NCBI GenBank assembly: GCA_024638765.1
Contig: JAHEJT010000003.1
Location: forward strand, 1-64,000
Source of the DNA: Verrucomicrobiales bacterium
Lineage (GTDB): Bacteria > Verrucomicrobiota > Verrucomicrobiia > Verrucomicrobiales > DEV007
Length of the DNA: 64,000 nt
Reading direction: 5' to 3'
Shown here: piece by piece, positions 1 through 64,000 of the stretch
Numbering within the stretch: the first letter of the stretch is position 1
How the letters are laid out: every line of letters starts with the position of its first letter
The notes under the pieces: model-generated
Told to the model about the DNA's origin: nothing
Database searches by the model: none
What the model saw: the letters and a program-made list of their open reading frames with translations, nothing else
Position numbers and translations under genes: made by a program

Positions 1-1
1 A

Positions 2-229
2 GAAATCGAGGGAGTCAAGATCTCCGGCACCAGCAAGAATTCACCCGCCGAAAAAGCAGGTCTCAAAGCCGGGGACATCATCGTGGAACTCGGCGGGAAG
101 AAGATCCTCAACATTTACGATTATTCCGCATTGCTCTCCGCGATCAAGATCGGCGAAGAAATCCCGATCGCCGTCCGGCGCAACGGCCAACGCATCGATC
201 TCGCGATCACCCCCGAGTCGAGGGAGTAG
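2..229 (+). CDS. C-terminal PDZ domain of a truncated protein, probably a secreted peptidase
   Basis: The reading frame is open from the window edge to TAG at 227-229, giving 75 residues of a protein that starts upstream. The fragment is one PDZ domain: a GVKISG strand, the AEKAGLKAGDIIVELGGKK carboxylate-binding and turn region, then NIYDYSALLSAIKIGEEIPI and a final RRNGQRIDLAITP strand. This form of PDZ is common at the C-terminus of M28-type zinc aminopeptidases and of tricorn-like or Do-like proteases. The catalytic part lies outside the window, so the peptidase assignment is an inference. Confidence 0.8.
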   Translation, partial: EIEGVKISGTSKNSPAEKAGLKAGDIIVELGGKKILNIYDYSALLSAIKIGEEIPIAVRRNGQRIDLAITPESRE

Positions 230-562
230 GTGCGAACGTGAGCGAGTAGCGCCGGCGCTAACTAATAAATCGCGCGCTCCAAGTAAATCATGCCCTCCGG
301 GGTACTCGCTCACGCTCGTACCTTCAACCCGCCGTGGATCCACCGTCGCTTCCAGCTATGGCGAGACAAGGCAGGCGGGCTCCTTATCGACCACGGACTT
401 GGAAAGGAGAACGAGCCTCCAGGCTCGTTCAGAACGAACCAGGAGGTTCGTGCTCCCTTCAACTCACTCCAGACCTTTGTCATCCCGAGCGGAGCGGCGG
501 GCGACTTCCCGGCTCCCGACTCGCCGACAAATCCTCAATCGAAAATCGGAAGTCGTAAATCT
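230..562. repeat. Convergent spacer with inverted repeats, no gene
   Basis: This 333-bp spacer separates two convergent genes. It holds an imperfect inverted repeat (229-249 against 302-322, built on GTGAGCGAGTA and TACTCGCTCAC), two small adjacent palindromes at about 409-455 (ACGAGCCTCCAGGCTCGT and ACGAACCAGGAGGTTCGT), and a diverged copy of the dispersed CATCCCGAGCG repeat near 481-510. The last 30 bases before 562 fall into 7-bp units (TCCTCAA, TCGAAAA, TCGGAAG, TCGTAAA). Open frames here are short and translate only repeats. Confidence 0.6.
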
Positions 563-1768
563 TTACCCCCCCTTCGCCTTCACATACTCCTGGTCCGGCG
601 CCGACAAGCGTTCCAGGGGCACGGTGAACCGGATCTTGTCTTGTGTCAGCAAGGTCACCCTTCCCAATCGCTTCTGTGCCGGATCCAGGATCATGGCCGC
701 TTCCAGCGCCAGGCCCCGGGCGTCCTTCCAGGAACGCAGCTCAAACACTTTCTCCTTAGGCGGCTCCGGCTTCTTCGGCGCGGGCGGCGGTTCGGGTGCC
801 GGCGGCCCGTCTTTCATCGCGACTTTCTTGTCTTCCGGTGCGGGCTCCGGCGTGGGCACGGGCGCCGGAGTTACCGCAGGCCTGGGCTTCGGCTCTTCCT
901 TCGGTTTTTCCGGGGCGAATTCCGCCAGCAACAGTTTGTCATCCGCCACCGTGCCGGTCATCAGCTTGATTTCGTCGAGCCAGCCCGCCCAATTGTTTGC
1001 GCCCCCGCCCTCTTCACTCGTGGGGCGCCCCGCAATCCAGATGCCCCGGAAGGCGCCGCGATCCGCTTCCGCCGCATCGAAATCACGCGGGGCCTCGGCT
1101 ACACCCGCCTGTCTTCCGTCCACGAACAGCGTCGCTTCGCCCCGCCCCGACCGGCCGCCATCATGCTTCCAGACCAAAGCAAAGTGCGTCCACCGGTGCG
1201 ACCCGACTTTGAGCGCGTCTCGCGCAAAGAGCTCGAAAGCCTTCGGCCTAACTCCTCCCGTGGAGAAAACCGCGGAAAGGACTTTGGCGTTTGCCTTGGG
1301 CTCCTGCACCCGCAGGCTCCAGCCCGCAAATCCTTTCCCCTCCACCGGTGAAAAACCGTGCGTGCCGGCGATGACATGCCCGAATGGATCCTCAATCTTC
1401 TCACCGGAATGCGAGAGCCAGCCAGATAAGGTCCAGGAATTCCCCGAGAGCCGGAATGGATTGTCTCCCCGGGTCGGGGCATTCACCCGCAATCGCAGAT
1501 CGATCCCCTGCGCGTTCGGCGAGCGTAAGCAACTCTCGCTGTCAATAGCGCGCGGCGGCACACGGGCTTCCGACTTGAAAACCCGCTTGTCATCGCGTGC
1601 CGACGACTCGGCATTCAAATGCAGCCGTGAGATCGTATCGTCGAAAAGCGCATCCGCCTCAAACTTCCAATGCGCCGCCAGCTCGGCACGCGCGCCTGGC
1701 CCATGCATGACGAGGGCAAAGCAGACCCCGGAAATCAATCTGATACCTCCTGCGCTCGTGGAATCCAT
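563..1768 (-). CDS. Secreted LamG-domain protein with C-terminal SHD1-like domain
   Basis: The protein has 401 residues. The chosen start gives an N-terminal signal segment (GGIRLISGVCFALVMHGPGARA) and is preceded by GAGAGAGGG; an upstream start at 1831 would add 21 residues unlike a signal peptide. Residues about 30-255 form a LamG/concanavalin-A-like jelly roll (AAHWKFEADALFDDTISRL at its start, SWTLSGWLSH, HFALVWKHDG, WAGWLDEIKLM). A proline-rich linker follows, then an SHD1-like module (FELRSWKDARGLALEA ... FTVPLERLSAPDQEYVK), which is frequent in planctomycete and verrucomicrobial surface proteins. It probably binds carbohydrate or protein outside the cytoplasm; the ligand is unknown. 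Confidence 0.75.
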   Translation of the reverse strand: MDSTSAGGIRLISGVCFALVMHGPGARAELAAHWKFEADALFDDTISRLHLNAESSARDDKRVFKSEARVPPRAIDSESCLRSPNAQGIDLRLRVNAPTRGDNPFRLSGNSWTLSGWLSHSGEKIEDPFGHVIAGTHGFSPVEGKGFAGWSLRVQEPKANAKVLSAVFSTGGVRPKAFELFARDALKVGSHRWTHFALVWKHDGGRSGRGEATLFVDGRQAGVAEAPRDFDAAEADRGAFRGIWIAGRPTSEEGGGANNWAGWLDEIKLMTGTVADDKLLLAEFAPEKPKEEPKPRPAVTPAPVPTPEPAPEDKKVAMKDGPPAPEPPPAPKKPEPPKEKVFELRSWKDARGLALEAAMILDPAQKRLGRVTLLTQDKIRFTVPLERLSAPDQEYVKAKGG

Positions 1769-1826
1769 CCCTCTCTCAACCTGAAACAATTTGCTCCCGA
1801 AATCGAGCCTTAAAAAGGCTTTCCCA

Positions 1827-1917
1827 AGCAATCAGTAACCAGTATTCAGTATTCAGACCGCCATGCGCGCCTGATTCCTGCCCCATCTTCAATCTTCAAT
1901 CTTGCATCTTCCATCGC
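1827..1917. repeat. Two 7-bp-phased arrays upstream of the 1925 gene
   Basis: Units in register are AGCAATC, AGTAACC, AGTATTC, AGTATTC (1827-1854) and CCATCTT, CAATCTT, CAATCTT, GCATCTT, CCATCGC (1883-1917). The second array ends 7 bases before the ATG at 1925, so no Shine-Dalgarno motif is visible there. Confidence 0.7.
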
Positions 1918-1924
1918 GTCACCC

Positions 1925-2449
1925 ATGAAACCAATCGTATCCTTCCTTGCCCTCTTCCTTCTCGCGACCGCGCTGATTGCCGCGGAGCCATTCACCATCA
2001 GCGGGCTCGCATTCAAACCGCCGGCCGCTTGGACCTCGAAAACCCCTTCCAGTTCCATGCGCGCGGCGGAACTGGAGATCAAGGCGAGTGAGGACGCCAA
2101 GCCTCTGGTCGCAGTCTTCTACTACTTTGGCGCGGGTCAAGGCGGCTCCACGGAAGCAAACATCGCCCGCTGGCTCGGCCAGTTCGAGGGCACGCCGGAG
2201 CAGGAATCGAAAGAACACGAGTTCGACGGAAAAACGGTGAAGGTCCTCCACGCCAAGGGCACTTATTTGGAGAGCATGGGCGGACCCTTCGCCGGCCCCA
2301 AGACGCCCCGGCCGGATTACGCCCTCCTCGGCGCCATCGTCCCCGGCAACGACGCCAACATCTTTATTAAGCTCACCGGCCCGCAGGAAGAGGTCGCCGC
2401 CATTAGAGAAAAATTCACCGCCCTCGTGACGAGCCCGTTCGCGAAATAA
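1925..2449 (+). CDS. Secreted protein of unknown function
   Basis: The protein has 174 residues with a clear signal peptide (MKPIVSFLALFLLATALIAA, cut probably after AA). The mature part begins EPFTISGLAFKPPAAW and has alternating strands (LVAVFYYFG, ADYALLGAIVPG-like, NIFIKLTGP) ending in a helix (EEVAAIREKFTALV). This resembles a small periplasmic alpha/beta fold in which a predicted effect of a value on membrane or stress is handled, but I cannot name a family. It stands alone between spacers rich in repeats. No catalytic motif is visible. Confidence 0.7.
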   Translation: MKPIVSFLALFLLATALIAAEPFTISGLAFKPPAAWTSKTPSSSMRAAELEIKASEDAKPLVAVFYYFGAGQGGSTEANIARWLGQFEGTPEQESKEHEFDGKTVKVLHAKGTYLESMGGPFAGPKTPRPDYALLGAIVPGNDANIFIKLTGPQEEVAAIREKFTALVTSPFAK

Positions 2450-2770
2450 TAATCAGCGGCGCTCTCTGCTATCCTGCTTTCTCTTTCTTGTCATCCCGAG
2501 CGAAGTCGAGGGATCTCTCTAAGCAAATTGCGGTTTCCCCTGGCCCCCGATCACCACCGCAGCCAGGAGATGCGCATCTGCCGGGGGCCTTTCGACGGTA
2601 GAACCTCCGAGGATAGAGACGGGCCATCGAAATCATAGCCCCTCCGATACCCGAGAAAGCACCTGTCAACTCCACGGGGATATGATAAGATCGGGCGCCT
2701 TTCACGGCAGAGGCGCCACCCCGCTTTCTGCCTCAGCAATACCAGCGCTCCTAATCGTTCACTCGAACCA
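2450..2770. other. Spacer with one dispersed repeat copy, no gene seen
   Basis: This 321-bp spacer carries one copy of the dispersed TCATCCCGAGCGAAGTCGAG repeat at 2490-2518. Nothing else recognisable was found. Two overlapping open frames on the minus strand have neither coding character nor start signals, and one of them simply translates the repeat as SLDFARDD. Confidence 0.5.
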
Positions 2771-3193
2771 ATGCGCAAATTCATCATCCGAAATTACCTG
2801 GGCGTGATCGGCCTGACTGTCGGCCTCATCGCGGTTGCCATCGCAATTTTCCAGAATGATCTCAGGCCGCCGGAACCCGAAGATAACCGCACGCTCACAG
2901 AAGTCGCGGGAGAGGCCACCAAGAAACTGATTCGCGAGAAAATCCTCAAGGAGGAACCCGAATCGCCGCCCGTCGCCGATCATGAGAAGCGGCATGATTT
3001 CATCGCGATCACGTATATGAGCCTCGGTTTTCTCGCCATGGTCTTCGGAATCACATCCTGGGTCCGCAAGGATCACATCCGCTTGTCCGGAGGAGCGGTC
3101 GCCGTGGGACTGGTTGCCGTCGGATGGGAATACGTCCTCGTGGGCCTGTGTATCGCCGTCATCGTCCTGGTCTTCGCGAACTTCTCCGCGTAA
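2771..3193 (+). CDS. Small integral membrane protein of unknown function
   Basis: The protein has 140 residues. A first membrane segment (YLGVIGLTVGLIAVAIAIF, about 9-27) is followed by a charged soluble stretch of about 45 residues (PPEPEDNRTLTEVAGEATKK ... ADHEKRHDF), then two further hydrophobic segments (AITYMSLGFLAMVFGITSW and a pair VAVGLVAVGW / VLVGLCIAVIVLVFANF). No conserved motif is recognised. The next gene begins 27 bases after the stop on the same strand, so the two may be cotranscribed. Confidence 0.65.
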   Translation: MRKFIIRNYLGVIGLTVGLIAVAIAIFQNDLRPPEPEDNRTLTEVAGEATKKLIREKILKEEPESPPVADHEKRHDFIAITYMSLGFLAMVFGITSWVRKDHIRLSGGAVAVGLVAVGWEYVLVGLCIAVIVLVFANFSA

Positions 3194-3220
3194 GCGAGAG
3201 CTTGAGCTGAAATCCAACCC

Positions 3221-3607
3221 ATGTTCACCACACCAAAACAGGTCCTCGACGCATGGCTGAAAGGCGTCAACGCGCACGATGTCGATTCCCTGCAAGCACT
3301 CTACGATCCAGCCGCGATTCTCCTGCCGACCTTTTCCAATAACCGCCCGGCGACGCCCGGGGAGATCCGGGAGTACTTCGTGAAGCTCGCGCAACATCCG
3401 GGACTCGCGATCACCCTTCACGAAAAAACGGTCAAGGAGCAACGCCTCTCGGACGCTATCCACATGATTACCGGCATTTACTGCTGGCAGTTCGAGATCG
3501 ACGGCGAATTACTGAGCTTCGAATCCAGGTTCAGCTTCACCCTCAACCTGGAAGATTCTCATCCTATCCTCCATCACCACTCTTCCCAGGTCCCGCGCAT
3601 GCTCTGA
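3221..3607 (+). CDS. NTF2-like/SnoaL-fold protein (CaMKII-association-domain type)
   Basis: The protein has 128 residues and the pattern of a cone-shaped NTF2-like fold: an N-terminal helix pair (KQVLDAWLKGVNAHDVDSLQALYDPAAILLP), a second helical part (TPGEIREYFVKLA), then a curved sheet ending in SHPILHHHSSQVPR. The final HHHSS..P signature is typical of the CaMKII-association-domain branch of the SnoaL/DUF4440 group. Members are often small-molecule-binding proteins or isomerase-like enzymes; no activity can be deduced here. It is likely in one transcript with the membrane protein before it. Confidence 0.75.
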   Translation: MFTTPKQVLDAWLKGVNAHDVDSLQALYDPAAILLPTFSNNRPATPGEIREYFVKLAQHPGLAITLHEKTVKEQRLSDAIHMITGIYCWQFEIDGELLSFESRFSFTLNLEDSHPILHHHSSQVPRML

Positions 3608-3647
3608 CCTGTCTCCTTCCCGGAGTCCGGCAGGATCCGTCCGCCCG

Positions 3648-3683
3648 TAGTATATACTATAGTTTAAACTATAGTATATACTA
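3648..3683. promoter_or_regulatory. Triple 12-bp palindrome (36-bp perfect inverted repeat)
   Basis: The 36 bases consist of three consecutive perfect 12-bp palindromes, TAGTATATACTA, TAGTTTAAACTA and TAGTATATACTA, which together form one perfect palindrome. Only 6 of 36 bases are G or C in an otherwise GC-rich region. The regular TAGT-N4-ACTA form, repeated every 12 bp, looks like a cluster of binding sites for a dimeric regulator, but the position between two convergent genes is not that of an ordinary operator. Confidence 0.55.
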
Positions 3684-3827
3684 TCGCCGTCAACGTTACT
3701 CAAGGGCACGGCTGCCCCGGGTCGCCCTGGCTCCGGGGCCGGCTTCATCAATCAATAATCGCCAATCAGCGGGATTGAATGACGAGTAATGATTTTTGAA
3801 GGCCGAAGTTCAGAATTTCGTCCCTCC

Positions 3828-3904
3828 ACAATCAGCAATCAAGAATCAAGAATCAGCAGCAAACAATCAGTAACCAGCCACTACTCACTACTTACCAGCA
3901 CCTA
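3828..3904. repeat. 7-bp-phased array reaching the stop codon of the metalloprotease gene
   Basis: Eleven units stay in 7-bp register: ACAATCA, GCAATCA, AGAATCA, AGAATCA, GCAGCAA, ACAATCA, GTAACCA, GCCACTA, CTCACTA, CTTACCA, GCACCTA. The last unit overlaps the TAG (minus strand) that ends the gene at 3902. A further short array with the same period lies at 3747-3774. Confidence 0.75.
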
Positions 3905-6532
3905 CTTCCTCGCCTCCATCGCCCGCTTCACACGGTGCGTCAGGTAAAGCGCGTGCGCTTTCGTCTCCGTGTCGCCCGATTGCCTGGTCAGCTTCTCGAA
4001 ATCCTTATCGATCTCCACAAGGCGCAACAAGGCCAGCGACTTGGCGGTGGACGGATATTTCGATGAGTCTTCCAATCCCGCGATCGCAATCAATCGTTCC
4101 ACGTAATGATTCTGCAACTGGCGGCGGAAACTGTTGATCTTTCCGCCTTTATCGCCTCGCATGATGGATCCGGTCAGATCCCCCATCACCTCCGCCATCG
4201 AGTAATCGTTCCCGTAAAGCGCCGAGTCTTCTATCCGCGTGAGGACATTCACGTGAAGCAAATGATTGAGCACGTTGCGCTGCATCTCGAGCACACGCGC
4301 GTGCACGCGCGGATCTTCGTTCGCCTCAAAGAAATCGAATCCCCGGCGTTGCTGCTGCAAGTGCCGAATCAATTTGGCGTCCGTCTGGAATGCGGACGGA
4401 GAAAAGAGACAGCGGTCGAGCGCAGCCATGGCGCGCTTCTGTTTCGCCTTCGGCACCGCGGTAAACGGGGCGCCGCCGCCCTTTTGACCGGCGAAAGCCC
4501 GGTCCACGTAAACTCCCCCGATGTAGCGGGACATGGCTGTGACCGCGTCATCGTAATTGCCGGTGAGAATCAAGTAGGCGTCCCGCACCCCGTGATAGCT
4601 CTTCCCTTCTTCCCCGGCTTTCTCGAGGAGATCACCCATCATCTCATTCACCAGGGCGCAGCGTTCCTCGGCATACACGACCGCATCCGAAGACATATCG
4701 CCGATCATGACCCGGGGATCGATCCCCCTCCCCGCAGAGCGCATGTCGTCGGCGTCATTGCCGAACGCCAGGGCCGGCTCCGCAGAGCGCGACAGAATCT
4801 TTTCCAACCGCGCCGCTTCCTCCTTAATGCTCTTCACGGGGGCCGAATACCCGAACTCGATGGCCCAGTGATCGTAGGGCCCGGGCCGGAACTGGTAATA
4901 CTGCCCCTGCTTCTTCCCGCTGGGCGCGAAATTGAGCATCGGGTAATCCATCACCGATCCCGTCAGCCCCTCTTTCTCGGTGACGCTCCGATCGTGAATC
5001 GCCTCCGGCCCATGCAACTGGCTGGCTTTCATGTTGTGCATCAAGCCCAGGGTGTGACCGATTTCGTGCAGCACCAGGTAATGCAGGGATTCCTTCATCA
5101 AGGTGTCCACCTTCACTTTGCCGCCGCCCCTTGCTTTCAGAGCGTAAGCGCCGAAGAGAGTGTTCTGCTGCAGGCCAAATCCCAACCGGCAGGCTGTCCG
5201 GCCATCACTGCGCCCTTCCGCTTCGCCTTCGATGGATCGATTGAATGCCGCGGTCGCGAAGAGCTTGCTGTATCGAAGGCGGTTGGTCACAAACACATAC
5301 TCCAGCATGATGTCCGCCCCCAGGATCTGGCCGGTCCGCGGATTCACAAAGCTGGGTCCATACCCGCCGAACGGCGGTGAAGGCGACGACGTCCACCGCA
5401 GGACATTGTACCGGATATCATCCGCGTCCCACTTCGCATCATCGGGCTGCATCTTGATGACAACGGCATTCTTAAATCCCGCGGTCTCAAAAGCTTCGTT
5501 CCACAAAAGCCCCGCTTCCCGGATGGTGTCACGCAATTCGCGCGGCGTGGTGTTCTCGATCCACCACACGATTGGATCCTCGGGCTCCGACAATTCCGCG
5601 TCGGGATTCTTCTTTACCAGGTGCCATCGCTCGATGACGTCCCGGTAAGGCGTCGGGCTTGCCGAGGTCAAATCGGTGACTCTTTGCGTAAAGTATCCTA
5701 CGCGCGGATCGTCATAGCGGGGCTTGTACCCGTTGCGCGGCATCTGGATCAGCGTGTGCTGTAATTCAATGCTCACATAGCGAGGATCGGTGATTTCCGG
5801 CATGTCTCCCTTCTTGGGATCGGGGTTGTCGTAAACATACTCGACCACGAACACGGAGTTCTCGGGGTAATTGCGCAACTCCCGGAACTTGGTTTTCTCC
5901 TTGTTCAAGGTCCCCAGCGTAAATCGATCTCCCTTCTTATCGTCGTCGGGCCTCTTTGACGGGCTGACCTTATGAAAAGCCTCCGTCAGAAAAACTTTGC
6001 CCGCGTCGATGAGGACGATGCCTCGTTTCTCGTCCTCCGCCAGGATCGGTTGGGACGCCAGCACCGCCCGGGTGATGTTCGCCTGGGAGGCCCGCTTCAG
6101 GGGGCTTTTCTTATCGAAATAGAACGCCGTGTTCTCCGCGGCGAATTCGATGCGCTCGTAATTTCGGGCGATCGTGAACACCCGGGTGTCGTGGAAATTA
6201 CCGCGAAAATGACCCAGGGCCGGAATTCCGTCGCGGGTGTGCGTGAAATATATGTATTCCTTATCCAGCTGGTTCTTCCGGATCGCCAGGTAAGCGGTGC
6301 CTTTCTTGCGGTCCCGGTAAAGCGTGAAGAGCCCGTCGATCTTATCGGCATCCTTCGTCAGCTCCGCGACGGTCTTTTTCTTTACTTCTTCCTTATCCGC
6401 GTCCGCGCCGGACTCGCCGGCTTTTTTCGCGGGTTTTTCTTTTTCCTCGGCGGGAATTTGCGCCGGCGGCAGCACGCCCCAGGCGAGCGCCGCGAGGAGA
6501 AGGACGGAAAAATGAATGGGCTTGAGTTTCAT
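3902..6532 (-). CDS. Secreted zinc-dependent metalloprotease (DUF5117/DUF4953-type, met-zincin)
   Basis: The protein has 876 residues, with a signal peptide (KPIHFSVLLLAALAWGVLPP) and then a Lys/Glu-rich stretch. The N-terminal half carries the DUF5117-like region (DGLFTLYRDRKKGTAYLAIR). The catalytic site is HEIGHTLGLMHN at residues 489-500, matching HExxHxxGxxH of metzincins with three zinc-binding His and the catalytic Glu, followed by the SVMDYPMLNFAP Met-turn. The size fits the family of large bacterial zinc-dependent proteases found mainly in Bacteroidota and the PVC group. It should act in the periplasm or outside the cell; the substrate is unknown. The C-terminal third (about 600-876) is helical. 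Confidence 0.9.
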   Translation of the reverse strand: MKLKPIHFSVLLLAALAWGVLPPAQIPAEEKEKPAKKAGESGADADKEEVKKKTVAELTKDADKIDGLFTLYRDRKKGTAYLAIRKNQLDKEYIYFTHTRDGIPALGHFRGNFHDTRVFTIARNYERIEFAAENTAFYFDKKSPLKRASQANITRAVLASQPILAEDEKRGIVLIDAGKVFLTEAFHKVSPSKRPDDDKKGDRFTLGTLNKEKTKFRELRNYPENSVFVVEYVYDNPDPKKGDMPEITDPRYVSIELQHTLIQMPRNGYKPRYDDPRVGYFTQRVTDLTSASPTPYRDVIERWHLVKKNPDAELSEPEDPIVWWIENTTPRELRDTIREAGLLWNEAFETAGFKNAVVIKMQPDDAKWDADDIRYNVLRWTSSPSPPFGGYGPSFVNPRTGQILGADIMLEYVFVTNRLRYSKLFATAAFNRSIEGEAEGRSDGRTACRLGFGLQQNTLFGAYALKARGGGKVKVDTLMKESLHYLVLHEIGHTLGLMHNMKASQLHGPEAIHDRSVTEKEGLTGSVMDYPMLNFAPSGKKQGQYYQFRPGPYDHWAIEFGYSAPVKSIKEEAARLEKILSRSAEPALAFGNDADDMRSAGRGIDPRVMIGDMSSDAVVYAEERCALVNEMMGDLLEKAGEEGKSYHGVRDAYLILTGNYDDAVTAMSRYIGGVYVDRAFAGQKGGGAPFTAVPKAKQKRAMAALDRCLFSPSAFQTDAKLIRHLQQQRRGFDFFEANEDPRVHARVLEMQRNVLNHLLHVNVLTRIEDSALYGNDYSMAEVMGDLTGSIMRGDKGGKINSFRRQLQNHYVERLIAIAGLEDSSKYPSTAKSLALLRLVEIDKDFEKLTRQSGDTETKAHALYLTHRVKRAMEARK

Positions 6533-6719
6533 GGGGATTGATTGGTTGTGGAGCGGAGCGAAATCCCGACTGGTCGGGAAAGTCGGGGGAAAGTTGGTAA
6601 CGATACCATACCCGCCCCCGGAAATCGAGGCCCTGTTTCGGGCCTCCGGAGGGGGGCGGCATGACGTCCGACTGGGACTCAGGCGGTCGGAATACTAATA
6701 TCAGGGTCCAGCGTCACGC

Positions 6720-6795
6720 TGGTGGAGCTAAGCGGATTCGAACCGCTGACCTTCTCATTGCGAACGAGACGCTCTACCAACTGAGCTATAGCCCC
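6720..6795 (-). tRNA. tRNA-Ala, anticodon CGC
   Basis: The minus strand folds as a complete cloverleaf. The acceptor GGGGCTA pairs with TAGCTCC, the D arm reads GCTCAGTTGGTAGAGC, the anticodon stem is TCTCG/TGAGA with loop TTCGCAA, and the T arm contains GGTTCGAATCC. The 3' CCA is encoded (bases 6722-6720). Anticodon CGC reads GCG. The acceptor stem has the single G-U wobble usual in alanine tRNAs, here at the third pair (G3-U70). Confidence 0.95.
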
Positions 6796-6830
6796 TTTAC
6801 TCTCTGTCCGGCGTGCGCGAGAACAGTGCA

Positions 6831-6858
6831 TCTATAGCCCATTTGCCGTCCCCTGCAA
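6831..6858 (-). promoter_or_regulatory. Probable sigma-70 promoter of the tRNA-Ala gene
   Basis: On the minus strand a -35 box TTGCAG (6858-6853) and a -10 box TATAGA (6836-6831) are separated by 16 bases. Transcription would start near 6824 and give a leader of about 29 bases. The prediction is by eye. Confidence 0.5.
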
Positions 6859-7201
6859 GGGCAAATCGGGCGGCGGCAAAGTCCGTGTTGCCCTGAATCG
6901 CGCCCCCTGCTAAAACGTCCAACCCACCGAAATCCCGAAAGAACCCGGACCGAAACCCCGTTCATTGGAAACCCCAGAGCCATCCCCGATTTCTAATTTC
7001 TAATTTCTAATTTCCAATTTCCAATTTCCAATTACTGACACCTGACACCTGCCCACACCCGACGCTTCCGCGACCCCGGGCAATTCAACATTACTCATAA
7101 CCGACTACGAGCATCCAGCATCCTGACCCAAAATAAATCCTTTGCGGCCCTCTGCGCTTCTCTGCGTCTCTGCGTTTAGTCTCTCTCAATATCCAGTACC
7201 C
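6859..7201. repeat. Spacer made largely of 7-bp-phased units plus a dispersed repeat
   Basis: From 6988 to about 7057 the sequence runs in register as GATTTCT, AATTTCT (twice), AATTTCC (three times), AATTACT, GACACCT (twice), GCCCACA. A looser array with the same period continues to about 7130. From 7139 to 7198 lies a dispersed repeat (CCTTTGCGGCCC ... CTCTGCGTTTAGTCTCTCTC), a second copy of which is at 12036-12095. No gene was seen; the sulfatase start follows at 7202. Confidence 0.7.
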
Positions 7202-8776
7202 ATGAAAACCACCGCCCTCCTCCTCACCCTCCTTTCATCCCTCCTCCTTCCTCCTTCGTCCTTCTCAGCATCGCCCCCCAACATCGTCTTCATCTTCACC
7301 GACGATCACTGCCAGCAGGCGCTCAGTGCCTATGACGACAGTCGCATCGTCACGCCGCACATGGATCGCATCGCCACGGAGGGCATGCGCTTCGACCGTT
7401 GTTACGTCACCAACTCCATCTGCGGTCCCAGTCGCGCCGTCATCCAGACCGGCAAACATTCCCACCTCAACGGGTTCATTCGCAATGGCAACACTTTTAA
7501 CGGCGACCAGCAGACTTTCCCCAAGCTCCTGCAGAAAGCCGGATACCAAACCGCGGTCGTCGGCAAATGGCATCTCAAGTCCACCCCGCAGGGATACGAT
7601 TACTACGACGTCCTCGTCGGCCAGGGCCCCTATTACAACCCACCCATGATCACGGCGGATGCGGACGGTAATCCCCAGACACTCCCGCACACCGGCTATA
7701 CCACCGACATCATCGGCGACAAAACACTCGACTGGCTGGAGAACCGGCGCGACCCGGGCAAACCCTTCATGCTGATGTTCCAGCACAAGGCCCCGCACCG
7801 CAACTGGCAGCCGGGACCCGATTACCTCACCTGGCTCGATGACGTCGAGATCGCCGAACCCGAAACCCTCTGGGACGATTACTCCGGCCGCGAATCCCCC
7901 GCCCGCAACCAGGCCATGACCATCGAGACCCACATGAATGAGAGCGATCTAAAGCTGAAAGCACCCGGCAACCTCACGCCCGGACAACGCGCCGCCTGGG
8001 ACGCCGCTTACGATCCCAAGAACGAAGCTTTCCTCAAGGCCAATCTCACGGGGAAAGCGCTCGTGAAATGGAAATACCAGCGCTACGTCAAAGATTACCT
8101 GCGCTGCGTCAAATCCGTGGACGACAACATCGGCCGCGTCCTTAAGTACCTCGACGACAACGGCCTCACCGAAAACACCGTGGTCATGTATTCATCCGAC
8201 CAGGGCTGGTATCTCGGCGAGCACGGCTGGTTCGACAAACGCTGGATGTACGAGGAATCCATGGTGACGCCTCTTCTCGTCCGCTGGCCCGGCGTGGTCA
8301 ATGCCGGGTCCGTCAACGACGACATCGTCTCCAATCTCGATTTTGCCGAGACCTTCCTCGGAATCGCCGGCGTCAAGGTCCCCAAAGACATGCAGGGCCG
8401 CAGCCTGGTGCCGCTGCTCAAGGGCAAGACTCCCAAGAACTGGCGCACGTCGTTTTACTATCATTATTACGAGTTCCCCGGGGCCCACAGCGTCAACCGT
8501 CATTTCGGCGTCACCACCGGGAAACACAAGCTGATCCGTTATTACGGACCCGACCACGGCGGCGGCGAGATCGATACCTGGGAGCTTTTCGATCTCGATA
8601 AGGATCCCAATGAATTGAAGAGCGAATACCGGAACCCGGAATACTCCCAGATCCGCAAGACACTCGAAACCGAGCTCGCCCGCCTCCGCAAAGAATTCCA
8701 GGTCCCCGAGGTCGATCCCGTCCCGCCGCCGAAAGAGAAGAGAAGAGGCAACAAGAAACAAACCCCCGTAAAGTAG
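7202..8776 (+). CDS. Secreted type I sulfatase (formylglycine-dependent)
   Basis: The protein has 524 residues. The start was chosen at [20 protein letters not shown], a signal peptide, rather than 60 bases upstream where the frame runs through a dispersed repeat. It opens with the metal-binding [12 protein letters not shown] and has the sulfatase signature [13 protein letters not shown]; Cys74 is the predicted formylglycine residue (C-x-P-S-R). GKWHLKS and a C-terminal GEHGWFDKR complete the alkaline-phosphatase-like fold. It probably removes sulfate from a polysaccharide or glycan in the periplasm. Maturation needs a sulfatase-modifying enzyme; the SUMF1-like protein at 15387 lacks the cysteines for that job. 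Confidence 0.92.
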
Positions 8777-8931
8777 GACAGGCTTCCAGCCTGTCTTCGA
8801 AATAGTGACACAGGCGTCCCGCCTGTGATCCGGATTCCAAGCACAGGCGGCTGCTATTGCACGAAGTGCATCCACTTGGCGAAGCCTAACTGCAGAGCCC
8901 GCCGATGGCGGGATAAACGTCTGTGTCACTA
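8777..8931. repeat. Dispersed palindromic repeat (REP-like family, copy 1)
   Basis: The spacer after the sulfatase begins with the palindromic module GACAGGCTTCCAGCCTGTC and ends with CTGCAGAGCCCGCCGATGG...GGGATAAACG (8890-8919). The same order of modules recurs at 18083-18232, and partly at 15055-15170 and 62162-62258. It separates two convergent genes and could fold into several hairpins that stop transcription. Confidence 0.65.
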
Positions 8932-11556
8932 TCACCGCGAAGCGGGAAACCGGTAACTCGTCGCCCCATTCAGCGGGATCTTCCACCACACCCCGCCCTC
9001 GACGCTCTCCACGTCGACGGTTTTCTCCGCGCCGTCTTTGCTCTCCACCTGGCGGGGCGCTTTGAAGACGCTGGTCTTCAGCAGGACCGTAAATTCCGAG
9101 GTCCGCGGAAATGCCGTCAGCACCCAGGTGCTGTCCTCTTTGCGCAGGCGCACGCTTCCATCGGTCTTGATCTCCCCGAAGTCGATCGGGTCGATCCCGT
9201 CATTCAGATTCTTAGCCTGCCAATCCAACTCCGTCCCCCGCTCTTCGCCATACCCGCCGAAGCGCTTGGCCTCGCGCCAGTCTTCCAGCCGCCGCGCGTT
9301 CACAAAAATTCCGTCCGCCGACTTCGCGTAATCGATAACCGCGCCATCGCGCAGCCCGGTGTACGCCAGGAGCGAAGATCCGGTGCCGCCTTCGGCGCGG
9401 GCCAACCATCCGTATTGCGGTATCTCGACATCTCCCGCATTCAACGGCGCTTCCGCCTGGTTGGCGTAAATTTCCAGCCCGTTGTCATAGCGCACCCGCA
9501 CCGCGTTTAGATCCTGTGCCCACAACGCCTCCGCCGTGTCCACCCATTCTCCGCCGACGAAGTAGTCGATCCCGGAAACTTTCGCCGCCGAATGTGCGCG
9601 CGTCACCGGCAATACCAGGCCCTGTTCCAGCCAGTGCATCCCCTCATCCTCGGTATAAGGAGTGCCGACATAGGAGGCGTGCCCGAAAATGACCTGCTGC
9701 ATCCGGTATTGGTCCGTGACCACCATCGGCGTGCCGCCGCCCCAGGGCTGCTGCCCGTTGTTATCCGGATCACCGGCGGGGATCCAGCTAAGCAGCGGTC
9801 CCATGCCGTAATTGATTTGCAAGGGATGGATCCGGAGCAGATTGAAGTCCACTAAAAGCGGAAGACCCTTGCCGCCTCGCGCCTTCCATCCCGCGCCGGA
9901 TTGGGCAAAGGCTCCATCCAGGAAACCCGCGTAATTCCAATGGGCGCCGCCCAGGCCCAGGACCGGTCCCTCGTGCTGCTCCCGTAGCTCCGCGAACAGT
10001 TTCGTCGTCTCCACGAAGACATGCCGCGCCATCCCCGCTCCCGGTGCACCGGCGCTGTAATCAATCCCCCGTGAAACCGGGTTCGATGAATGACGATGCA
10101 AGTAAGAAGCGCTCGTGTTGTACCCCCGGTGAATGTCCTTGGCCTCGCCCGCCGCAAACTTTGCCATCAACTCCGGCTTGATGATATACGCCTGCTGATT
10201 GACCTCTTCTTTCGCGCGGGCGTTGCGATATCCTGTCGCCGGTTTCCCGTCGGCCCCCAGGCTCAGGTATCGCTCGCTGTACTTTTCGTAATCCGGCCAC
10301 ATATCGGAATACTCCTCCTGCAATGCCAGCCGCATCCCCAGCTTCTCGCAGTTCTTCCCAAGCTCTTCGAGCGCCTCCAGTTGCTCCTCCTTTCCTTTCG
10401 CGGGAAAATGCGTCGGCAACATCGCGTCAGGCCCTTTGAACTGCCACTCTCGAAGAATCAAGGTGTAATCGTCCATCCCTCGCGCCGTCAGGAAGTCCAG
10501 GTATCCCTGCGCCACCTCGTAAGGGTTATCCAGGTCGATCTCGAAGACGGTGCGCGCGCCCATATCCTCGCGCCAGGGAGAGGGCGGGTGCGGAATGTTG
10601 GGCAACACTTCCGGGAAATTCCACGAAGCAGTGTATATAAAACGCGCCACCAGCGGGTTGCGGGTCCCGTCGGAAAGCTCGGCATACTGTCCCCGCGACG
10701 ATTCATTCGAAATACGCCAATCAGACATGGCGCTGGTGAAAAGTTTGGGCCCCAGGAAGGCCCGCGGCTGGACCGTGAGGAAGGGCACATCAATCCGGCG
10801 CATGAAGGTCGCAATCTGCTCCGGGGTCCATGACCTCCGCGCCGGCACGGGCGGCTCCGGCTTCTTCTCCTCCACTGCCCCGCCCTCTTTCGTCTCGTCT
10901 GCCTCGCCCTCTTTTTTCTCCTCTTCGCCTTCTTTCTTCTCCTCTGCCTCTTTTTTCTTGGGCTCCGGCGGCGGCGGCTCGAAGCGGAACTCCGGACTTC
11001 CCCATTCGCCTGCCAGGCATCTCGAGACCGCCGGTTGATCACAGAGGATTTCCAGGACCAGGCTCTTGCCGGCGAGACGGCCGTTGATCTTCAAGTTGAC
11101 GATCTTGCCGTCGATCTGAAAGGCGCGATGCATGGTGTATCGTCCTTCGCCCGCCGGTTCCCAGCGGCTGCGGCTCTGCCCCACTTCCCCGGTCCACTCA
11201 AGTTTCGCGTCGCGCGCCACCGGGATGCCCGGAGTGGTTCCCGGCTCGACCCCCTTGCGGTCGGCCTGCAGACGGATGATTCCGAAGGGCGGATCTTTTG
11301 GCGAAGCCGGCAGCTCCCAGGTATACACCAGCCGCCCGTCGTCTCCTTCATGCACAAGAAAGACCGTGTCCCCGAAGAACCGGCTCTCCTGTTTTCCCGG
11401 CTCCAGCACCAGGGGGATCACTTGCCCGTTTTCCTGAGAAAGCAGGGGCCGCAAATCCGCCGCGCCGAGAGGCGCGGCCGTCCCAGCAAGGGCGGCCCAG
11501 GCCAGCGCCGCTGTGCCGGCGCCTTTCCACAAGCGTTCTCGAATTCGGATCTTCAC
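8932..11556 (-). CDS. Large secreted protein, probable glycoside-hydrolase-like TIM barrel (DUF5696-like)
   Basis: The protein has 874 residues and starts with GTG, followed by a signal peptide (AGTAALAWAALAGTAAPLGA). Residues about 205-245 are a low-complexity acidic/lysine insert (EEKKEGEEEKKEGEADETKE). The central region has barrel-like strand-helix order with aromatic and acidic residues (DYTLILREWQFKGPDAML, LGMRLALQEEYSDMWPDYE, GPVLGLGGAHWNYAGFLDGA). It ends in beta-rich segments. This resembles uncharacterised glycosidase-related proteins such as DUF5696, but no catalytic pair can be assigned with certainty. It may act on the same kind of glycan as the convergent sulfatase. Confidence 0.6.
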   Translation of the reverse strand: MKIRIRERLWKGAGTAALAWAALAGTAAPLGAADLRPLLSQENGQVIPLVLEPGKQESRFFGDTVFLVHEGDDGRLVYTWELPASPKDPPFGIIRLQADRKGVEPGTTPGIPVARDAKLEWTGEVGQSRSRWEPAGEGRYTMHRAFQIDGKIVNLKINGRLAGKSLVLEILCDQPAVSRCLAGEWGSPEFRFEPPPPEPKKKEAEEKKEGEEEKKEGEADETKEGGAVEEKKPEPPVPARRSWTPEQIATFMRRIDVPFLTVQPRAFLGPKLFTSAMSDWRISNESSRGQYAELSDGTRNPLVARFIYTASWNFPEVLPNIPHPPSPWREDMGARTVFEIDLDNPYEVAQGYLDFLTARGMDDYTLILREWQFKGPDAMLPTHFPAKGKEEQLEALEELGKNCEKLGMRLALQEEYSDMWPDYEKYSERYLSLGADGKPATGYRNARAKEEVNQQAYIIKPELMAKFAAGEAKDIHRGYNTSASYLHRHSSNPVSRGIDYSAGAPGAGMARHVFVETTKLFAELREQHEGPVLGLGGAHWNYAGFLDGAFAQSGAGWKARGGKGLPLLVDFNLLRIHPLQINYGMGPLLSWIPAGDPDNNGQQPWGGGTPMVVTDQYRMQQVIFGHASYVGTPYTEDEGMHWLEQGLVLPVTRAHSAAKVSGIDYFVGGEWVDTAEALWAQDLNAVRVRYDNGLEIYANQAEAPLNAGDVEIPQYGWLARAEGGTGSSLLAYTGLRDGAVIDYAKSADGIFVNARRLEDWREAKRFGGYGEERGTELDWQAKNLNDGIDPIDFGEIKTDGSVRLRKEDSTWVLTAFPRTSEFTVLLKTSVFKAPRQVESKDGAEKTVDVESVEGGVWWKIPLNGATSYRFPASR

Positions 11557-12176
11557 CTTCTAATCAATATATATGGCCTGGGCAAGCGAACTCAAGCCCC
11601 TGCTTCGTGGTCCAGGGTTCACGGTTTAGCAATCAGCCTCCCGCCCCACCCCCGGTTGTCATCCCGAGCGCAGTCGAGGGATCCCTCTCTGAATCGATTA
11701 CTCTCTTTCATCCAGAAAACGGTCGAAAGCACCACCAAGCCTCGTTCATTTTCCGTTGGAGAGCGCTTTTTGTACCCTTGAGCGATCCCTCGACTCCGCT
11801 CGGGATGACAAACATAGCGGGTCGTAGTGCTTGTTTGTCCCGCATCCAGCAATCCAGCAATCCAGCAATCCAGCAATCCAGCATCAAGCATCCAGCATCC
11901 AGCCCCAATCTTCATCGGGACTTCGCTTCGCTCAGCATCCAGACTGCCCTGCGCGTTAGCGCGCAATAAAAACCGAAGGCATCATGTCCCGACACGTCGG
12001 GACCGCAGGCAGGATAATTCCTGTCCCTTAAAAACCCTTTGCGGCCCTTTGCACACCTCTGCATCTCTGCGTTTAGTCTCTCTCCGCATCCAGTATCGCC
12101 GGCGCAGCCGGCCACCCCCAACTTCCTGCTTCCATTCCCCTCGCAGGCATCGCCATAATCTCTCCGCCGCAACCTC
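11557..12176. repeat. 620-bp spacer packed with dispersed and tandem repeats
   Basis: The spacer holds a pair of inverted copies of the GTCATCCCGAGCG...GATC repeat (11658-11687 and 11784-11809). After that comes a tandem array at about 11843-11900 built on GCATCCA and GCAATCCA (7 and 8 bp). The second copy of the TTTGCGG...CTCTGCGTTTAGTCTCTCTC repeat lies at 12036-12095. No credible gene was seen; the open frames on both strands translate these repeats. Confidence 0.65.
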
Positions 12177-14069
12177 ATGAAAAATCACCCAACTTCAGAG
12201 GCGGAGAGCCGCGAAAAAATCCGCACTTTCATCCACGCGGATTCGAATACCGCCTGCGCTGAGCTTGCGGCGGAAGTCGCGGATCTCATCAGGACCCGGC
12301 AGAAGGAAAATAAATCCGCCGTCCTCGGTCTCGCCACGGGATCCACGCCGGTCCCCTTTTACAAGGAACTGATCCGGCTCCACCAGGAAGAAAATCTCAG
12401 CTTCGCAAACGTTGTCACCTTTAACCTCGACGAATATTACGGCCTCAGTCCGGAACACCGCGAGAGTTACCACCGCTTCATGCGGGATCAGCTCTTCGAT
12501 CACATCGATATCCCGGATGAAAACGTGCATATCCCCACCGGCACCGTCCCCGCCGACGAAGTCTTCGGAAGCTGCCGCCAGTATGAAGAGGCCATCGAAA
12601 TGGCCGGCGGCATCGATATCCAGGTGCTCGGCATCGGACGCACCGGTCACATCGGCTTCAACGAACCCGGTTCCACCCGCGACTCGCGCACCCGCCGCAT
12701 CACGCTCGACCCTGTGACCCGGCAGGACGCGGCCGGCGATTTTCTCGGTGAAGAAAATGTCCCCCGCTTCGCCATCACCATGGGCGTGGGCACCATCCTC
12801 TCCGCACGGCGCGTCGTCCTCATGGCCTGGGGCGAAAACAAGGCCGCCGTCCTGGCCCGCACCGTGGAGGGCCCGGTTACCGATTCCGTGCCCGCGAGTT
12901 TTCTGCAGGAGCACGCTGACGCCACCTTTCTCATCGATGAAGCCGCCTCCAAGGAACTCACCAGGATCAAAACCCCCTGGCTGGTCGGTGCCGTCGAATG
13001 GGAGCCCTTGCGCACCCGGGGAGCCGTCATCTGGCTGGCCGGCACCCTCAAGGAACCGATCCTGAAACTGGTGGATCGCGGATACAACGAAAACGGCATG
13101 TCGGAGCTGCTCACGGAACAAGGCCCCGCTTACAATCTCAACATCCGCATCTTCAACGAAATCCAGCACACCATCTCCGGCTGGCCCGGCGGGAAGCCGA
13201 ACGCCGATGACACCCACCGCCCCGAACGTGCCGCTCCCTTCCCCAAGCGAGTCCTCATTTTCAGTCCCGAACCTCACGACGCCATCGCATCCATGGCCGG
13301 CACCGTGAACCGCCTCTGCGAGCAGGGTCATGAAGTCCTCCTCATCAACCAGACCTCCGGCAGCCTGCGCGTTCCGGACACGGAAGCGATCCGATTCTGT
13401 CATGCCCTGCTGGAGACGGCGTCCGACCAGGAAACAAACTGGACCGGGCAAATTGCTTATGCGAAAGGCATCATCGAAAGGCTGCAGGCGAAAGGCTTCA
13501 ACGACATCGATCCGCCCGAGGTGCGCCGCTTGAAAGCTTTGCTGCTGCGTGGCGAAGCGCTCGATGCGGCCGCTGTCTGTAAACTTCCTCCCACCTGCAT
13601 CCGCTTCCTCGATCTCCCCTTTTACGACAAGGGCCGTTACCGCCGCTTCGAATTGACGGATGCAGACGTCACCCTCGTCCGGCAGGTGCTGGAGGAAGTC
13701 AAACCCCACCAGGTCTATGCCACCGGAAATCTCGCCGATCCCAGCACCATGCAGTCACTTTGTTTCCGGACGCTTTCACAGGCGCTCTCCAATCTCAAGG
13801 GCGCGTCCTGGCTCAAGGACTGCCGGCTCTGGATGTATCGCGGCAAGGAAATACCCGTCCAAGTCGCTGAAATTGCCATGGCGGTCCCCATGAGCCCCGA
13901 CCAGGCCAACCTCAAGAACCACAGCATCCATCAGTTCCAATCCATCACCGAAACCGAATCCAATGCCGTCAATCAAAACCGCGAGATCGCGGCCCAATAC
14001 GACCGCCTCGGCATGGCCGAATACGAGGCCATCGAGGCGTTCGAGCGCGAAACAATTTCCGATTTATGA
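12177..14069 (+). CDS. nagB: Glucosamine-6-phosphate deaminase fused to a degenerate LmbE/PIG-L domain
   Basis: The protein has 630 residues. Residues about 10-290 are NagB, which converts glucosamine-6-phosphate to fructose-6-phosphate and ammonia. Visible are Asp85 in NLDEYYGL, and His158 and Glu163 in GRTGHIGFNEPGS; the usual NDGH Asp is replaced by Thr, as I recall for the fused branch of the family. Residues about 355-600 align with a LmbE/PIG-L deacetylase domain, but the metal motif PHPDD reads PEPHD (364-368) and the later DPxxxH ligand region reads DPSTMQS (521-527). The second domain is therefore probably not a zinc hydrolase. A separate LmbE gene with intact motifs follows 78 bases downstream. 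Confidence 0.9.
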   Translation: MKNHPTSEAESREKIRTFIHADSNTACAELAAEVADLIRTRQKENKSAVLGLATGSTPVPFYKELIRLHQEENLSFANVVTFNLDEYYGLSPEHRESYHRFMRDQLFDHIDIPDENVHIPTGTVPADEVFGSCRQYEEAIEMAGGIDIQVLGIGRTGHIGFNEPGSTRDSRTRRITLDPVTRQDAAGDFLGEENVPRFAITMGVGTILSARRVVLMAWGENKAAVLARTVEGPVTDSVPASFLQEHADATFLIDEAASKELTRIKTPWLVGAVEWEPLRTRGAVIWLAGTLKEPILKLVDRGYNENGMSELLTEQGPAYNLNIRIFNEIQHTISGWPGGKPNADDTHRPERAAPFPKRVLIFSPEPHDAIASMAGTVNRLCEQGHEVLLINQTSGSLRVPDTEAIRFCHALLETASDQETNWTGQIAYAKGIIERLQAKGFNDIDPPEVRRLKALLLRGEALDAAAVCKLPPTCIRFLDLPFYDKGRYRRFELTDADVTLVRQVLEEVKPHQVYATGNLADPSTMQSLCFRTLSQALSNLKGASWLKDCRLWMYRGKEIPVQVAEIAMAVPMSPDQANLKNHSIHQFQSITETESNAVNQNREIAAQYDRLGMAEYEAIEAFERETISDL

Positions 14070-14145
14070 TTGCCGATTGAGGATTGGATCCAATTCGTCG
14101 CCTATTTGACACATCGGAAATCATAAATCAGAAATCGGAAATTCT
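14068..14145. repeat. 7-bp-phased spacer between nagB and the LmbE gene
   Basis: Units such as TGATTGC, CGATTGA and GGATTGG begin within the stop codon of nagB. After a short break the series GAAATCA, TAAATCA, GAAATCG, GAAATTC runs to 3 bases before the next ATG. The two halves are roughly complementary (GATT against AATC) and could pair. Confidence 0.55.
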
Positions 14146-14147
14146 AC

Positions 14148-14996
14148 ATGATCTTCGACCACCAGAAAGCCGATGTCTTTGTCCCGGACGGCACGCCGCC
14201 CTCGGACGCGTTGCGCCGCACCACGCACCTCGGTATCATGGCGCACCAGGACGACCTGGAAGTTTCCGCTTACCACGGGATCGCCTCCTGCTTCCGGCAA
14301 CCCGATTCCTGGTTTTGCGGCGTCGTGGTCACCGATGGGGCCGGCAGTCCGCGCACCGGGCCTTACGCGGATTACACTGACGACCAGATGCAGGAAGTCC
14401 GGCGCGAAGAACAGCGCAAAGCCGCCTCCGTGGGGGAATACGGCGTCCAGATCCAACTCGCGTACTCCAGCGCCGAAGTAAAGGACCCGGCACAGACAGC
14501 GGTCGTCGACGATCTCTTCACCATTCTCGAGATCGCCCAGGCCGAGACCGTTTACCTCCACAACCCGGCCGACCGGCATGACACCCATGTGTCCTGCTTC
14601 CTGCGCGCTATCGCCGCCCTGCGCAAAATGCCTGCGGATCAGCGCCCCAGGAAAGTCTATGGGTGCGAGGCCTGGCGCAAGCTCGATTGGATGCTGAACG
14701 AGGAAAAAGAAGTCCTTAACGTGGAGGCCTTCCCGAATATTGCAGCCGCGCTCATCGGCGTCTTCGACTCACAAATCAGCGGGGGAAAGCGATACGATCT
14801 CGCCGAGGAAGGCCACCGCCGCGCCAACGCGACCTATCTCGATTCTCATTCCCCGGATCCAGCGGAGAAACTCAGCTTCGCCATGGACCTGACGCCGCTG
14901 ATCACCGACGACACCCTTTCCATCAGCGAGCACGCCCTTGGATTCGTGGCGCGCTTCCGCCAGGACATCGTCGAGCGCCTCAAGAAGCTGGAGTGA
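14148..14996 (+). CDS. PIG-L/LmbE-family deacetylase with intact metal site
   Basis: The protein has 282 residues. It carries AHQDDLE (His33, Asp35, Asp36), the family's zinc-binding and catalytic motif, and DRHDTHVSC with His144 and His147, the third ligand region. Family members remove N-acetyl groups from GlcNAc-type substrates. It directly follows the nagB fusion on the same strand, and its metal residues are exactly those the fused domain lacks, so the two products may share a pathway of amino-sugar breakdown. No signal peptide is seen, so it should be cytoplasmic. The substrate is inferred only from context. Confidence 0.88.
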   Translation: MIFDHQKADVFVPDGTPPSDALRRTTHLGIMAHQDDLEVSAYHGIASCFRQPDSWFCGVVVTDGAGSPRTGPYADYTDDQMQEVRREEQRKAASVGEYGVQIQLAYSSAEVKDPAQTAVVDDLFTILEIAQAETVYLHNPADRHDTHVSCFLRAIAALRKMPADQRPRKVYGCEAWRKLDWMLNEEKEVLNVEAFPNIAAALIGVFDSQISGGKRYDLAEEGHRRANATYLDSHSPDPAEKLSFAMDLTPLITDDTLSISEHALGFVARFRQDIVERLKKLE

Positions 14997-15386
14997 ATCG
15001 CCACGTGCTTCGCCCCGTCTGAAGACTAATGGAGGGCAATGCTGACGTGGCCGCCTTCTCACCTGCATGCGGCGGTTGCGACACTGCCCAGCGCAGAGCG
15101 CGATCCAGCTTGCGAAGCGTCAGCGAAGCCAGACCGCAGAGCGGGCCGAAGGCCGGATAAAGCGCAACCCTCCACCCACGACCTGAAGGGCAGTGCGTTG
15201 CCTGCCGTGCCGCAGCTTCAGCGAAGGCAGGTCATTGCCGCGCTTTTCCCTACCCCTTCAATACCCCGAAACCGTCCCAATTCCGCGCCCTCAGGCGCAT
15301 TTCTTGATGACAGGCCCTCCAGATGCGCTAATCATTCTCCTTCAGGTTCCGCTCCCGGCCTTCGACCTCTTAGTTAACTGTCCCGC
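14997..15386. repeat. 390-bp spacer with a diverged REP-like copy
   Basis: A copy of the dispersed palindromic repeat lies at about 15055-15170 (CAGCGCAGAGCGCGATCC near its start, ACCGCAGAGCGGGCCGAAGG at 15133-15152). The rest, about 200 bases before the next start at 15387, shows nothing recognisable. Confidence 0.5.
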
Positions 15387-16976
15387 ATGAAATTCCGATT
15401 CTTAACCACCCTCGTCCTGCCCGCCTGCCTCGCCCCCGCCATCTCCCTCGCCAAATCCGATCCAACCGCGGCCGCCAAAAAGAAAGGCGCCCCCGCCCGG
15501 ACCGTCGATTTTAACAGGGAAATCAAACCCATTCTCGAGTCCGCCTGCATCCATTGCCACGGTCCCGAGGAAGACAAGGGAGACCTGCGCATGCATGAAG
15601 CGGATCTCGTCCTGCGCGAAGGCGAGAACGGTCCCATCCTCAAACCAGGCGACACCAAGAACAGTTCTCTCTATTGGACCACCGTCCTTCCCGAGGACGA
15701 CGACCTCATCATGCCGCCCAAGGGAGATCCCCTCACCAAACGCCAAACCGATCTGCTCAAGAAGTGGGTGGAAGAAGGCGCGCACTGGCCGAAAGGCGTC
15801 ATCCTCGAGGAAGTGCCGCGCATGAGCTTCGTGAACAACATCAAGCCACTCCTCGAAAAGGGCGGGCCCTTTGACGAAAAACAACTCTACATGCTGCGCC
15901 TTTGGGCGGAGCAAGGCGCGGTCTGGGACCAAGGCGTCGCCTTCCGCGTCGCCGGGGAAGAAGACACCCCCTCGGAAGCAGGCGGCGGCCTGGAACTCGT
16001 CCAGGAAATTCAGACCTTCATCCTCGAGAACAGTCCCGAAAAATCCGAAGCCGATATGAAGGAATACAGCGCCGTCATTCCCGGGTTCAAAGCCGAATAC
16101 ACGATGCTTCCGATCGCGGGAGGTGAATTCAAAATGGGGAGCCCCGAGGGAGAGGCCGGCCGCAACGAAGACGAAGGCCCGCAGCACACCGTGAAAATCG
16201 AGCCCTTCTGGATGGGCAAACATGAAGTCACCTGGGACGAATATCTCAACTTCATGATGCCGGAGGACCCGCGCAATAAAGACGGTTCCCTTGCCAATCC
16301 CAAGCCCGACGCCTCCATGATCGATCTCGTGAGCCGTCCCACCGAACCTTACCAGGACATGAGCTTCGGCATGGGCCAGGACGGTTACCCCGCCATCTGC
16401 ATGACGCAGCACGCCGCCAATAAATACTGCGAATGGCTCAGCGCCAAAACCGGGCATTTTTACCGCTTGCCCACGGAAGCGGAATGGGAATACGCCTGTC
16501 GCGCCGGCACCACCACTGCTTACTCCTTCGGCGACGATCCCAGGAAGCTCGACGATTACGCCTGGTACTTCAAAAACAGCAATTACCAGTACCAGAAAGT
16601 GGGCCAGAAGAAACCTAACCCCTGGGGCCTTCACGATATGCACGGCAACGTCCTCGAGTGGACCATCGACCAGTACTTCCCCGATTTTTACGCGCAATCG
16701 AAAGACGAGACCCTGCTCAATCCCTGGGGCAAATCGATAACTCCTTACCCTCATACCGCCCGCGGCGGTTCCTGGGACGATGATCCCGAGGACCTGCGCA
16801 GCGCGGTCCGCCGCGCCTCGAATGAGAACTGGAAGATGCAGGATCCGCAACTTCCCAAGAGCATCTGGTACCACACCGACGCCGTTTGGCTCGGCTTCCG
16901 CCTGGTCCGGCCCCTCAACGTGCCCTCGCCGGAAGAAATGAAGTCGTTCTGGTATAACGGTGTCGAGTTCGATTGA
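15387..16976 (+). CDS. Secreted fusion of a cytochrome-c-like (PSCyt1) domain and a SUMF1/FGE-like domain
   Basis: The protein has 529 residues with a signal peptide (MKFRFLTTLVLPACLAPAIS). Residues about 45-135 form a planctomycete-type cytochrome-c-like domain with a heme-attachment motif CIHCH (54-58), DLRMHEADLVLREGENGP and MPPKGDPLT. Residues about 235-510 are a SUMF1 domain (GGEFKMGSPEGEAGRNEDEG, PVSWDE-like EVTWDEYLNFM, YRLPTEAEWEYACRAG, MHGNVLEWTIDQ, RGGSWDDD). The two cysteines of true formylglycine-generating enzymes near RGGS are absent, so it is unlikely to activate sulfatases. The gene overlaps the next start by one base. Confidence 0.85.
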   Translation: MKFRFLTTLVLPACLAPAISLAKSDPTAAAKKKGAPARTVDFNREIKPILESACIHCHGPEEDKGDLRMHEADLVLREGENGPILKPGDTKNSSLYWTTVLPEDDDLIMPPKGDPLTKRQTDLLKKWVEEGAHWPKGVILEEVPRMSFVNNIKPLLEKGGPFDEKQLYMLRLWAEQGAVWDQGVAFRVAGEEDTPSEAGGGLELVQEIQTFILENSPEKSEADMKEYSAVIPGFKAEYTMLPIAGGEFKMGSPEGEAGRNEDEGPQHTVKIEPFWMGKHEVTWDEYLNFMMPEDPRNKDGSLANPKPDASMIDLVSRPTEPYQDMSFGMGQDGYPAICMTQHAANKYCEWLSAKTGHFYRLPTEAEWEYACRAGTTTAYSFGDDPRKLDDYAWYFKNSNYQYQKVGQKKPNPWGLHDMHGNVLEWTIDQYFPDFYAQSKDETLLNPWGKSITPYPHTARGGSWDDDPEDLRSAVRRASNENWKMQDPQLPKSIWYHTDAVWLGFRLVRPLNVPSPEEMKSFWYNGVEFD

Positions 16977-18082
16977 TGGTCGTCCTCCTTCCTGCAGTCG
17001 GATGTAGCGGAACTTGCAAAAAGTTTCGTCCTCCGACGCCCCACAACGGAAGATTTGGCATCTTCCGCTACATTTCTACTTCGCCATACCTCCTCACTTT
17101 CGCGTCCTCACTGCTCCTTTCCTCCTGCCAGGAACGCGCGTCGGACCTCACCCTCTACTCGTGGACCGAGCCCCACATGGGGACGCGCTTCGAGATCCGG
17201 CTCTACGCGTCCGGCGTGGAGATCGCGGAAAAAGCGAAGACCGCCGCCTTCGCCCGTGTTGCCGAGCTCAATGCCATCCTCTCCGATTACGTTCCCGACA
17301 GCGATCTCAACCGGCTCTGCGCTTCCGAGCCCGGCGTCCCTATTCCCGCGCGCGCGGACTTGTTTCACGTGATTGCAACGGCCCAGGAACTGGCGCACGC
17401 CACGGACGGCGCCTTCGACGTCACCAGCGGTCATTACACCCAAAACTGGCGGCGCAGCCTTCGCAAAAATTCGCTGCCATCCCCCGATACGCTGGCGCAC
17501 GCCCGGAAGCGGACCGGTTACCGTCACCTCAGTCTCGATAGCGACGCCGGCACCATCACCTTGCACCAGCCCGGCATGCGCCTCGACCTCGGCGGCATCG
17601 CCAAGGGATTCGCCGCCGATCAAGCGCTCGTCGCGCTCCGCGCCCACGGAATCACCCGCGCCGCCGTGGCGGCCGGAGGCGACATCGCCGCCGGAGATCC
17701 GCCCCCTGGCAAAGAGGGCTGGGACGTGGGCATCCTCTCCATGGACCGAGCACAGGAATCCCTGTCGCAAACCGCAAAACTGGCGAATGCTGCCGTCTCC
17801 ACCTCGGGCGACCGCGAACAGTTCGTCGAAATCGAGGGCATCCGCTATGCACACATCGTCGATCCGCGCACCGGCCTGGGTCTCACCCGGCGTATCACCG
17901 CCAGCGTCATCGCTCCCACCGCGATCCGGTCCGACAGTCACGCCACCGTCCTCTGCATCCTTGGCGTGGAAAAAGGACTCGCTCTAATCGAAGCCACCCC
18001 CGGCCTGGAAGCGCTCATCATCACCGAGGGCCCGGACGGAACTCAAACCCGACACCGTTCCTCCGGCTTTCCGGCAAAGTAA
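16976..18082 (+). CDS. apbE: FAD:protein FMN transferase (ApbE lipoprotein)
   Basis: The protein has 368 residues from the ATG that overlaps the previous stop (TGATG). ApbE attaches FMN covalently to periplasmic redox subunits such as those of Na+-pumping NQR or RNF. Visible are HMGTRFEIRLY, DGAFDVTSGHY, LDLGGIAKGFAAD, AAGGDIAAG and the C-terminal IVDPRTGLGLTRR. A lipobox LLLSSC lies at residues 47-52, preceded by about 30 residues that look unlike a signal peptide and are encoded by a palindromic element. No in-frame ATG, GTG or TTG lies between, so either the long form is made or an unusual start is used. Confidence 0.9.
   Translation: MVVLLPAVGCSGTCKKFRPPTPHNGRFGIFRYISTSPYLLTFASSLLLSSCQERASDLTLYSWTEPHMGTRFEIRLYASGVEIAEKAKTAAFARVAELNAILSDYVPDSDLNRLCASEPGVPIPARADLFHVIATAQELAHATDGAFDVTSGHYTQNWRRSLRKNSLPSPDTLAHARKRTGYRHLSLDSDAGTITLHQPGMRLDLGGIAKGFAADQALVALRAHGITRAAVAAGGDIAAGDPPPGKEGWDVGILSMDRAQESLSQTAKLANAAVSTSGDREQFVEIEGIRYAHIVDPRTGLGLTRRITASVIAPTAIRSDSHATVLCILGVEKGLALIEATPGLEALIITEGPDGTQTRHRSSGFPAK
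17003..17072. repeat. Palindromic element inside the 5' end of apbE
   Basis: The element has a 10-bp outer stem (TGTAGCGGAA at 17003 against TTCCGCTACA ending 17072) that encloses two smaller hairpins (AACTT...AAGTT and GGAAGAT...ATCTTCC). It sits between the overlapped start codon and the lipoprotein signal and is translated in the long form. Confidence 0.6.
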
Positions 18083-18528
18083 GACAGGCTTCCAGCCTGT
18101 CAGTGTGACGCAGGCGTCCCGCCTGCGGTTTGAAAAGAATCGCAGGCGACTGCCCTAGCGCGGAGCGCTTTATTACGGGCAAAGCCAATCTGCAGGGCGC
18201 GCCGAAGGCGGAATAAACGCCTGCGCCCCACTCTCTCCATCGTCATCCCCTTCCTCCCCTTTGTGTTATCCCGCCCCTCTCCCTCGTGTCATCCCGAGCG
18301 AAGTCGAGGGATCTCTCACATCAATCGGTGGGACCGGTTTAGCCTCTGCTATCCGGACAAAGCCATGATGCTCTCCCCTTTCTGCGAAGTCCAGGATGAC
18401 AAGACCGTCTCGGGGGTAACGAGAGATCCCTCGACTACGCTCGGGATGACAACGAGAAGCGCGGGCATCCGGCGTCATACTTCTCCAATAACCAATAACG
18501 ATTAACGTGCGCGAAGCGCGCCCCACAC
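18083..18528. repeat. 446-bp spacer: REP-like copy and an inverted repeat pair
   Basis: Bases 18083-18232 are the fullest copy of the REP-like family (GACAGGCTTCCAGCCTGTC, CAGGCGTCCCGCCTG, GCGCGGAGCGC, CTGCAGGGCGCGCCGAAGG). Bases 18288-18317 and 18421-18450 are inverted copies of the GTCATCCCGAGCGAAGTCGA repeat enclosing about 100 bases. A short 7-bp array (CCAATAA, CCAATAA, CGATTAA) lies at 18486-18506. No gene was seen. Confidence 0.6.
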
Positions 18529-19647
18529 TCACCCCATCACCTTGAGTAGGTACCAACGCAGGATGATCCAGCCGTAGAACATCCAGATCACCGCTCCCAG
18601 GGCCAGAAAAGGCCCGAAGGGAATCTTGCTCGACCATTCCTGCTTCCCCGTTATCCGCGCCGTCAGACCCACGATTGCGCCAGCCAGTGAGCCCGCCAGG
18701 ACCGTAAAAATCACGGCGCGCCAGCCCAGGAAAGCGCCGATTAACGCCATGAATTTGACGTCCCCAAACCCCATGGCCTCGCGCGGGATCACCACCTCGG
18801 TCGCGTCGCCTTCAAGCGAATCAAGATCCTCCAGGCTGATCTTCTGATCGCCGACCTCCACGCGATCATAAAAAATCCGCGCCGTAACGTCGCGATGCTC
18901 CTTGCTCTTGACCTTAATCCGCGGGCATTCCATCACCATCCGGTCGGAGGGCCGGAAGAAAAACTCGGACCACAAGGTGCTCTCTTCCCCCAACCTGAAC
19001 ACGGGTTCTTCCTCCCCCTCCCCCTGCGTAATGCTCCACGGGACCGGTTCTTCAAAACTTTCCTTGAGCCGTCCGAAGAGCAGTTTTCCCAAGTGCACTA
19101 CCGCCCACAGTGATCCGTATCCCACCACCGCTCCCAGGGCCGATTGGCCCAGCGAACGCACGTGGGATACCTCGCCGAAAAGCTGTGGCACGATGAACGC
19201 GCACCCCAGCCCGACAATTGCCCCCCCGATCGTAATCCCGTCCGGTATGATGTAATGTTCCAGGTCAATAAAAGTCGCCGCGATCAGCAGGCTGATGAGA
19301 ATCCAGTAAATCAGCGCGATCTGCCACGGAAAATAGATCCAGATGAGGATAAAGAAGAGCGCCGTAATCAACTCCACCAAGACGTAGCGAAAAGCGATCT
19401 TGGCTCCGCATTCAGCGCATTTCCCCCGCAAGACCACCCAACTGAACAGTGGGATGTTTTGGTACCAGGGAATCGGTTTCTTACAGAACGGACAGAACGA
19501 GCGCTTGGGCTTGTTCACGGTCATGTCCCGCGGCACACGGTGAATGACAACGTTGAGAAAGGATCCCACGCACGCCCCCAGCATAAAGGCCCCCGCGCCG
19601 TAGATCAAAGAGACCGCCAGCGGATCACTGATAAGCACCGCGAACAT
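18529..19647 (-). CDS. pilD: Prepilin peptidase / N-methyltransferase (type IV leader peptidase)
   Basis: The protein has 372 residues. The start is set by TCAGGGGGAATTGATG, a good ribosome-binding site. It is an inner-membrane aspartyl protease that cuts and methylates type IV pilins and pseudopilins. Visible are GSFLNVVIHRVP, two CxxC pairs (CPFCKKPIPW and CAECGAKIAFRY) of the zinc-binding methylase part, and the catalytic Asp regions FIDLEHYIIPD (about 126-136) and GFGDVKFMALIG. Between the two Asp regions lies an insert of roughly 100 mostly polar residues, longer than in classical PilD. No pilus gene is in the window. Confidence 0.9.
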   Translation of the reverse strand: MFAVLISDPLAVSLIYGAGAFMLGACVGSFLNVVIHRVPRDMTVNKPKRSFCPFCKKPIPWYQNIPLFSWVVLRGKCAECGAKIAFRYVLVELITALFFILIWIYFPWQIALIYWILISLLIAATFIDLEHYIIPDGITIGGAIVGLGCAFIVPQLFGEVSHVRSLGQSALGAVVGYGSLWAVVHLGKLLFGRLKESFEEPVPWSITQGEGEEEPVFRLGEESTLWSEFFFRPSDRMVMECPRIKVKSKEHRDVTARIFYDRVEVGDQKISLEDLDSLEGDATEVVIPREAMGFGDVKFMALIGAFLGWRAVIFTVLAGSLAGAIVGLTARITGKQEWSSKIPFGPFLALGAVIWMFYGWIILRWYLLKVMG

Positions 19648-19842
19648 CAATTCCCCCTGAAACCTGCAATCCGGCATCGCCGGCTCGAATCCCTCCATCG
19701 AGCAGCCGCCAGTCCCCCAGACACTGAAAACATGGCCATACAATCCCCCGAAAATCCAATTTGTCGAGTCCGGGGTTATGTCAGGGTCCCGAAAGAACTT
19801 GTCCCGCGGCCTTTCCCATGGGAAATAACGTGCCGCCAACCC

Positions 19843-20559
19843 ATGACACCGCTCCCCGGAAGGCTCAGGCTCTCTTTCCTCGTCATCTTGGCCGCTGTTT
19901 TCTCCGGCTGTCACACACCGCCACCCGAACCCCCGCCCGCGGCGGCTCGAATCTCCGCGGCATCTGCCGGTGATCCCTCCCCGCCACTTCACCGATACAA
20001 CCTCGTGGACCTTCGCGTCTTCGACCCCACCATCGCCGTGGAGCTGCGTTACGGAAAGAGCGACAACCTCGCCGGACGCGCGCTCTACCCGCCGGACATG
20101 CCCTGCCTCGTCTTTTACGATACCGCCCGCCGCCTCCGACGCGCCCAGGAAAATCTCCGCGCCCAGGGATACGGCCTTAAAATCTGGGACGCCTGGCGTC
20201 CCCCCAGCGTGCAACGCAAACTTTGGGAGGCCTCGCCCCAGGGCGAATGGGTCGCCCAACCTGTGAAAAAATGGTCGCACCACTGTTTCGCGACGGCTGT
20301 CGACGCCACCCTCGTCGACCTGAACGGAGTCGAGCAGATCATGCCCACCGATTTCGACGCATTCACGGAAGACGCCTCTTACATATACCGCGGCGACAAT
20401 GCGCGAATCGCTCGCAATCTCTGGATCCTGCAGCAGGCCATGGGAGACGCGGGATTCAAGTCAGTGACCAGCGAGTGGTGGCATTACAACGACACCAAGT
20501 CCGCGCACGCCGCCCAGCTCATATACGCCGCCGAACTCGGCATCAAATTGCCGGAGTAA
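19843..20559 (+). CDS. VanX/DdpX-type D-Ala-D-Ala dipeptidase, lipoprotein
   Basis: The protein has 238 residues. The start precedes a lipoprotein signal (LSFLVILAAVFSGC), so it is probably anchored in the envelope. The M15D zinc site is present: KIWDAWRPPSVQ, HHCFATAVDATLVD (His and Asp ligands) and EWWHYN (catalytic Glu and His ligand). The family hydrolyses D-alanyl-D-alanine; an envelope form suggests peptidoglycan recycling rather than glycopeptide resistance, since no vanH or vanA neighbours exist. It is divergent from the prepilin peptidase across a 195-bp spacer. Confidence 0.88.
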   Translation: MTPLPGRLRLSFLVILAAVFSGCHTPPPEPPPAAARISAASAGDPSPPLHRYNLVDLRVFDPTIAVELRYGKSDNLAGRALYPPDMPCLVFYDTARRLRRAQENLRAQGYGLKIWDAWRPPSVQRKLWEASPQGEWVAQPVKKWSHHCFATAVDATLVDLNGVEQIMPTDFDAFTEDASYIYRGDNARIARNLWILQQAMGDAGFKSVTSEWWHYNDTKSAHAAQLIYAAELGIKLPE

Positions 20560-20580
20560 GACGCAGTCTGGGGAACTTTT

Positions 20581-20641
20581 AAGTAGCACAGGCTTCCAGC
20601 CTGTGTTTTTTCAAGTCACAGGCTGGAAGCCTGTGCTACTT
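20581..20641. repeat. Perfect 25-bp inverted repeat (hairpin)
   Basis: The arms 20581-20605 and 20617-20641 are exactly complementary around an 11-base loop containing TTTTTT. Each arm also holds the smaller palindrome CACAGGCTTCCAGCCTGTG. It lies 22 bases after the dipeptidase gene and 13 bases before the next start, so it may act as a terminator or as an mRNA structure masking the start region. Confidence 0.75.
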
Positions 20642-20653
20642 TCCTTCACTTCG

Positions 20654-21979
20654 ATGACCGCCCGCGATAAAGCCGCCGACCTCGTCCGCGTCCTCCAGGA
20701 GAAAGGGTTCACCGCCTATTTCGCCGGCGGCTGCGTCCGCGATTCCCTGCGGAAGAGTGAGCCCGAGGATTACGACATCGCCACCGACGCCACCCCGGAG
20801 CGCGTCCGCGAATGCTTTCCCAAATCCTTTCCCATAGGGGCCCATTTCGGAGTCATTCTCGTCCGCAAAGGCGACGAGGATTTTCAGATCGCCACCTTCC
20901 GCAGCGACGGCGCCTATCTCGACGGCAGACACCCGGACAAGGTCACCTTCAGTTCCCCCGAAGAAGATGCCCGGCGCCGGGACTTCACCATCAACGGTAT
21001 GTTTTACGATCCCGTCGCCGAAGAAGTCATCGATTTCGTGGGAGGCCAAAAGGATCTGGAGGCGGGGATCATTCGCGCCATCGGCGACGCGCACACTCGC
21101 TTTCACGAGGATCACCTTCGCATTCTGCGCGCCATCCGTTTCGCCACTACGCTTGAATTGGAAATCGAATCCGGCACCTGGAGCGCCCTCTGCGAGGAGG
21201 CGCCGAATATCCGGCGCATCAGCGTGGAACGCACCCGGGATGAACTCGTGAAAATCCTTCTCTCGCCCCATCGCCTCCGCGGATTCGATTTGCTCGTGGA
21301 GAGCGGCCTCGCGGAAATCCTGCTCCCGGAGATCATGGAGATGCGCGGCTGCGAACAACCACCGCAATTCCATCCGGAGGGCGACGTCTTTGTCCACACG
21401 CGCATCATGCTGGGACTGCTGCCCGCGGAAGCATCCCTCCCCCTCATCCTCTCGGCGCTGTTGCACGACGTCGGCAAACCGCCAACCTACAGTTTCGACA
21501 CCGAGAACCAGCGGATCCGATTCAATAATCACGACACCGTGGGCGCGCAGATGTCGGAGGAAATCTTGCGACGCCTGAAGTTCTCGAACGAAACCATCAA
21601 CGCCGTGGCGGAAGCCGTCGCCAAGCACATGATCTTCAAGGATGTCCAGAAAATGCGCGTCGCCAAATTGAAACGATTTATGGCCCGCCCCACTTTCCAG
21701 GACGAACTCGAACTGCATCGCGTGGATTGCAAGAGCAGCCACGGGATGCTCGACAACTACGAGTTTCTCCGCGAAAAGGCCGAGGAGTTCGCCAATGAAC
21801 CGCTGATCCCCCCGCGCCTCGTCACGGGCGACGATCTCAAGGCAATGGGCTGGAAACCGAGCCCCCAGATGGGCCGCATCCTCAAGGAAGTACAAAACCT
21901 GCAGCTCGAGGGAAAACTCACCGAGCGCGAGGAGGCGTTCCAATGGATCCGCAAAAATTTTTCCGTGCCGGCGGAGTAA
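20654..21979 (+). CDS. cca: CCA-adding enzyme / poly(A) polymerase family nucleotidyltransferase with HD domain
   Basis: The protein has 441 residues from MTARDKAADLV, the family's normal N-terminus. The nucleotidyltransferase head shows YFAGGCVRDSL and EDYDIATDATPERV with the two catalytic Asp, followed by RRRDFTINGMFYDP and the HEDHLRILRAIRFA helical neck. A C-terminal HD domain has ALLHDVGKP. It should add or repair the 3' CCA of tRNAs; poly(A) polymerase activity cannot be excluded from sequence alone. The start is preceded by the large hairpin rather than a clear ribosome-binding site. Confidence 0.9.
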   Translation: MTARDKAADLVRVLQEKGFTAYFAGGCVRDSLRKSEPEDYDIATDATPERVRECFPKSFPIGAHFGVILVRKGDEDFQIATFRSDGAYLDGRHPDKVTFSSPEEDARRRDFTINGMFYDPVAEEVIDFVGGQKDLEAGIIRAIGDAHTRFHEDHLRILRAIRFATTLELEIESGTWSALCEEAPNIRRISVERTRDELVKILLSPHRLRGFDLLVESGLAEILLPEIMEMRGCEQPPQFHPEGDVFVHTRIMLGLLPAEASLPLILSALLHDVGKPPTYSFDTENQRIRFNNHDTVGAQMSEEILRRLKFSNETINAVAEAVAKHMIFKDVQKMRVAKLKRFMARPTFQDELELHRVDCKSSHGMLDNYEFLREKAEEFANEPLIPPRLVTGDDLKAMGWKPSPQMGRILKEVQNLQLEGKLTEREEAFQWIRKNFSVPAE

Positions 21980-22122
21980 TGGGAGAAGCTTTACGCCCCG
22001 GCGAGTGGGACCGCGGGCAGCTAGCCGTGCCGAAGCCCTCGCGAAGGCTGGTCCCGCCCGCTTCCGGACCCCGCGCCCCCCGCCGTTGACCCCGCCCGCA
22101 ATCCCGGCGCAAGGTAAGCCCC

Positions 22123-24057
22123 GTGCAATTTCCAAATAAACCGGTGCTCGCCGCCACCCTGCTCCTCGGGATAATGGCGGCTTTTCTTGTCGCCACCGCT
22201 GCCACCTGGCCCGGCGCCCTCGCCGCGGCCCGGGCTGCGGAAACGCGCGTCCCGGTGATTGCCTACGTCCACACCGGAATCTGGTGGGCTACCCTTATCA
22301 ACACCGCCGGTATCGCCCTGCTTCTCTTCACCCGCCGCTGGTGGAATCTTCCACTCCCACCCATTCCGCCGGCTGAAATCTCCGCACCCCTGCGCCGGGG
22401 AAGACTTAAACGCACCACCATGGTTTTTTTCCTCCTCGCCGCGGTCGGCCTCGGCGCCGCCTTTCGTCTCCCGCGCATCGACGTCGGCTTCTCCGCCGAC
22501 GAAGAGGACAGCCTGCGTCACCACCTTCTTGGCCGATACCAGCAGCGCGATGACGGCGAAGTCCGTTTCCGCCAGGCGACCTGGACGGACACCTTCTTCA
22601 AAAATCACCAGCTCAATAATCACGTCTTATTTTCAGTGCTCGCCCGCAGCGTCCTGGAAGGCTGGCAGGAACTGGGACCGGACCGGGAGGGACGCTTCGC
22701 GGAATTTCCCACGCGCATCCCCTGCCTCCTTGCAGGACTGGGCGCCATTTTTCTCGTGGGATGGTTCCTCCATTCCCTGGGATATTCCATGGCCGGGGCG
22801 GGCGCCGCCTTCCTGCTAGCGATGCACCCCTGGCATATCCGCTATAGCGCAGAGAGCCGGGGATACTCGCTGAACATTTGCTTCGTCCTGCTCACACTCC
22901 ACCTCCTGCACCGGGCGCTGACGCGTGGCCAGTGGCGATACTGGACCGGGTTTGCGCTGGCACAGTGCGCGCTCCTCTACAGTTACGCCGGATCGATTTA
23001 CGTGCCCTTGCTTCTCAATGCCTTCACTCTTCTGGCGCTGCTCTTTCGCCTGCGCGGAAAAGATCCTTATCCCGCGGGCGTGCAAATTCGCCGCCTCCTC
23101 GTTGCCAACGCTCTCTCCGCAATGCTCTTTCTCCAGTTCATGGCCCCCTCCCTCCCCCAGATCCAGGAGGTCCTCGCTGAGCGCCGCGGCAGCGTGACTC
23201 TCGGTCCACGCTACCTCACCAACATGGGTGCCTATCTGGCTGCGGGTATGCCGTGGTTCCCCACCGATCCCGAGAGCCCGCTCCACCATAGCGCCGTCAC
23301 TGACGGGGCAAAGTTTTTCGTCGGGATCCTCGTGCCGCTGGCGATGCTCGGGGGCGCCTGGCGGCTGGCGCGAGCCTCGGGATTCCACGCCGCGTATGCC
23401 GGCACCCTACTGTTTTGCGCTCCTCTCGGATTGCTGCACGCGTTCGTCTCGGACAACCGGCTTCACCTGTGGTATCTCATTTTCGCGCTGCCCGGCGTCG
23501 CCATCCTCGCCTCTCTGGGCGTAACCGGGCTCGCGGCTTCGGCCCGTTCGCCGGCTTCTTATCGCCGGCGTGCGAGAAGAATCCTCATCCTCTTTCTCGC
23601 GATCTTCTGGTTTCAAACCCGCCCGCAACGCATCGTGATCATGCATCATCCCAAGGAACCACTCCAGGAAGTGATCGCCATGGTTTACGGAGAAACCGAT
23701 CCCTTTTCACCGGAAGGCCGCGCCATCCTCACTGCAGGCTTTTATACCGATGCCACCATCTATGATCCGTGGCTCTATTACACCGATACCCCGGGGCACC
23801 TCGTCACCATGATGGAACGCGCCCTCGACGAAAAGAAACCCCTCTATCTCACCTACGGCCATCGCGCGCTCTCGGAAAAGCATTACCCGGATCTCGTCGC
23901 GCTCGCCGACAACCCCGATCTCTTCAAACCGCTGCACACCTTCCACGGCCTCGAAGAACCGCAATTCACCCATTACCTCCTCAAGTTCACCGGGACTCGC
24001 GATACCCTCCGCAGCGTCGCGGATAATCCGGTTGCGACCCCCCGCGCCGTCCGCTAG
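22123..24057 (+). CDS. GT-C fold membrane glycosyltransferase-like protein (GT39-related)
   Basis: The protein has 644 residues and starts with GTG after AAGG. About eleven hydrophobic segments are visible (for example LAATLLLGIMAAFLVATAA, VFFLLAAVGLGAAF, ILVPLAMLGGAW). The first large outer loop has FSADEEDSLRHH, the acidic pair expected of GT-C enzymes that use polyprenyl-phosphate sugars. HPWHIRYSAESRGYSLN is also typical of this group. The last 150 residues are soluble and may face the periplasm. The acceptor is unknown. Its TAG stop is supplied by the end of the 215-bp element that follows. Confidence 0.75.
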   Translation: MQFPNKPVLAATLLLGIMAAFLVATAATWPGALAAARAAETRVPVIAYVHTGIWWATLINTAGIALLLFTRRWWNLPLPPIPPAEISAPLRRGRLKRTTMVFFLLAAVGLGAAFRLPRIDVGFSADEEDSLRHHLLGRYQQRDDGEVRFRQATWTDTFFKNHQLNNHVLFSVLARSVLEGWQELGPDREGRFAEFPTRIPCLLAGLGAIFLVGWFLHSLGYSMAGAGAAFLLAMHPWHIRYSAESRGYSLNICFVLLTLHLLHRALTRGQWRYWTGFALAQCALLYSYAGSIYVPLLLNAFTLLALLFRLRGKDPYPAGVQIRRLLVANALSAMLFLQFMAPSLPQIQEVLAERRGSVTLGPRYLTNMGAYLAAGMPWFPTDPESPLHHSAVTDGAKFFVGILVPLAMLGGAWRLARASGFHAAYAGTLLFCAPLGLLHAFVSDNRLHLWYLIFALPGVAILASLGVTGLAASARSPASYRRRARRILILFLAIFWFQTRPQRIVIMHHPKEPLQEVIAMVYGETDPFSPEGRAILTAGFYTDATIYDPWLYYTDTPGHLVTMMERALDEKKPLYLTYGHRALSEKHYPDLVALADNPDLFKPLHTFHGLEEPQFTHYLLKFTGTRDTLRSVADNPVATPRAVR

Positions 24058-24269
24058 TGTGGGGTCCCGTAAATAATGTGACACAGGGCGCGAGCAATCT
24101 TTTTCAAATTCGAGGCGCGAGGAGGGAGCGAAGCCCGCTCCGCGACCGACGAGCAACGAAGAAGTTGGGAAAGAGGGCCGCGCATCCTCCTGACAACGCG
24201 AGCGAAGCGAGGTAATTCCAAAATAATTCAATCCACTCTGCGTTGCAGAATTTACGGGACGCCACACTA
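24055..24269. mobile_element. MITE-like 215-bp element with 20-bp terminal inverted repeats
   Basis: The left end TAGTGTGGGGTCCCGTAAAT (24055-24074) and the right end ATTTACGGGACGCCACACTA (24250-24269) are inverted repeats with one mismatch. The interior has no gene and is rich in CGAGGCGCGAGGAGGG-like purine stretches and GAGCGAAGCGAGG. Its first three bases are the stop codon of the preceding gene. No second copy was found in this window and no clear target duplication beyond TA is visible. Confidence 0.55.
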
Positions 24270-24290
24270 ACTTGGCCCTTCCCAAGCCTT

Positions 24291-25427
24291 ATGAGTACCA
24301 CGCCATCCCACACCGCCAGCCCCACCGAGCACGACGAGGAAATCAACGCCAGAATCCTGGCTGTTTCGGAGGACAAGATCGGCGGCTTTGTCCGCTATCC
24401 CTTCCGGGACATCGCAGAACAATCCGGTGTGGAACTGCCGGTGGTCCTCGAACGCATCCGGGCCATGCTCGAGGCCGGGGTCATCCGCCGCGTCCGGCAG
24501 ACCCTGCTCGCCAACAAACTCGCCGAAGGCGCCCTCGTGGCCTGGAAGATCGACGAAGATACACTGGACGCCGCCTTTGATTTCATGTTCCGGGAAGATC
24601 CCTTCAGCGGCCACGTCGTCATCCGCTCCACCGACCGCGAGATCTCCGGTTCCGAATACCGGCTCTGGACCACCCTCAAAGTCCCCCAAGGCGAGTCCCT
24701 GGAAGCACACGCGGAGGTCCTCAAAAAACTCACCGGCGCCCAGGAATTCATCCTCATGCCCGCGCACGGCATTTTTGCGCTGGGAGTCGGCCACGTCCGG
24801 CGGAAAGAACTTGAGCCCGGAACCCGCGCCGATGCACCCGCGAAAATGATGACGACTTCCACCGTCGATCTCGATGATCGGGAATGGAAGGTCCTGCTCT
24901 CTCTCAAGCGCGAACTGGAAGCGGACGAAATCCGGGAAGACCCCTGGGAACCGCGCGCCGCGGAAGCCGGAATGCCGCTGGAGGAGTTCTGCGAAATTGC
25001 CGAGGGCCTGGACCGCAAGAAAGTGCTGGGTCGCTTCTCAACTTTCCTCGAACACGTCAAGCCCAGCCAAAAGGGCAAACGCGTCACGCGATTCAACGGC
25101 CTCTTCCACTGGCGCGTGCCGGAGGGCGTGCAGGAAAAGGCCGGCGCGGAGATCGGCCGCCACCCCATCCTGACGCATTGCTATTGGAGAGAAGGCGGAC
25201 CCCGCTTCGGCGATGTCAACATCATGGGCGTGGTCCACGGCACCGACAAGGATCTCATCATGGAGCACAAGGCCGCTATCGACGCTTACCTCGAAAAGAT
25301 CGGGATTCCGGTGCTATACACCAACGTCTTCTGGGGCGGGCGCAGCGAGATCAAGCCCTCGGAAATTTCTCCCATCGTCTACCGCGAGTGGCACGCGAAA
25401 ATGGCGAAGCGGCTCGCCGGAAAGTAG
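24291..25427 (+). CDS. Siroheme-decarboxylase-like protein (AhbA/AhbB type, duplicated Lrp/AsnC architecture)
   Basis: The protein has 378 residues and consists of two related halves. Each has an AsnC-type winged helix (YPFRDIAEQSGVELPVVLER with GVIRRVRQTL in the first, and the region around FCEIAEGLDRKKVLGRFSTF in the second) followed by a ligand-type alpha/beta domain (VAWKIDEDTLDAAFDFM; ILTHCYWREGGPRF). AhbA and AhbB, the two subunits of siroheme decarboxylase in the alternative heme pathway, have this form with about 150-170 residues each, so this could be a fused A-B pair. A plain Lrp-family regulator is the alternative. No other heme gene is adjacent. Confidence 0.6.
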   Translation: MSTTPSHTASPTEHDEEINARILAVSEDKIGGFVRYPFRDIAEQSGVELPVVLERIRAMLEAGVIRRVRQTLLANKLAEGALVAWKIDEDTLDAAFDFMFREDPFSGHVVIRSTDREISGSEYRLWTTLKVPQGESLEAHAEVLKKLTGAQEFILMPAHGIFALGVGHVRRKELEPGTRADAPAKMMTTSTVDLDDREWKVLLSLKRELEADEIREDPWEPRAAEAGMPLEEFCEIAEGLDRKKVLGRFSTFLEHVKPSQKGKRVTRFNGLFHWRVPEGVQEKAGAEIGRHPILTHCYWREGGPRFGDVNIMGVVHGTDKDLIMEHKAAIDAYLEKIGIPVLYTNVFWGGRSEIKPSEISPIVYREWHAKMAKRLAGK

Positions 25428-25539
25428 CCGCGCTCGTCAGAGCGTGGAGAAAATCGTTTCGCCCGCCGGGATACGGTCCACCTGCTGACGCAGGCGGCTA
25501 CATCGTCCCCCGACCCCCGACACTCGACCCCCGCCGCCC

Positions 25540-26280
25540 CTACTTCTTGAAGTAGGGATTCTTTTTCGGCCCCAGCTCGTCGAGGGTCAGGTAAGTCCTG
25601 CCCAACACCTTTTCTTCCGCGGGTGAAAAGCGCTCAATCCGCATTTCCTTGAGCACCCAGGCGCCGTCAATTTTCTGAACCTTGCGCACCAGGAAGCGGC
25701 GCAGCACTTTTCCGCTCTCGTCGAGACCCAGCATCTGCGCCAGTCCTCCCGATCCCTTGTCGATCCACAAAACCACGTGAGAGTAAGGTCCGACTTTGCC
25801 GGGATTCTTCACCAGCAGCTTCCAGCAATCGGCCTTCGACACTTTCTCGTCTCCCAAATACCTGGGATTGGGCCAGTAAAGAAAACGCATCGCCAGGTCT
25901 TCGTAACACATGTCCGTGCCGCGCACCGCCTCGGAGTAACGGCCCGGAGCCACCGGGGCGTCACTTCCCGCCACCACCTCCCGCATCAGTGATCCTTCGT
26001 CGTGGATCTCGAGGTGGATGATCTGTTGCGGATTATCGAATTTGAAGCGGATCATCCCCTCCTGCATGGTGAGCCGGAAACTGGTAGTCTTGCGATCCTG
26101 TCGCAGTTTACCCTGTAACTCGTGGTCCTGAAGCACGTAACTGCTGCGCGCCAATTCCAGGATCCGGTCGGCATCCAACCCCACCGGCACCTGGGCGCAA
26201 AGAGAACCACCGACCATGGCCACGGTCCACAACAACAACACCCTGAGCCCTCGGAAATACCCCATTTTACCCGTCTTCAT
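25540..26280 (-). CDS. LolA-like outer-membrane lipoprotein-sorting protein
   Basis: The protein has 246 residues. The start was chosen at MKTGKMGYFRGLRVLLL, preceded by GGAAGACAGGC and followed by a signal peptide (LLLWTVAMVGGSLCA); longer starts exist upstream. The mature part has the one-sided beta-sheet pattern of the LolA/LolB-like fold (GMIRFKFDNPQQIIHLEIHD, SHVVLWIDKGSGGLAQML, VLRRFLVRKVQKIDGAWVLK). Proteins of this type are annotated as outer-membrane lipoprotein-sorting proteins and are common near envelope genes. It is divergent from the glycosyltransferase at 26366. Confidence 0.75.
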   Translation of the reverse strand: MKTGKMGYFRGLRVLLLWTVAMVGGSLCAQVPVGLDADRILELARSSYVLQDHELQGKLRQDRKTTSFRLTMQEGMIRFKFDNPQQIIHLEIHDEGSLMREVVAGSDAPVAPGRYSEAVRGTDMCYEDLAMRFLYWPNPRYLGDEKVSKADCWKLLVKNPGKVGPYSHVVLWIDKGSGGLAQMLGLDESGKVLRRFLVRKVQKIDGAWVLKEMRIERFSPAEEKVLGRTYLTLDELGPKKNPYFKK

Positions 26281-26365
26281 GCCTGTCTTCCCCGGAATCA
26301 TAATCGAAGCCTTATTCCTTTGACAGTAGAACCCGCGAAAGTATTCAGTCTTGGTCGCAAGGAGA

Positions 26366-27925
26366 ATGTCCACCGCCAGAACCGTTACCCTCGCGCTCAT
26401 CGCGCTGACCCTCCTGCGCATCGTTATCGGCGCCACCACGGAACTCTCCGCGGACGAAGCTTATTATCATCTCTGGTCACAGCACCTGGCGCCCTCCTAT
26501 TACAGCAAAGGCCCCGGAGTCGCCCTGGTAATGAAAGCCGGGACCGCGCTCTTCGGCGATAACGTCCTGGGTATACGCTTTTTCTCTCCTCTCCTCGGAT
26601 TGGCTTCCAGCCTGCTCTTTTATCGTCTCGGACGCGGCCTCTTCGATGAACAGACCGCCGCCTGGGGCGTCGCCCTGCTCAATCTTACGCCGATCTTCAA
26701 TGTCGGCAGCGTCCTCATGACCATCGACCCGCTCTCGGTGTTCTTCTGGATCGCCGCGCTCTTCACCTTCTGGCGCGCCCTCCATCGCGCGGCCTCGCTG
26801 AACTTCTTCTGGCCGCTCACCGGGCTGCTCATCGGGCTCGGCTTTCTCTGCAAATACACCAACGCTATCCAGCTCCTCTCCATTGTGCTGCTGCTCACGG
26901 TGCTGCGCCGCTGGCGCGGCCAGTTGCGCCGGCCCGGCCTCTACCTGCTCCTGCTCTGCTTCGCGCTCTGCACGATCCCCGTCTTCGTCTGGAATGCGCA
27001 GCACGACTGGATCACGGTGACCCATCTTAAGGAACGCGGCAGCCTGGACCAGGCCAAGGGCCTTCATCCCGGCGAGTTTCTCGAGTTCCTCGGTATGCAC
27101 CTCGGCGTTTACTCCCCCCTGATTTTCGCGGGACTGGTCTGGGCCCTGGGACGCGCCCTCAAACGATTCCGGCAGGACGACAGCGAAACTTACCTGCTGT
27201 TCTTTTCACTGCCCATCGTCCTGCTCTATTTCCTTCTCGCGCTCCGGGAAGCGGGGGAGGCCAACTGGACCGCGCCGGGATTCATCTCGGCCGGACTCCT
27301 GCTCTCCCATTACTGGCAACAACTCAATGCCGGCAACCGCTTCAAACGCAACATGCGCAGCGCGGCTCTCACCCTGGCCGGCATTATGAGCGTTATCATT
27401 CTCAACACCGAAATCGTGCGCCAGGCGGGTGTGCCCTGGCCTTACAAGCACGATCCCTCCGCCCGCCTGCGTGGGTGGAAAGAAAGCGCCGCTTACCTCG
27501 ACGAAGTCATCCGCGCCTCACGCGACGCCCTCGGTGAAGATGTCTTTGTCATCGCGAACCGTTACCAAACCGCCGCCATCCTCTCTTTCTATCTCTCCAA
27601 GGATGCTCCCCTCATCCAACCGGCACCCGATTATCCGCGCATTCACATCGTGGAATCACAAGCCATCCAGAACCAATTCTCGTTCTGGCCCCGCTATGAC
27701 GGACTTCAGCCCGGCGACGAACCGGGTGCGTCGCAGTCGGACTTCCTCGGCAAGCATGCACTCTTCATCACCGATGATATCAGACGCGATACTCCCGCCG
27801 GCAATGTCGTCAATGCCTTCGAAAGTTACGAATTGACAGGCGTCGTCGACATCGTCCGATTCAATCAACTCATCCGCCGCATCAAAGTATTCACTTGCTA
27901 CAATTACCAAAGTCTCCCTTTATAG
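26366..27925 (+). CDS. ArnT-like GT39 membrane glycosyltransferase
   Basis: The protein has 519 residues. AAGGAGA lies directly before the ATG, an unusually short spacing; a TTG at 26351 is the alternative start. It is a multi-pass GT-C enzyme with TTELSADEAYYHLWSQHL and SYYSKGPGVA, the signature of the ArnT/PMT family that transfers a sugar from undecaprenyl phosphate to lipid A or protein. The C-terminal soluble part (residues about 370-519) is periplasmic in relatives. The gene is followed after 4 bases by a GT2 enzyme that could make its lipid-linked donor. Confidence 0.85.
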   Translation: MSTARTVTLALIALTLLRIVIGATTELSADEAYYHLWSQHLAPSYYSKGPGVALVMKAGTALFGDNVLGIRFFSPLLGLASSLLFYRLGRGLFDEQTAAWGVALLNLTPIFNVGSVLMTIDPLSVFFWIAALFTFWRALHRAASLNFFWPLTGLLIGLGFLCKYTNAIQLLSIVLLLTVLRRWRGQLRRPGLYLLLLCFALCTIPVFVWNAQHDWITVTHLKERGSLDQAKGLHPGEFLEFLGMHLGVYSPLIFAGLVWALGRALKRFRQDDSETYLLFFSLPIVLLYFLLALREAGEANWTAPGFISAGLLLSHYWQQLNAGNRFKRNMRSAALTLAGIMSVIILNTEIVRQAGVPWPYKHDPSARLRGWKESAAYLDEVIRASRDALGEDVFVIANRYQTAAILSFYLSKDAPLIQPAPDYPRIHIVESQAIQNQFSFWPRYDGLQPGDEPGASQSDFLGKHALFITDDIRRDTPAGNVVNAFESYELTGVVDIVRFNQLIRRIKVFTCYNYQSLPL

Positions 27926-27929
27926 AACC

Positions 27930-28658
27930 GTGAGCGACAGTGACGACGTCCACGGCGCGCTGATCTCCGTGGTCGTCCCTCTTTACAACGAAGAAGACAA
28001 CGTGGCCCCCCTCCAGGAGCAGGTCGCCACGGCGCTTGCAGGTATCAATTACGAACTCGTCCTCGTGGACGACGGATCCAGCGACGGCACCGTCGCGCGC
28101 GTATCACGAAACGGGCGCACGCGCCTCCTCGAGTTCGAAAACAATACCGGCCAAAGCGCGGCCATGTTCGCCGGGATCCGCGCCGCCAAAGGGGAGGTCA
28201 TTGTGCTCCTCGACGGCGATCTGCAGAACGATCCCCAGGATATCCCCCGGCTCCTCGAGGAAATCGAAAGCGGCGCCGATCTCGTCTGCGGATACCGCGC
28301 CAAACGCAAGGACACTCCCTTCAAACGCCTCCAGAGCCGTATCGCCAACGCCGTGCGCAGCCGTTTTACCCGCGATGGCGTCCGCGACACCGGCTGCACC
28401 CTGAAAGCCATGCGCCGGCCTTGCCGCGATGCCCTGCTGCCCTTCACCGGGATGCACCGCTTCATCCCCGCGCTCATCGTGGGCGCGGGCTTCAAAATCG
28501 TGGAAATCCCCGTCAACCACCGTCCCCGCGAGCACGGCGTCAGCAAATACGGCTTCGGGAACCGCGCCCTGCGCGCCACCACCGACATGTTCGCCGTCCG
28601 CTGGTTCCTCTCGCGGCGCTTCACCGTTAAATTCAAAGAACCCAGGCCGGACCTGTAA
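27930..28658 (+). CDS. GT2 polyprenyl-phosphate glycosyltransferase (DPM/ArnC-like)
   Basis: The protein has 242 residues, starts with GTG and begins 4 bases after the previous stop, so the pair is almost certainly one operon. The GT-A fold is plain: ISVVVPLYNEEDNVAPL, LVLVDDGSSDGT, NTGQSAAMFAGIRAAKGE, LLDGDLQNDPQDIP with the DxD metal site. HRPREHGVSKYGF is typical of dolichyl- or undecaprenyl-phosphate mannosyl-type transferases. It lacks the two C-terminal membrane helices of ArnC. It likely loads a sugar on the lipid carrier used by the upstream ArnT-like enzyme. Confidence 0.88.
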   Translation: MSDSDDVHGALISVVVPLYNEEDNVAPLQEQVATALAGINYELVLVDDGSSDGTVARVSRNGRTRLLEFENNTGQSAAMFAGIRAAKGEVIVLLDGDLQNDPQDIPRLLEEIESGADLVCGYRAKRKDTPFKRLQSRIANAVRSRFTRDGVRDTGCTLKAMRRPCRDALLPFTGMHRFIPALIVGAGFKIVEIPVNHRPREHGVSKYGFGNRALRATTDMFAVRWFLSRRFTVKFKEPRPDL

Positions 28659-28934
28659 CTGCCGCGTCGGCGCGGAGAACTCCGGAAACGGTGACGCGCG
28701 ACCCCGGGAATCGTGCCCCGACTTTCCCGGGGAAACAAAAGAACGCTTGCTAACTTTCAAGGACGCCCGTTTTGCCACTCTCGACGCACTTGTTTTCTCG
28801 CGCGCGCGCATGTTGTTCACACTTGTTCACAACGCGTATCGCTTCTCTTTCCCCCGATGCTTTCCCTTCCCCCTTGACTCCCCGCGCGCCCCTGCCACAT
28901 GCTGAGTCGCCGTCAGGCCGCTCCACCAACACCA

Positions 28935-29981
28935 ATGAATCTTCGAGATCAACTGCGCCAGATCCTGCCCGAAATCCTTTCGGAAAATCCATCCAACTGC
29001 ATCAAAGGCACCGAGCTGATCCGGCTCGTCAAGTATCGGCTCAACCAGGATTACAGCGACGCCACCCTGCGTTACCACTTTTCCATCATGTCCTGCGATC
29101 CGAGCTCGCCGATTGCAAAGGTCGAGCAGGGCCAGGGGTACTTTCTGCGCACCACCACCATCCATTCCCTCAACAGCGCGCGCAACCTTCTTCCCAACCG
29201 GCAGGGATTGCTCGGCGAAGAAATCGCCACCAGCTCGCAGGATGTCGATCTCGCACTCTCCCGCGCCAACAAATTTCGCGCGGTCTTTTGCCGCTACAAC
29301 GAATTGGCGCATCGCTTTCCTTTCCCCCTCGAGAAATCGTTTTCCGAAGGGGAAGCCATTCGCAATCTCTGGACCTTTCCCGACGCGCTGCTCCTGGACT
29401 GGCATGTCGCGCACGCCGGCGAAGAGAGTTTTGAAATGGATCCGGATCTTCTCGAGATCTGCGGTCATTCCGGAAGCTCACCCTTCACCCTCACCGGGGT
29501 CAAAATGAAGCTCTCCCTGACGCATTCCTCGGTGCGGGAAGACTTTTTCCAATGTCTGAGCAATACCCTTTGGTCGCACGCCGGGGAAATGGTGGTTGCC
29601 ACCCCGCTCACCGACGAAAAGCTGGTGGAAGATCTCCGTTCCCTGGGCACCCGCTTTAACCTGGGCATCCTCTCCTACGGTCTCGATCTGGATACCCTCG
29701 ATGAATTGCCTGAGGCCGCCGCCATCCGGAGCCTTCAACCTCGGGAATTTGACGCCATCGAGTCAAAAATCACCATCCATCGCATCACCTCCGCCACTCC
29801 CCGAACCGATCTTTCCTGGCATCAACTCGCCGAGATCCGGCAGGAGAGCCCCGACTTCGAAGAAATCTTCAAGTGGATCAGCAAGTGCCTGCGCGACCGG
29901 CAGCCCTACACTTACCAGGCGTTCAGCGCGCTCTCCGCCCGCAGCGCCAACCGCGTCAGCGGCGCGGAACTCTACGCGTGA
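28935..29981 (+). CDS. Winged-helix protein with degenerate restriction-endonuclease-like domain (COG2958/HARE-HTH-like)
   Basis: The protein has 348 residues from MNLRDQLRQILPE. Residues about 15-75 look like a winged helix (GTELIRLVKYRLNQDYSDAT ... QGYFLR). The middle resembles the PD-(D/E)XK-like domain of COG2958 proteins: TFPDALLLDWH matches the PD strand, and VREDFFQCLSNTLWSHAGEM matches the helix after the active site. The expected VExK strand reads GVKMKLSL, with Lys in place of the catalytic Glu. If the alignment is right, it binds DNA but does not cut it. The last 70 residues are helical. It stands alone, and no methylase or other defence gene is adjacent. Confidence 0.5.
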   Translation: MNLRDQLRQILPEILSENPSNCIKGTELIRLVKYRLNQDYSDATLRYHFSIMSCDPSSPIAKVEQGQGYFLRTTTIHSLNSARNLLPNRQGLLGEEIATSSQDVDLALSRANKFRAVFCRYNELAHRFPFPLEKSFSEGEAIRNLWTFPDALLLDWHVAHAGEESFEMDPDLLEICGHSGSSPFTLTGVKMKLSLTHSSVREDFFQCLSNTLWSHAGEMVVATPLTDEKLVEDLRSLGTRFNLGILSYGLDLDTLDELPEAAAIRSLQPREFDAIESKITIHRITSATPRTDLSWHQLAEIRQESPDFEEIFKWISKCLRDRQPYTYQAFSALSARSANRVSGAELYA

Positions 29982-30100
29982 CGGCTTTCTGCGCCGCCTT
30001 AACGGTCAATCGCTATCAGTTTACAGGAGCATTGATTGACGGCGCGCAATCGTTTCAAATCGTATCGGGACCGTAATCGATAGACCGATAACTGATAACC

Positions 30101-30115
30101 CGGCCCTCCGGGCCG
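30101..30115. terminator. GC-rich hairpin at the 3' end of fabG
   Basis: CGGCCC and GGGCCG pair around a TCC loop, immediately before the fabG stop codon region on the minus strand and after the convergent gene. There is no T run, so rho-independent termination is uncertain. Confidence 0.3.
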
Positions 30116-30862
30116 TTACATCACCATCCCGCCGTCCACCACGATCACTTGTCCCGTGATGTAACGGGCTTCTTCGCTCGCCAGAAACGCCACCGTTCCC
30201 GCGATATCTTCGACCGTCCCCAGCGTCCCCAGCGGAATCTTTTCCAGGATCTTAGCGGTCACCTCTTCCGTGAGCTCTCCCGTCATGTCGGTGGTGATAA
30301 AACCCGGCGCCACTGCATTGACCGTCACACTGCGACCCGCAAATTCGCGCGCCAGGGACTTCGTCAACCCGATCAATCCCGCCTTGCTGGCGGTGTAATT
30401 CGCCTGACCCGCATTCCCAATCAGTCCAATCACGGAGCTGATATTCACGATGCGCCCGCCTTTCTGCTTGAGAATGCTTCTCTGAAAAGCTTTCGCCGCG
30501 TTGAACGCCCCCTTCAAGTTCGTGTCCACGACCAGGTCCCAGTCCTCCTCGCTCATCCGCAACATCAACCCGTCCCGGGTGATCCCCGCATTGTTCACCA
30601 GGACGTCGACCTTCGAAAAATCCTCGAGAATCTTCTTGCCGGCTTCCGCCATCGCTTCCCCGTCCGCGACATCCACTCCGTAAGCCCTGGCCCGGCCGGA
30701 GTGCGCCGCGTTGATCTCCTCCGCCGTCCGCTCGGCGTTGGCTTCCGTCCGGCTCAGCACCGCCACCTCTGCGCCCTCGTCTGCCAGCCGGCGCGCAATT
30801 GCCTGTCCAATGCCTCGCCCGGCCCCGGTCACCACCGCCACACAATCAGAAAATCGTTCCAT
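30116..30862 (-). CDS. fabG: 3-oxoacyl-[acyl-carrier-protein] reductase
   Basis: The protein has 248 residues from MERFSDCVAVVTG. AAGGAGG stands 2 bases before this ATG, a tight spacing; an ATG 21 bases upstream is possible. FabG reduces 3-oxoacyl-ACP with NADPH in type II fatty-acid synthesis. It has the Rossmann motif TGAGRGIGQAIA, NNAG, the catalytic Ser in NISSV, the YTASK Tyr-Lys pair, the N in DTNLKGA, and APGFITTDMT. The C-terminal ITGQVIVVDGGMVM matches FabG closely. It lies apart from the plsX-fabH cluster at 60 kb and from acpP at 48.5 kb. Confidence 0.95.
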   Translation of the reverse strand: MERFSDCVAVVTGAGRGIGQAIARRLADEGAEVAVLSRTEANAERTAEEINAAHSGRARAYGVDVADGEAMAEAGKKILEDFSKVDVLVNNAGITRDGLMLRMSEEDWDLVVDTNLKGAFNAAKAFQRSILKQKGGRIVNISSVIGLIGNAGQANYTASKAGLIGLTKSLAREFAGRSVTVNAVAPGFITTDMTGELTEEVTAKILEKIPLGTLGTVEDIAGTVAFLASEEARYITGQVIVVDGGMVM

Positions 30863-31015
30863 GCCCTCCTTGTGCCATTTCACCCCTCAGAATTCAACCT
30901 CCCCTTTTCCCCGGCGCCCGGCGCGCCCCGCATTCCGGAAAGTAAAATGCTCGACGTCTCCCGCGTCCCTCCCCTAGGCTAAACCAAAGGCGATTCATTC
31001 CGTCCCCATTCCGCT

Positions 31016-31642
31016 ATGCGATGTCCCTTTTGTTCCGCGCCTGCCTATGAAGGAATCGGGGAATGCCCTCACTGCGGGTTTTCGTTGACCAAGCTGGATG
31101 CTATTTTCGGCACGGTCCCCCGTGTCACCCCGGGCATTTCGGATTTCGCTTCCCTCTTTTCGGACCGCGAGAAAAGAAAACTGCAGTCTGCGCTTTATCA
31201 CTTCCACAAGCGCTTCCCGCAGGTCACGCTCCACATCGTGACCAATCGGCTCAGGCCCGGTGAAAACCTCCCTGCCTGGGCTTTCTGGATTTTCAACCGG
31301 GCCGGCATTTCGCGGTCCGTCGATGTCGGCGGCGAAAATCGCAACGCCCTCCTTTGCATCGACGCGGAAAACGCACGCGCCGCTATCATCGTCGGCTACG
31401 GCCTAGAACCCTTCGTCGGGGAACAGCATCTTCAAGACGTCGTCGCTTCCGCGGCGAACGATTACCGCGGGAACCGCTTCTTCGAAGGCACCCAGCTCGC
31501 CATCAATTCTCTGGACCAGGTGCTCTCCAGAATCTGCAGCGGCCTCGACCGCACCTACGGCGTCAATCTCGCGGATCTCCACCGTCACGAAAACCGGCAA
31601 TCCCAGACTCCGGAACCCGACGCCCCGCAGTCGCCTTACTGA
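31016..31642 (+). CDS. TPM-domain protein with N-terminal zinc ribbon
   Basis: The protein has 208 residues. It opens with a zinc ribbon, CPFCSAPAYEGIGECPHCGF (two CxxC pairs at residues 3-21). A TPM domain follows (FASLFSDREKRKLQSALYHF, VTLHIVTNRLRPG, NALLCIDAENARAAIIVGYG, GNRFFEGTQLAINSL), the fold found in Psb32 and YgcG, some of which have phosphatase or assembly-factor roles. No signal peptide or membrane segment is seen, so unlike many TPM proteins this one seems cytoplasmic. It precedes the 1-kb repeat block. Confidence 0.8.
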   Translation: MRCPFCSAPAYEGIGECPHCGFSLTKLDAIFGTVPRVTPGISDFASLFSDREKRKLQSALYHFHKRFPQVTLHIVTNRLRPGENLPAWAFWIFNRAGISRSVDVGGENRNALLCIDAENARAAIIVGYGLEPFVGEQHLQDVVASAANDYRGNRFFEGTQLAINSLDQVLSRICSGLDRTYGVNLADLHRHENRQSQTPEPDAPQSPY

Positions 31643-32260
31643 AGCGCCAGGCGCACTCTCAGATACCGGCTCTCTCCGCCCCGGCACGTGTGCGGATTCC
31701 GGAAACCCTGGACTTCACCCCGCCGCGAATTCCCCACGCCGGAATCGACCGCCCCCCCACGCCCGTCCGCGCAACCCTCCACAACCCTCCACAACCCTCC
31801 ACAACCCTCCACAACCCTCCACAACCCTCCACAACCCTCCGCAACCCTCCGCAACCCTCCGCAACCCTCCGCAACCCTCCGCGCAACCCTCCGCGGAACC
31901 CTCCAGCGGGACCCTCCGCCTCCCTCCACTCCTCCACCGCCCTCCACCACCCCCCGTCCCACGCCCGCAGGTGTTACAAAAATTGGGTCATATGTCCGAA
32001 ATTTTGTTTTTTCCGAGGCACGCAGTGGTCCTGGGAGACTTTCGAATCCACTCCTCCGCAGCCCTCCACCACCCCCCGTCGTGCACCCGCAGGTGTTACA
32101 AAAATTGGGTCATATGTCCCAAATTTTGTTTTTTCCGAGGCGCGCAGTGGTCCTGGGAAACTTTCGAAGGCAGGGATCTACTGGCCGCACCCAAAGCGCC
32201 GCACACGGCAAGGCGCATCCCACCAACGCGCTGGCTCCCCGCGCCCCACAGTATCACGCA
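31643..32260. repeat. Repeat block A: decamer array and twin 107-bp repeats, no gene
   Basis: From 31771 to 31880 eleven units of 10 bp (GCAACCCTCC or ACAACCCTCC) are in perfect register, then degenerate CCTCC-rich sequence to 31940. Two copies of a 107-bp repeat follow (31940-32046 and 32062-32168, offset 122 bp), differing at only a few positions. Each contains an AT-rich imperfect hairpin (ACAAAAATTGGG, then CATATG, then CCCAAATTTTGT) and a TTTTTT run. All three forward frames stay open through the decamers because 10 is not a multiple of 3. These frames are not genes. Confidence 0.8.
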
Positions 32261-32680
32261 GTCCCCACCGCTTCCGGTGCGTCACGCAGTCCCCATCGCT
32301 TCCGGTGGGTTGCGCGGTCCCCATCGCTTCCAATGCGTCACGCGGTCCCCATCGCTTCCGGTGGGTTGCGCGGTCCCCATCGCTTCCAATGCGTCACGCG
32401 GTCCCCATCGCTTCCGGTGCGTCACGCAGTCCCCATCGCTTCCGGTGCGTCACGCGGTCCCCACCGCTTCCGGTGCGTCACGCGGTCCCCACCGCTTCCG
32501 GTGCGTCACGCGGTCCCCACCGCTTCCGGTGGGTTGCGCGGTCCCCATCGCTTCCGGTGCGTTGCGCGGTCCCCACCGCTTCCGGTGGGTTGCGCGGTCC
32601 CCATCGCTTCCGGTGGGTTGCGCGGTCCCCATCGCTTCCGGTGCGTTACGCGGTCCCCACCGCTTCCGGTGCGCTCTCCG
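32261..32680. repeat. Repeat block B: 28-bp minisatellite, 15 units
   Basis: Fifteen head-to-tail units start every 28 bases from 32261 to 32653. Each begins GTCCCCAYCGCTTCCGGTG (two units have AATG in place of GGTG) and ends in a variable GTCACGCR or GTTGCGCR octamer. There are no spacers, so it is not a CRISPR array. The unit at 32625 alone has GTTACG, which on the minus strand is the TAA stop of holB; the last two units are therefore partly coding. Confidence 0.9.
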
Positions 32681-33686
32681 GAACGGGACCAAAGGCCTTC
32701 AGAAAGCAAACCTCCAGCACCAGGTTCTCGTTCACATTGGTCTCCAGGAGCGCGCGCAAGCGCTCCACGGCCGCAAACCTGCGCTGGAGTTCCACCGCGG
32801 CATAGGCGCGGGCGAGACGGGCGCTGGCATCGGCGCACTCCGGCAGATCCAGTCGCTCGTACCCCTGCTGCTGGCGGAGGGCGTCGCCGTAAAACATCAG
32901 CAGGACCTCCACCAGCCGGTTGCGTTTCTCGATGTAGACGGACTCCGTCAGGGCCTTGTAATACTCTTCGCGCCGCTGCAACCAGTCCCCTTCCGTGCGT
33001 TTCCCGTAAATCGCCACTTCTTGCTTGAGCGCTTCCTCGTTACCCTTGCCGACCTCGGCCTTGGCGGCTTTGAGCAGGCTGGAGAATTTCGCCCCCAGGG
33101 CCAGCGCACTGGAAACGTTGCCTTCTCCTCCCTTTGCAAATTCGGCCAAAGCGTGGCGCAAAAGCTTCTTCTCCGGCGCATCCACACCCGCGCCCGGGGC
33201 CGGTCTCAAGGCGACCGTGATGCACCGCGAACGAATCGTCGGCAAGAGCTGCTGCGGGTGCGCCGTGAGAAGCAGGAGCAGGCAGTTGGCGGGAGGTTCC
33301 TCCAAGGTTTTCAAAAATGCGTTCTCCGCTTCCTGGGTCATCCGGTCGGCTTCCTGGATCACCCCGAACTTGGTCTTTCCCGAAGGCGCCGACAGTCGCA
33401 GGCTCTCCTCCAATTCGCGCACGCCGTCAGCCCCTTTCTTGTCCCTTTGTTTCCCGCCCACGCCGATGCGGCGCGATTTCGATGCCGGCCCGATAATGCG
33501 CACCAACTCGGAACCGAGAGAGCCCAGGTTCTCTCCGGCCTCGCCGTTGACCAGGCGAATGACGCCGGCCGCCAACTGCTCTTTGCCGCTGCCTTCCGGC
33601 CCGCTGATCAAGTAAGCGTGTGAGAGGCGCCCGCAGTTTTTCGCTTCCGCCAGGTAATTCAGCGCTGTCTCAACCAAAAATGCCAT
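32646..33686 (-). CDS. holB: DNA polymerase III delta-prime subunit (clamp loader)
   Basis: The protein has 346 residues from MAFLVETALNYLAEA. It belongs to the clamp-loader AAA+ group: RLSHAYLISGPEGSGKEQLA (Walker A region), KFGVIQEADRMTQEAENAFL, KTLEEPPANCLLLLLT, and the sensor-like TIRSRCITV. It loads the beta clamp with gamma/tau and delta. The start overlaps the tmk stop by 17 bases, the usual tmk-holB pairing. The last residues (PEAVGTA) are encoded by the 28-bp minisatellite, and the stop exists only because of one variant unit. Confidence 0.88.
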   Translation of the reverse strand: MAFLVETALNYLAEAKNCGRLSHAYLISGPEGSGKEQLAAGVIRLVNGEAGENLGSLGSELVRIIGPASKSRRIGVGGKQRDKKGADGVRELEESLRLSAPSGKTKFGVIQEADRMTQEAENAFLKTLEEPPANCLLLLLTAHPQQLLPTIRSRCITVALRPAPGAGVDAPEKKLLRHALAEFAKGGEGNVSSALALGAKFSSLLKAAKAEVGKGNEEALKQEVAIYGKRTEGDWLQRREEYYKALTESVYIEKRNRLVEVLLMFYGDALRQQQGYERLDLPECADASARLARAYAAVELQRRFAAVERLRALLETNVNENLVLEVCFLKAFGPVPESAPEAVGTA

Positions 33687-34320
33687 TGAATCTATCTTCC
33701 AGAGCTTTGCAGATGTCTTTGTGAATCTCCGCGATACCGCCGGTGGCGTCGACCACCAGGAAGCGGTCCTTGGCCTTCTCCGCGACTTCCAGATAACCAC
33801 GCCGCACCGCTTCGTAAAAGCTCAAGGGCTGGTTTTCCATGCGGTCTTCGGTTCCCTCGGCCCGGGAACTCTCCACGGCCCGCGCATGTGCTTCGTCGCT
33901 GTCCATATCGAGGAGGACCGTAAAATCCGGAACGCAGTCTCCCACCGCAAAGGCGTTGACCCGCTCGACCGTCTCCAGATCGAGTCCCCGGGCGAATCCC
34001 TGGTAAACCGTGGTCGAGTCCAGAAATCGATCCGCGAGCACGTGCCGACCTCGCTCCAGGGCCGGTCGGACTTGTTCCCTCACCAATTGCGCGCGGCTGG
34101 CCGCGAACAAGAGCAGTTCCGATTCCTCCGTCATTCCTTCACCCTCGGGCGCAAACTGCAAGAGACGCCGAATCTCCTCTCCCAACGGCGTCCCGCCCGG
34201 CTCCCGCGTCACCAAGACCTCCGCGCCCGCTTCCTTAAAATGTCGCTTCAGCTCCGCCAATTGCGTCGATTTTCCGCAACCTTCGGATCCCTCAAAACTG
34301 ATGAAAACCCCTCGCTCCAT
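33670..34320 (-). CDS. tmk: Thymidylate kinase
   Basis: The protein has 216 residues from MERGVFISFEG; upstream in-frame ATGs would add 7 or 14 residues without family match. It phosphorylates dTMP to dTDP. Visible are the P-loop FEGSEGCGKSTQ, VTREPGGTPLGEEIR (the DR/ER-type motif), LLFAASRAQLV and the DRFLDSTTVYQGFARGLD region. The 3' end overlaps holB, so the two are translated together. There is no clear Shine-Dalgarno motif. Confidence 0.95.
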   Translation of the reverse strand: MERGVFISFEGSEGCGKSTQLAELKRHFKEAGAEVLVTREPGGTPLGEEIRRLLQFAPEGEGMTEESELLLFAASRAQLVREQVRPALERGRHVLADRFLDSTTVYQGFARGLDLETVERVNAFAVGDCVPDFTVLLDMDSDEAHARAVESSRAEGTEDRMENQPLSFYEAVRRGYLEVAEKAKDRFLVVDATGGIAEIHKDICKALEDRFNGIFG

Positions 34321-34510
34321 AAACCGCGGCTCGGAGACCATAGAAAAAGTTCGTTCCGGCAATGTCGATCACATTTCCCGCCTCCACAGCCGCGAGCCGT
34401 CCCAATCCCGTCCGCCCCCCGGGTCGCCAATGCGCTTCCACGGTTGCAAATGGCCGCACCCCGGCTATTGCTGTTAGGTTGCCGAATCAAACCCTCCGAT
34501 CCACCAGTCT

Positions 34511-34993
34511 ATGAACGCAGAATCATCACCCCTCAAAGTTGCCGGCCGCGAAGACCGCAAGGCCGTCGAGGAGCACCTTGAGTTCGCCCCGAAATTCGAT
34601 GGGGACGGCCTCATCCCCGCCGTTACCACGGATGCCGCGAGCGGCGAAGTCCTCATGGTGGCTTACATGAACGCGGAAGCGATTGCCAAATCCCTCGAAA
34701 TCGGGGAAGCGGTTTATTACAGCCGCAGCCGCCAAACTCTCTGGCACAAGGGCGATACCAGCGGCCACACCCTCAAGATCGTGGAGATGCGCACCGATTG
34801 CGATCAGGACTGCCTCTGGCTCAAAGTGACCCCGCAGGGGCCGGGTTGCTGCCACACCGGGCACCGTTCCTGTTTTTACCGTCGCCTCCCCACTGCGGCG
34901 GAATTTGGCGCGCTCACGGGTGAATCGGCGCTGCCCCTGGTCCAAACCGAAGCCTCGCGGGCCTTTGATCCGGCCGCTGTTTACGGTAAATAA
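34511..34993 (+). CDS. hisI: Phosphoribosyl-AMP cyclohydrolase (histidine biosynthesis)
   Basis: The protein has 160 residues. HisI opens the purine ring of phosphoribosyl-AMP, the third step of histidine synthesis. The zinc and magnesium sites are visible: YYSRSRQTLWHKGDTSGH, the acidic and cysteine motif RTDCDQDCLWLKV, and CCHTGHRSCFYR. The HisE pyrophosphohydrolase domain is absent, so this is the stand-alone form. No other his gene is adjacent. The N-terminal 25 residues are slightly longer than usual. Confidence 0.95.
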   Translation: MNAESSPLKVAGREDRKAVEEHLEFAPKFDGDGLIPAVTTDAASGEVLMVAYMNAEAIAKSLEIGEAVYYSRSRQTLWHKGDTSGHTLKIVEMRTDCDQDCLWLKVTPQGPGCCHTGHRSCFYRRLPTAAEFGALTGESALPLVQTEASRAFDPAAVYGK

Positions 34994-35047
34994 CGCGAAA
35001 TCGAGCCCATTGAGGCGCCTGGCAGCCGAAATAGAACCCTTCTCTTA

Positions 35048-35075
35048 TTGCTTTCACACTGGTAATTACTACAAT
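35048..35075 (+). promoter_or_regulatory. Probable sigma-70 promoter of the BamD-like operon
   Basis: TTGCTT (35048-35053) and TACAAT (35070-35075) are 16 bases apart in an AT-richer patch of a 218-bp spacer. Transcription would start near 35082, leaving a leader of about 130 bases. A second weaker candidate is TTGACG at 35169 with TACTTC 17 bases later. Confidence 0.4.
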
Positions 35076-35211
35076 AGGTGAAACCTCTAAAGGCTGTGGC
35101 CGCCGCGCAGCGAGTCGAGACGGCGGGATGAAGGGCGTCTCACGGCGCGCCCGGCAGGAGCGGGTTACTTGACGCTCTCTCTCCAATCGACTACTTCAAC
35201 AAACGAGAATC

Positions 35212-36591
35212 ATGAAATCCACACCGCGCACTTTGATTGCGGCGACGCTGCTCGTTGCCGCCCTCGGTTGGCCCGCCCCCAGTCACGCCATCCTCGGCTT
35301 TCTAAAAAAGGACCTCGAGAAAGCCCCTTCGGGGACGGAGCTTCGCTCCCAGGAATCCGCGGCCATCGCTCTTTACAACCAAGCCTCGTCGAAGGAGAAA
35401 GCCGGAAAACACGAAGACGCGCGCAAGATCCTGGAAGACGTGGTTCGTGAATATCCTCTCACCGAGACCGCCAGCAAGAGCCAGTTCGAGATCGGGCAAC
35501 TCCGTGAAAAGGAGGGGAAGCCGTCCAAGGCTTTCGATGCTTACCAGGACTTCGTCGATAATTACAAAGGCAGCTCTCTCTTCGGATCGGCCGTGAAGCG
35601 GCAATATGAAATCGCTATGGCGGGTCACCAGATGGACGAGGGAAAGTTTCTGCTCTTCAGTTCCAAGCCTCAGCCATCGCGGCTCGTGGAAATGTTTGAA
35701 GCGATCACCAAGAACGCGCCTTTCAGCGCTTACGCTCCCTTGGCTCAGTACACCGTCGGTGAGGTTTACGAAGGCCAAGACGACACCTCGAAAGCGGTGG
35801 AGGCGTTTCAGAAGGTCGTCGAGGATTATCCTAATAATCCCAAAGCCGCCGAGGCACAGTATCAGATAGGGCAGCTTCTTACTTCCGCCGGCGAGAAAGG
35901 CAACAACGACCAGGCGCATCTTCAGAAGACGCGCGAAGCCTACGAAGAATTCCTCATCCAGTTCCCGGAAAACGCCCTGGCCACCGACGCGAAGCAGCAG
36001 CTCACCGCAATCCAAGCCAAGGAAGTCGCGAAGTCCTTTGAAATCGCTCAGTTTTACGAAAAGACGGGCAATTACAAAGCCGCCACGATTTATTATAAAG
36101 ACGTCGCCAAGTATCCCGGGGCCTCGCAATACCAGCAAGCCGAGGAACGGATCGCCGCCCTATCGCAATATGTCGCCGCCACCAGCGGAGAAGCCCGGCC
36201 CGTCGCCGTCGCCGCCGCGGTGGACGTGAAGAATCGCGACGATTATCTCGGCCCCCCTGCGCCTGACCTCGCCAAGGTTGCCAATAAGCCCAGCATGCGC
36301 ACCTCTCTCGACGATGTCGCGCCGATTCCCGCACCAGAACCCGCCCTGCCCGAACGCGCTGCTTCAGCGCCGGCCTCGCCTTCGCCCGCGGCGGCGCAAC
36401 AAACACCTTCCGCTCCGGCTCCTGTCCCCGCCACCGCAGCCGCATCTTCGGGACTGGCTCTCCCGGCGCCTCCAGGAGCAGCACCCGCCTCCCCCGACGT
36501 GAAAATGCCCGACGCTCCCAAGCCTCTCGCCGAACCTCCCGCCCCAAGCGACCTTCCGGAAATCAACGTATCGAAATCCGCAGAAGAATAA
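35212..36591 (+). CDS. BamD-like TPR protein of the envelope
   Basis: The protein has 459 residues with a signal peptide (TLIAATLLVAALGWPAPSHA). Residues about 45-320 are tetratricopeptide-like repeats of the BamD/YfiO type (AIALYNQASSKEKAGKHEDA, KSQFEIGQLREKEGKPSKAF, AVEAFQKVVEDYPNNPKAAE, FYEKTGNYKAATIYYKDVA). BamD helps insert beta-barrels in the outer membrane, but it is a lipoprotein; no lipobox Cys is seen here, so this one should be free in the periplasm or work differently. The last 130 residues are rich in Pro and Ala. An lptE-like gene follows after 44 bases. Confidence 0.8.
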   Translation: MKSTPRTLIAATLLVAALGWPAPSHAILGFLKKDLEKAPSGTELRSQESAAIALYNQASSKEKAGKHEDARKILEDVVREYPLTETASKSQFEIGQLREKEGKPSKAFDAYQDFVDNYKGSSLFGSAVKRQYEIAMAGHQMDEGKFLLFSSKPQPSRLVEMFEAITKNAPFSAYAPLAQYTVGEVYEGQDDTSKAVEAFQKVVEDYPNNPKAAEAQYQIGQLLTSAGEKGNNDQAHLQKTREAYEEFLIQFPENALATDAKQQLTAIQAKEVAKSFEIAQFYEKTGNYKAATIYYKDVAKYPGASQYQQAEERIAALSQYVAATSGEARPVAVAAAVDVKNRDDYLGPPAPDLAKVANKPSMRTSLDDVAPIPAPEPALPERAASAPASPSPAAAQQTPSAPAPVPATAAASSGLALPAPPGAAPASPDVKMPDAPKPLAEPPAPSDLPEINVSKSAEE

Positions 36592-36635
36592 CACCATCGC
36601 GCTCCGGCGCCTTTGCCTTTCGAGACTCCACCGAA

Positions 36636-37160
36636 ATGAAATCGCTAAAGGTCTTCGCCTGCCTGTCACTCGTTCTTTTACCAATCCTCGCCTTACCCGG
36701 TTGTGCCGGTTATCAGCTTGGCGCCGTCAAGCCCTCGGCCTTCGCTGAAATCGAGTCGTTGGCGATCCCCACTTTCAAGAACGAGACCCTGGAGCCGCGC
36801 TCCTCGGTCCTCATCACCAACGCCGTCATCAAGCGCTTCCACGAGGACGGCACTTACCGCCTCACCACCACTGCCGAAGCGGACGCCACCCTGGAAGGGA
36901 CGTTTAAAGAAATCATTCGCCGTCAGCTGCGCGGTTCCCGCACCGACCAGCTGCGCACCCGCGAGTTGGAGGTTGTCATTGTAGTCGACTACGTCCTGCG
37001 GGACAATCGTAGCGGAGAAATCCTCGAAGAAGGCAGTCTCCGGGGGACCACCGATACCTACATCGATCCGAATTTCCAGCTATCAGAGCGCCAGGCGCTT
37101 CCCCTGGCAGCCGACGATCTCGCCGGCCAGCTGACCTCCCGCCTCAGTGAGGGCTGGTAA
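36636..37160 (+). CDS. lptE: LptE-like LPS-assembly lipoprotein
   Basis: The protein has 174 residues and a lipobox LALPGC with mature CAGYQLG. SAFAEIESLAIPTFKNETL, ITNAVIKRFHEDGTYRL and TLEGTFKEIIRRQLR are typical of the LptE fold, the outer-membrane partner of LptD that delivers lipopolysaccharide. ELEVVIVVDYVLRDNRSGEI completes the sheet. It follows the BamD-like gene in the same direction, so both belong to outer-membrane biogenesis. The gene supports a Gram-negative, LPS-bearing envelope. Confidence 0.85.
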   Translation: MKSLKVFACLSLVLLPILALPGCAGYQLGAVKPSAFAEIESLAIPTFKNETLEPRSSVLITNAVIKRFHEDGTYRLTTTAEADATLEGTFKEIIRRQLRGSRTDQLRTRELEVVIVVDYVLRDNRSGEILEEGSLRGTTDTYIDPNFQLSERQALPLAADDLAGQLTSRLSEGW

Positions 37161-37221
37161 GCCCGCCCTGCTCCCGTCTTTGCCAGAGCCGTCGGCGGGG
37201 ACCTGATCCCACCCCGGTCCC

Positions 37222-37962
37222 ATGCCGCCGCCTGACAGATCTCCCGGAGTCCTCTCTATCGTCGCCACTCCCATCGGCAACCTCGGCGATATCACGTTGC
37301 GAGCCCTCGAATGCCTCCGCGGCGTGGATCTTATCGCCTGCGAAGACACTCGCCATTCGGCCCGCCTCCTCCAGCACCACGGGATTACCAAGGTGCCACG
37401 CGTCAGCCTGCACGAGCACAACGAAGCCAGACGCAGCGAAGAGCTGGTGGAAAAACTCCTCGGAGGCGCCTCGGTGGCCCTGATCTCGGATGCAGGAACC
37501 CCCACCATCTCCGATCCTGGCCAACGCCTGCTCCAGCGCTGTATTGCCCGCGGCATTCCACACCAGGTCATCCCCGGACCTTCGGCCGTCATCGCGGCCC
37601 TCGCAGGTTCCGGGCTTCCCACCGACGCCTTTGCTTACCGCGGCTTTCTCCCCGTCAAGAAAGGGGCTCGCGAACGCGAGCTTCGCGCGGCACTGGACCG
37701 GGAGGAGACCACGGTTTTTTTTGAAACACCCCACCGCATTGTCTCCACCCTGGAAATTCTCTCCTCCATCGCACCCGAACGCCTGGTCTGCCTGGCGAGA
37801 GAACTCACCAAGAAATTCGAAGAGTTCCATCGCGACACCGCGGAGGCGCTCTTCCGCCGGTGCGCAGCGAAGCCGCCCAAAGGAGAGATGGTCCTCCTCA
37901 TCTCCGGCAGCAAACTCCCGAAATGGATCCAGGGCCCGCCCGCCGGCGGACATGAGGACTGA
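37222..37962 (+). CDS. rsmI: 16S rRNA (cytidine(1402)-2'-O)-methyltransferase
   Basis: The protein has 246 residues. RsmI methylates the ribose of C1402 in 16S rRNA with S-adenosylmethionine. Clear motifs are VATPIGNLGDITLRALE, ACEDTRHSARLLQHHG, LISDAGTPTISDPGQRL, VIPGPSAVIAALAGSGLPTD and ETPHRIVSTLE. The length is a little short of the roughly 280 usual, as the C-terminal helical tail is missing. It lies 61 bases after lptE on the same strand. Confidence 0.95.
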   Translation: MPPPDRSPGVLSIVATPIGNLGDITLRALECLRGVDLIACEDTRHSARLLQHHGITKVPRVSLHEHNEARRSEELVEKLLGGASVALISDAGTPTISDPGQRLLQRCIARGIPHQVIPGPSAVIAALAGSGLPTDAFAYRGFLPVKKGARERELRAALDREETTVFFETPHRIVSTLEILSSIAPERLVCLARELTKKFEEFHRDTAEALFRRCAAKPPKGEMVLLISGSKLPKWIQGPPAGGHED

Positions 37963-37987
37963 CCCGGCGGCCGCCGCTTTTGACCGA

Positions 37988-38050
37988 ATCATCTTCCCTC
38001 TTCCCTGTCTTTGATCTTTTATCTGTCATCTTCCATCCGTCATCCCCGCC
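37988..38050. repeat. 7-bp-phased array before the isomerase gene
   Basis: The spacer reads ATCTTCC, CTCTTCC, CTGTCTT, TGATCTT, TTATCTG, TCATCTT, CCATCCG, TCATCCC in register and stops shortly before the ATG at 38054. No Shine-Dalgarno motif is seen. Confidence 0.65.
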
Positions 38051-38053
38051 CGT

Positions 38054-38965
38054 ATGCTCGCCTTCTCTACTTGCTGGAACAGCAGCCGCCACACTGATGG
38101 TGAGGCCATGATCCAGGAAATCCTCGATTTGGGTTTCGACACCATCGAGCTGAGTCACGGGATGAACATCTCGCTTTTCCCGGGCATCAAGAAAGCCTTC
38201 GAGGAAGGCCGGTTCAAGGTCTGCGGTCTCCACAATTATTGCCCCTCCCCCGTCGAGGTCATGATCGACGCGCCGGACTGTTACGAATTCACTTCCCATC
38301 GTAAAGACGAACGCGAGCGCGCCCTCAAACTTACTCTCCGGACCCTCGATTTCGCCGCGGACTTCGGCGGCTCTTACGTGGTGCTGCATATGGGAAGCGT
38401 CGCCATGAAGCATATGACGGCCAAACTCACCCAGATGGTGAAGGACGGAAAGATCGACAGCCGTCGCTACGTGAAACTGAAGCAGAAGATGATCGCGGTT
38501 CGCGAAAAGCTTTCACCGCTTTACATCAAACGATCCCGGGGAGCTCTCGAGCAAATCGCGGAATACGCCGAGGAAAAGAAGATCACCCTTGCGGTTGAAA
38601 GCCGCAGCCGCTTCGAGGACGTCCCCAACGAACGCGAAATGCTTCAGCTGATGCAGGATTTTCATTCGCCTTATGTCGGTTACTGGCACGATTTCGGGCA
38701 CGTGGAACTGAAGGCTAATCTTCACCTGCTCAATCACGCCGAGTGGCTAGAATCGATGGAACCTTATCTCGTGGGCTGCCACTTGCATGATGTGGTCTGG
38801 CCCGCCAGCGATCACCGCGTGCCGTTTTCCGGGAGCATGCAGTACGACGCGCTCATGCCTTTCGTGGCCCCGGAAAAACCGCTGGTCTGGGAACTCAACC
38901 CGCGCCGCAAGAAATCCGATATCAAGAATGCCCTCCCCCTCTGGAAGGAACGATACGGACCCTGA
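38054..38965 (+). CDS. Sugar phosphate isomerase/epimerase-like TIM barrel (AP endonuclease family 2)
   Basis: The protein has 303 residues with the xylose-isomerase-like barrel: MLAFSTCWNSSRHTDGEAM, ILDLGFDTIELSHG, KVCGLHNYCPSP, GSYVVLHMGS, ITLAVESRSR with the metal-binding Glu, VGYWHDFGHVELK with metal-binding Asp and His, and GCHLHDVVWPASDHR. These match the divalent-metal site of the family. The substrate cannot be told from sequence. It is followed 14 bases later by a GtrA gene. Confidence 0.8.
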   Translation: MLAFSTCWNSSRHTDGEAMIQEILDLGFDTIELSHGMNISLFPGIKKAFEEGRFKVCGLHNYCPSPVEVMIDAPDCYEFTSHRKDERERALKLTLRTLDFAADFGGSYVVLHMGSVAMKHMTAKLTQMVKDGKIDSRRYVKLKQKMIAVREKLSPLYIKRSRGALEQIAEYAEEKKITLAVESRSRFEDVPNEREMLQLMQDFHSPYVGYWHDFGHVELKANLHLLNHAEWLESMEPYLVGCHLHDVVWPASDHRVPFSGSMQYDALMPFVAPEKPLVWELNPRRKKSDIKNALPLWKERYGP

Positions 38966-38979
38966 GTCCGCCCATCAGC

Positions 38980-39516
38980 ATGCCAATACGCGCCACCATC
39001 GCTCTTACCAAAGACGCGCTCAAGTTCGTCCGCGATAACGACCTTAAAACGGTCGCCGTCGCCGTCCACAGCAAGGACGCCCATCCCGTGATCCAGTTCG
39101 CCAAGTACGGCATCTGCGGAGGCATCGCCACGGTGGTCCACAACGGCATCGCCCTCACGCTGGCTTATACCGTGATCCCCGCCATCGACGGGATGACCAT
39201 CGACGGAGCCGAAATTACGGAGGACTTGCGCAAGAAAAACCTCATGCTGAACAATTGCATCGGGTTTGTATTCGGGAACATCGCGGCTTACTTGACCAAC
39301 GCCCTCTGGGTATTCCAGGGCGGGCGTCACTCGCGCTTTGTCGAATTTATTCTCTTCACACTCGTCTCCGGCGTCAGCTTCATCTCGGGAATTTTTGCGA
39401 TCAAACTCCTGATCGACATCTGGCATGTCCACAGCCTGGTCGCCCAGGGCGGCTTCATCATCACCGCCATCCTCGTCAATTACGTCTGCCGGAAGTTCTT
39501 TATCTTTAAGAACTGA
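38980..39516 (+). CDS. GtrA-family membrane protein
   Basis: The protein has 178 residues. After a polar N-terminus (1-40) come four membrane segments in the GtrA pattern: VIQFAKYGICGGIATVVHNG, CIGFVFGNIAAYLTNALWVF, FVEFILFTLVSGVSFISGIF and GGFIITAILVNYVCRKFFIF. GtrA-like proteins assist in moving polyprenyl-linked sugars or in polysaccharide synthesis. The region between the first and second segments is longer than usual (about 30 residues around AIDGMTIDGAEITEDLRKKN). It may be coexpressed with the gene before it. Confidence 0.85.
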   Translation: MPIRATIALTKDALKFVRDNDLKTVAVAVHSKDAHPVIQFAKYGICGGIATVVHNGIALTLAYTVIPAIDGMTIDGAEITEDLRKKNLMLNNCIGFVFGNIAAYLTNALWVFQGGRHSRFVEFILFTLVSGVSFISGIFAIKLLIDIWHVHSLVAQGGFIITAILVNYVCRKFFIFKN

Positions 39517-39630
39517 CGGCGCCGAAGATGGCTTCCACGGCCGATTCCCGCGCCCGGAGAAGGAGTCTCTCCCGATGCGATCGAGACTCAGAACGGATCG
39601 GGAGAGGTACGTTCTCCTGCCGGATTTTCC

Positions 39631-39870
39631 TTACCCGGAGTGTTTCTCTTTCCCGTGCGCGTCCTTTTTCTCCGCGCCGTGCCCCCCGGGTTCCTCGTGG
39701 GTATCGCCGTCATCGGCCCCCTTATGCCCGTCCCCATGGTGGTAGAGATTCTTGGTGCCGTCGTGTTTACCCTTGGCGCTATCGTCCCAGCTGTGCCGTT
39801 CGCAACCGGAGTACAAGAGGATCAGTCCACCCGACGCGAGCACGGCAAAAGTCAGTTTCAAACTCTTCAT
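39631..39870 (-). CDS. Small His/Asp-rich lipoprotein
   Basis: The protein has 79 residues. A lipoprotein signal MKSLKLTFAVLASGGLILLYSGC gives mature CERHSWDD. The rest is hydrophilic with many His, Asp, Glu, Lys and Gly residues (YHHGDGHKGADDGDTHEEPG), which suggests metal binding or disorder. The start was set at the signal peptide; the frame is open further upstream. No ribosome-binding site is seen, and no function can be given. It follows queD on the same strand after about 50 bases. Confidence 0.6.
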   Translation of the reverse strand: MKSLKLTFAVLASGGLILLYSGCERHSWDDSAKGKHDGTKNLYHHGDGHKGADDGDTHEEPGGHGAEKKDAHGKEKHSG

Positions 39871-39923
39871 AGATCGTGAATTGCTGCCAAGGAGGTAGCA
39901 GGCTTTCCCCGCTGCCGCAACTA

Positions 39924-40292
39924 TCAATCCGCGAATCCGCGAAAAACGCAGCGGGCCGTCGGCGTCTCGTGAATCACAATCTCGCATAGCCCCGGGCAGT
40001 CGGGCTCCAGCTTCCGCCAGAACCAGGCGGCCATGATCTCGATGGTCGGGTTCTCCAGCCCCTCGAACTCGTTGAGGTACCCATGATCCAGAAGCTCCAG
40101 GAGCGGCTCCATGGCGCGCGAGATGACGGCGTGGTCGTAAACCCAGCCGACCTTCTCATCGACTTCGCCTTCAATACTCACCTCCACCTTGAAGCTGTGC
40201 CCATGCATCTGACGGCACTTGTGTCCCTCCGGCACGTTCGGCAGCGTCTGGGCCGCCTCAAAACGAAATTCCTTGGTCAACCGTGCTTTCAT
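39924..40292 (-). CDS. queD: 6-carboxytetrahydropterin synthase
   Basis: The protein has 122 residues from MKARLTKEFRFEAAQTLP. QueD makes 6-carboxytetrahydropterin, the second step of queuosine/preQ0 synthesis. It has the catalytic Cys and zinc His residues in GHKCRQMHGHSFKVEV, the VYDHAVISRAMEPLLELLDH region and the closing IHETPTARCVF. It starts 16 bases after the queE stop, so both are in one operon. Confidence 0.93.
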   Translation of the reverse strand: MKARLTKEFRFEAAQTLPNVPEGHKCRQMHGHSFKVEVSIEGEVDEKVGWVYDHAVISRAMEPLLELLDHGYLNEFEGLENPTIEIMAAWFWRKLEPDCPGLCEIVIHETPTARCVFRGFAD

Positions 40293-40308
40293 CTTCCCGG
40301 CCCGGACT

Positions 40309-40968
40309 TCACACCGACCGCCGGGTCGGTTCCCAGATGAATTTGTGGATCTGAAGCTGGAAACGCACGTCCAGCTTATCCGCCAGAATCCATTCCACAA
40401 TCTGGCGCGGCTCAATCTTACCGAACACCGGGGAAAACAGCACGCCACCGCAGCGGCTCGACAAATCGAATTCCCACACCGTGTTCTTGGACCACTGGTA
40501 ATCCTGCTCGTCCCCGATCACAAACTTCACTTCGTCTCTCTCTCCGAGGTGCTCGATATTGGTGAAGAGGTTCTTGTCGCACTCGCCGCTGCCCGGGGTC
40601 TTGAGATCCATGATCCGATACACCCTGGAATCGACTTTCGAAATGTCTATCGCGCCGCTGGTCTCGAGGAGCACCTTCTTGCCTGCGTCACAAAGCCGCC
40701 GCATCAGGGGCAGGACCTCTTTCTGCAACAAGGGCTCGCCTCCAGTGATTTCGACCAGCGGACAATCGTATTCCAGCACCCGGCTCACAATCTCATCCAG
40801 GCTCAGCTTGGTCCCCTCGTAAAACGCGTATTCCGTGTCGCAATAACTGCAGCGCAGGTTACAGGCCGTCAGCCGCACAAAGACACAACGCCGCCCCGAC
40901 CAGGTGCTTTCGCCCTGGATGGACTCGTATATTTCGTTAACGGTAAGCTTGGAGGATTCTGCGGCCAT
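40309..40968 (-). CDS. queE: 7-carboxy-7-deazaguanine synthase (radical SAM)
   Basis: The protein has 219 residues from MAAESSKLTVNEIYESIQGE. QueE is a radical SAM enzyme that contracts the ring of 6-carboxytetrahydropterin to the deazaguanine. ESIQGESTWSGRRCVFVRL and the cluster motif CNLRCSYCD (CxxxCxxC) are diagnostic, with EITGGEPLLQKEVLPLM for SAM binding. With queD it supplies two consecutive steps; queC and tgt are not in the window. Confidence 0.95.
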   Translation of the reverse strand: MAAESSKLTVNEIYESIQGESTWSGRRCVFVRLTACNLRCSYCDTEYAFYEGTKLSLDEIVSRVLEYDCPLVEITGGEPLLQKEVLPLMRRLCDAGKKVLLETSGAIDISKVDSRVYRIMDLKTPGSGECDKNLFTNIEHLGERDEVKFVIGDEQDYQWSKNTVWEFDLSSRCGGVLFSPVFGKIEPRQIVEWILADKLDVRFQLQIHKFIWEPTRRSV

Positions 40969-41038
40969 GCGGCTTCGGCGGAAGGTTGCCGCCGCCCACA
41001 CCATAAATGCTATCCTCGGCAGGGCAAGCCCCGGCCTG

Positions 41039-41075
41039 ACTTACGATTCACGATCTGCGATTTGCGATCTTGTGT
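41039..41075. repeat. 7-bp-phased array upstream of trpA
   Basis: CTTACGA, TTCACGA, TCTGCGA, TTTGCGA and TCTTGTG follow one another in register in the spacer between queE and trpA. Confidence 0.55.
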
Positions 41076-41173
41076 CCCTGAATTGGAACTCGAAAATCCA
41101 ATTCTCTTGCACCGGTCTGATTTCTACCCAGAATGTGGCCACCGCGTTCCGGGAAACCGGATGTCATCGAGTC

Positions 41174-41977
41174 ATGGCCGGCCGCATAGATACCACTTTC
41201 GCAAAATTGAAGGAGCAGAACAAATCCTGCTTCATCGCTTACGTCTGCGCCGGGGATCCTGACATCACCACCTGCGGGAGCATTGTGGAGGCGCTCATCG
41301 AAGCCGGCGCGGATATCGTCGAACTCGGGATTCCCTTTTCCGATCCACTCGCCGACGGCGTCGTCAACCAGATGGCCGCCCAGAGGGCCCTCGAAGCCGG
41401 CACCCATACCACCGACGTCCTCGAACTCATCCGCACGATCCGCAAGCGATCGGAAATCCCCATCGTGCTCTTCACCTATCTCAATCCCGTTTACACTTAC
41501 GGATTTAAGGAGTTCCATGCGGATGCCGCCAGGGCGGGCGCCGACGGCGTCCTCCTCCTCGATCTGCCTCCCGATGAAGCGCTTCAGAACCAGGAACTTC
41601 TCGATACGACCGGCCTGGAAAGCATCCACCTGATCGCCCCCACCACCCCTCCCGGCCGCGTCCGCGAAATCGCCTCCGAAGGCGAGGGGTTCATTTATTA
41701 CGTCTCCCGCGAAGGCGTCACCGGCGCCCGCGAGGATCTGCCCGCGGGAATCCGCGAGCATGTCGAGGCGATCCAGGCGGTTTCCCAAGTGCCCGTCGCC
41801 GTCGGGTTTGGCATCACCACACCCGAGCAAGCCGCTACGGTCGCCGGAATCGCGGACGGCGTCGTCGTCGGCAGCGCCATTGTGAAAATGGTGGAGCAAA
41901 ATGCGGGCGCTTCGGATCTGCCTCAAAAGATCCGGGACTTCGTGAAACCGCTTGTGGATGCGGTTAAGTCGGTCTAA
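41174..41977 (+). CDS. trpA: Tryptophan synthase alpha chain
   Basis: The protein has 267 residues from MAGRIDTTFAKLKEQ. TrpA cleaves indole-3-glycerol phosphate to indole, which passes to TrpB. The catalytic Glu is in VELGIPFSDPLADGVV, followed by FTYLNPVYTYGFKEFHADAA, LLLDLPPDEA, GFIYYVSREGVTGAR and GFGITTPEQAATVAGIADGV. No trpB is adjacent. It heads a same-strand run into dapF, dapA, dapB, folK and panB. Confidence 0.96.
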   Translation: MAGRIDTTFAKLKEQNKSCFIAYVCAGDPDITTCGSIVEALIEAGADIVELGIPFSDPLADGVVNQMAAQRALEAGTHTTDVLELIRTIRKRSEIPIVLFTYLNPVYTYGFKEFHADAARAGADGVLLLDLPPDEALQNQELLDTTGLESIHLIAPTTPPGRVREIASEGEGFIYYVSREGVTGAREDLPAGIREHVEAIQAVSQVPVAVGFGITTPEQAATVAGIADGVVVGSAIVKMVEQNAGASDLPQKIRDFVKPLVDAVKSV

Positions 41978-42032
41978 TTTCGTAGCCCCCCGCCCCGGGA
42001 AAAGACTTCGGGACGGCGGGATCCTGTGTAAA

Positions 42033-42845
42033 ATGATCCATTTCTGGAAAATGAACGGCTCTGGAAACGACTTCGTCGTACTGGATAACCGTGAAGGCTC
42101 GCTCCGGCTTTCAGCGGAGGCAGTCGCCCGCCTCTGCCACCGCCACTTCGGCGTCGGCGCAGACGGTCTCCTCCTCGTGGAACCCGCCGAGAACGGCGCG
42201 GATTACCGGATGCGCTATTATAACAGTGACGGCGGGGAAGCCGAGATGTGCGGCAACGGGGCCCGCTGTTTTGCCCGCTTCGTGAACAAGCTCAACCACG
42301 ATTCCCTGGAACATGTCTCCTTCGAAACCATGGCCGGCGTCATCGAGGCCAGCTTCCCCGGCGATGATGTCCGCGTCGATCTCAGTGAGCCCTTCGACCT
42401 CTCCCTCAACGAGTCGCTTAATGCGGGGGGGAACCAACTCACTGTCCATTCCGTGAACACGGGCGTCCCCCACGCGGTCCTGGTTGTCGACGATCTTGCC
42501 ACCGTGGATCTCGACGCACTGGGCGCCGCCATCCGCCGCCACGAGCGCTTCGCCCCGGCCGGCACCAATGTCAATTTCATGCAGGTGCTCGCCCCGGGAA
42601 AAATATCCGTGCGCACTTTCGAGAGAGGCGTCGAGGGCGAGACGCTCGCCTGCGGCACCGGGATGGTGGCCAACGCCATCATCCACCACGAGCTCACCGG
42701 GGCCCCGCCGCCCGTGGCGGTCACCGTGCACAGTGGCGACACCCTCCACGTCGATTTTCACGAGGAGGACGGCCGCTACACCAACGTCAGCCTCACCGGG
42801 CCCGCGGAGTTTGTCTTCGAGGGAGAGATCGCAACGTCCCTCTGA
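42033..42845 (+). CDS. dapF: Diaminopimelate epimerase
   Basis: The protein has 270 residues from MIHFWKMNGSGNDFVVLDN. DapF converts LL- to meso-diaminopimelate for lysine and peptidoglycan. Both catalytic Cys are visible, in MCGNGARCFARFV and GETLACGTGMVANAI. The start follows 55 bases after trpA. With dapA and dapB behind it, three steps of the lysine/DAP route are grouped here. Confidence 0.96.
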   Translation: MIHFWKMNGSGNDFVVLDNREGSLRLSAEAVARLCHRHFGVGADGLLLVEPAENGADYRMRYYNSDGGEAEMCGNGARCFARFVNKLNHDSLEHVSFETMAGVIEASFPGDDVRVDLSEPFDLSLNESLNAGGNQLTVHSVNTGVPHAVLVVDDLATVDLDALGAAIRRHERFAPAGTNVNFMQVLAPGKISVRTFERGVEGETLACGTGMVANAIIHHELTGAPPPVAVTVHSGDTLHVDFHEEDGRYTNVSLTGPAEFVFEGEIATSL

Positions 42846-42863
42846 CTCAAGTCAATTACCATC

Positions 42864-43748
42864 ATGTTCGCAGGAGTTCATACCGCCCTCGTCACGCCCT
42901 TCAAAGGGGGGGATCTGGATGAAGAAAGCTTCCGCAAGCTCATCGACAACCAGATTGAAAATGGTGTCTCCGGTGTCGTCCCCGTGGGCACGACCGGCGA
43001 ATCACCGACACTTTCGCACGAGGAACACCAGCGCGTCATCGGGCTGGCCGTCGAGCAGACCGCCGGCCGCGGACTGGTGATCGCGGGCACGGGTTCGAAT
43101 TCCACCCGCGAAGCGGTCTCGCTGACACAAGCGGCGGAGCAAGCGGGAGCTGACGCCGCGCTGCTGGTGGCGCCCTATTATAACAAGCCCTCCCAGGAAG
43201 GTCTCTTCGAGCATTTCAAGGCGGTGGCCGAAGCCACTGCGCTGCCTCTCGTCCTCTATAGCATCCCCGGCCGCTGCGGCATCGAGATCGGCGTGGAAAC
43301 GACCGCCCGGCTCGCGGCGGCATGCCCCAACGTCCGCGCCATGAAAGAAGCGGGAGGTAATGCCGATCGCGTCAGCCAACTGGTGGACGCGGTCCCCGAT
43401 CCCTTCGAAGTGGTCTCCGGTGACGATTCCCTGACCTTGCCGTTCATGTCGGTGGGCGCGGTGGGCGTCATCAGCGTCGCTTCCAATCTCATCCCGGCGC
43501 AGATGGCCGGCATGGTCCGCGCCGTCCTCGAAGGGCGCTGGGAAGAGGCCCGGCAGGTCCACCGCAAATATTACCGGCTCTTTAACGCTTTCCTGAAACT
43601 GGATACCAATCCCGTGCCCATCAAGACCGCCCTCGGCCTCGCCCGCATGATCGAACCCGGTTTGCGCCGGCCCCTCGTGGGGATGGACGACGATCGCATC
43701 GCCGAGCTCAGGCACATCCTCACCGGACTCGAAATCATCCCTTCATGA
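42864..43748 (+). CDS. dapA: 4-hydroxy-tetrahydrodipicolinate synthase
   Basis: The protein has 294 residues. DapA condenses pyruvate with aspartate semialdehyde. Present are VPVGTTGESPTLSHEEH, the Tyr of APYYNKPSQEGLFEHF, the IPGRCGIEI strand and the Schiff-base Lys in VRAMKEAGGNADR. The Arg of PGRCGIE-type is kept. The stop overlaps the dapB start by four bases (ATGA), which shows translational coupling. Confidence 0.96.
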   Translation: MFAGVHTALVTPFKGGDLDEESFRKLIDNQIENGVSGVVPVGTTGESPTLSHEEHQRVIGLAVEQTAGRGLVIAGTGSNSTREAVSLTQAAEQAGADAALLVAPYYNKPSQEGLFEHFKAVAEATALPLVLYSIPGRCGIEIGVETTARLAAACPNVRAMKEAGGNADRVSQLVDAVPDPFEVVSGDDSLTLPFMSVGAVGVISVASNLIPAQMAGMVRAVLEGRWEEARQVHRKYYRLFNAFLKLDTNPVPIKTALGLARMIEPGLRRPLVGMDDDRIAELRHILTGLEIIPS

Positions 43749-44485
43749 GTGCTCTCAAGTTACTGGTCTCCGGCAGCAAAGGGCGTATGGGCCAGGCTAT
43801 CATCCGTTGCGCGGGTGAGGACCCCGGCACGGAAATCGGAGGCGCCATCGACCTGGGGGACCCTCTGGACGAAGCGCTGGCCGCCTGCGACGCGGTCATC
43901 GATTTCAGCCACCACGGCTTCACCCGGCAGCTGGTCAAAGCCTGCGGGGAGCAGGGCAAGCATCTCGTCATTGGCACCACCGGTCACACCCAGAAAGAAC
44001 TCGACGCCGTCAAAGCGGAGTCGCAGCACCTGCCCATTGTCATGGCTCCCAATTTCAGCGTCGGTGTAAACACTCTCTTCTGGTTGACGCGCCGGGCCGC
44101 GGAAATCCTCGGCCCGCAATTCGACCTCGAGGTCGTGGAGATGCATCACCGGCATAAGACGGATGCCCCCAGCGGCACCGCCAAGCGTCTGGCGGAAGTC
44201 CTCGCCGAGGTGCGCGGTCTCGATTACGAGAGCGACACCCGACACGGCCGCAAGGGCGAAGTCGGAGCCCGCACCGATTCCGAAATCGGGGTGCACGCGC
44301 TTCGCGGCGGAGACGTCGTCGGCGATCACACCGTGACTTACGCCGGGGCCGGAGAACGCGTTGAGCTCACCCACAAGGCTGCCAGCCGCGATACCTTCGC
44401 CCTCGGCGCGATCCGCGCGGCCAAGTGGCTGGCCTCCGAGCCGGCCGGCCTTTACGACATGCAGGACGTCCTCGGCCTCCGCTGA
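43745..44485 (+). CDS. dapB: 4-hydroxy-tetrahydrodipicolinate reductase
   Basis: The protein has 246 residues. DapB reduces the DapA product with NAD(P)H. Visible are the nucleotide motif VSGSKGRMGQAII, DAVIDFSHHGFTR, LVIGTTGHT, NFSVGVNTLFWL and the catalytic EMHHRHKTDAPSGTAKRLAE. GERVELTHKAASRDTFALGA closes the family pattern. It is translationally coupled to dapA. Confidence 0.96.
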   Translation: MSALKLLVSGSKGRMGQAIIRCAGEDPGTEIGGAIDLGDPLDEALAACDAVIDFSHHGFTRQLVKACGEQGKHLVIGTTGHTQKELDAVKAESQHLPIVMAPNFSVGVNTLFWLTRRAAEILGPQFDLEVVEMHHRHKTDAPSGTAKRLAEVLAEVRGLDYESDTRHGRKGEVGARTDSEIGVHALRGGDVVGDHTVTYAGAGERVELTHKAASRDTFALGAIRAAKWLASEPAGLYDMQDVLGLR

Positions 44486-44496
44486 AATACCCCCGA

Positions 44497-45012
44497 ATGC
44501 GCTGCGGCATTGCGTTAGGTTCCAATCTCGGCGATCGCCTCGTCAATCTTGCGCTCGCCCGTGACGCGGCCCTTGAATACGACTTGGCCGGTGGTCCCCT
44601 GCTTCAGGCTTCGGTTTGGAAAACCGCGCCTGTCGATTGCCCTCCGGGCAGTGCCGCTTTTTACAATAGCGTTATCGAGATCGAACTCGGTCCTGATGCC
44701 GCTCCCGGCGATTTCCTGGCCAGGCTCCAGAAAATCGAAACCGGACTCGGCCGGCCGGCGCGTGCAGCGCGTGCACCCAACGCCCCGCGTGTCATCGACC
44801 TCGATCTTCTTTACATCGACGACCTGACCCGCGATACCAGAGTTCTGACGCTCCCGCATCCCCGGCTCCACCTGCGGCGCTTCGTCCTCGCGCCCCTCGC
44901 TGAAATTCGCCCCTCGCTGATTCTTCCCGGCCTGGAGGGCACCGTTGCAGATTTGCTTGAGAATCTTGAATCCGATGAGACCCCGCCCATAGTGATGGCA
45001 CGCGAATGGTGA
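44497..45012 (+). CDS. folK: HPPK: 2-amino-4-hydroxy-6-hydroxymethyldihydropteridine diphosphokinase
   Basis: The protein has 171 residues. FolK transfers pyrophosphate to the pterin in folate synthesis. The start MRCGIALGSNLGDRLVNLA carries the N-terminal signature; FYNSVIEIEL, ARLQKIETGLGR, PRVIDLDLLYIDD with the two metal-binding Asp, and LPHPRLHLRRFVLAPLAEI follow. Its end overlaps the panB start by seven bases. Confidence 0.95.
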   Translation: MRCGIALGSNLGDRLVNLALARDAALEYDLAGGPLLQASVWKTAPVDCPPGSAAFYNSVIEIELGPDAAPGDFLARLQKIETGLGRPARAARAPNAPRVIDLDLLYIDDLTRDTRVLTLPHPRLHLRRFVLAPLAEIRPSLILPGLEGTVADLLENLESDETPPIVMAREW

Positions 45013-45806
45013 CCGCTATGCCCGCAACCGTAACCAAGGAAAAGCTCGCGCGCCTATCCGCGCTGAAAGCGACGGGGGAAAAGATCGCCGCGTTGACGGC
45101 TTACGATTATCCCACCGGCCGGATTCTCGATGAGCAGGGGGTGGACCTTATTCTGGTGGGGGATTCCGTCGGCATGGTGGTGCTGGGTTTTGAAGACACG
45201 ACATCGGTGACCATGGAAATGATGGTGCATCATATCGCCGCTTGCGCCCGCGGAGTGAAGAACGCCCTGCTTGCAGGTGACTTTCCTTACCAGTCTTACG
45301 AAACGCCGGCGCAGGCTCTCGAAAACGGGCGCCGGCTGCTCGACGCCGGAGCGGAGGCCGTCAAGCTGGAAGGGGGCACCTCGCAAATTGCCAAGATTGA
45401 AGCCCTTATCGGCGCCGGAATCCCGGTGATCGGGCACATCGGAATGCTTCCCCAGCGCGTGCGTGAGGAGGGCGGATACAAGAAGAAGGGAAAGACCACC
45501 GAGGACGCCGGCCGGCTTTTGCAAAGCGCGCGCGACCTGGAAACCGCCGGGGTCAGCGCCATCGTCCTCGAGGGTATCGTCGCCAGGGTGGCGGCAGGGA
45601 TCACCGAGGAATGCGCCGTGCCGACCATCGGCATCGGTTCCGGTCCGGACTGCGACGGCCAGATCCTCGTGGTGCACGATCTTCTTGGATCGTTTCCCTG
45701 GTTCCAGCCTCCTTTCGCGACTCCGAAAGCCGAACTCGCGGTGGAAACTTCGGAGGCGGTGCGGGCGTTCGTAGGCGAACTCAAATCGCCGCCGTTGCAA
45801 CGCTGA
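45006..45806 (+). CDS. panB: 3-methyl-2-oxobutanoate hydroxymethyltransferase
   Basis: The protein has 266 residues; a second ATG four codons later is equally possible. PanB makes ketopantoate for coenzyme A, using methylene-tetrahydrofolate, a plausible link to folK upstream. Motifs are LTAYDYPTGRILDEQG, LILVGDSVGMVVLGFEDT, AVKLEGGTSQIAKIEALIGA, GHIGMLPQRV and the catalytic Glu region AIVLEGIVARVA, with TIGIGSGPDCDGQILVVHDL. It is convergent with accA. Confidence 0.95.
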   Translation: MVTAMPATVTKEKLARLSALKATGEKIAALTAYDYPTGRILDEQGVDLILVGDSVGMVVLGFEDTTSVTMEMMVHHIAACARGVKNALLAGDFPYQSYETPAQALENGRRLLDAGAEAVKLEGGTSQIAKIEALIGAGIPVIGHIGMLPQRVREEGGYKKKGKTTEDAGRLLQSARDLETAGVSAIVLEGIVARVAAGITEECAVPTIGIGSGPDCDGQILVVHDLLGSFPWFQPPFATPKAELAVETSEAVRAFVGELKSPPLQR

Positions 45807-45840
45807 TTCGCCAATTGATAAATCGCGCGGGGACGCGGTG

Positions 45841-46806
45841 CTACTTCACCGGATCCTCATACTCGCCGAAGGCCCGGAACTTCTGATATCTTTCCTCGAG
45901 AAGCTTTGCCACCGGTTTGGCGGACACCTCGTTAAGGTTTCGCACGAGGGCGTCTTTCAAGTTGGCGGCCGCGGCGTCGCGATCATACTGCGCTCCTCCT
46001 TCCGGTTCCGGGATCACTTCGTCGACCACTCCCAGTCTCTTGAGATCTGTGGCGGTTAGTTTCATGGCCTCCGCTGCCTCGGGCGCAAACTGCCGGTCCT
46101 TCCAGAGGATCGCAGCGCAACCCTCGGGGCTGATTACGGAGTAATAGGCGTTCTCCAGCATGAGGACCCGGTCCGCCACTCCAATGCCGAGGGCCCCTCC
46201 GGATCCGCCCTCGCCGATGACGACTGCCACGATGGGGATCTCGAGGGTCATCATTTCGCGGAGATTAAAGGCGATGGCTTCCGCGATGTTGCGTTCTTCG
46301 GCTCCGATCCCCGGGTAAGCGCCCGGCGTGTCGATCAAGGCAACCACGGGCATTCCGAATTTTTCGGCGAGACGCATGAGGCGCAGCGCTTTGCGGTATC
46401 CCTCCGGATTGGCGCTCCCGAAATTGCGTTTCAAGTTTTCTTTGGTGTCCCTCCCCTTCTGATGGCCCACCAGCATGCATTTCCTGGAGTCGAGCCGGGC
46501 GAATCCTGCGGGCATGGCCTGGTCATCGCCGATGTGGCGATCCCCATGCAGCTCGATGAAATCATCAAAACAGTGGGAGACATAGTCCAACATGAACGGG
46601 CGGGCGGGGTGCCGGGCGATCTGGACTCTTTGCCAGGCAGTCAACTTACTGTAAATTTCTTTGCGGGTTTTCTTTATCTTGGCCTCGATGGCCGCGATTT
46701 CCTTGGAAACGTCGATTTCCTGACCCGAGGAACTCTCTTTCAGAGCCGCGAGCTGACGCTCGAGTTCCACAATCGGTTTTTCAAACTCCAGCGGTGTAAC
46801 ATCCAT
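45841..46806 (-). CDS. accA: Acetyl-CoA carboxylase carboxyltransferase alpha subunit
   Basis: The protein has 321 residues. AccA with AccD transfers the carboxyl group from biotin to acetyl-CoA, the committed step of fatty-acid synthesis. It has LEFEKPIVELERQLAALK, WQRVQIARHPARPFMLDY, FIELHGDRHIGDDQAM, the glycine-rich EERNIAEAIAFNLREM and IGEGGSGGALGIGVADRVLM, and AYYSVISPEGCAAILWKD. accD is not adjacent. A LysM gene lies upstream on the same strand 32 bases away. Confidence 0.96.
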   Translation of the reverse strand: MDVTPLEFEKPIVELERQLAALKESSSGQEIDVSKEIAAIEAKIKKTRKEIYSKLTAWQRVQIARHPARPFMLDYVSHCFDDFIELHGDRHIGDDQAMPAGFARLDSRKCMLVGHQKGRDTKENLKRNFGSANPEGYRKALRLMRLAEKFGMPVVALIDTPGAYPGIGAEERNIAEAIAFNLREMMTLEIPIVAVVIGEGGSGGALGIGVADRVLMLENAYYSVISPEGCAAILWKDRQFAPEAAEAMKLTATDLKRLGVVDEVIPEPEGGAQYDRDAAAANLKDALVRNLNEVSAKPVAKLLEERYQKFRAFGEYEDPVK

Positions 46807-46838
46807 GCCTTGAACTAAGAACGGGAATTCTGCTGCGA

Positions 46839-47702
46839 TTATCGGATCACCTTAACGGGGGTGGACAGGCGCAAGACCGTGAACAACTCTTCGAGGTCGG
46901 CCCGGGCCAGTCCCACGCCCAGGAAGACCCGGTCTTCCTCCGGCACCGTTTCATCAACCTCCGGAGAGAGCCCCAGGACAAACCCCGGGACCTTGGTGTG
47001 AAGCCATTTTTCGGTTTCCTGAACTCGTTCATGCGTCAAGGGAACGCGACGTCCCTCCAGGTAAGTCACCTTGTCGGAAAGCTTGGTGCTGAAAGGAACG
47101 GAAACTCCGTAAGGCATTCGGATCTGTTCGATACCATATTCTTTAAAAAACTGATCACTCCGGGTCAATGTCAGAGTTTTTGCGTCGATATCGATTACCA
47201 GCGTAAAATCCAGTGGACACACCAGCAGCTCTTCCCCCGGGTGGATACGGGTGCTGATCATATTATTGGCCCGCATGATGTAACTGACCGTGCAATTGGT
47301 TCGGGAAGCGATCAGCGCCAGGGAATCTCCGCTGCGTACCACGTAATCCGTTTTGCCATGCATGGGCTCTGAGGATATCAATTGATCCAGATTCATCTCT
47401 CCGATGGCCCACTTGGCCTCCTGGTAGCGTGAGGAGTCTTCGTAAAACTTCAGAATGTATAAAAGCTTGGTGCGCGCCGCGTCCAGCTCGCCCTCTTGCA
47501 ACAGGGCCACGGTTTCTTCGAAGAGATCCGCGCCGGGATCGGGCAGCGGAGGCAGTTCCTCTTTCAGGGCTGCAATCTGCTCCCAGGCCTGGTCCTCCGC
47601 CTGTTTGACGTTCTGCCAGAAATAGATGGCAGCCAATACAGAAGACGCCAGCAGTCCCAGCGCGATCAGGGCAAAGACAATCTTTATCCTACCGGCCGCC
47701 AT
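46839..47702 (-). CDS. Membrane-anchored LysM protein with a degenerate L,D-transpeptidase-like domain
   Basis: The protein has 287 residues. An N-terminal membrane anchor (IVFALIALGLLASSVLAAIYF) precedes a helical stretch, then one LysM domain (DYVVRSGDSLALIASRTNCT ... HPGEELLVCP, about 118-160) that binds peptidoglycan. The region after it (TLVIDIDAKTLTLTRSDQFF ... LARADLEELFTVL) follows the strand order of a YkuD domain, but the catalytic SxGC motif is absent and only VFLGVGLAR stands at that place. It may be a non-catalytic cell-wall-binding relative. The YkuD part is an inference from pattern only. Confidence 0.7.
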   Translation of the reverse strand: MAAGRIKIVFALIALGLLASSVLAAIYFWQNVKQAEDQAWEQIAALKEELPPLPDPGADLFEETVALLQEGELDAARTKLLYILKFYEDSSRYQEAKWAIGEMNLDQLISSEPMHGKTDYVVRSGDSLALIASRTNCTVSYIMRANNMISTRIHPGEELLVCPLDFTLVIDIDAKTLTLTRSDQFFKEYGIEQIRMPYGVSVPFSTKLSDKVTYLEGRRVPLTHERVQETEKWLHTKVPGFVLGLSPEVDETVPEEDRVFLGVGLARADLEELFTVLRLSTPVKVIR

Positions 47703-47772
47703 GGTGCAAATTCACACGCTGATCATGATTACCCCCCGCAGCGACTGAAACCTCCCGGGAATCCGCCGGCCT

Positions 47773-48303
47773 TCAAAGCAACCCTTTACGCCTGAAATCA
47801 AATTCGTTGATTCCTTGCGACTTTTGAATCATCTCGACGGTAAACCTCAACAACGAGATCTCCCAAGTGTCGTCCACTCCCTGGATCACCGCGCTCAGCG
47901 GATTGCCCGTCACGTTTTCCTGACCCAGGACCCGCTCCTTCACCGCTTCCAGGGGTTCGTGCACCAGGTCCTCCTTTATTTCACTGCGCTTGAAGCTAAA
48001 TCCATACTTTAGAAACGAAAGATTTTCGCCGTGCTGCTCGATCCACTTGGCAAAGATCTCCGCCTGTTCGCCAAACCCCTCGAAAAACAAATCGCGGCAA
48101 TGCTCGGGCTGCAAAATCTGCGGGCGTTGCGCCTCGATTCGCCCCGAACGGACCCGGACCTGATTGACGCAATCCATGAGCTCGGAAAGCATGTGGAAAT
48201 CGAACCGGGTCGATCCAAAGGTGTCGATCCTCCGGTCGGGTTCGTGAAGCACTTCCGTCGCCGTCAGAGCGTAATGAATATCGTCGTCGGAGTAAGGATG
48301 CAT
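47773..48303 (-). CDS. Conserved-looking hypothetical protein
   Basis: The protein has 176 residues, is soluble and has no signal peptide. It begins MHPYSDDDIHYALTATEVLH and contains a distinctive FGSTRFDFHMLSELMDCVNQ segment, FLKYGFSFKRSEIKEDLVHE and a final TWEISLLRFTVEMIQKSQGI. It looks all-helical. The ordered codon use, absence of stops and the spacing to the LysM gene argue for a real gene. I do not recognise a family and give no function. Confidence 0.65.
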   Translation of the reverse strand: MHPYSDDDIHYALTATEVLHEPDRRIDTFGSTRFDFHMLSELMDCVNQVRVRSGRIEAQRPQILQPEHCRDLFFEGFGEQAEIFAKWIEQHGENLSFLKYGFSFKRSEIKEDLVHEPLEAVKERVLGQENVTGNPLSAVIQGVDDTWEISLLRFTVEMIQKSQGINEFDFRRKGLL

Positions 48304-48543
48304 ATGCCGTTTCTTCGCTCAGGGAGCTTCTTGAACTTATTCCTGTTTTGAAGTGAGTTCCACCCGATATTTGAGACGGCTGATGATGGGCCGCCGCGAC
48401 CGGTAAACCGGGGGGACGCCAAGGCATGACGCCGGAATTGCGATTGCGCCCTGGGACTGATCCGGACCGAGAGACGGTCCTCTTGCCCGGGAATCAGGAT
48501 AATCTAAAGGGGCTGAGGCGAGGATGTCCTCCGGGCGGTATCT

Positions 48544-48786
48544 TCAGCCCTTGTTCGCGTTCACGTACTTAGTCACGTCGCCGACCGTCTGCAGTTTCTC
48601 TGCCTCTTCGTCCGGGACTTCAATGGAAAACTCTTCCTCAAAAGCCATGACCAATTCCACCGTGTCGAGGGAATCGGCGCCTAAATCCTCGATGAATTTG
48701 GCGTCGGGAACGACCTGCTCTTCGTTCACGCCAAGCTGTTCCACAATGATGGATTTGACTTTGTCTTCAATGCTCTGGTCGGCCAT
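48544..48786 (-). CDS. acpP: Acyl carrier protein
   Basis: The protein has 80 residues from [19 protein letters not shown]; the frame is open 25 codons upstream without family match. The Ser of [18 protein letters not shown] carries the phosphopantetheine arm that holds growing acyl chains. The small acidic four-helix form is standard. No fabF follows, unlike in many genomes, and fabG, plsX and fabH are elsewhere in the window. No Shine-Dalgarno motif is seen before the ATG. Confidence 0.95.
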
Positions 48787-48965
48787 AGATAGTGCGATTT
48801 TGCGGTTGTGGGCTAGCAGTAACCACCCCGTTGGAGTTTGGCAACTAAATAAATACCACAAGTACCAACTTTCCCTCCCACGGGTTTGGGCCCCCCTGTC
48901 CAGCCCTCTCCAGGGCCCTCACCAAGCTCTCGCCACGTCCCCTCTCAGACGCGCCAGCCGCTGGA

Positions 48966-49766
48966 TCAGGACTTCTCCCCCGCGTCGCCTGCTTCGTCTT
49001 GTTCCCCTTCTGAAGAAGCCTCGGATTCGGCATCAGCGCTCTCCTCCTCCCCTTCCTCCTCTTCGTCTTCGTCGATCGCCACCCGCTCAATCACTTCACC
49101 TTCAAACTTGCCCAACAGCCGTTCCAGGATGCGGTCGACGCCGGCATACTTTAAATCGTCTAACACCACTTTCTTATCTCCGCCGGACTCTTCGCGGTAA
49201 TACGCATAAGCCAACCCCTTGTTATCCCACTTCCTCTTGTCCACGCGAAAGACGTCTGAGAAGAGGACGTGCTTGCCTGACGGCGTCGTGAAAGATTCAC
49301 CGTCCGCACGCGTCACCTTCCGCACGTTAAACAAGACCACCAGCACGACCAAACCGGCCAGGGAGAAAGCACCGTAAGCCCAATGCATCTGTCCCTCGAT
49401 GTCTTTGTCCGTGTGCCGCTTTCCCTTCTCCTCCGGCAGCCGCCGTTCCGCTGAAAAAGAACTCCAGCTTTCACCCGCCGCCGCCGCATCGTAAGCCTCG
49501 CGCACCACGGCCAACTTGTCGTCCCCGGCGTCCGGCTCCACGGGCCAACTGTGCTCCGCGGCGATCTCTGCCCAGGACTGCCCCTCGCGCCCCGCTTGAA
49601 AGGCCTCGTATACGTCAATGCGATGGTTGTCCTTATGATAACCCACCAGTCCGTCGTAAAGAAACCACAGCCCGAAGCCCGCCAGCATCAGCGCCATCAG
49701 CCCCATGCGCTTGTAATACCAGGGCGCTATCGGGCACAAAATATCTTCAGATTCAACTTCCGTCAT
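48966..49766 (-). CDS. Membrane protein with two helices and an acidic C-terminal tail
   Basis: The protein has 266 residues. The first membrane helix (LMALMLAGFGLWFLYDGLVG, about 22-41) is followed by a soluble loop of about 90 residues with aromatic and charged residues, a second helix (AYGAFSLAGLVVLVVLFNV) and a soluble part (FTTPSGKHVLFSDVFRVDK). The last 45 residues are almost all Glu, Asp, Ser and Ala. The start MTEVESEDILCPIAPWYY was chosen over an upstream open frame that runs through the spacer. Family unknown. Confidence 0.65.
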   Translation of the reverse strand: MTEVESEDILCPIAPWYYKRMGLMALMLAGFGLWFLYDGLVGYHKDNHRIDVYEAFQAGREGQSWAEIAAEHSWPVEPDAGDDKLAVVREAYDAAAAGESWSSFSAERRLPEEKGKRHTDKDIEGQMHWAYGAFSLAGLVVLVVLFNVRKVTRADGESFTTPSGKHVLFSDVFRVDKRKWDNKGLAYAYYREESGGDKKVVLDDLKYAGVDRILERLLGKFEGEVIERVAIDEDEEEEGEEESADAESEASSEGEQDEAGDAGEKS

Positions 49767-49989
49767 CAATCCGCTCTCAGCTCCCCGCCGGTTATCGCCG
49801 AAGAGCCCCCAAAGCTTTGAAAAATTGCAGCCCTTGTCAACCCCGCCTCGTTCCCGCGTTTCCCATAACCCCGCCGATTCAGAGCGCACCTCCCTCCTCC
49901 CGAAATCGATTGCTTTCGCACCCCCCCCATGTAATTTGCCTGGGCGGCTTCCCCTCTTTCCACGCCCTTCGCCCCGGCTCGCCGTTTCC

Positions 49990-51132
49990 ATGTCCTTCGT
50001 CCCAGAGTTTGAGCGTTTAGTGCGGAACAAATCCCCCCTCCTGCAAGGATTTGAAGCGTTACTGGCGCCCCTCTCCTCCCGGGAACTCGAACAGCTTGCG
50101 CGACGCTCGCAGATCCTGACCGAAAGAAATTTCGGGAAGACCATGCGCTTGTTCGCTCCGCTCTATCTTTCCAATGAGTGCGTTAATAATTGCAGCTACT
50201 GCGGATTCTCCCGGGATAATCCCATCCTCCGTGTCACCCTCGACGTCGATAAAGTTGTCCGCGAAGCCCGCCATCTTGCCGCGGAAGGTTTTCGTCACAT
50301 CCTGCTCGTGGCCGGCGAACACCCGAAGTTCGTTTCCTCCGGTTATCTCGAGGAATGCATCCGCGCCCTCAAATCATTTGTCCCCACCATCGCACTTGAA
50401 GTCGGCCCCATGGAAACCGAGGAATACCGGCGCATGGTGGCGGCCGGCGCGGAAGGACTCGTCGTTTACCAGGAAACCTATCAGCGGGAAGCCTACGCCG
50501 AACTTCATACCGCCGGTCCCAAGCGCGATTTCGACTGGCGCCTCGAGTGTCCGGAACGCGCTTATGCCGCCGGCTTCCGCCGCATCGGTATCGGCGCCCT
50601 CTTCGGGCTGGCTCCGTGGCGGCAGGAAGCACTGCGCCTCGCCGCGCATCTCGAGTTCCTCTATAAACATTGCTGGAAGGCCGCGCTCACCGTCAGCGTT
50701 CCGCGCCTCCGTCCCGCCGCCGGCGGTTTCACGCCCCCGCACCAATTCGAAGACAAAGCACTGGTCCAGACAATTTGCGCCCTGCGCGTCACCTTCCCCC
50801 AGGTGGGCATCGTGCTCAGCACTCGGGAAGCCGCCCCGCTTCGCGATGCCCTCCTCCCTCTCGGCATCACCACTGTGAGCGCAGGAAGTCATACCGAGCC
50901 CGGCGGATACAGCGGCCAAGGCGCCGACGAACTCCATCTCACCGTCCGCGGACGCCGCGTGGAACTGGAACCGGAGCCGGCCCGGGGGGACGGCTGCGCC
51001 AGTCGCCGCAGCGCCACCGAGCAATTCGGCATCGCCGATACCCGCAGCCCCGCGGAATTCGCCCGGCTCCTTCGAACCCGGGGGTTCGATCCCGTCTGGA
51101 AAGACTGGGATCAAACCATCCTCGACGCCTGA
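49990..51132 (+). CDS. thiH: 2-iminoacetate synthase (tyrosine lyase, radical SAM)
   Basis: The protein has 380 residues from MSFVPEFERLVRNK. ThiH cleaves tyrosine to dehydroglycine for the thiazole ring of thiamine in organisms without the glycine oxidase route. The radical SAM cluster motif is NECVNNCSYCGF (CxxxCxxC). LVVYQETYQREAYAELHTAG, GIGALFGLAPWRQEAL and VSVPRLRPAAGGF are typical. It is followed by thiS after 72 bases, while thiG is not in the window. Confidence 0.95.
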   Translation: MSFVPEFERLVRNKSPLLQGFEALLAPLSSRELEQLARRSQILTERNFGKTMRLFAPLYLSNECVNNCSYCGFSRDNPILRVTLDVDKVVREARHLAAEGFRHILLVAGEHPKFVSSGYLEECIRALKSFVPTIALEVGPMETEEYRRMVAAGAEGLVVYQETYQREAYAELHTAGPKRDFDWRLECPERAYAAGFRRIGIGALFGLAPWRQEALRLAAHLEFLYKHCWKAALTVSVPRLRPAAGGFTPPHQFEDKALVQTICALRVTFPQVGIVLSTREAAPLRDALLPLGITTVSAGSHTEPGGYSGQGADELHLTVRGRRVELEPEPARGDGCASRRSATEQFGIADTRSPAEFARLLRTRGFDPVWKDWDQTILDA

Positions 51133-51136
51133 TTTC

Positions 51137-51192
51137 CGGTTACTGGTTACTGGATACTGGCCGTACGACACCTGACACCTGATACCTGCTCT
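51137..51192. repeat. 7-bp-phased array between thiH and thiS
   Basis: Eight units in register: CGGTTAC, TGGTTAC, TGGATAC, TGGCCGT, ACGACAC, CTGACAC, CTGATAC, CTGCTCT. It starts 4 bases after the thiH stop and ends 12 bases before thiS. Confidence 0.75.
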
Positions 51193-51204
51193 CTTCCTCC
51201 CCCC

Positions 51205-51405
51205 ATGCAGATTCAACTCAACGGCGAACCGCATCTCCTGGAGAAATCCCTCCCGGTATCTGACCTGCTCGAGAGGGTGGGCCTGAATCCACAAGCCGTC
51301 CTCGTGGAACTCAATGGCGTGGCGCTCCAGAAAAAAGAACTGGATCAGTCCGTGGTCGAAGACGGCGCCATCGTGGAAATCATCCGCATCGTCGCGGGGG
51401 GGTGA
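51205..51405 (+). CDS. thiS: Sulfur carrier protein ThiS
   Basis: The protein has 66 residues with the beta-grasp pattern MQIQLNGEPHLLEKSLPVSD, VLVELNGVALQKKEL and IIRIVAGG. The C-terminal Gly-Gly is adenylated and thiocarboxylated to donate sulfur to the thiazole of thiamine. It follows thiH on the same strand. Confidence 0.93.
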   Translation: MQIQLNGEPHLLEKSLPVSDLLERVGLNPQAVLVELNGVALQKKELDQSVVEDGAIVEIIRIVAGG

Positions 51406-51410
51406 CACTT

Positions 51411-51560
51411 ATCAATTAGCATTTAGCATTTAGCATTTAGCACTTGTCACGGAAGCGGCAGACTCCGCAGGTTCTTTTCGGTCTTTGCTGCGCGCTCTGC
51501 GCAGAGCAGTCCGGACACCTGCTAAATGCTAAATGCTAAATGCTAAATGCTAAATGCTAA
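51411..51560. repeat. Inverted pair of 7-bp arrays between convergent thiS and nfeD
   Basis: GCATTTA units (51418-51445) and their complements, ATGCTAA units (51521-51560), lie on either side of about 75 bases that include GCTGCGCGCTCTGCGCAG, a palindromic stretch. The arms can pair into a long stem, which might stop transcription from both sides. The right array comes within a few bases of the nfeD stop at 51568. Confidence 0.7.
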
Positions 51561-51567
51561 ATGCCAA

Positions 51568-53214
51568 CTAACCCACCTCCTCCACCACCAGGCGGGCGCC
51601 CTCCTGGGCCACGATGCGCACCTTCGTGCCTTTCTCGATGAACTCACCTTCGGAAACAATGTCCAGCGTCTGATCCCCGAAGCGCCCCTTACCCGACGGC
51701 CTCAGTTCCGTGAGAGTCTCTCCGGTCCCGCCCACCAGCGAATCCGGTGGAGACGCGTTGGTCTCATCACCGAGGACCGCAGTCTCGCCGGGCGCACCCG
51801 CCAGTTCCAGCGAAGCACCCTCCGGCACCGAGGACTTGAGAATCAACCAGCTCATAGCGCGGGTCTCGGGCAAATAACGCATCAGCAGCGCAATCAGGAG
51901 CACCGAACCGGCCAAACCGAGAGCCATGTTGAGAAGGGCTCCGCTCAAGCCGTCCATATCGATGGAGAAAGTGCCGCCGCCGGCCGGATCGATTCCCGCC
52001 ATCGTGTAGATCAACGCCCCCACCATCATAAAGAGGCCGACGAGTCCAAACACGAGGGTACCCGGAAACAGGAAGATCTCCACGCCGATGAGCACCAGCC
52101 CGAGCAGGAAAACGGCGACCACCTCGAACCCGGCGAGATTTCCCGCCATGTAATAGCCGAAGAAGAAGATCCCGAAACAAACGATGGAAACCGCTCCCGG
52201 GATCCCGAAGCCCGGCGACTGCATTTCCATGTAGGCTCCCGCAATGCCGAGGGCCAGGAGCAGGAAAGAAAACCGCGCCACCCACAGCGCGAAGGTTTCG
52301 AACCCCAGTGGTTTGGCGACCAACATTTCACCTTCCAGGCTTTCCTGCGCAATGAGATCTTCGAGATCCTTCGCGATACCTTTGGCGAACACGGCTTTAC
52401 CGTTGATGATTTCGGTGGCTTCCTCGTGATCAAAACTCAGCAGCTCGCCTTTCTTGCTGATTACTTTCACGCCCATGGGATACCTGTCCTTGTCTTCTGC
52501 TCCCACCTCGAGCACCACTTCCATGTCCTTATCGATAAAAGCCTGCGCAATATCCGGATTATGTCCCTTGGCCTTGGCGACACTGCGCACCTGCGCCTTC
52601 ATGATGGAGTCGACTTTATCCTGCATCGTCTCCGGCAATTCCTGACCTGTCGCGGCCACCACCGCGGCTGCTCCGATCGCACTGGTGGGCGCCATGTAGA
52701 CCGCGTCCGTGCCCAGGGCAATAATCGCCCCCGCCGACACCGCGTTCGGATTCACGTAAGTGAAGGTCGGCAGAGTCATTTTCGGCAAGAAATTCATGAT
52801 CAGCTGCCCTGACTGCCACGCCAGTCCCCCCGGTGTGTTCATGTCGAGGATCACGGCCGAGGCGCCGTCTTCCTCCGCCTTTTCCAGGATCCGCTGCATG
52901 AACTTGAAGCGCGCCTCCACGATCAGATCCTTTTCCCCCACCGGGATCACCACGATCTTCCCCGCGTAACTCTCTTCCTTGACCTTGAACTTATCGAGAC
53001 GCGACTCCGGTTCCTCAGCGGCTGTCTCCCCTTGGACCGCCTGGTCTGCTGGATCGGGCTGGGGCTGCGCCAGGGTGGAAACCGGGCCGAGAGGAGGGGG
53101 TCCGGCCAGCAGAAAGCACAGCCCGGCCCCGATCAGGGTCCACGCCGCCGTGAGACCCGGACCTCCGGGCAGCCCCCGGGAACTTCCCGGTCCTGAAAAA
53201 AACGCACGCCACAT
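51568..53214 (-). CDS. NfeD-type membrane-bound serine protease (ClpP-class)
   Basis: The protein has 548 residues. A signal or anchor segment near the N-terminus leads to a ClpP-like protease domain (about 85-290): VVIPVGEKDLIVEARFKFM, VILDMNTPGGLAWQSG, and the catalytic Ser in NPNAVSAGAIIALGTD with MAPTSAIGAAAVVA holding the likely Lys region. Several membrane helices follow (FSFLLLALGIAGAYMEM, GAVSIVCFGIFFFGYYMAG, AVFLLGLVLIGVEIFLFPGT), then the small NfeD beta-barrel (SGKGRFGDQTLDIVSEGEFI) at the end. It is thought to act with stomatin-like proteins in membrane quality control. Confidence 0.88.
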   Translation of the reverse strand: MWRAFFSGPGSSRGLPGGPGLTAAWTLIGAGLCFLLAGPPPLGPVSTLAQPQPDPADQAVQGETAAEEPESRLDKFKVKEESYAGKIVVIPVGEKDLIVEARFKFMQRILEKAEEDGASAVILDMNTPGGLAWQSGQLIMNFLPKMTLPTFTYVNPNAVSAGAIIALGTDAVYMAPTSAIGAAAVVAATGQELPETMQDKVDSIMKAQVRSVAKAKGHNPDIAQAFIDKDMEVVLEVGAEDKDRYPMGVKVISKKGELLSFDHEEATEIINGKAVFAKGIAKDLEDLIAQESLEGEMLVAKPLGFETFALWVARFSFLLLALGIAGAYMEMQSPGFGIPGAVSIVCFGIFFFGYYMAGNLAGFEVVAVFLLGLVLIGVEIFLFPGTLVFGLVGLFMMVGALIYTMAGIDPAGGGTFSIDMDGLSGALLNMALGLAGSVLLIALLMRYLPETRAMSWLILKSSVPEGASLELAGAPGETAVLGDETNASPPDSLVGGTGETLTELRPSGKGRFGDQTLDIVSEGEFIEKGTKVRIVAQEGARLVVEEVG

Positions 53215-53324
53215 TGAGAAACAATCTGGCTTCAACTCTGATAGGTGTAAAGGTAGTAGTAGAAGCAAACCAATGAAGCAACGCCGGAGCCGGCCGAGGC
53301 CGTCCCCGGACGTTTCGTCCCGTT

Positions 53325-55169
53325 ATGGGCCTTATCCCCGACGAAACCATCCAGGAAATTATCGCCGCCACGGACATCGTGGAACTGATCGGCTCTTATT
53401 TTCCGCTCAAACGCGCCGGCTCCAATTACCGCGCGCTCTGTCCTTTTCACCAGGAGAAGACTCCTTCCTTCAACGTCAATCCCGCGCGCAATACTTACCA
53501 CTGCTTCGGCTGCGGGGCCGGCGGCGGCGCCCTCCGTTTCGTGCAGGAACACGAAGGCGTCGACTTTCCCACTGCCGTCCGCAAACTGGCCGAACGCGCC
53601 GGGATCGTCATCCCGGAAGAAAATTTCGATCCCGAGGCCGAACGGCGCGGACGACTCCGCAATCGCCTGCTCGCCCTCCATAAAGACGCCGCCGCCTGGT
53701 TTCACCACCTCTTGTTCAAGCACGAGATCGCGGCACCGGCGCGCGCTTACCTCAAAGGCCGCTGCGTCGCTATGGAAACCGCGCGCGAATGGCAGCTCGG
53801 ATACGCGCCCGAATCCGGTGACCTCCTCAAGAACTGGGCCCGGGAAATGGAATACCCCGAAGACCTCCTCGTCGAGGGTGGGCTGCTCTCGCCGCGCGAT
53901 GAGAACAACCCTGCGCGCGGCAATTACAGCCGCTTCCGTGATCGCCTCATGTTTCCCATCGCGAACGATTACGGGGACATCATCGCGTTCAGCGGACGCC
54001 TGCTCGATCCGGACGTCAAGGCCGCCAAGTACACCAACTCTCCGGAAACGCTCCTCTTCAATAAGAGCAAAACCATTTACGGACTCGATAAGACCAAGCG
54101 CGAGATTCTCCGTGAAGGCCGGGCCGTGGTCTGCGAGGGCCAGCTCGATCTCATCGCTTGCCACACCCACGGCATCAAGAACGTGGTCGCGCCTCTCGGC
54201 ACCGCTTTCACGGAAGCCCACGCCCGCGTCCTCAAGCGATTTACCGAGGAACTCATCCTCTGCTTCGATTCCGATCCCGCCGGGCTGAAGGCCGCGGAAC
54301 GCACCTTTACGGAACTCGCCAAGGCCGATCTCGTCGCCCGGGTCGTCACCATGCCTCCGGGCGAAGATCCCGACTCGCTGATTACATCACGCGGTGCCGA
54401 CGCCTTTCGGACCCTGCTTGATGACGCCCGCGATTTCCTCGATTTTCAAATCGATCACAAGAGCTCCACGCTCGATCTTGAATCCCTTCGCGACCGCGTC
54501 CGCTTCGCGCACGAAATCGCATCCACGGTCGCCCTGATCAACGATAGAATTCTTCAGGACGCCGCCATCCAAAAAGTGGCCTCCCGGCTCGGTATCCCCG
54601 CGCAGGAGTTCCGCGAATACGTGGCGCGCGAAGTCCGCGAACACAAGCGACACGGCGGACGCGTCCGCCGCGGGGAGCAACGGCGCGCCGGCGTGGAGGC
54701 ACCCTCGCCGGAGTCCGGCCCCCTGGAAGTCAACAACCCCGCCGTCAGCCTGCTCTGCCAACTTCTGCTCACCAGCGCCGAAGCCCGCGCGTGGGTATTG
54801 GAAAATGATAGCCCTGAAATTCTGAAAGATATTGCAGACTCCGACGTTTTGTCGAAGGTGTGGAATGCCGACATCAGAGTGGACGATTCCTCATCGGTGG
54901 GCGCCTTTCTCACAGGTCTCAGTCCCGCCGAGGAGACCTTTCTCAGCGGGCTTATCCACCAGCCGGCCCCCGGGGGGGGCGCCGGGACCGCCCGGGATTG
55001 TCTCCGGAGTCTCAAGCGCCGCGGGATTGAAAACAAGCTCCGGGAGAAGATCAGCCAGCTCAAGCGCCCCAATCTCTCGACGGACGATATTCACCGGCTG
55101 CAAAAAGAAGTGCTTGACCTTAAATCATCGTTAAATGATATTGCGCCGTTCGTCCCTGAGAGCGGCTGA
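53325..55169 (+). CDS. dnaG: DNA primase
   Basis: The protein has 614 residues. DnaG makes RNA primers for replication. The zinc-binding domain shows CPFHQEKTPSFNVNPARNTY and HCFGCGAGGG. The TOPRIM centre is in VVCEGQLDLIACHTHGIKNV and LCFDSDPAGLKAAERTF, with GEDPDSLI. A Gly/Pro-rich stretch (HQPAPGGGAGTARD) precedes the C-terminal helicase-binding helices. It is followed by rpoD after 45 bases, the common dnaG-rpoD order. Confidence 0.96.
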   Translation: MGLIPDETIQEIIAATDIVELIGSYFPLKRAGSNYRALCPFHQEKTPSFNVNPARNTYHCFGCGAGGGALRFVQEHEGVDFPTAVRKLAERAGIVIPEENFDPEAERRGRLRNRLLALHKDAAAWFHHLLFKHEIAAPARAYLKGRCVAMETAREWQLGYAPESGDLLKNWAREMEYPEDLLVEGGLLSPRDENNPARGNYSRFRDRLMFPIANDYGDIIAFSGRLLDPDVKAAKYTNSPETLLFNKSKTIYGLDKTKREILREGRAVVCEGQLDLIACHTHGIKNVVAPLGTAFTEAHARVLKRFTEELILCFDSDPAGLKAAERTFTELAKADLVARVVTMPPGEDPDSLITSRGADAFRTLLDDARDFLDFQIDHKSSTLDLESLRDRVRFAHEIASTVALINDRILQDAAIQKVASRLGIPAQEFREYVAREVREHKRHGGRVRRGEQRRAGVEAPSPESGPLEVNNPAVSLLCQLLLTSAEARAWVLENDSPEILKDIADSDVLSKVWNADIRVDDSSSVGAFLTGLSPAEETFLSGLIHQPAPGGGAGTARDCLRSLKRRGIENKLREKISQLKRPNLSTDDIHRLQKEVLDLKSSLNDIAPFVPESG

Positions 55170-55214
55170 ACACCCCAACATTCGCTCCTCCGGGAGTGCC
55201 CTTTACTCATCACT

Positions 55215-57248
<2,034 letters not shown>

Positions 57249-57383
57249 GGCACGCCTCCCCGCCCGCCCGCCGGGAATGCCCCTCATTGCACCGCCGGCA
57301 CGGCCTTTGCTTCCCGGAAATGCGGGAAAAACCCGGTTTCCCCGCAACCATGGAGGCAAATCCCTGTTATATTGGGTGAATCC

Positions 57384-57902
57384 ATGAGCCAGCCTGAAGA
57401 CATCCAGCCTCCCAACGGCGCCCCCGGGGATATTCCCGAGGAAAATCTGCCTGAGGAACGCGACGCCGTCTGGGAGCTCCTGCAAAAGGCCCGCCAGGTC
57501 GAGCCCGGCCCCCATTTCACCGGGAACGTCGTCCGCGAGGTCCGGGAGCTCGGGTCCTCCGGGCCTGCACCGCTCTCGAAAATCATCCCCTTCCCCCGTC
57601 TCGCCTACGCCGCCGCCGCCCTCATCCTGCTCTCCCTCGCCGTCCTCCAGGTCCTGCGCTCTCCCACCCCCTCAGGGGACGAGATCGTCGTCGCCCCGGA
57701 GGCGGGCGCCAGCCAAGTGGCCACTGCCGGCGTCGAAGCCGTCGCCTCCACGGAGCCCCTTCTCGAGGACCCGGCCGCCGCCGAGCAATCTCATGGGGAT
57801 TACCAGGATGAACTCGAGATTATCGATTATCTCGACGGTCTTCTCGCCGTCGGCGACGTCCAGTCTCTCACCGACGACGACCTCGCCGAACTGCTGTTCT
57901 AG
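57384..57902 (+). CDS. Single-pass membrane protein of unknown function (anti-sigma-like layout)
   Basis: The protein has 172 residues from MSQPEDIQPPNGAPG. A cytoplasmic part of about 75 residues (RDAVWELLQKARQVEPGPHF) precedes one membrane helix (AYAAAALILLSLAVLQVL) and an acidic outer part ending EIIDYLDGLLAVGDVQSLTD. The layout is like small anti-sigma or membrane regulators, but no zinc-binding HxxxCxxC is present. It follows rpoD after 135 bases. The function is not known. Confidence 0.65.
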   Translation: MSQPEDIQPPNGAPGDIPEENLPEERDAVWELLQKARQVEPGPHFTGNVVREVRELGSSGPAPLSKIIPFPRLAYAAAALILLSLAVLQVLRSPTPSGDEIVVAPEAGASQVATAGVEAVASTEPLLEDPAAAEQSHGDYQDELEIIDYLDGLLAVGDVQSLTDDDLAELLF

Positions 57903-57914
57903 GAGTAGCGGCGG

Positions 57915-57982
57915 CCAAAGTAGTCCCACACTCCGTGTGGGGCATTATAACGGACCCCCACACGGTGTGTGGGGACTACATT
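57915..57982. repeat. Nested palindrome (hairpin) after the 57384 gene
   Basis: AGTCCCACACTCCGTGTGGG and CCCCACACGGTGTGTGGGGA are near-complementary arms, each also palindromic in itself, separated by CATTATAACGGA. It could act as a terminator between the gene at 57384 and convergent aat. Confidence 0.5.
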
Positions 57983-58012
57983 CGCCCCTCCGGGGCTGCA
58001 TCAATCCCGATT

Positions 58013-58615
58013 CTAGAACCCCCCGCGGAACATCAGCGCCTCCTTCAGCAACTGCATGTATTCCTGCCGTGGAATTTCCCGGCATCCGAACTGGTCCAGG
58101 TGCGGATTGGACCACTGCGTATCCAGCAGCGTCATTCCCTGCTCACGCATCCGCTGCACCAACGCCACCAGCGCGACCTTCGAGGCATTGCTGACTCGAC
58201 TGAACATCGACTCTCCAAAAAAAGCTCCCCCGATGGAGACCCCGTAAAGTCCTCCCGCCAATTCGCCGTCCAGCCACGTCTCCACGGAATGGGCATACCC
58301 CAATGCGTGCAATGATACGAAGCTCTCGACAATCACCGGACTGATCCAAGTCTCCCGCCGGTCCGCGCATCCCTGGATCACTTGCTCGAAAGCCGTGTCC
58401 ACGCGAACCTCAAACTGGCTGCGGCGCAAACACGGCTTCAACCCATGCGGCACGTGGAAGTCTTTCAGGGGAATAATGCCCCTGGGGTCCGGCGAAAACC
58501 ACGCGATTTCTCCGTCCTCCAACGCCATGGGAAAGATCCCCATTCGATAAGCCTTGATCAGAAACTCCGGCTCAATAACACCCGGTGTTTTTCCCGACCA
58601 TAAATCCGGTTGCAT
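58013..58615 (-). CDS. aat: Leucyl/phenylalanyl-tRNA--protein transferase
   Basis: The protein has 200 residues. Aat attaches Leu or Phe to N-terminal Lys or Arg, marking proteins for ClpAP under the N-end rule. The family pattern is complete: AYRMGIFPMALEDGEIAWFS with PDPRGIIPL, HVPHGLKPCLRRSQFEVRVD, ETWISPVIVESFVSLHALGY, VETWLDGELAGGLYGVSIGG with AFFGESMFSR, and DTQWSNPHLDQFGCREIPR. It is divergent from coaD. Confidence 0.95.
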   Translation of the reverse strand: MQPDLWSGKTPGVIEPEFLIKAYRMGIFPMALEDGEIAWFSPDPRGIIPLKDFHVPHGLKPCLRRSQFEVRVDTAFEQVIQGCADRRETWISPVIVESFVSLHALGYAHSVETWLDGELAGGLYGVSIGGAFFGESMFSRVSNASKVALVALVQRMREQGMTLLDTQWSNPHLDQFGCREIPRQEYMQLLKEALMFRGGF

Positions 58616-58670
58616 CAGTCTTCGTTTCCTAAGATGATTTCCCCTGAAAATATTATCGCTGAAGTTTCGG

Positions 58671-59153
58671 ATGCAGAAAGCAATTTATCCCGGAAGTTTT
58701 GACCCCGTTACATTCGGTCATCTCGATGTCATCCAGAGAGCTTCTCGCCTCTGCGATGCTATTGTCGTGGCCGTGGCCAACAACGACGGTAAAAAATCGC
58801 TTTTCACAATCGAAGAACGTATCGAGTTAATTCAAGAAGCAACCAGCGGAAATGAAAAGGTCGTGGAAGTCACCAGCTTTGACGGACTGCTCGTCGATTT
58901 TGCCCGCGCGCAGGGCGCACTCGCTATCGTCCGCGGACTCCGCGCTATTTCCGACTTCGAATTCGAATTCCAGATGGCCCTGATGAACCGAAAACTCGAT
59001 CCCACCCTCGAAACCATTTTCCTTATGCCCACAGAAGAATATACCTACTTGAGTTCGCGGATCGTCAAGGAAATCGCTCGGCTCCACGGCGACGTCTCAG
59101 CCTTCGTCCCCAAAGCCGCCGCCGCGGCCCTGGCGACAAAATTCTCGGCCTGA
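58671..59153 (+). CDS. coaD: Pantetheine-phosphate adenylyltransferase
   Basis: The protein has 160 residues. CoaD adds AMP to 4'-phosphopantetheine, the next-to-last step of coenzyme A synthesis. Signature motifs are YPGSFDPVTFGHLDVIQRA (with the HxGH-like TFGH), AIVRGLRAISDFEFEFQMAL, and TEEYTYLSSRIVKEIARLHG. panB, an early gene of the same pathway, is at 45 kb. Confidence 0.96.
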   Translation: MQKAIYPGSFDPVTFGHLDVIQRASRLCDAIVVAVANNDGKKSLFTIEERIELIQEATSGNEKVVEVTSFDGLLVDFARAQGALAIVRGLRAISDFEFEFQMALMNRKLDPTLETIFLMPTEEYTYLSSRIVKEIARLHGDVSAFVPKAAAAALATKFSA

Positions 59154-59191
59154 CCCCGGTGTCCGGGAATCGGGAGCGGGTAACAGAGTCA

Positions 59192-59275
59192 GCCCCTCCA
59201 CGAGCGGAAATACGCCCCGCACCCTCTCCCTGGTCCCCGCTACCCGATACCTAATCCCCGATACCTCTCACCCCC
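59192..59275. repeat. 7-bp-phased array before the yceD gene
   Basis: TCCCCGC, TACCCGA, TACCTAA, TCCCCGA, TACCTCT and CACCCCC run in register up to a few bases before the ATG at 59278, leaving no Shine-Dalgarno motif. Confidence 0.6.
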
Positions 59276-59277
59276 CT

Positions 59278-59775
59278 ATGCACATCGACATCGGCAGCAT
59301 CCCTCCCGAAGGCATCCTCATCGAGGGCGAGGAGGGATCCGATCTCTTCCAGCTCCGGGAGGAAGGGGAAGAGGTCCGCGCGGCCTCGCCCCTCCGATAC
59401 CGCCTCCACGCGTCCCTCCAGGGGGATGAACTCCTTCTCCAGGGGACCCTCGAAGCGCAGTTTGAGCTGCGCTGTGTCCGCTGCCTGGAGTTCTTCACCA
59501 AGACCGTCCGTCTCGATCCCTATACTCTCCTGCACCCCGTGGAAAATACGGGAATCCAGGACTTGACGGACAGAGTCCGCGAAGATATTTTGCTCGACCT
59601 TCCGGGATACCCCCGCTGCGAACAGGCCGATTCTCCCCGAGAATGCCCCAAACTAGGGTCCTTTGCCCCGGAATCCGATTACAAGAAGATCCAATCCTCC
59701 GGAGAAGAGAAAAACGTCTGGAAGGAACTCGACAAGCTCGACCCGAAATCAGAGGAAAAATCCGGAGACCACTGA
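59278..59775 (+). CDS. yceD: YceD/DUF177 family protein
   Basis: The protein has 165 residues. The family is encoded before rpmF in many bacteria and is linked to 23S rRNA handling or ribosome assembly. The core is LHASLQGDELLLQGTLEAQF, ELRCVRCLEFFTKTVRLDP with the CxxC, and VREDILLDLPGYPRC. Here it stands 15 bases before rpmF. The C-terminal tail is charged (SGEEKNVWKELDKLDPKSEE). Confidence 0.85.
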   Translation: MHIDIGSIPPEGILIEGEEGSDLFQLREEGEEVRAASPLRYRLHASLQGDELLLQGTLEAQFELRCVRCLEFFTKTVRLDPYTLLHPVENTGIQDLTDRVREDILLDLPGYPRCEQADSPRECPKLGSFAPESDYKKIQSSGEEKNVWKELDKLDPKSEEKSGDH

Positions 59776-59790
59776 ACAAGAAATCTCGTC

Positions 59791-59973
59791 ATGGCTGCAC
59801 CAAAAAGCAAAATCTCGAAGATGAAGGGCAAGACACGCCGTGGAGCCAACCGCTGGCGGGCACCCAAGCTGCGGCCTTGCCCGGAATGCAGCAGCGCCGT
59901 CCCCTCGCACATCGCCTGCCCTTCCTGCGGCTATTACAAGGATCGCCAGGTGCTCAGTGTGGACAACTTCTAA
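59791..59973 (+). CDS. rpmF: 50S ribosomal protein L32
   Basis: The protein has 60 residues: MAAPKSKISKMKGKTRRGAN is the L32 N-terminus, and two CxxC pairs (CPECSSAVPSHIACPSCGYY) form the zinc-ribbon variety. It lies in the yceD-rpmF-plsX-fabH order that couples ribosome and membrane-lipid genes in many bacteria. Confidence 0.95.
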   Translation: MAAPKSKISKMKGKTRRGANRWRAPKLRPCPECSSAVPSHIACPSCGYYKDRQVLSVDNF

Positions 59974-60144
59974 GCCCGCGTTTCTCTCGCCCCCGATTTT
60001 TTCAGGCCATCCCTCTCCGCGGGGAGCGGGGCCGGTTTTTCATTGGCCGCAATCTCTTTGGAGCTTGCGGCTCCCCGGTGCGTGCGCATAGCATGTGCCG
60101 CGTAATCCGCCGCAATTGATCGTCCACCTTACGCACTGGCAGAA

Positions 60145-61155
60145 ATGAAAATTGCCGTCGACGCCATGGGAGGGGACTTCGCCCCCAGGAATGTCGTGCA
60201 TGGGGCCAGAATGGCGAGCGACCAGTTTCCCCGCATCGAGAAACTTTACCTCGTCGGCAAGGAAGCTGCCATCAAGAAACAACTCGACAAATACAAGTTC
60301 TCAGGTTCCGTCGTGGAAATCGTGCCCTGCGCCGAAGTCGTCGGGATGAGCGAGAAAGCAGCCCAGTCTGTCCGAAGAAAGAAAGACTCGTCCATTAGCC
60401 GCGCGGTCGACCTCGTCAAGGACGGCACTTGCGAAGCCATTGTCACCATCGGCAATACCGGGGCCGCCGTGGCCGCCGCCACCGTCAAGCTCCGTATGCT
60501 GCCAGGCGTGGACCGGCCTGGCATCGCCTCGCCCCTCCCCAACGAATACGGAGCCTGCAATATCCTCGACGCCGGGGCCAACGTGGACGCCAAGCCCCAC
60601 CACATCGTCCAATACGGGATTATGGGCGACGTCTACGCCCGGCACGCCCTCGGCGTCACGGAACCTCGCATTGGGCTCATGTCGGTGGGCGAGGAGGACG
60701 AAAAAGGCACTGATTTTACCCGCGAATGCTTCGCGCTGCTCAAGGACGCCCCCATCAATTTTATCGGTAATGTCGAAGGGCACGACCTCTTCGAATCCCC
60801 CGTGGACGTCGTCCTCTGCAACGGTTTTGTCGGCAATGTCATCCTCAAGAGCTGCGAAGCTACGGCCAAAGTCCTGTTAAAATGGATTAAGACCGAGATC
60901 CGCAGTTCACCCCTTCGCAGCCTCGGCGCCATCATGGCCAAGGGCGCTTTCCGCGAGGCCAAACGCAGAACCGATTACCAGAATTACGGAGGAAGCCCCT
61001 TGCTTGGGGTCAAGGGAATCTGCATCATCGGGCACGGTTCCAGCTCTGCTATCGCCATTAAGAACGCCATCCGCGTCGCGGCAGAGGCTATTGAACATGA
61101 AGTGAATCCTCATATCGAGGACGCCATCCGCCAATACGCCGAAGTCCATGCCTGA
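60145..61155 (+). CDS. plsX: Phosphate acyltransferase PlsX
   Basis: The protein has 336 residues. PlsX turns acyl-ACP into acyl-phosphate for phospholipid synthesis. It begins MKIAVDAMGGDFAPRNVVHG; further signatures are SISRAVDLVKDGTCEAIVTI, NTGAAVAAATVKLRMLPGVD, PLPNEYGACNILDAGANVDA and LCNGFVGNVILKSCEA, ending with GGSPLLGVKGICIIGHGSS. Its end overlaps the fabH start by eight bases, so the two are coupled. Confidence 0.96.
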   Translation: MKIAVDAMGGDFAPRNVVHGARMASDQFPRIEKLYLVGKEAAIKKQLDKYKFSGSVVEIVPCAEVVGMSEKAAQSVRRKKDSSISRAVDLVKDGTCEAIVTIGNTGAAVAAATVKLRMLPGVDRPGIASPLPNEYGACNILDAGANVDAKPHHIVQYGIMGDVYARHALGVTEPRIGLMSVGEEDEKGTDFTRECFALLKDAPINFIGNVEGHDLFESPVDVVLCNGFVGNVILKSCEATAKVLLKWIKTEIRSSPLRSLGAIMAKGAFREAKRRTDYQNYGGSPLLGVKGICIIGHGSSSAIAIKNAIRVAAEAIEHEVNPHIEDAIRQYAEVHA

Positions 61156-62161
61156 AGCAAACCACTTCTCCTGCATCACCTCGATTGCGGGCACCGGCAG
61201 CTACGTCCCGGAGAAAATCCTTACCAACCAGGAGCTCGAAAAGCTGGTCGACACTTCCGACGAATGGATTACCTCTCGGACCGGGATTAAGGAACGCCGC
61301 ATCGCCGCGGACGATGAGGCCACCAGCGATCTCGCGAGCCGGGCTGCGGAAAAGGCCATGGAACAATCCGGCGTCACCGCCGAAGAACTCGACCTCATCA
61401 TCGTCGCCACGGTCTCGCCTGATATGTTTTTCCCCGCGACCGCATGCTTCGTGCAGCGAAAAATTCAGGCTGTCAATGCCGTCTGCTTTGATATCTCCGC
61501 CGCGTGCTCGGGTTTTCTCTACGCGCTCCAGATCGCCCGCCACTTCGTCAACACCGGCAGCCGTACCACTGCCCTCATCATCGGCGCGGAGAAACTCAGT
61601 TCCATGGTCAATTGGGAGGACCGTAATACTTGCGTCCTCTTCGGCGACGGCGCCGGCGCCGCCATCGTCCGGCGCGACGACGACGCCAGGAACACGTCGC
61701 GACGCATTCTCTCCACCGTCATGTACAGTGACGGCAATCAAACCGATATCCTCGTCGTTCCTGGAGGCGGATCCGCCTGCCCCATCACTCCGGAAAACGC
61801 CTCTGAAAAATTGAACACGGTGCGCATGGAAGGCCGCGAGGTTTACAAGTACGCCGTCAACGCCATGCGCGACGCCGCGGAAAAAGCGCTGGAGGCCGCC
61901 GGATTAGGCCCCGATGACGTGGACATGGTCATCCCTCACCAGGCCAACCGGCGCATCATCGAGGCCATCACGGACCGCCTCGGCATCCCCTCAGAACGCG
62001 TCTTCGTGAACCTCGACAAGTACGGGAACACGTCCGCCGCCGCCATCGCCATCGCCCTCGACGAAGCCAACCGCAGCGGCGCCATCAAGAAAGGGGATAT
62101 TCTCCTGCTCGTCGCCTTCGGCGCCGGCCTCACCTGGGCGGCGACCGTGATTGAGTGGTAG
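61148..62161 (+). CDS. fabH: 3-oxoacyl-[acyl-carrier-protein] synthase III
   Basis: The protein has 337 residues. FabH starts fatty-acid chains by condensing acetyl-CoA with malonyl-ACP. The catalytic Cys is in FDISAACSGFLYAL, His in VIPHQANRRIIEAI and Asn in NLDKYGNTSAAAIAIAL. The C-terminal LLVAFGAGLTWAATVIEW is typical. It is translationally coupled to plsX. Confidence 0.96.
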   Translation: MPEANHFSCITSIAGTGSYVPEKILTNQELEKLVDTSDEWITSRTGIKERRIAADDEATSDLASRAAEKAMEQSGVTAEELDLIIVATVSPDMFFPATACFVQRKIQAVNAVCFDISAACSGFLYALQIARHFVNTGSRTTALIIGAEKLSSMVNWEDRNTCVLFGDGAGAAIVRRDDDARNTSRRILSTVMYSDGNQTDILVVPGGGSACPITPENASEKLNTVRMEGREVYKYAVNAMRDAAEKALEAAGLGPDDVDMVIPHQANRRIIEAITDRLGIPSERVFVNLDKYGNTSAAAIAIALDEANRSGAIKKGDILLLVAFGAGLTWAATVIEW

Positions 62162-62477
62162 GCGGGCGGCTCCGCCGCCGGGATCAGGACTGCTATGCGC
62201 GGAGCGCATCATTGAATCCGTGGGGACATTGCAGAGCGCGCCGCAGGCGGGATAATTTGGTATCAGGTATCAGGTTCCGGAGTATCCTGTCGGCCAGTCT
62301 CCCCATCCCTGACACCTGAAAACTGATTGATGGTTGCTGAATGATGATTGTCGATTTTCGAAGTTCCGACTTCGTCCTTCAAAAATCAGCAATCATCAAT
62401 CGTCAATTTACACCGTCCCCCCGATACCCAATACCCAATACCCAATACCCAATACCTATTACCTGATACCCGATACC
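62162..62477. repeat. 316-bp spacer: REP-like copy and long 7-bp-phased arrays up to the tatD start
   Basis: Bases 62162-62258 hold a REP-like copy (GCGCGGAGCGC core, TTGCAGAGCGCGCCGCAGG end). From 62309 to 62413 fifteen heptamers are in register (CTGACAC, CTGAAAA, CTGATTG, ATGGTTG, CTGAATG, ATGATTG, TCGATTT and on to TCAGCAA, TCATCAA, TCGTCAA). From 62424 another series (ATACCCA four times, ATACCTA, TTACCTG, ATACCCG, ATACCAT) runs into the ATG of tatD at 62478. No gene was seen. Confidence 0.8.
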
Positions 62478-63272
62478 ATGCTCATCGACACGCACTGCCA
62501 TCTCGCTTCGCATCGGTTCAAGACGAACGAACTGCCTCAAATCATCGCCAACGCGGCAGACGCCGGAGTCAATCGCCTCATCACCATCGGCACCGATCTC
62601 GAGGACTGCGATCGCAATCGAGAACTCGCCGAGACCCATCCCGAGGTGTTCGCCACCGCCGGTATCCATCCCACCTCCGTCCCCGAACTCAAAGAAGACG
62701 ATTGGCTGGAGCGGATCCGGGCCCTGCTCGCGCACGAAAAAATCATCGCGCTCGGTGAAATCGGCATGGATTTCTATCATCCCGCGCCGGAACCGTTCAC
62801 CGAGGAAGCATACCGGAAAAAGCAGGAGGATGTGTTTCGTGCCCAACTGGATCTCGCTCAGGAACTTGATATGCCAGTCGTGATTCACCAGCGCGAGAGT
62901 TATGAGGCCATCATGGCGATCATGGAGCCTTACCACGGGAAAGTGCGCGCCGTGTTTCACTGCTTCAGCAATGGTATCCAGGAAGCGGAACATCTCCTGG
63001 CGCTCGGGCACCTGATCTCGTTCACCGGCATCGTCACCTATAAAAACGCCGCCGAGGTCCAGGAAACCGCCCGGCAACTGCCGCTCGACCGCTTCATGGT
63101 GGAAACCGACGCCCCTTACCTCGCGCCCGTCCCGCATCGCGGGAAGCGCTGCGAACCCGCCTTCACCCGCGATACCGCCGCCCACATCGCCACCCTGCGC
63201 GGCATCTCCCTCGAAGACCTCGCCGCCGCGACCACCCCCACGGCAGAGGGTTTTTTCGCTTTCCCAGGGTAA
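62478..63272 (+). CDS. tatD: TatD-family metal-dependent hydrolase
   Basis: The protein has 264 residues from MLIDTHCHLASHRFKTNEL; the longer open frame upstream only translates the spacer. TatD-type enzymes are metal-dependent DNases or related hydrolases of the amidohydrolase fold. Ligand motifs are DTHCHL, IALGEIGMDFYHP, VIHQRES, FHCFSNG and MVETDAPYLAP. No Shine-Dalgarno motif can exist before the ATG because the heptamer array runs into it. A 23-bp perfect hairpin begins right after the stop codon. Confidence 0.93.
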   Translation: MLIDTHCHLASHRFKTNELPQIIANAADAGVNRLITIGTDLEDCDRNRELAETHPEVFATAGIHPTSVPELKEDDWLERIRALLAHEKIIALGEIGMDFYHPAPEPFTEEAYRKKQEDVFRAQLDLAQELDMPVVIHQRESYEAIMAIMEPYHGKVRAVFHCFSNGIQEAEHLLALGHLISFTGIVTYKNAAEVQETARQLPLDRFMVETDAPYLAPVPHRGKRCEPAFTRDTAAHIATLRGISLEDLAAATTPTAEGFFAFPG

Positions 63273-63347
63273 GGCGACGCGTCCCGCGGAGCCGCCTGCG
63301 TTCGAAAGACGTCCCCCTACGATCGCGGCTCCGCGGGACGCGTCGCC
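63273..63347. terminator. Perfect 23-bp inverted repeat directly after the tatD stop
   Basis: Arm 63273-63295 (GGCGACGCGTCCCGCGGAGC, then CGC) is exactly complementary to 63325-63347, with 29 bases between. It begins on the base after the TAA. No T run follows, so it may be a transcription barrier or one copy of a dispersed palindromic repeat. Confidence 0.6.
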
Positions 63348-63382
63348 CCAGCTTCGTCACCGGAGAGTTCGGCTAATTCTGA

Positions 63383-63427
63383 CTGCGCCCACTCACTCAC
63401 TATCCACTACTCACTACTCACTACTTA
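63383..63427. repeat. 7-bp-phased array at the 3' end of the symporter gene
   Basis: CACTCAC, TCACTAT, CCACTAC, TCACTAC, TCACTAC and TTACTCC are in register. The last unit contains the TTA that, read on the minus strand, is the stop codon of the gene at 63425. Confidence 0.7.
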
Positions 63428-64000
63428 CTCCTTGCGGCGCGCCGCGAGCACCCCCTCTTCCCCCTCCGTGCGCGCAATCACCACCGCGCCGCATGAATCG
63501 CTGAACACGTTGACCGCGGTGCGGCACATGTCCAAAAACCGGTCCACCGTCAGGAGCACCGCCATCGCCGCCACTGTCTCCGCCTCGGAAAAGCCGACGC
63601 TGCCGAGAATAATGACGATGGCGACGAGACTGGCCGAGGGAATGCCGGCGACTCCGATGCTTGTGAGCAGGGCCAGCAAGACCACCAGGAATTGCTGCGT
63701 GAAAGGGAGGTCCCAGCCCAACACCTGGGACACAAAAATCACGGCCACGCATTCGTAGAGCGCCGTGCCGTCCATGTTCACGGTGGCGCCCAGCGGCAGG
63801 ACGAAACTGCTGACCCGACGTGACACGCCCGCCTCATCCCGGACACAACGCATCGTGATGGGAAGAGTCGCGGAGCTGGAGGCCGTGGAAAACGCGGTCA
63901 ACAAGGCCGCACGCATCGCCATGTAATGGCGGAATGGATTGACGCGGCCCACGAACTTCAGGAGCAACGGGAGTGCCACCAGGAAATGCAGCCCCAAGGC
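63425..64000 (-). CDS. Na+/H+:dicarboxylate (glutamate) symporter, C-terminal part
   Basis: The frame is open to the window end, so the N-terminus lies beyond 64000; 191 residues or more are visible. It is the C-terminal half of an SDF (DAACS) transporter: [19 protein letters not shown] (serine-rich hairpin HP1), [20 protein letters not shown] (the NMDGT substrate/Na+ site in TM7), [17 protein letters not shown] (HP2) and [20 protein letters not shown] (TM8 with the substrate-binding Asp, Arg and Asn). It should import C4-dicarboxylates or acidic amino acids across the inner membrane. Confidence 0.92.

Follow-up and report, generated by a model that had tools for sequence, protein, structure and literature searches.

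NagA, which acts on a phosphorylated sugar, is regarded as the standard enzyme by which GlcNAc enters metabolism. Those PIG-L enzymes whose substrates are known mostly deacetylate glycosides or free GlcNAc sugars rather than GlcNAc-6-P. A family that fuses NagB to a PIG-L domain is already known and is represented by the model NF002557/PRK02122 (glucosamine-6-phosphate deaminase-like protein), whose two-domain layout is shared, across the full length, by the protein described here.

Replacement of one enzyme by an unrelated one at the same pathway step has been described for NagB1/NagB2 and NagK1/NagK2 (PMC5583593). This is the same type of event as the replacement of NagA by a PIG-L protein that we propose below. 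The parts of that paper considered here mention no PIG-L protein in place of NagA. Neither such a replacement nor a conserved clade of pseudo-deacetylases was found in our searches of the open-licence literature, outside of which most subscription journals lie.

We analyzed a stretch of 64,000 nucleotides from a Verrucomicrobiales bacterium (contig JAHEJT010000003.1, referred to as the window). It contains a gene for a NagB/PIG-L fusion protein and, downstream of it, a gene for a separate LmbE/PIG-L protein, P0002. With moderate confidence we favor an amino-sugar route in which P0002 would replace NagA upstream of NagB, and in which the fused domain would be a folded pseudo-deacetylase that lost its activity independently of P0002.

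Architecture of the fusion protein

The fusion gene (12177..14069, + strand) encodes 630 residues and is a member of NF002557/PRK02122. In hmmscan the match runs from end to end, with a score of 798.2 bits over residues 4–624 compared to a curated cut-off of 384. A structure model built from a 43-row alignment has a mean pLDDT of 92.2. It comprises a NagB domain (residues 15–266; 12219..12974, + strand) and a PIG-L/LmbE domain consisting of residues 350–630 (13224..14066, + strand).

The NagB Pfam domain scored 86.2 bits in hmmscan, and residues 15–266 of the model aligned to E. coli NagB (1dea) with a VIA Z of 37.3 over 250 residues. The equivalents of E. coli D72, H143, E148 and K208 are all present, so that catalytic D85, H158, E163 and K222 are retained in the fusion. 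The equivalent of D141 is a threonine, which is also found in the other NagB-intact fusions compared. For the functional roles of D72, D141, H143 and E148 we rely on the assignments assumed for the E. coli enzyme. Given the family and the intact residues, the NagB half would convert glucosamine-6-phosphate into fructose-6-phosphate and ammonia.

The C-terminal half scored near the cut-off of the PIG-L profile PF02585 (28.2), with 27.5 in hmmscan and 28.7 in the genome search. Residues 356–626 of the model aligned to BshB (6p2t) with a VIA Z of 21.5 and an r.m.s.d. of 2.5 for 199 aligned residues. BshB is among the best structural neighbors of the fused domain, which has its fold in common with Dac (8bgn, 3wl3) and BshB, both of the PIG-L family. 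The structural alignment is consistent with a folded pseudo-deacetylase.

Loss of the metal ligands and persistence of the fused domain

The first PIG-L motif of the fused domain reads P364-E365-P-H367-D368 (13266..13280, + strand) instead of PHPDD, and the second reads DPSTMQS (residues 521–527; 13737..13757, + strand) instead of DPHGTHR. Translation and alignment thus confirmed the motifs and residue numbers given in a preliminary description of this locus. Its statement that the domain is without its metal ligands holds for the majority of its metal and catalytic positions, but is slightly too strong, since D368 is retained, which we take to be a metal-ligand position in the PIG-L family. 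For reading the motifs, metal-ligand assignments of the MshB type were assumed.

Fusions were collected by scanning genome contigs with the window protein (80 loci) and from a sample of 387 Verrucomicrobiota genomes, 35 of which had a match above the cut-off. The window's own copies (L005, L006 and L036) were removed and one fusion per locus was aligned, resulting in 110 rows, i.e. the window and 109 others. This alignment includes near-duplicate rows, among them one strain that apparently occurs twice (L037 and L040, on contigs of equal length); genome counts are counts of genome entries. Position 365 is occupied by Glu in 70 rows and by His in 40, so the change of the motif is due neither to chance nor to sequencing error. 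The 40 intact rows read HPDDD...DPHGTH, with the exception of a single Asn at position 523. They come from Bacteroidota, Balneolota, one Phycisphaerae genome and a Verrucomicrobiota sister set belonging to the same class as the window; in the window's clade these NF002557 motifs are gone. All degenerate rows with a named organism are from Verrucomicrobiota, and the remainder stem from the Verrucomicrobiota phylum sample. Aspartate at the general-base position 367 is lost in 69 of the 70 degenerate rows (kept in L033), as is His526 (kept in L032). Eight additional fusion copies comprised seven degenerate ones with E365 and one intact one, and genome G075 carries one copy of each kind.

To keep the PIG-L trait itself out of the phylogeny, we calculated a tree from the NagB columns after removal of 19 near-identical rows. 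In this tree of 91 rows, a single branch (SH-aLRT 94) separates the 51 degenerate rows from the rest. As judged from the sequences, the ligand loss is a conserved trait of this clade and not decay, and a single loss in one Verrucomicrobiota ancestor is the simplest reading. The preliminary description had raised the possibility that the ligands are displaced but present elsewhere. No displaced ligand was found in the fused domain: a scan of positions 345–624 in 77 degenerate rows revealed no newly conserved His; the acidic positions with raised conservation were E565 and D609.

The view that the fused domain had been kept in spite of the lost ligands agrees with the predicted PIG-L fold; in all likelihood the domain has no catalytic activity but has been retained. 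The constraint on it is relaxed but not absent according to the alignment: the ratio of the divergence of the C-terminal half to that of the NagB half is 1.51 in the degenerate clade versus 1.00 in intact fusions, and 52 out of 265 positions of the degenerate domain are conserved to at least 95%. Arg450 (13524..13526, + strand) is invariant (1.0) in the 77 degenerate rows, and the motif GRYRxF (G486-R-Y-R-R-F491; 13632..13649, + strand) is conserved only in the degenerate clade. The positions that became conserved only after the ligand loss include R450, R487, R489, F491 and E565. The gained invariant arginines suggest, as a speculation, that the dead domain binds a phosphosugar. It might then act as a phosphosugar sensor, or it may merely support NagB.

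Two other readings of the domain bear on these residues. An enzyme whose altered metal site employs E365 and D368 would account for the fixation of E365 and for the retention of D368 in 62 of 70 rows. The loss of the general base at position 367 and of His523 and His526 in nearly all rows, together with the absence of a new conserved His in the scan, makes such an enzyme highly improbable. A degenerate domain that lacks any function itself and is retained solely for the NagB half to fold or stay stable is a serious possibility, though one to which we give less than even weight. This reading agrees with a divergence 1.5 times as fast as that of the NagB half and with the free variation at positions 367 and 526. 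It does not readily explain why all 70 rows share E365 and P366, or why R450, R489, K453, E460, D497 and E620 have a conservation of 1.0 in 77 rows when R450 and R489 are not conserved in the intact relatives. For the pseudo-deacetylase that we favor, catalysis would have been lost once, in a Verrucomicrobiota ancestor and independently of P0002, and the domain would have persisted to support NagB structurally or to regulate it.

P0002 and its distribution relative to the fusion and NagA

P0002 (282 residues; 14148..14996, + strand) is separated from the fusion gene by 78 bp. The intact LmbE site ascribed to this gene before was borne out by translation and alignment. It contains the motifs A32-H-Q-D-D-L-E38 (14241..14261, + strand) and D142-R-H-D-T-H147 (14571..14588, + strand), in which H33, D35, D36, H144 and H147 are invariant in 10/10 aligned orthologs. 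PIG-L was the sole domain matched in hmmscan (PF02585, 45.6 versus a cut-off of 28.2). The scores for the BshB models TIGR04000/04001 are below their cut-offs (18.9 versus 195.25 and 15.2 versus 182.5), and the NagA model TIGR00221 yielded no match in hmmscan up to E = 10. With phmmer, P0002 had no useful match among solved structures; a profile search yielded weak PIG-L matches. The structure model of P0002, a modest one (pLDDT 68.6, 4-row alignment), matched 8bgn with a Foldseek probability of 1.00 and an E-value of 4.0e-6. Dac (8bgn, 3wl3) and BshB (6p2t) are its best structural neighbors and resemble it in fold and metal motif; P0002 differs from them in its sequence (13–20% identity in those rows) and in its setting in a nagB/kinase locus. 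With NagA (TIGR00221, amidohydrolase fold) it has the predicted step and the kinase neighbor in common. Since P0002 has a PIG-L fold and is unrelated to NagA in sequence, only a NagA-like function is claimed. From the hmmscan matches, the orthologs and the genome context we predict a deacetylase for GlcNAc-6-P (or GlcNAc).

The preliminary description had suggested that the neighboring protein took over catalysis from the fused domain, the dead domain being kept to bind substrate, to control NagB or to dock the active LmbE. We searched for P0002 in 79 fusion genomes, namely those of the phylum sample and those behind 45 of the 80 contig loci, with L110 left out. The spacing of 78 bp in the window and the presence of P0002 in 24/24 degenerate-only genomes of the phylum sample are what one would expect from such a transfer. 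Among 37 further degenerate-fusion genomes reached through loci, however, 20 contain P0002 and 17 do not. In total, an ortholog is present in 44 of 61 degenerate-fusion genomes and absent from 17 (not counting G075, in which a degenerate and an intact fusion occur along with P0002), so the rule that a degenerate fusion always has an intact LmbE neighbor is broken. The genomes of the rows with the window's exact E-H-D/S-Q pattern (L038, L039, L047 and L066) are all among these 17. P0002 also accompanies intact fusions: the full-length protein is found in 8/10 Verrucomicrobiota genomes with only intact fusions and a fragment in one more. The presence of P0002 is thus not coupled to the loss of the ligands. 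Outside the phylum it occurs in none of seven intact-fusion genomes, and in the phylum containing the Phycisphaerae fusion genome it was found in 3/265 genomes. The best match of a fusion to P0002 has an E-value of 0.014 (phmmer), a sequence distance that rules out P0002 as a relocated copy of the fused domain. At matched NagB identity the fused domain diverges about equally with and without P0002; this comparison between lineages gives no signal of docking and no support for binding of the active LmbE. With P0002 found near stand-alone nagB as well (see below), we regard a transfer of catalysis as very unlikely.

For the comparison with NagA across the phylum, P0002 was counted at E <= 1e-40 and class A NagA at E <= 1e-100, a threshold within a score gap from 7e-117 to 4e-89. 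P0002 is present in 111 of the 387 genomes and class A NagA in 162. Both occur together in one genome (G347), compared to 46.5 expected (Fisher 2.3e-31, where the phylogenetic relatedness of the 387 genomes means that such p-values overstate the effect). A lenient NagA threshold (E <= 1e-40) yielded a NagA-like protein in 30 of the 111 P0002 genomes, with 64.5 expected; 29 of these 30 are not class A, and the five placed on a tree belong to class B (two, metal Glu lost), class D (two) and class C (one). P0002 and NagA both occur within eight families, in seven of them in different genomes, and their exchange seems to have happened several times.

NagA was also scored in the 79 fusion genomes, and a tree was calculated for 40 of the matches together with E. 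coli NagA. For the residue check we presumed the roles of E131, H195, H216 and D273. Canonical class A proteins were found in genomes without P0002 and class B proteins, with Tyr replacing the metal Glu, in P0002 genomes. Class C proteins, which are short with intact residues, occur in genomes with and without P0002, including that of the window. An assignment by score alone was rejected after the tree, because in nine matches of 200–232 bits (L198–L204, L225 and L226) the metal Glu is replaced by Tyr. A NagA above the curated cut-off with its catalytic residues kept is present in 13 of the 17 degenerate-fusion genomes without P0002 and, by score and tree, in 0/44 of those with it; the other four of the 17 are also without a NagA over the cut-off. 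In ten of the 44 P0002 genomes NagA-like matches are either absent or confined to E > 1e-10, which leaves P0002 as the best remaining candidate there. Another P0002 genome, G394, has two NagA-like fragments.

The case for a replacement of NagA is weaker for the window's own genome than for its relatives. This genome encodes one class C NagA-like protein, which scores 166 bits compared to a cut-off of 225.65 and keeps the E. coli catalytic residues. The operon kinase described below is absent, five other ROK proteins are present and no GH20 was found in this genome; of the gene set, only the fusion is near P0002.

Gene neighborhood and proposed pathway

When 44 regions were clustered, the fusion was found repeatedly in the company of an AraC-type regulator, a GH20 hexosaminidase, an SSF symporter, a ROK-like kinase and P0002. 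No Pfam family matched the operon kinase, but a search with its profile retrieved ROK structures. The kinase is present in 255 of the 387 phylum genomes and often abuts P0002 where P0002 occurs. According to the coordinates it lies directly beside class A NagA in 23 or more genomes, 11 of which were seen again among 20 hand-picked regions, several of these having been picked for adjacency already evident from the coordinates. Genome G102 has the order nagB–kinase–P0002, and G149 and G175 of the same family have nagB–kinase without P0002 and NagA elsewhere. Of 40 P0002 regions from genomes without the fusion, chosen by hand and not at random, 21 have the kinase nearby and 14 a stand-alone nagB, which in seven cases lies within 200 bp. 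The P0002 locus thus exists independently of the fusion. Since the substrate of NagA is phosphorylated and the same kinase lies beside P0002, GlcNAc-6-P is suggested as the substrate of P0002; the known substrates of PIG-L enzymes, mostly other than GlcNAc-6-P, count against this.

P0002 might instead act on another GlcNAc compound, such as a conjugate of the bacillithiol or mycothiol type or chitobiose, its linkage to nagB reflecting no more than a shared class of substrates. Its nearest solved folds, diacetylchitobiose deacetylase and BshB, and the GH20 and symporter genes in some operons would fit such a function. The BshB models, however, score far under their cut-off (18.9 versus 195), and it is the NagA step itself that is indicated by the rare co-occurrence of P0002 and NagA and by the kinase that both have as a partner, which makes another substrate rather unlikely.

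Based on the genomic context we propose that the fusion and P0002 belong to a route of amino-sugar breakdown. P0002, a putative metal-dependent deacetylase of PIG-L fold, would remove acetate from GlcNAc-6-phosphate, or from GlcNAc prior to phosphorylation, yielding the substrate of NagB, and would thereby take the place of NagA. Probably, then, the neighbor gene encodes a previously unrecognized deacetylase standing in for NagA. If P0002 does perform the NagA step, a large part of the Verrucomicrobiota that would be read, by NagA, as unable to use GlcNAc or chitin have a route for it. A wider proposal is doubtful in our view: P0002 would found a family of GlcNAc-6-phosphate deacetylases of PIG-L fold, which would have displaced NagA several times within Verrucomicrobiota next to one and the same kinase, the dead PIG-L domain on NagB would be a phosphosugar-sensing regulator, and the Bacteroides fusions, with dead NagB and intact PIG-L, would be its mirror image.

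Seven fusions from Bacteroidaceae/Prevotellaceae have intact PIG-L motifs and a NagB half without T41, D72, D141 and H143. Taken together with the dead PIG-L domain of the Verrucomicrobiota clade, this indicates that either half can die while the other stays. The fusion family offers a natural pair of opposite pseudoenzymes, which is useful for probing the purpose of the fusion. One of these seven genomes (G429) encodes a separate NagB in which D72 and H143 are kept.

NagA-like proteins in genomes with P0002

A canonical (class A) NagA occurs together with P0002, the separate PIG-L/LmbE protein predicted to deacetylate GlcNAc-6-P (or GlcNAc), in G347 alone among the 387 genomes sampled from Verrucomicrobiota. 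In the NagA-like amidohydrolases L198-L204, L225 and L226, whose host genomes carry P0002, the metal-binding Glu is replaced by Tyr, and most of them contain the motif HLYGP. Two of these proteins exceed the NagA cut-off and would be given the name NagA. The window's genome encodes a short, class C NagA-like protein (G000:C129:19702-20598, L190), in which the catalytic residues are kept and the score lies below this cut-off. In the phylum to which the genome with the Phycisphaerae fusion belongs, the P0002 family was found in only 3 of 265 genomes (L315, L316, L317).

The ROK-like kinase of the operon

The ROK-like kinase that abuts P0002 or class A NagA is present in 255 of the 387 Verrucomicrobiota genomes. 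It is located, for example, at L164:8170-9609, and its orthologs are included in alignment A3. The kinase matched nothing in Pfam, and in NCBIfam nothing with E < 0.06.

Fusions degenerate in the NagB half and further window genes

Seven fusions from Bacteroidaceae/Prevotellaceae (L107, L108, L110, L111, L113, L114, L115) form the mirror image of the window's fusion: the PIG-L motifs are kept, and the NagB half carries T41G, D72Y, D141V and H143N (E. coli numbering). In G429, an intact NagB is present as a separate protein besides such a fusion. G075 contains two fusion copies, L016 and L148, of which one has intact and the other degenerate PIG-L motifs.

Near the amino-sugar genes, the window encodes a sulfatase (7142-8776) whose C-terminal domain is of the N-sulphoglucosamine sulphohydrolase type. 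A planctomycete-type cytochrome C domain is joined to a sulfatase-modifying-factor-like domain at 15387-16976, and an 874-residue open reading frame on the minus strand (8932-11556) matches DUF5696 over part of its length.

Follow-up and report, generated by a model that had tools for sequence, protein, structure and literature searches.

Discrete arrays of 7-bp units, restricted to intergenic spacers and keeping a sharp period while their sequence drifts locally, are scattered through the genome analysed here. They share a linked vocabulary of words, pair as inverted copies within but not between spacers, take an orientation set by their position in the spacer and occur patchily across the phylum. 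We favour, with a probability of about 60%, the reading that these arrays are added intergenic DNA, produced by 7-bp slippage or duplication together with point mutation, with hairpin copying between arms and with the dispersal of some of the palindromes.

The window, i.e. the whole stretch of 64,000 bp that was examined, corresponds to positions 1-64000 of contig C195 in a genome of 5.43 Mb (309 contigs, about 60% GC), of which 752 kb (14%) were analysed. The best RpoD matches (56-75% identity) belong to Akkermansiaceae, Verrucomicrobiales and Chthoniobacterales, which places this uncultured organism in Verrucomicrobiota; the species is represented by this one genome, and the closest relatives compared are other genera. 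Genes were called with a self-trained hexamer scorer built for the analysis rather than taken from a published annotation, and an Rfam search returned one tRNA and otherwise no match. Lag statistics were controlled with dinucleotide shuffles (window spacers), neighbouring lags and coding sequence.

In the window spacers, the single-base match at lag 7 is 0.305 (z=9.1 vs. dinucleotide shuffles), with lags 6 and 8 near zero (z of 1.6 and -1.3, respectively), and exact 6-mers recur 148 times at lag 7 (5 expected), 74 times at lag 14 (3) and 42 times at lag 21 (3), whereas the coding sequence of the window has period 3 only. Over the 752 kb, the lag-7 signal reaches z=30.5 and 6-mer recurrence amounts to 13x, 10x and 8x that of shuffles at lags 7, 14 and 21, with further harmonics at 28 and 35. 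Spacer segments above threshold number 132 at lag 7 vs. 1-14 at the lags not divisible by 7, and these 132 are found in 105 kb of spacer, against 20 in the 646 kb of coding DNA, a sample six times larger. A sharp lag-7 peak confined to spacers, the outcome named as support in a sequence-only reading of the window, is therefore present, both as an excess over shuffles and without an equal excess at neighbouring lags.

As a whole, arrays occupy 5.7% of the spacer bases and are present in 96 of the 522 spacers, about one in five. Array-free spacers show no lag-7 excess (0.2729 at lag 7 vs. 0.2736 at lag 6 and 0.2720 at lag 8); the pattern thus consists of discrete arrays and is not a property of all spacers, so that a constraint on spacers at large, as suggested by that reading, is not supported. 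Array density is flat with distance to the start or stop codon, and divergent spacers contain 13 arrays where 30 are expected (p=1.5e-4). Extrapolated to the whole genome, there may be about 900 arrays. A long perfect CACTGAA array of 18 units (L070:12612-12839) adjoins a run of N, which indicates that heptamer arrays may be where the assembly breaks and that the counts are probably underestimates.

Eleven of the twelve window loci listed in the sequence-only reading contain a lag-7 array above threshold; the twelfth, 41039-41075, is covered by a gene call, even though its repeat is visible by eye and by TRF (41051-41070). Arrays beyond that list lie at 11876-11903, 14113-14142, 18485-18507 and 25504-25539. 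On the + strand, two arrays of AGTATTC and ATCTTCA types occupy 1827-1915 (segments 1827-1856 and 1885-1915), two others of TTACTGG and GACACCT types occupy 51133-51188 (51133-51160 and 51167-51188), and a CACTACT array is found at 63398-63424. The array at 6989-7051 (+) switches unit in register (three ATTTCTA, three ATTTCCA, one ATTACTG and two ACACCTG), while those at 37992-38045 (+; from TCTTCCC to CATCCGT) and, more weakly, at 59227-59265 (+; TACCCGA/TACCTAA/TCCCCGA, upstream of yceD) drift. The gap holding the 37992-38045 array, 91 bp long here, is of 57-90 bp in two relatives and of 5-6 bp in another two.

That the period is kept while the unit sequence drifts is confirmed by the in-phase identity, which falls from 0.81 between adjacent units to 0.53 between units 8 apart, with an out-of-phase identity of 0.24 throughout. 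Sixty-six unit classes occur as perfect dimers, and 59 of them belong to one single-substitution network, where 17 would be expected; common words are CTGATAC, CTGAACA, CTGACAC and CTAATAA, and the recurrence of similar words at distant loci, also claimed from the letters alone, is real. Units differ between genomes as well: the coaD-yceD spacer carries CCTTTAT heptamers in genome G015 and TACCCGA-type ones here. A special mutator behind the drift was rejected, since its Ts/Tv ratio (0.6-1.0) resembles that of other dispersed spacer repeats (0.91 at comparable divergence; 3.1 in the least diverged). When 7-bp tandem duplication and substitution were simulated together, the decay was of the same kind, but slower than that of the data at matched adjacent identity. 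In the simulation, phase heterogeneity within the unit is 2.2-3.1x and exceeds the observed 1.6x, so that special fixed positions need not be invoked, and a unit made of a constant triplet and a variable quartet was rejected on the same figures. The converse case, a word retained while the period shifts from 8 to 7, is found at 11844-11903 (+), where an 8-bp unit (ATCCAGCA) comes first and a 7-bp unit (CATCCAG) follows. Octamer arrays also exist in two other genomes, G291 and G309 (CTGACACT, CCGATACA), with words as in the heptamers of other genomes. The vocabulary thus seems separable from the period.

The fabH-tatD spacer (62162-62477) lies between fabH (beta-ketoacyl-ACP synthase III; 61148-62161, + strand; NCBIfam TIGR00747, 430 bits) and a tatD-family nuclease gene (62478-63272, + strand; TIGR00010), and holds two lag-7 segments above threshold, 62308-62407 and 62420-62477. 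The second (+ strand) is composed of CCCGATA, four CCCAATA, CCTATTA, CCTGATA, CCCGATA and a terminal CC, and ends directly at the tatD ATG (62478). The layout is nested: an outer left arm, GGTATCAGGTATCAGGT (62259-62275, +; TRF; inverted match score 14, identity 0.94), is the inverted partner of the CCTGATACC end of this array and makes up the outermost stem when 62256-62480 is folded (z=-5.3). As for the "15 units" read at 62309-62413, the period-7 arms (GATTGAT../..ATCAATC) are there, but they belong to one dispersed imperfect palindrome with core GAAGTTCCGACTTC (62308-62428, no strand assigned) and not to a simple tandem array. This element has seven near-full copies in the genome (75-100% identity), plus partial copies, and one of its arms has short relatives in other families of the order, with nine matches in G016. 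A further relative (74% over 80 bp, inverted) opens the 3777-3895 stretch (+) and is followed by drifting heptamers from CAATCAG to CACTAC, with the lag-7 array above threshold at 3829-3895. The RNA fold of the 62308-62428 element has z=-5.2, and compensatory changes that would support its hairpin as RNA are almost absent. Finally, against 316 bp here, four same-family genera have fabH-tatD gaps of -1, 4, 25 and 55 bp, while in two others the gap is estimated at about 760 and 860 bp.

Inverted pairing is a general feature of spacers with several arrays. At no more than one mismatch, 10 of the 36 same-spacer array pairs are inverted and 1/36 is direct (background 3.9%); at a score of at least 14, 13.9% of the arrays have an inverted partner in their own spacer and 0.8% a direct one, vs. 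0.6% for other spacers. Between adjacent spacers, no inverted preference was found (4/51 vs. 5/51). The inverted pairs sit near spacer edges, at no more than 24 bp from the left edge in 8/10 cases and no more than 15 bp from the right edge in 7/10. Their arms are locus-specific, sharing units and sometimes the order of variant units too, and the cores between them (18-123 bp) are unrelated. In the window, a left arm of TTTAGCA units (51406-51450, +), abutting the preceding gene call, is matched over a 69-bp core by an inverted copy in TGCTAAA units (51520-51567, +), the pair having a DNA fold z of -7.5. Another pair, whose inversion was read from the sequence, is located at 14055-14142 (+), with GATTNNN at 14055-14085 and ATCGGAA/ATCAGAA at 14113-14142. 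Some arms mirror irregular stretches as well (35 bp at L052, 26 bp at L068), with an arm identity of 0.92 in register vs. 0.76 when slid by 7, a difference that is partly an artefact of the best-offset choice. G138, a complete genome from the same class, has three spacers whose interiors are unrelated but which are all bracketed by arms GAAACCTGAGACCTGA / TCAGGTCTCAGG. RNA structure as a general feature of the arrays was rejected, since folding is no better in array spacers than in array-free ones (p=0.17). The sequence-only reading had recognised the period-7 spacers, but mentioned neither this bracketing nor the dispersed palindrome at 62308-62428.

Contig C277 of this genome (L083) carries nine arrays in 17 kb, including several CTGAACA-type inverted arms in nearby spacers, a clustering that suggests local spread.

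Concerning orientation, a mirror rule was found post hoc and with the in-house gene calls: on the + strand, left-half arrays are G-rich (37/11) and right-half arrays C-rich (10/50), with an odds ratio of 17 (p=3e-10). It is also seen in single-array spacers (17/7 on the left vs. 5/33 on the right), holds in ++, -- and +- gene contexts and for contigs of either skew, and agrees with the distribution of TCAG vs. CTGA words (p=3e-5). Biased arrays no more than 10 nt before a start codon are all C-rich in gene sense (23/23), and those no more than 10 nt after a stop codon are G-rich in 26 of 34. Array-free spacers show a weaker bias, mainly beside starts (C-rich in 161 vs. 68). In G138 the word polarity is reversed relative to this genome (p=0.05), and in twenty other genomes, with rough and mixed gene calls, it is in the same sense as here (p=0.05). 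The rule replaces a result of "no relation to gene direction" (p=0.35), rejected because it averaged two opposite spacer edges. Arrays also follow the contig GC skew (85/110; z=4.0 vs. spacer composition), but this excess shrinks to z=1.9 against third-codon-position skew and, in G138, CTGARAC lies on the leading strand at 16/21 loci, opposite to the main tendency here; a replication-strand mechanism was therefore dropped.

Five same-family genera that were sampled gave no lag-7 signal, and G018, from another family of the order, gave some (8.6x). Three CYRANAC units at period 7, a pattern chosen from this genome, occur in 76 of 388 Verrucomicrobiota genomes (1381 matches); without this genome, the figures are 75 of 387 and 1325 matches, whereas the reversed word, used as a control, gave 230 in those other genomes. 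At period 8, these words matched 72 times in 20 genomes, and G291 and G309 account for more than half of the 72: within the phylum, period 7 is the dominant one, with a patchy distribution. Often one species per genus is concerned, as in G138 (45 matches; congeners 0-6) and G263 (44; congeners 0-2). In several relatives the flanking genes nearly abut, with gaps of -1 to 25 bp where the array-bearing spacers here measure 316, 124 and 91 bp, so that the array DNA has the look of an addition. Spacer length by itself is not diagnostic, because still other relatives lack strong arrays at these gene pairs in spite of gaps comparable to those here or longer. Mismatch-repair (MutS) loss was rejected as a trigger because all 32 genomes examined, array-rich and array-poor alike, have mutS1. 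The RAYT (Y1) transposase does not discriminate between the two groups either: Y1_Tnp is found in 31/32 genomes, rich or poor, and its counts do not separate them. SbcD cuts hairpins; its loss was rejected as a cause, the full-length protein (TIGR00619) being found in 2/17 array-rich and 4/15 array-poor genomes, which are not separable, with weak partial hits only in this genome.

In the reading we prefer, arrays would lengthen or shorten by 7 bp at a time, through replication slippage or tandem duplication, while ordinary point mutation would make their units diverge, with the consequence that the period would outlive the sequence. Fold-back (hairpin) template switching may then make or correct an inverted copy of an existing array, which would yield paired arms with shared locus-specific units around unrelated interiors; some palindromes would disperse afterwards as small elements, such as the 62308-62428 family. 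Selection would tolerate arrays in spacers, remove them from genes and disfavour them between divergent genes. For heptamers, slippage by a step close to the polymerase footprint, the length of DNA that the enzyme holds, has been proposed before (reported in PMC4679880 and PMC4692102), and cyanobacterial heptamers are known to differ by 7-nt indels between close strains (PMC4679880). Taken alone, slippage accounts neither for the CTGANAC-like words common to distant families nor for a step of exactly 7, and it does not predict the polarity rule in any simple way. A bolder version, which strikes us as quite unlikely, would have the mirror arms at spacer edges laid down and kept matched by a process acting on period and position rather than on a fixed sequence, i.e. 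hairpin-templated 7-nt extension, and would make them a new, sequence-independent fold-back element.

The main rival, which we judge unlikely, holds that arrays are the terminal inverted repeats of mobile fold-back (MITE-like) elements and that single arrays are one-arm remnants. The edge position of the inverted pairs, their fixed polarity (14 G-first vs. 2 C-first), the existence of at least one dispersed palindrome family (62308-62428), the repeated use of the G138 arms around unrelated interiors and the absence of the DNA from several relatives all speak for it. Inverted terminal repeats are indeed there (the 10/36 same-spacer pairs), but conserved ends are present in the 62308-62428 family and absent from the other arms, whose sequence varies by locus, unlike the ends of one transposase. 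Moreover, interiors are unrelated, no obvious target-site duplication was seen by eye in a few loci (L227, L236, L237), and Y1 transposase counts do not tell array-rich from array-poor genomes. A regulatory or RNA function, with arrays as binding sites or as leaders controlling translation of the next gene, would suit the uniform C-richness just before start codons and the array that ends at the tatD ATG. Yet the mirror rule also applies after stop codons, where no translation starts, density is independent of distance to start or stop, arrays are depleted rather than enriched in divergent, promoter-bearing spacers, and C-richness before starts is shared by array-free spacers; we regard this role as improbable.

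The words themselves could come from sequence-directed amplification, in which a conserved enzyme or polymerase property would favour CTGANAC-like units, with independent origin in many lineages. The CYRANAC excess in 75 of the 387 other genomes, the same words at period 8 in G291 and G309, and the TAACTGA unit of Beggiatoaceae, a rotation of CTGATAA (PMC4679880), are in line with it. Against these points, it was from this genome that the CYRANAC pattern was picked, other words make up many of the arrays both here and in G138, G015 and G222, and horizontal spread or inheritance may be the source of common words; we consider the proposal decidedly improbable. As for the helical-phase constraint on spacer DNA put forward in the sequence-only reading (three units = 21 bp = two turns), the one observation in its favour is a period that is kept while the sequence changes, within this genome and between genomes. 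Array-free spacers without period 7, a lag 21 that does not rise above the harmonic series, 8-bp units with the same words (11844-11903; G291, G309) and the lack of period 7 in most same-family genera sampled go against it, and we give it hardly any credence.

Among known repeat systems, REP/BIME elements are palindromic, dispersed and depleted in divergent spacers. The dispersed palindrome and the depletion in divergent spacers resemble them; the arms here are heptamer arrays that differ by locus and have no link to RAYT-type transposase counts. CRISPR was rejected, as units are contiguous, without unique spacers of constant length between repeats. Heptameric SSRs (Mrazek 2007, via PMC4679880 and PMC4692102) are intergenic and over-represented in phylogenetically scattered species, and polymerase slippage has been proposed for them; the present arrays have the same exact 7-bp tandem unit and spacer location, but in a sample of one genome they fall into 66 unit classes or more, drift in register, pair as inverted copies and are oriented according to position. 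The literature searched contained no report of heptameric arrays in Verrucomicrobiota. GGGNATC in Xanthomonas and GGGGA(C/T)T in Nostoc (PMC4692102) are likewise heterogeneous spacer heptamers, some of them inverted repeats, that vary in length and sequence between close species. Unlike these, only 7/128 arrays here have four G3 tracts (the quadruplex motif), the vocabulary is mainly CTGANAC-like, and mirror polarity was not found described in the passages considered. TAACTGA direct repeats of marine Beggiatoaceae, some Cyanobacteria and Bacteroidetes, with a translation-control role proposed in Beggiatoaceae (PMC4679880), are spacer heptamers too; CTGATAA occurs here, and a sense orientation beside start codons is common to both. 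There, however, one unit dominates, whereas here units are many and a TAACTGA dimer is found in 1/128 arrays; arrays here also lie equally at gene ends, with flat density, and the orientation rule extends to stops. Heptameric intergenic repeats are thus already known, as are inverted pairs as such in Xanthomonas (PMC4692102), while the unit diversity, drift at such a scale, matched edge arms and mirror polarity are undescribed in the literature searched.

The preference of bacteria for 7-bp tandem repeats has been a standing question since the 2007 survey. This one genome offers many array sequences at one period, with neighbour drift, inverted partners and orientation by position as internal controls, and any mechanism must account for why the step is exactly 7, why the arms match and why the polarity is mirrored. 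The question can be put to the test in relatives, e.g. in G138, whose genome is complete. Should the arms be fold-back copies of one another, the arrays would be a record of template switching at gene boundaries.

Other repeats were also observed. An inverted-repeat element, TGTCATCCCGAGCGAAGTCGAGGGATCTC ... GAGATCCCTCGACTTCGCTCGGGATGACA, with loops of 87-142 bp, has many spacer copies, including 11655-11811, 18287-18451, L065, L075 and L082. A dispersed palindrome, AAGTAGCACAGGCTTCCAGCCTGTG..CACAGGCTGGAAGCCTGTGCTACTT, is found at window positions 8765-8795, 18071-18101 and 20575-20641. Finally, a minisatellite cluster at 31766-32673, left out of the period-7 statistics, combines 10-bp units (CGCAACCCTC), a 122-bp tandem duplication and fifteen 28-bp units.
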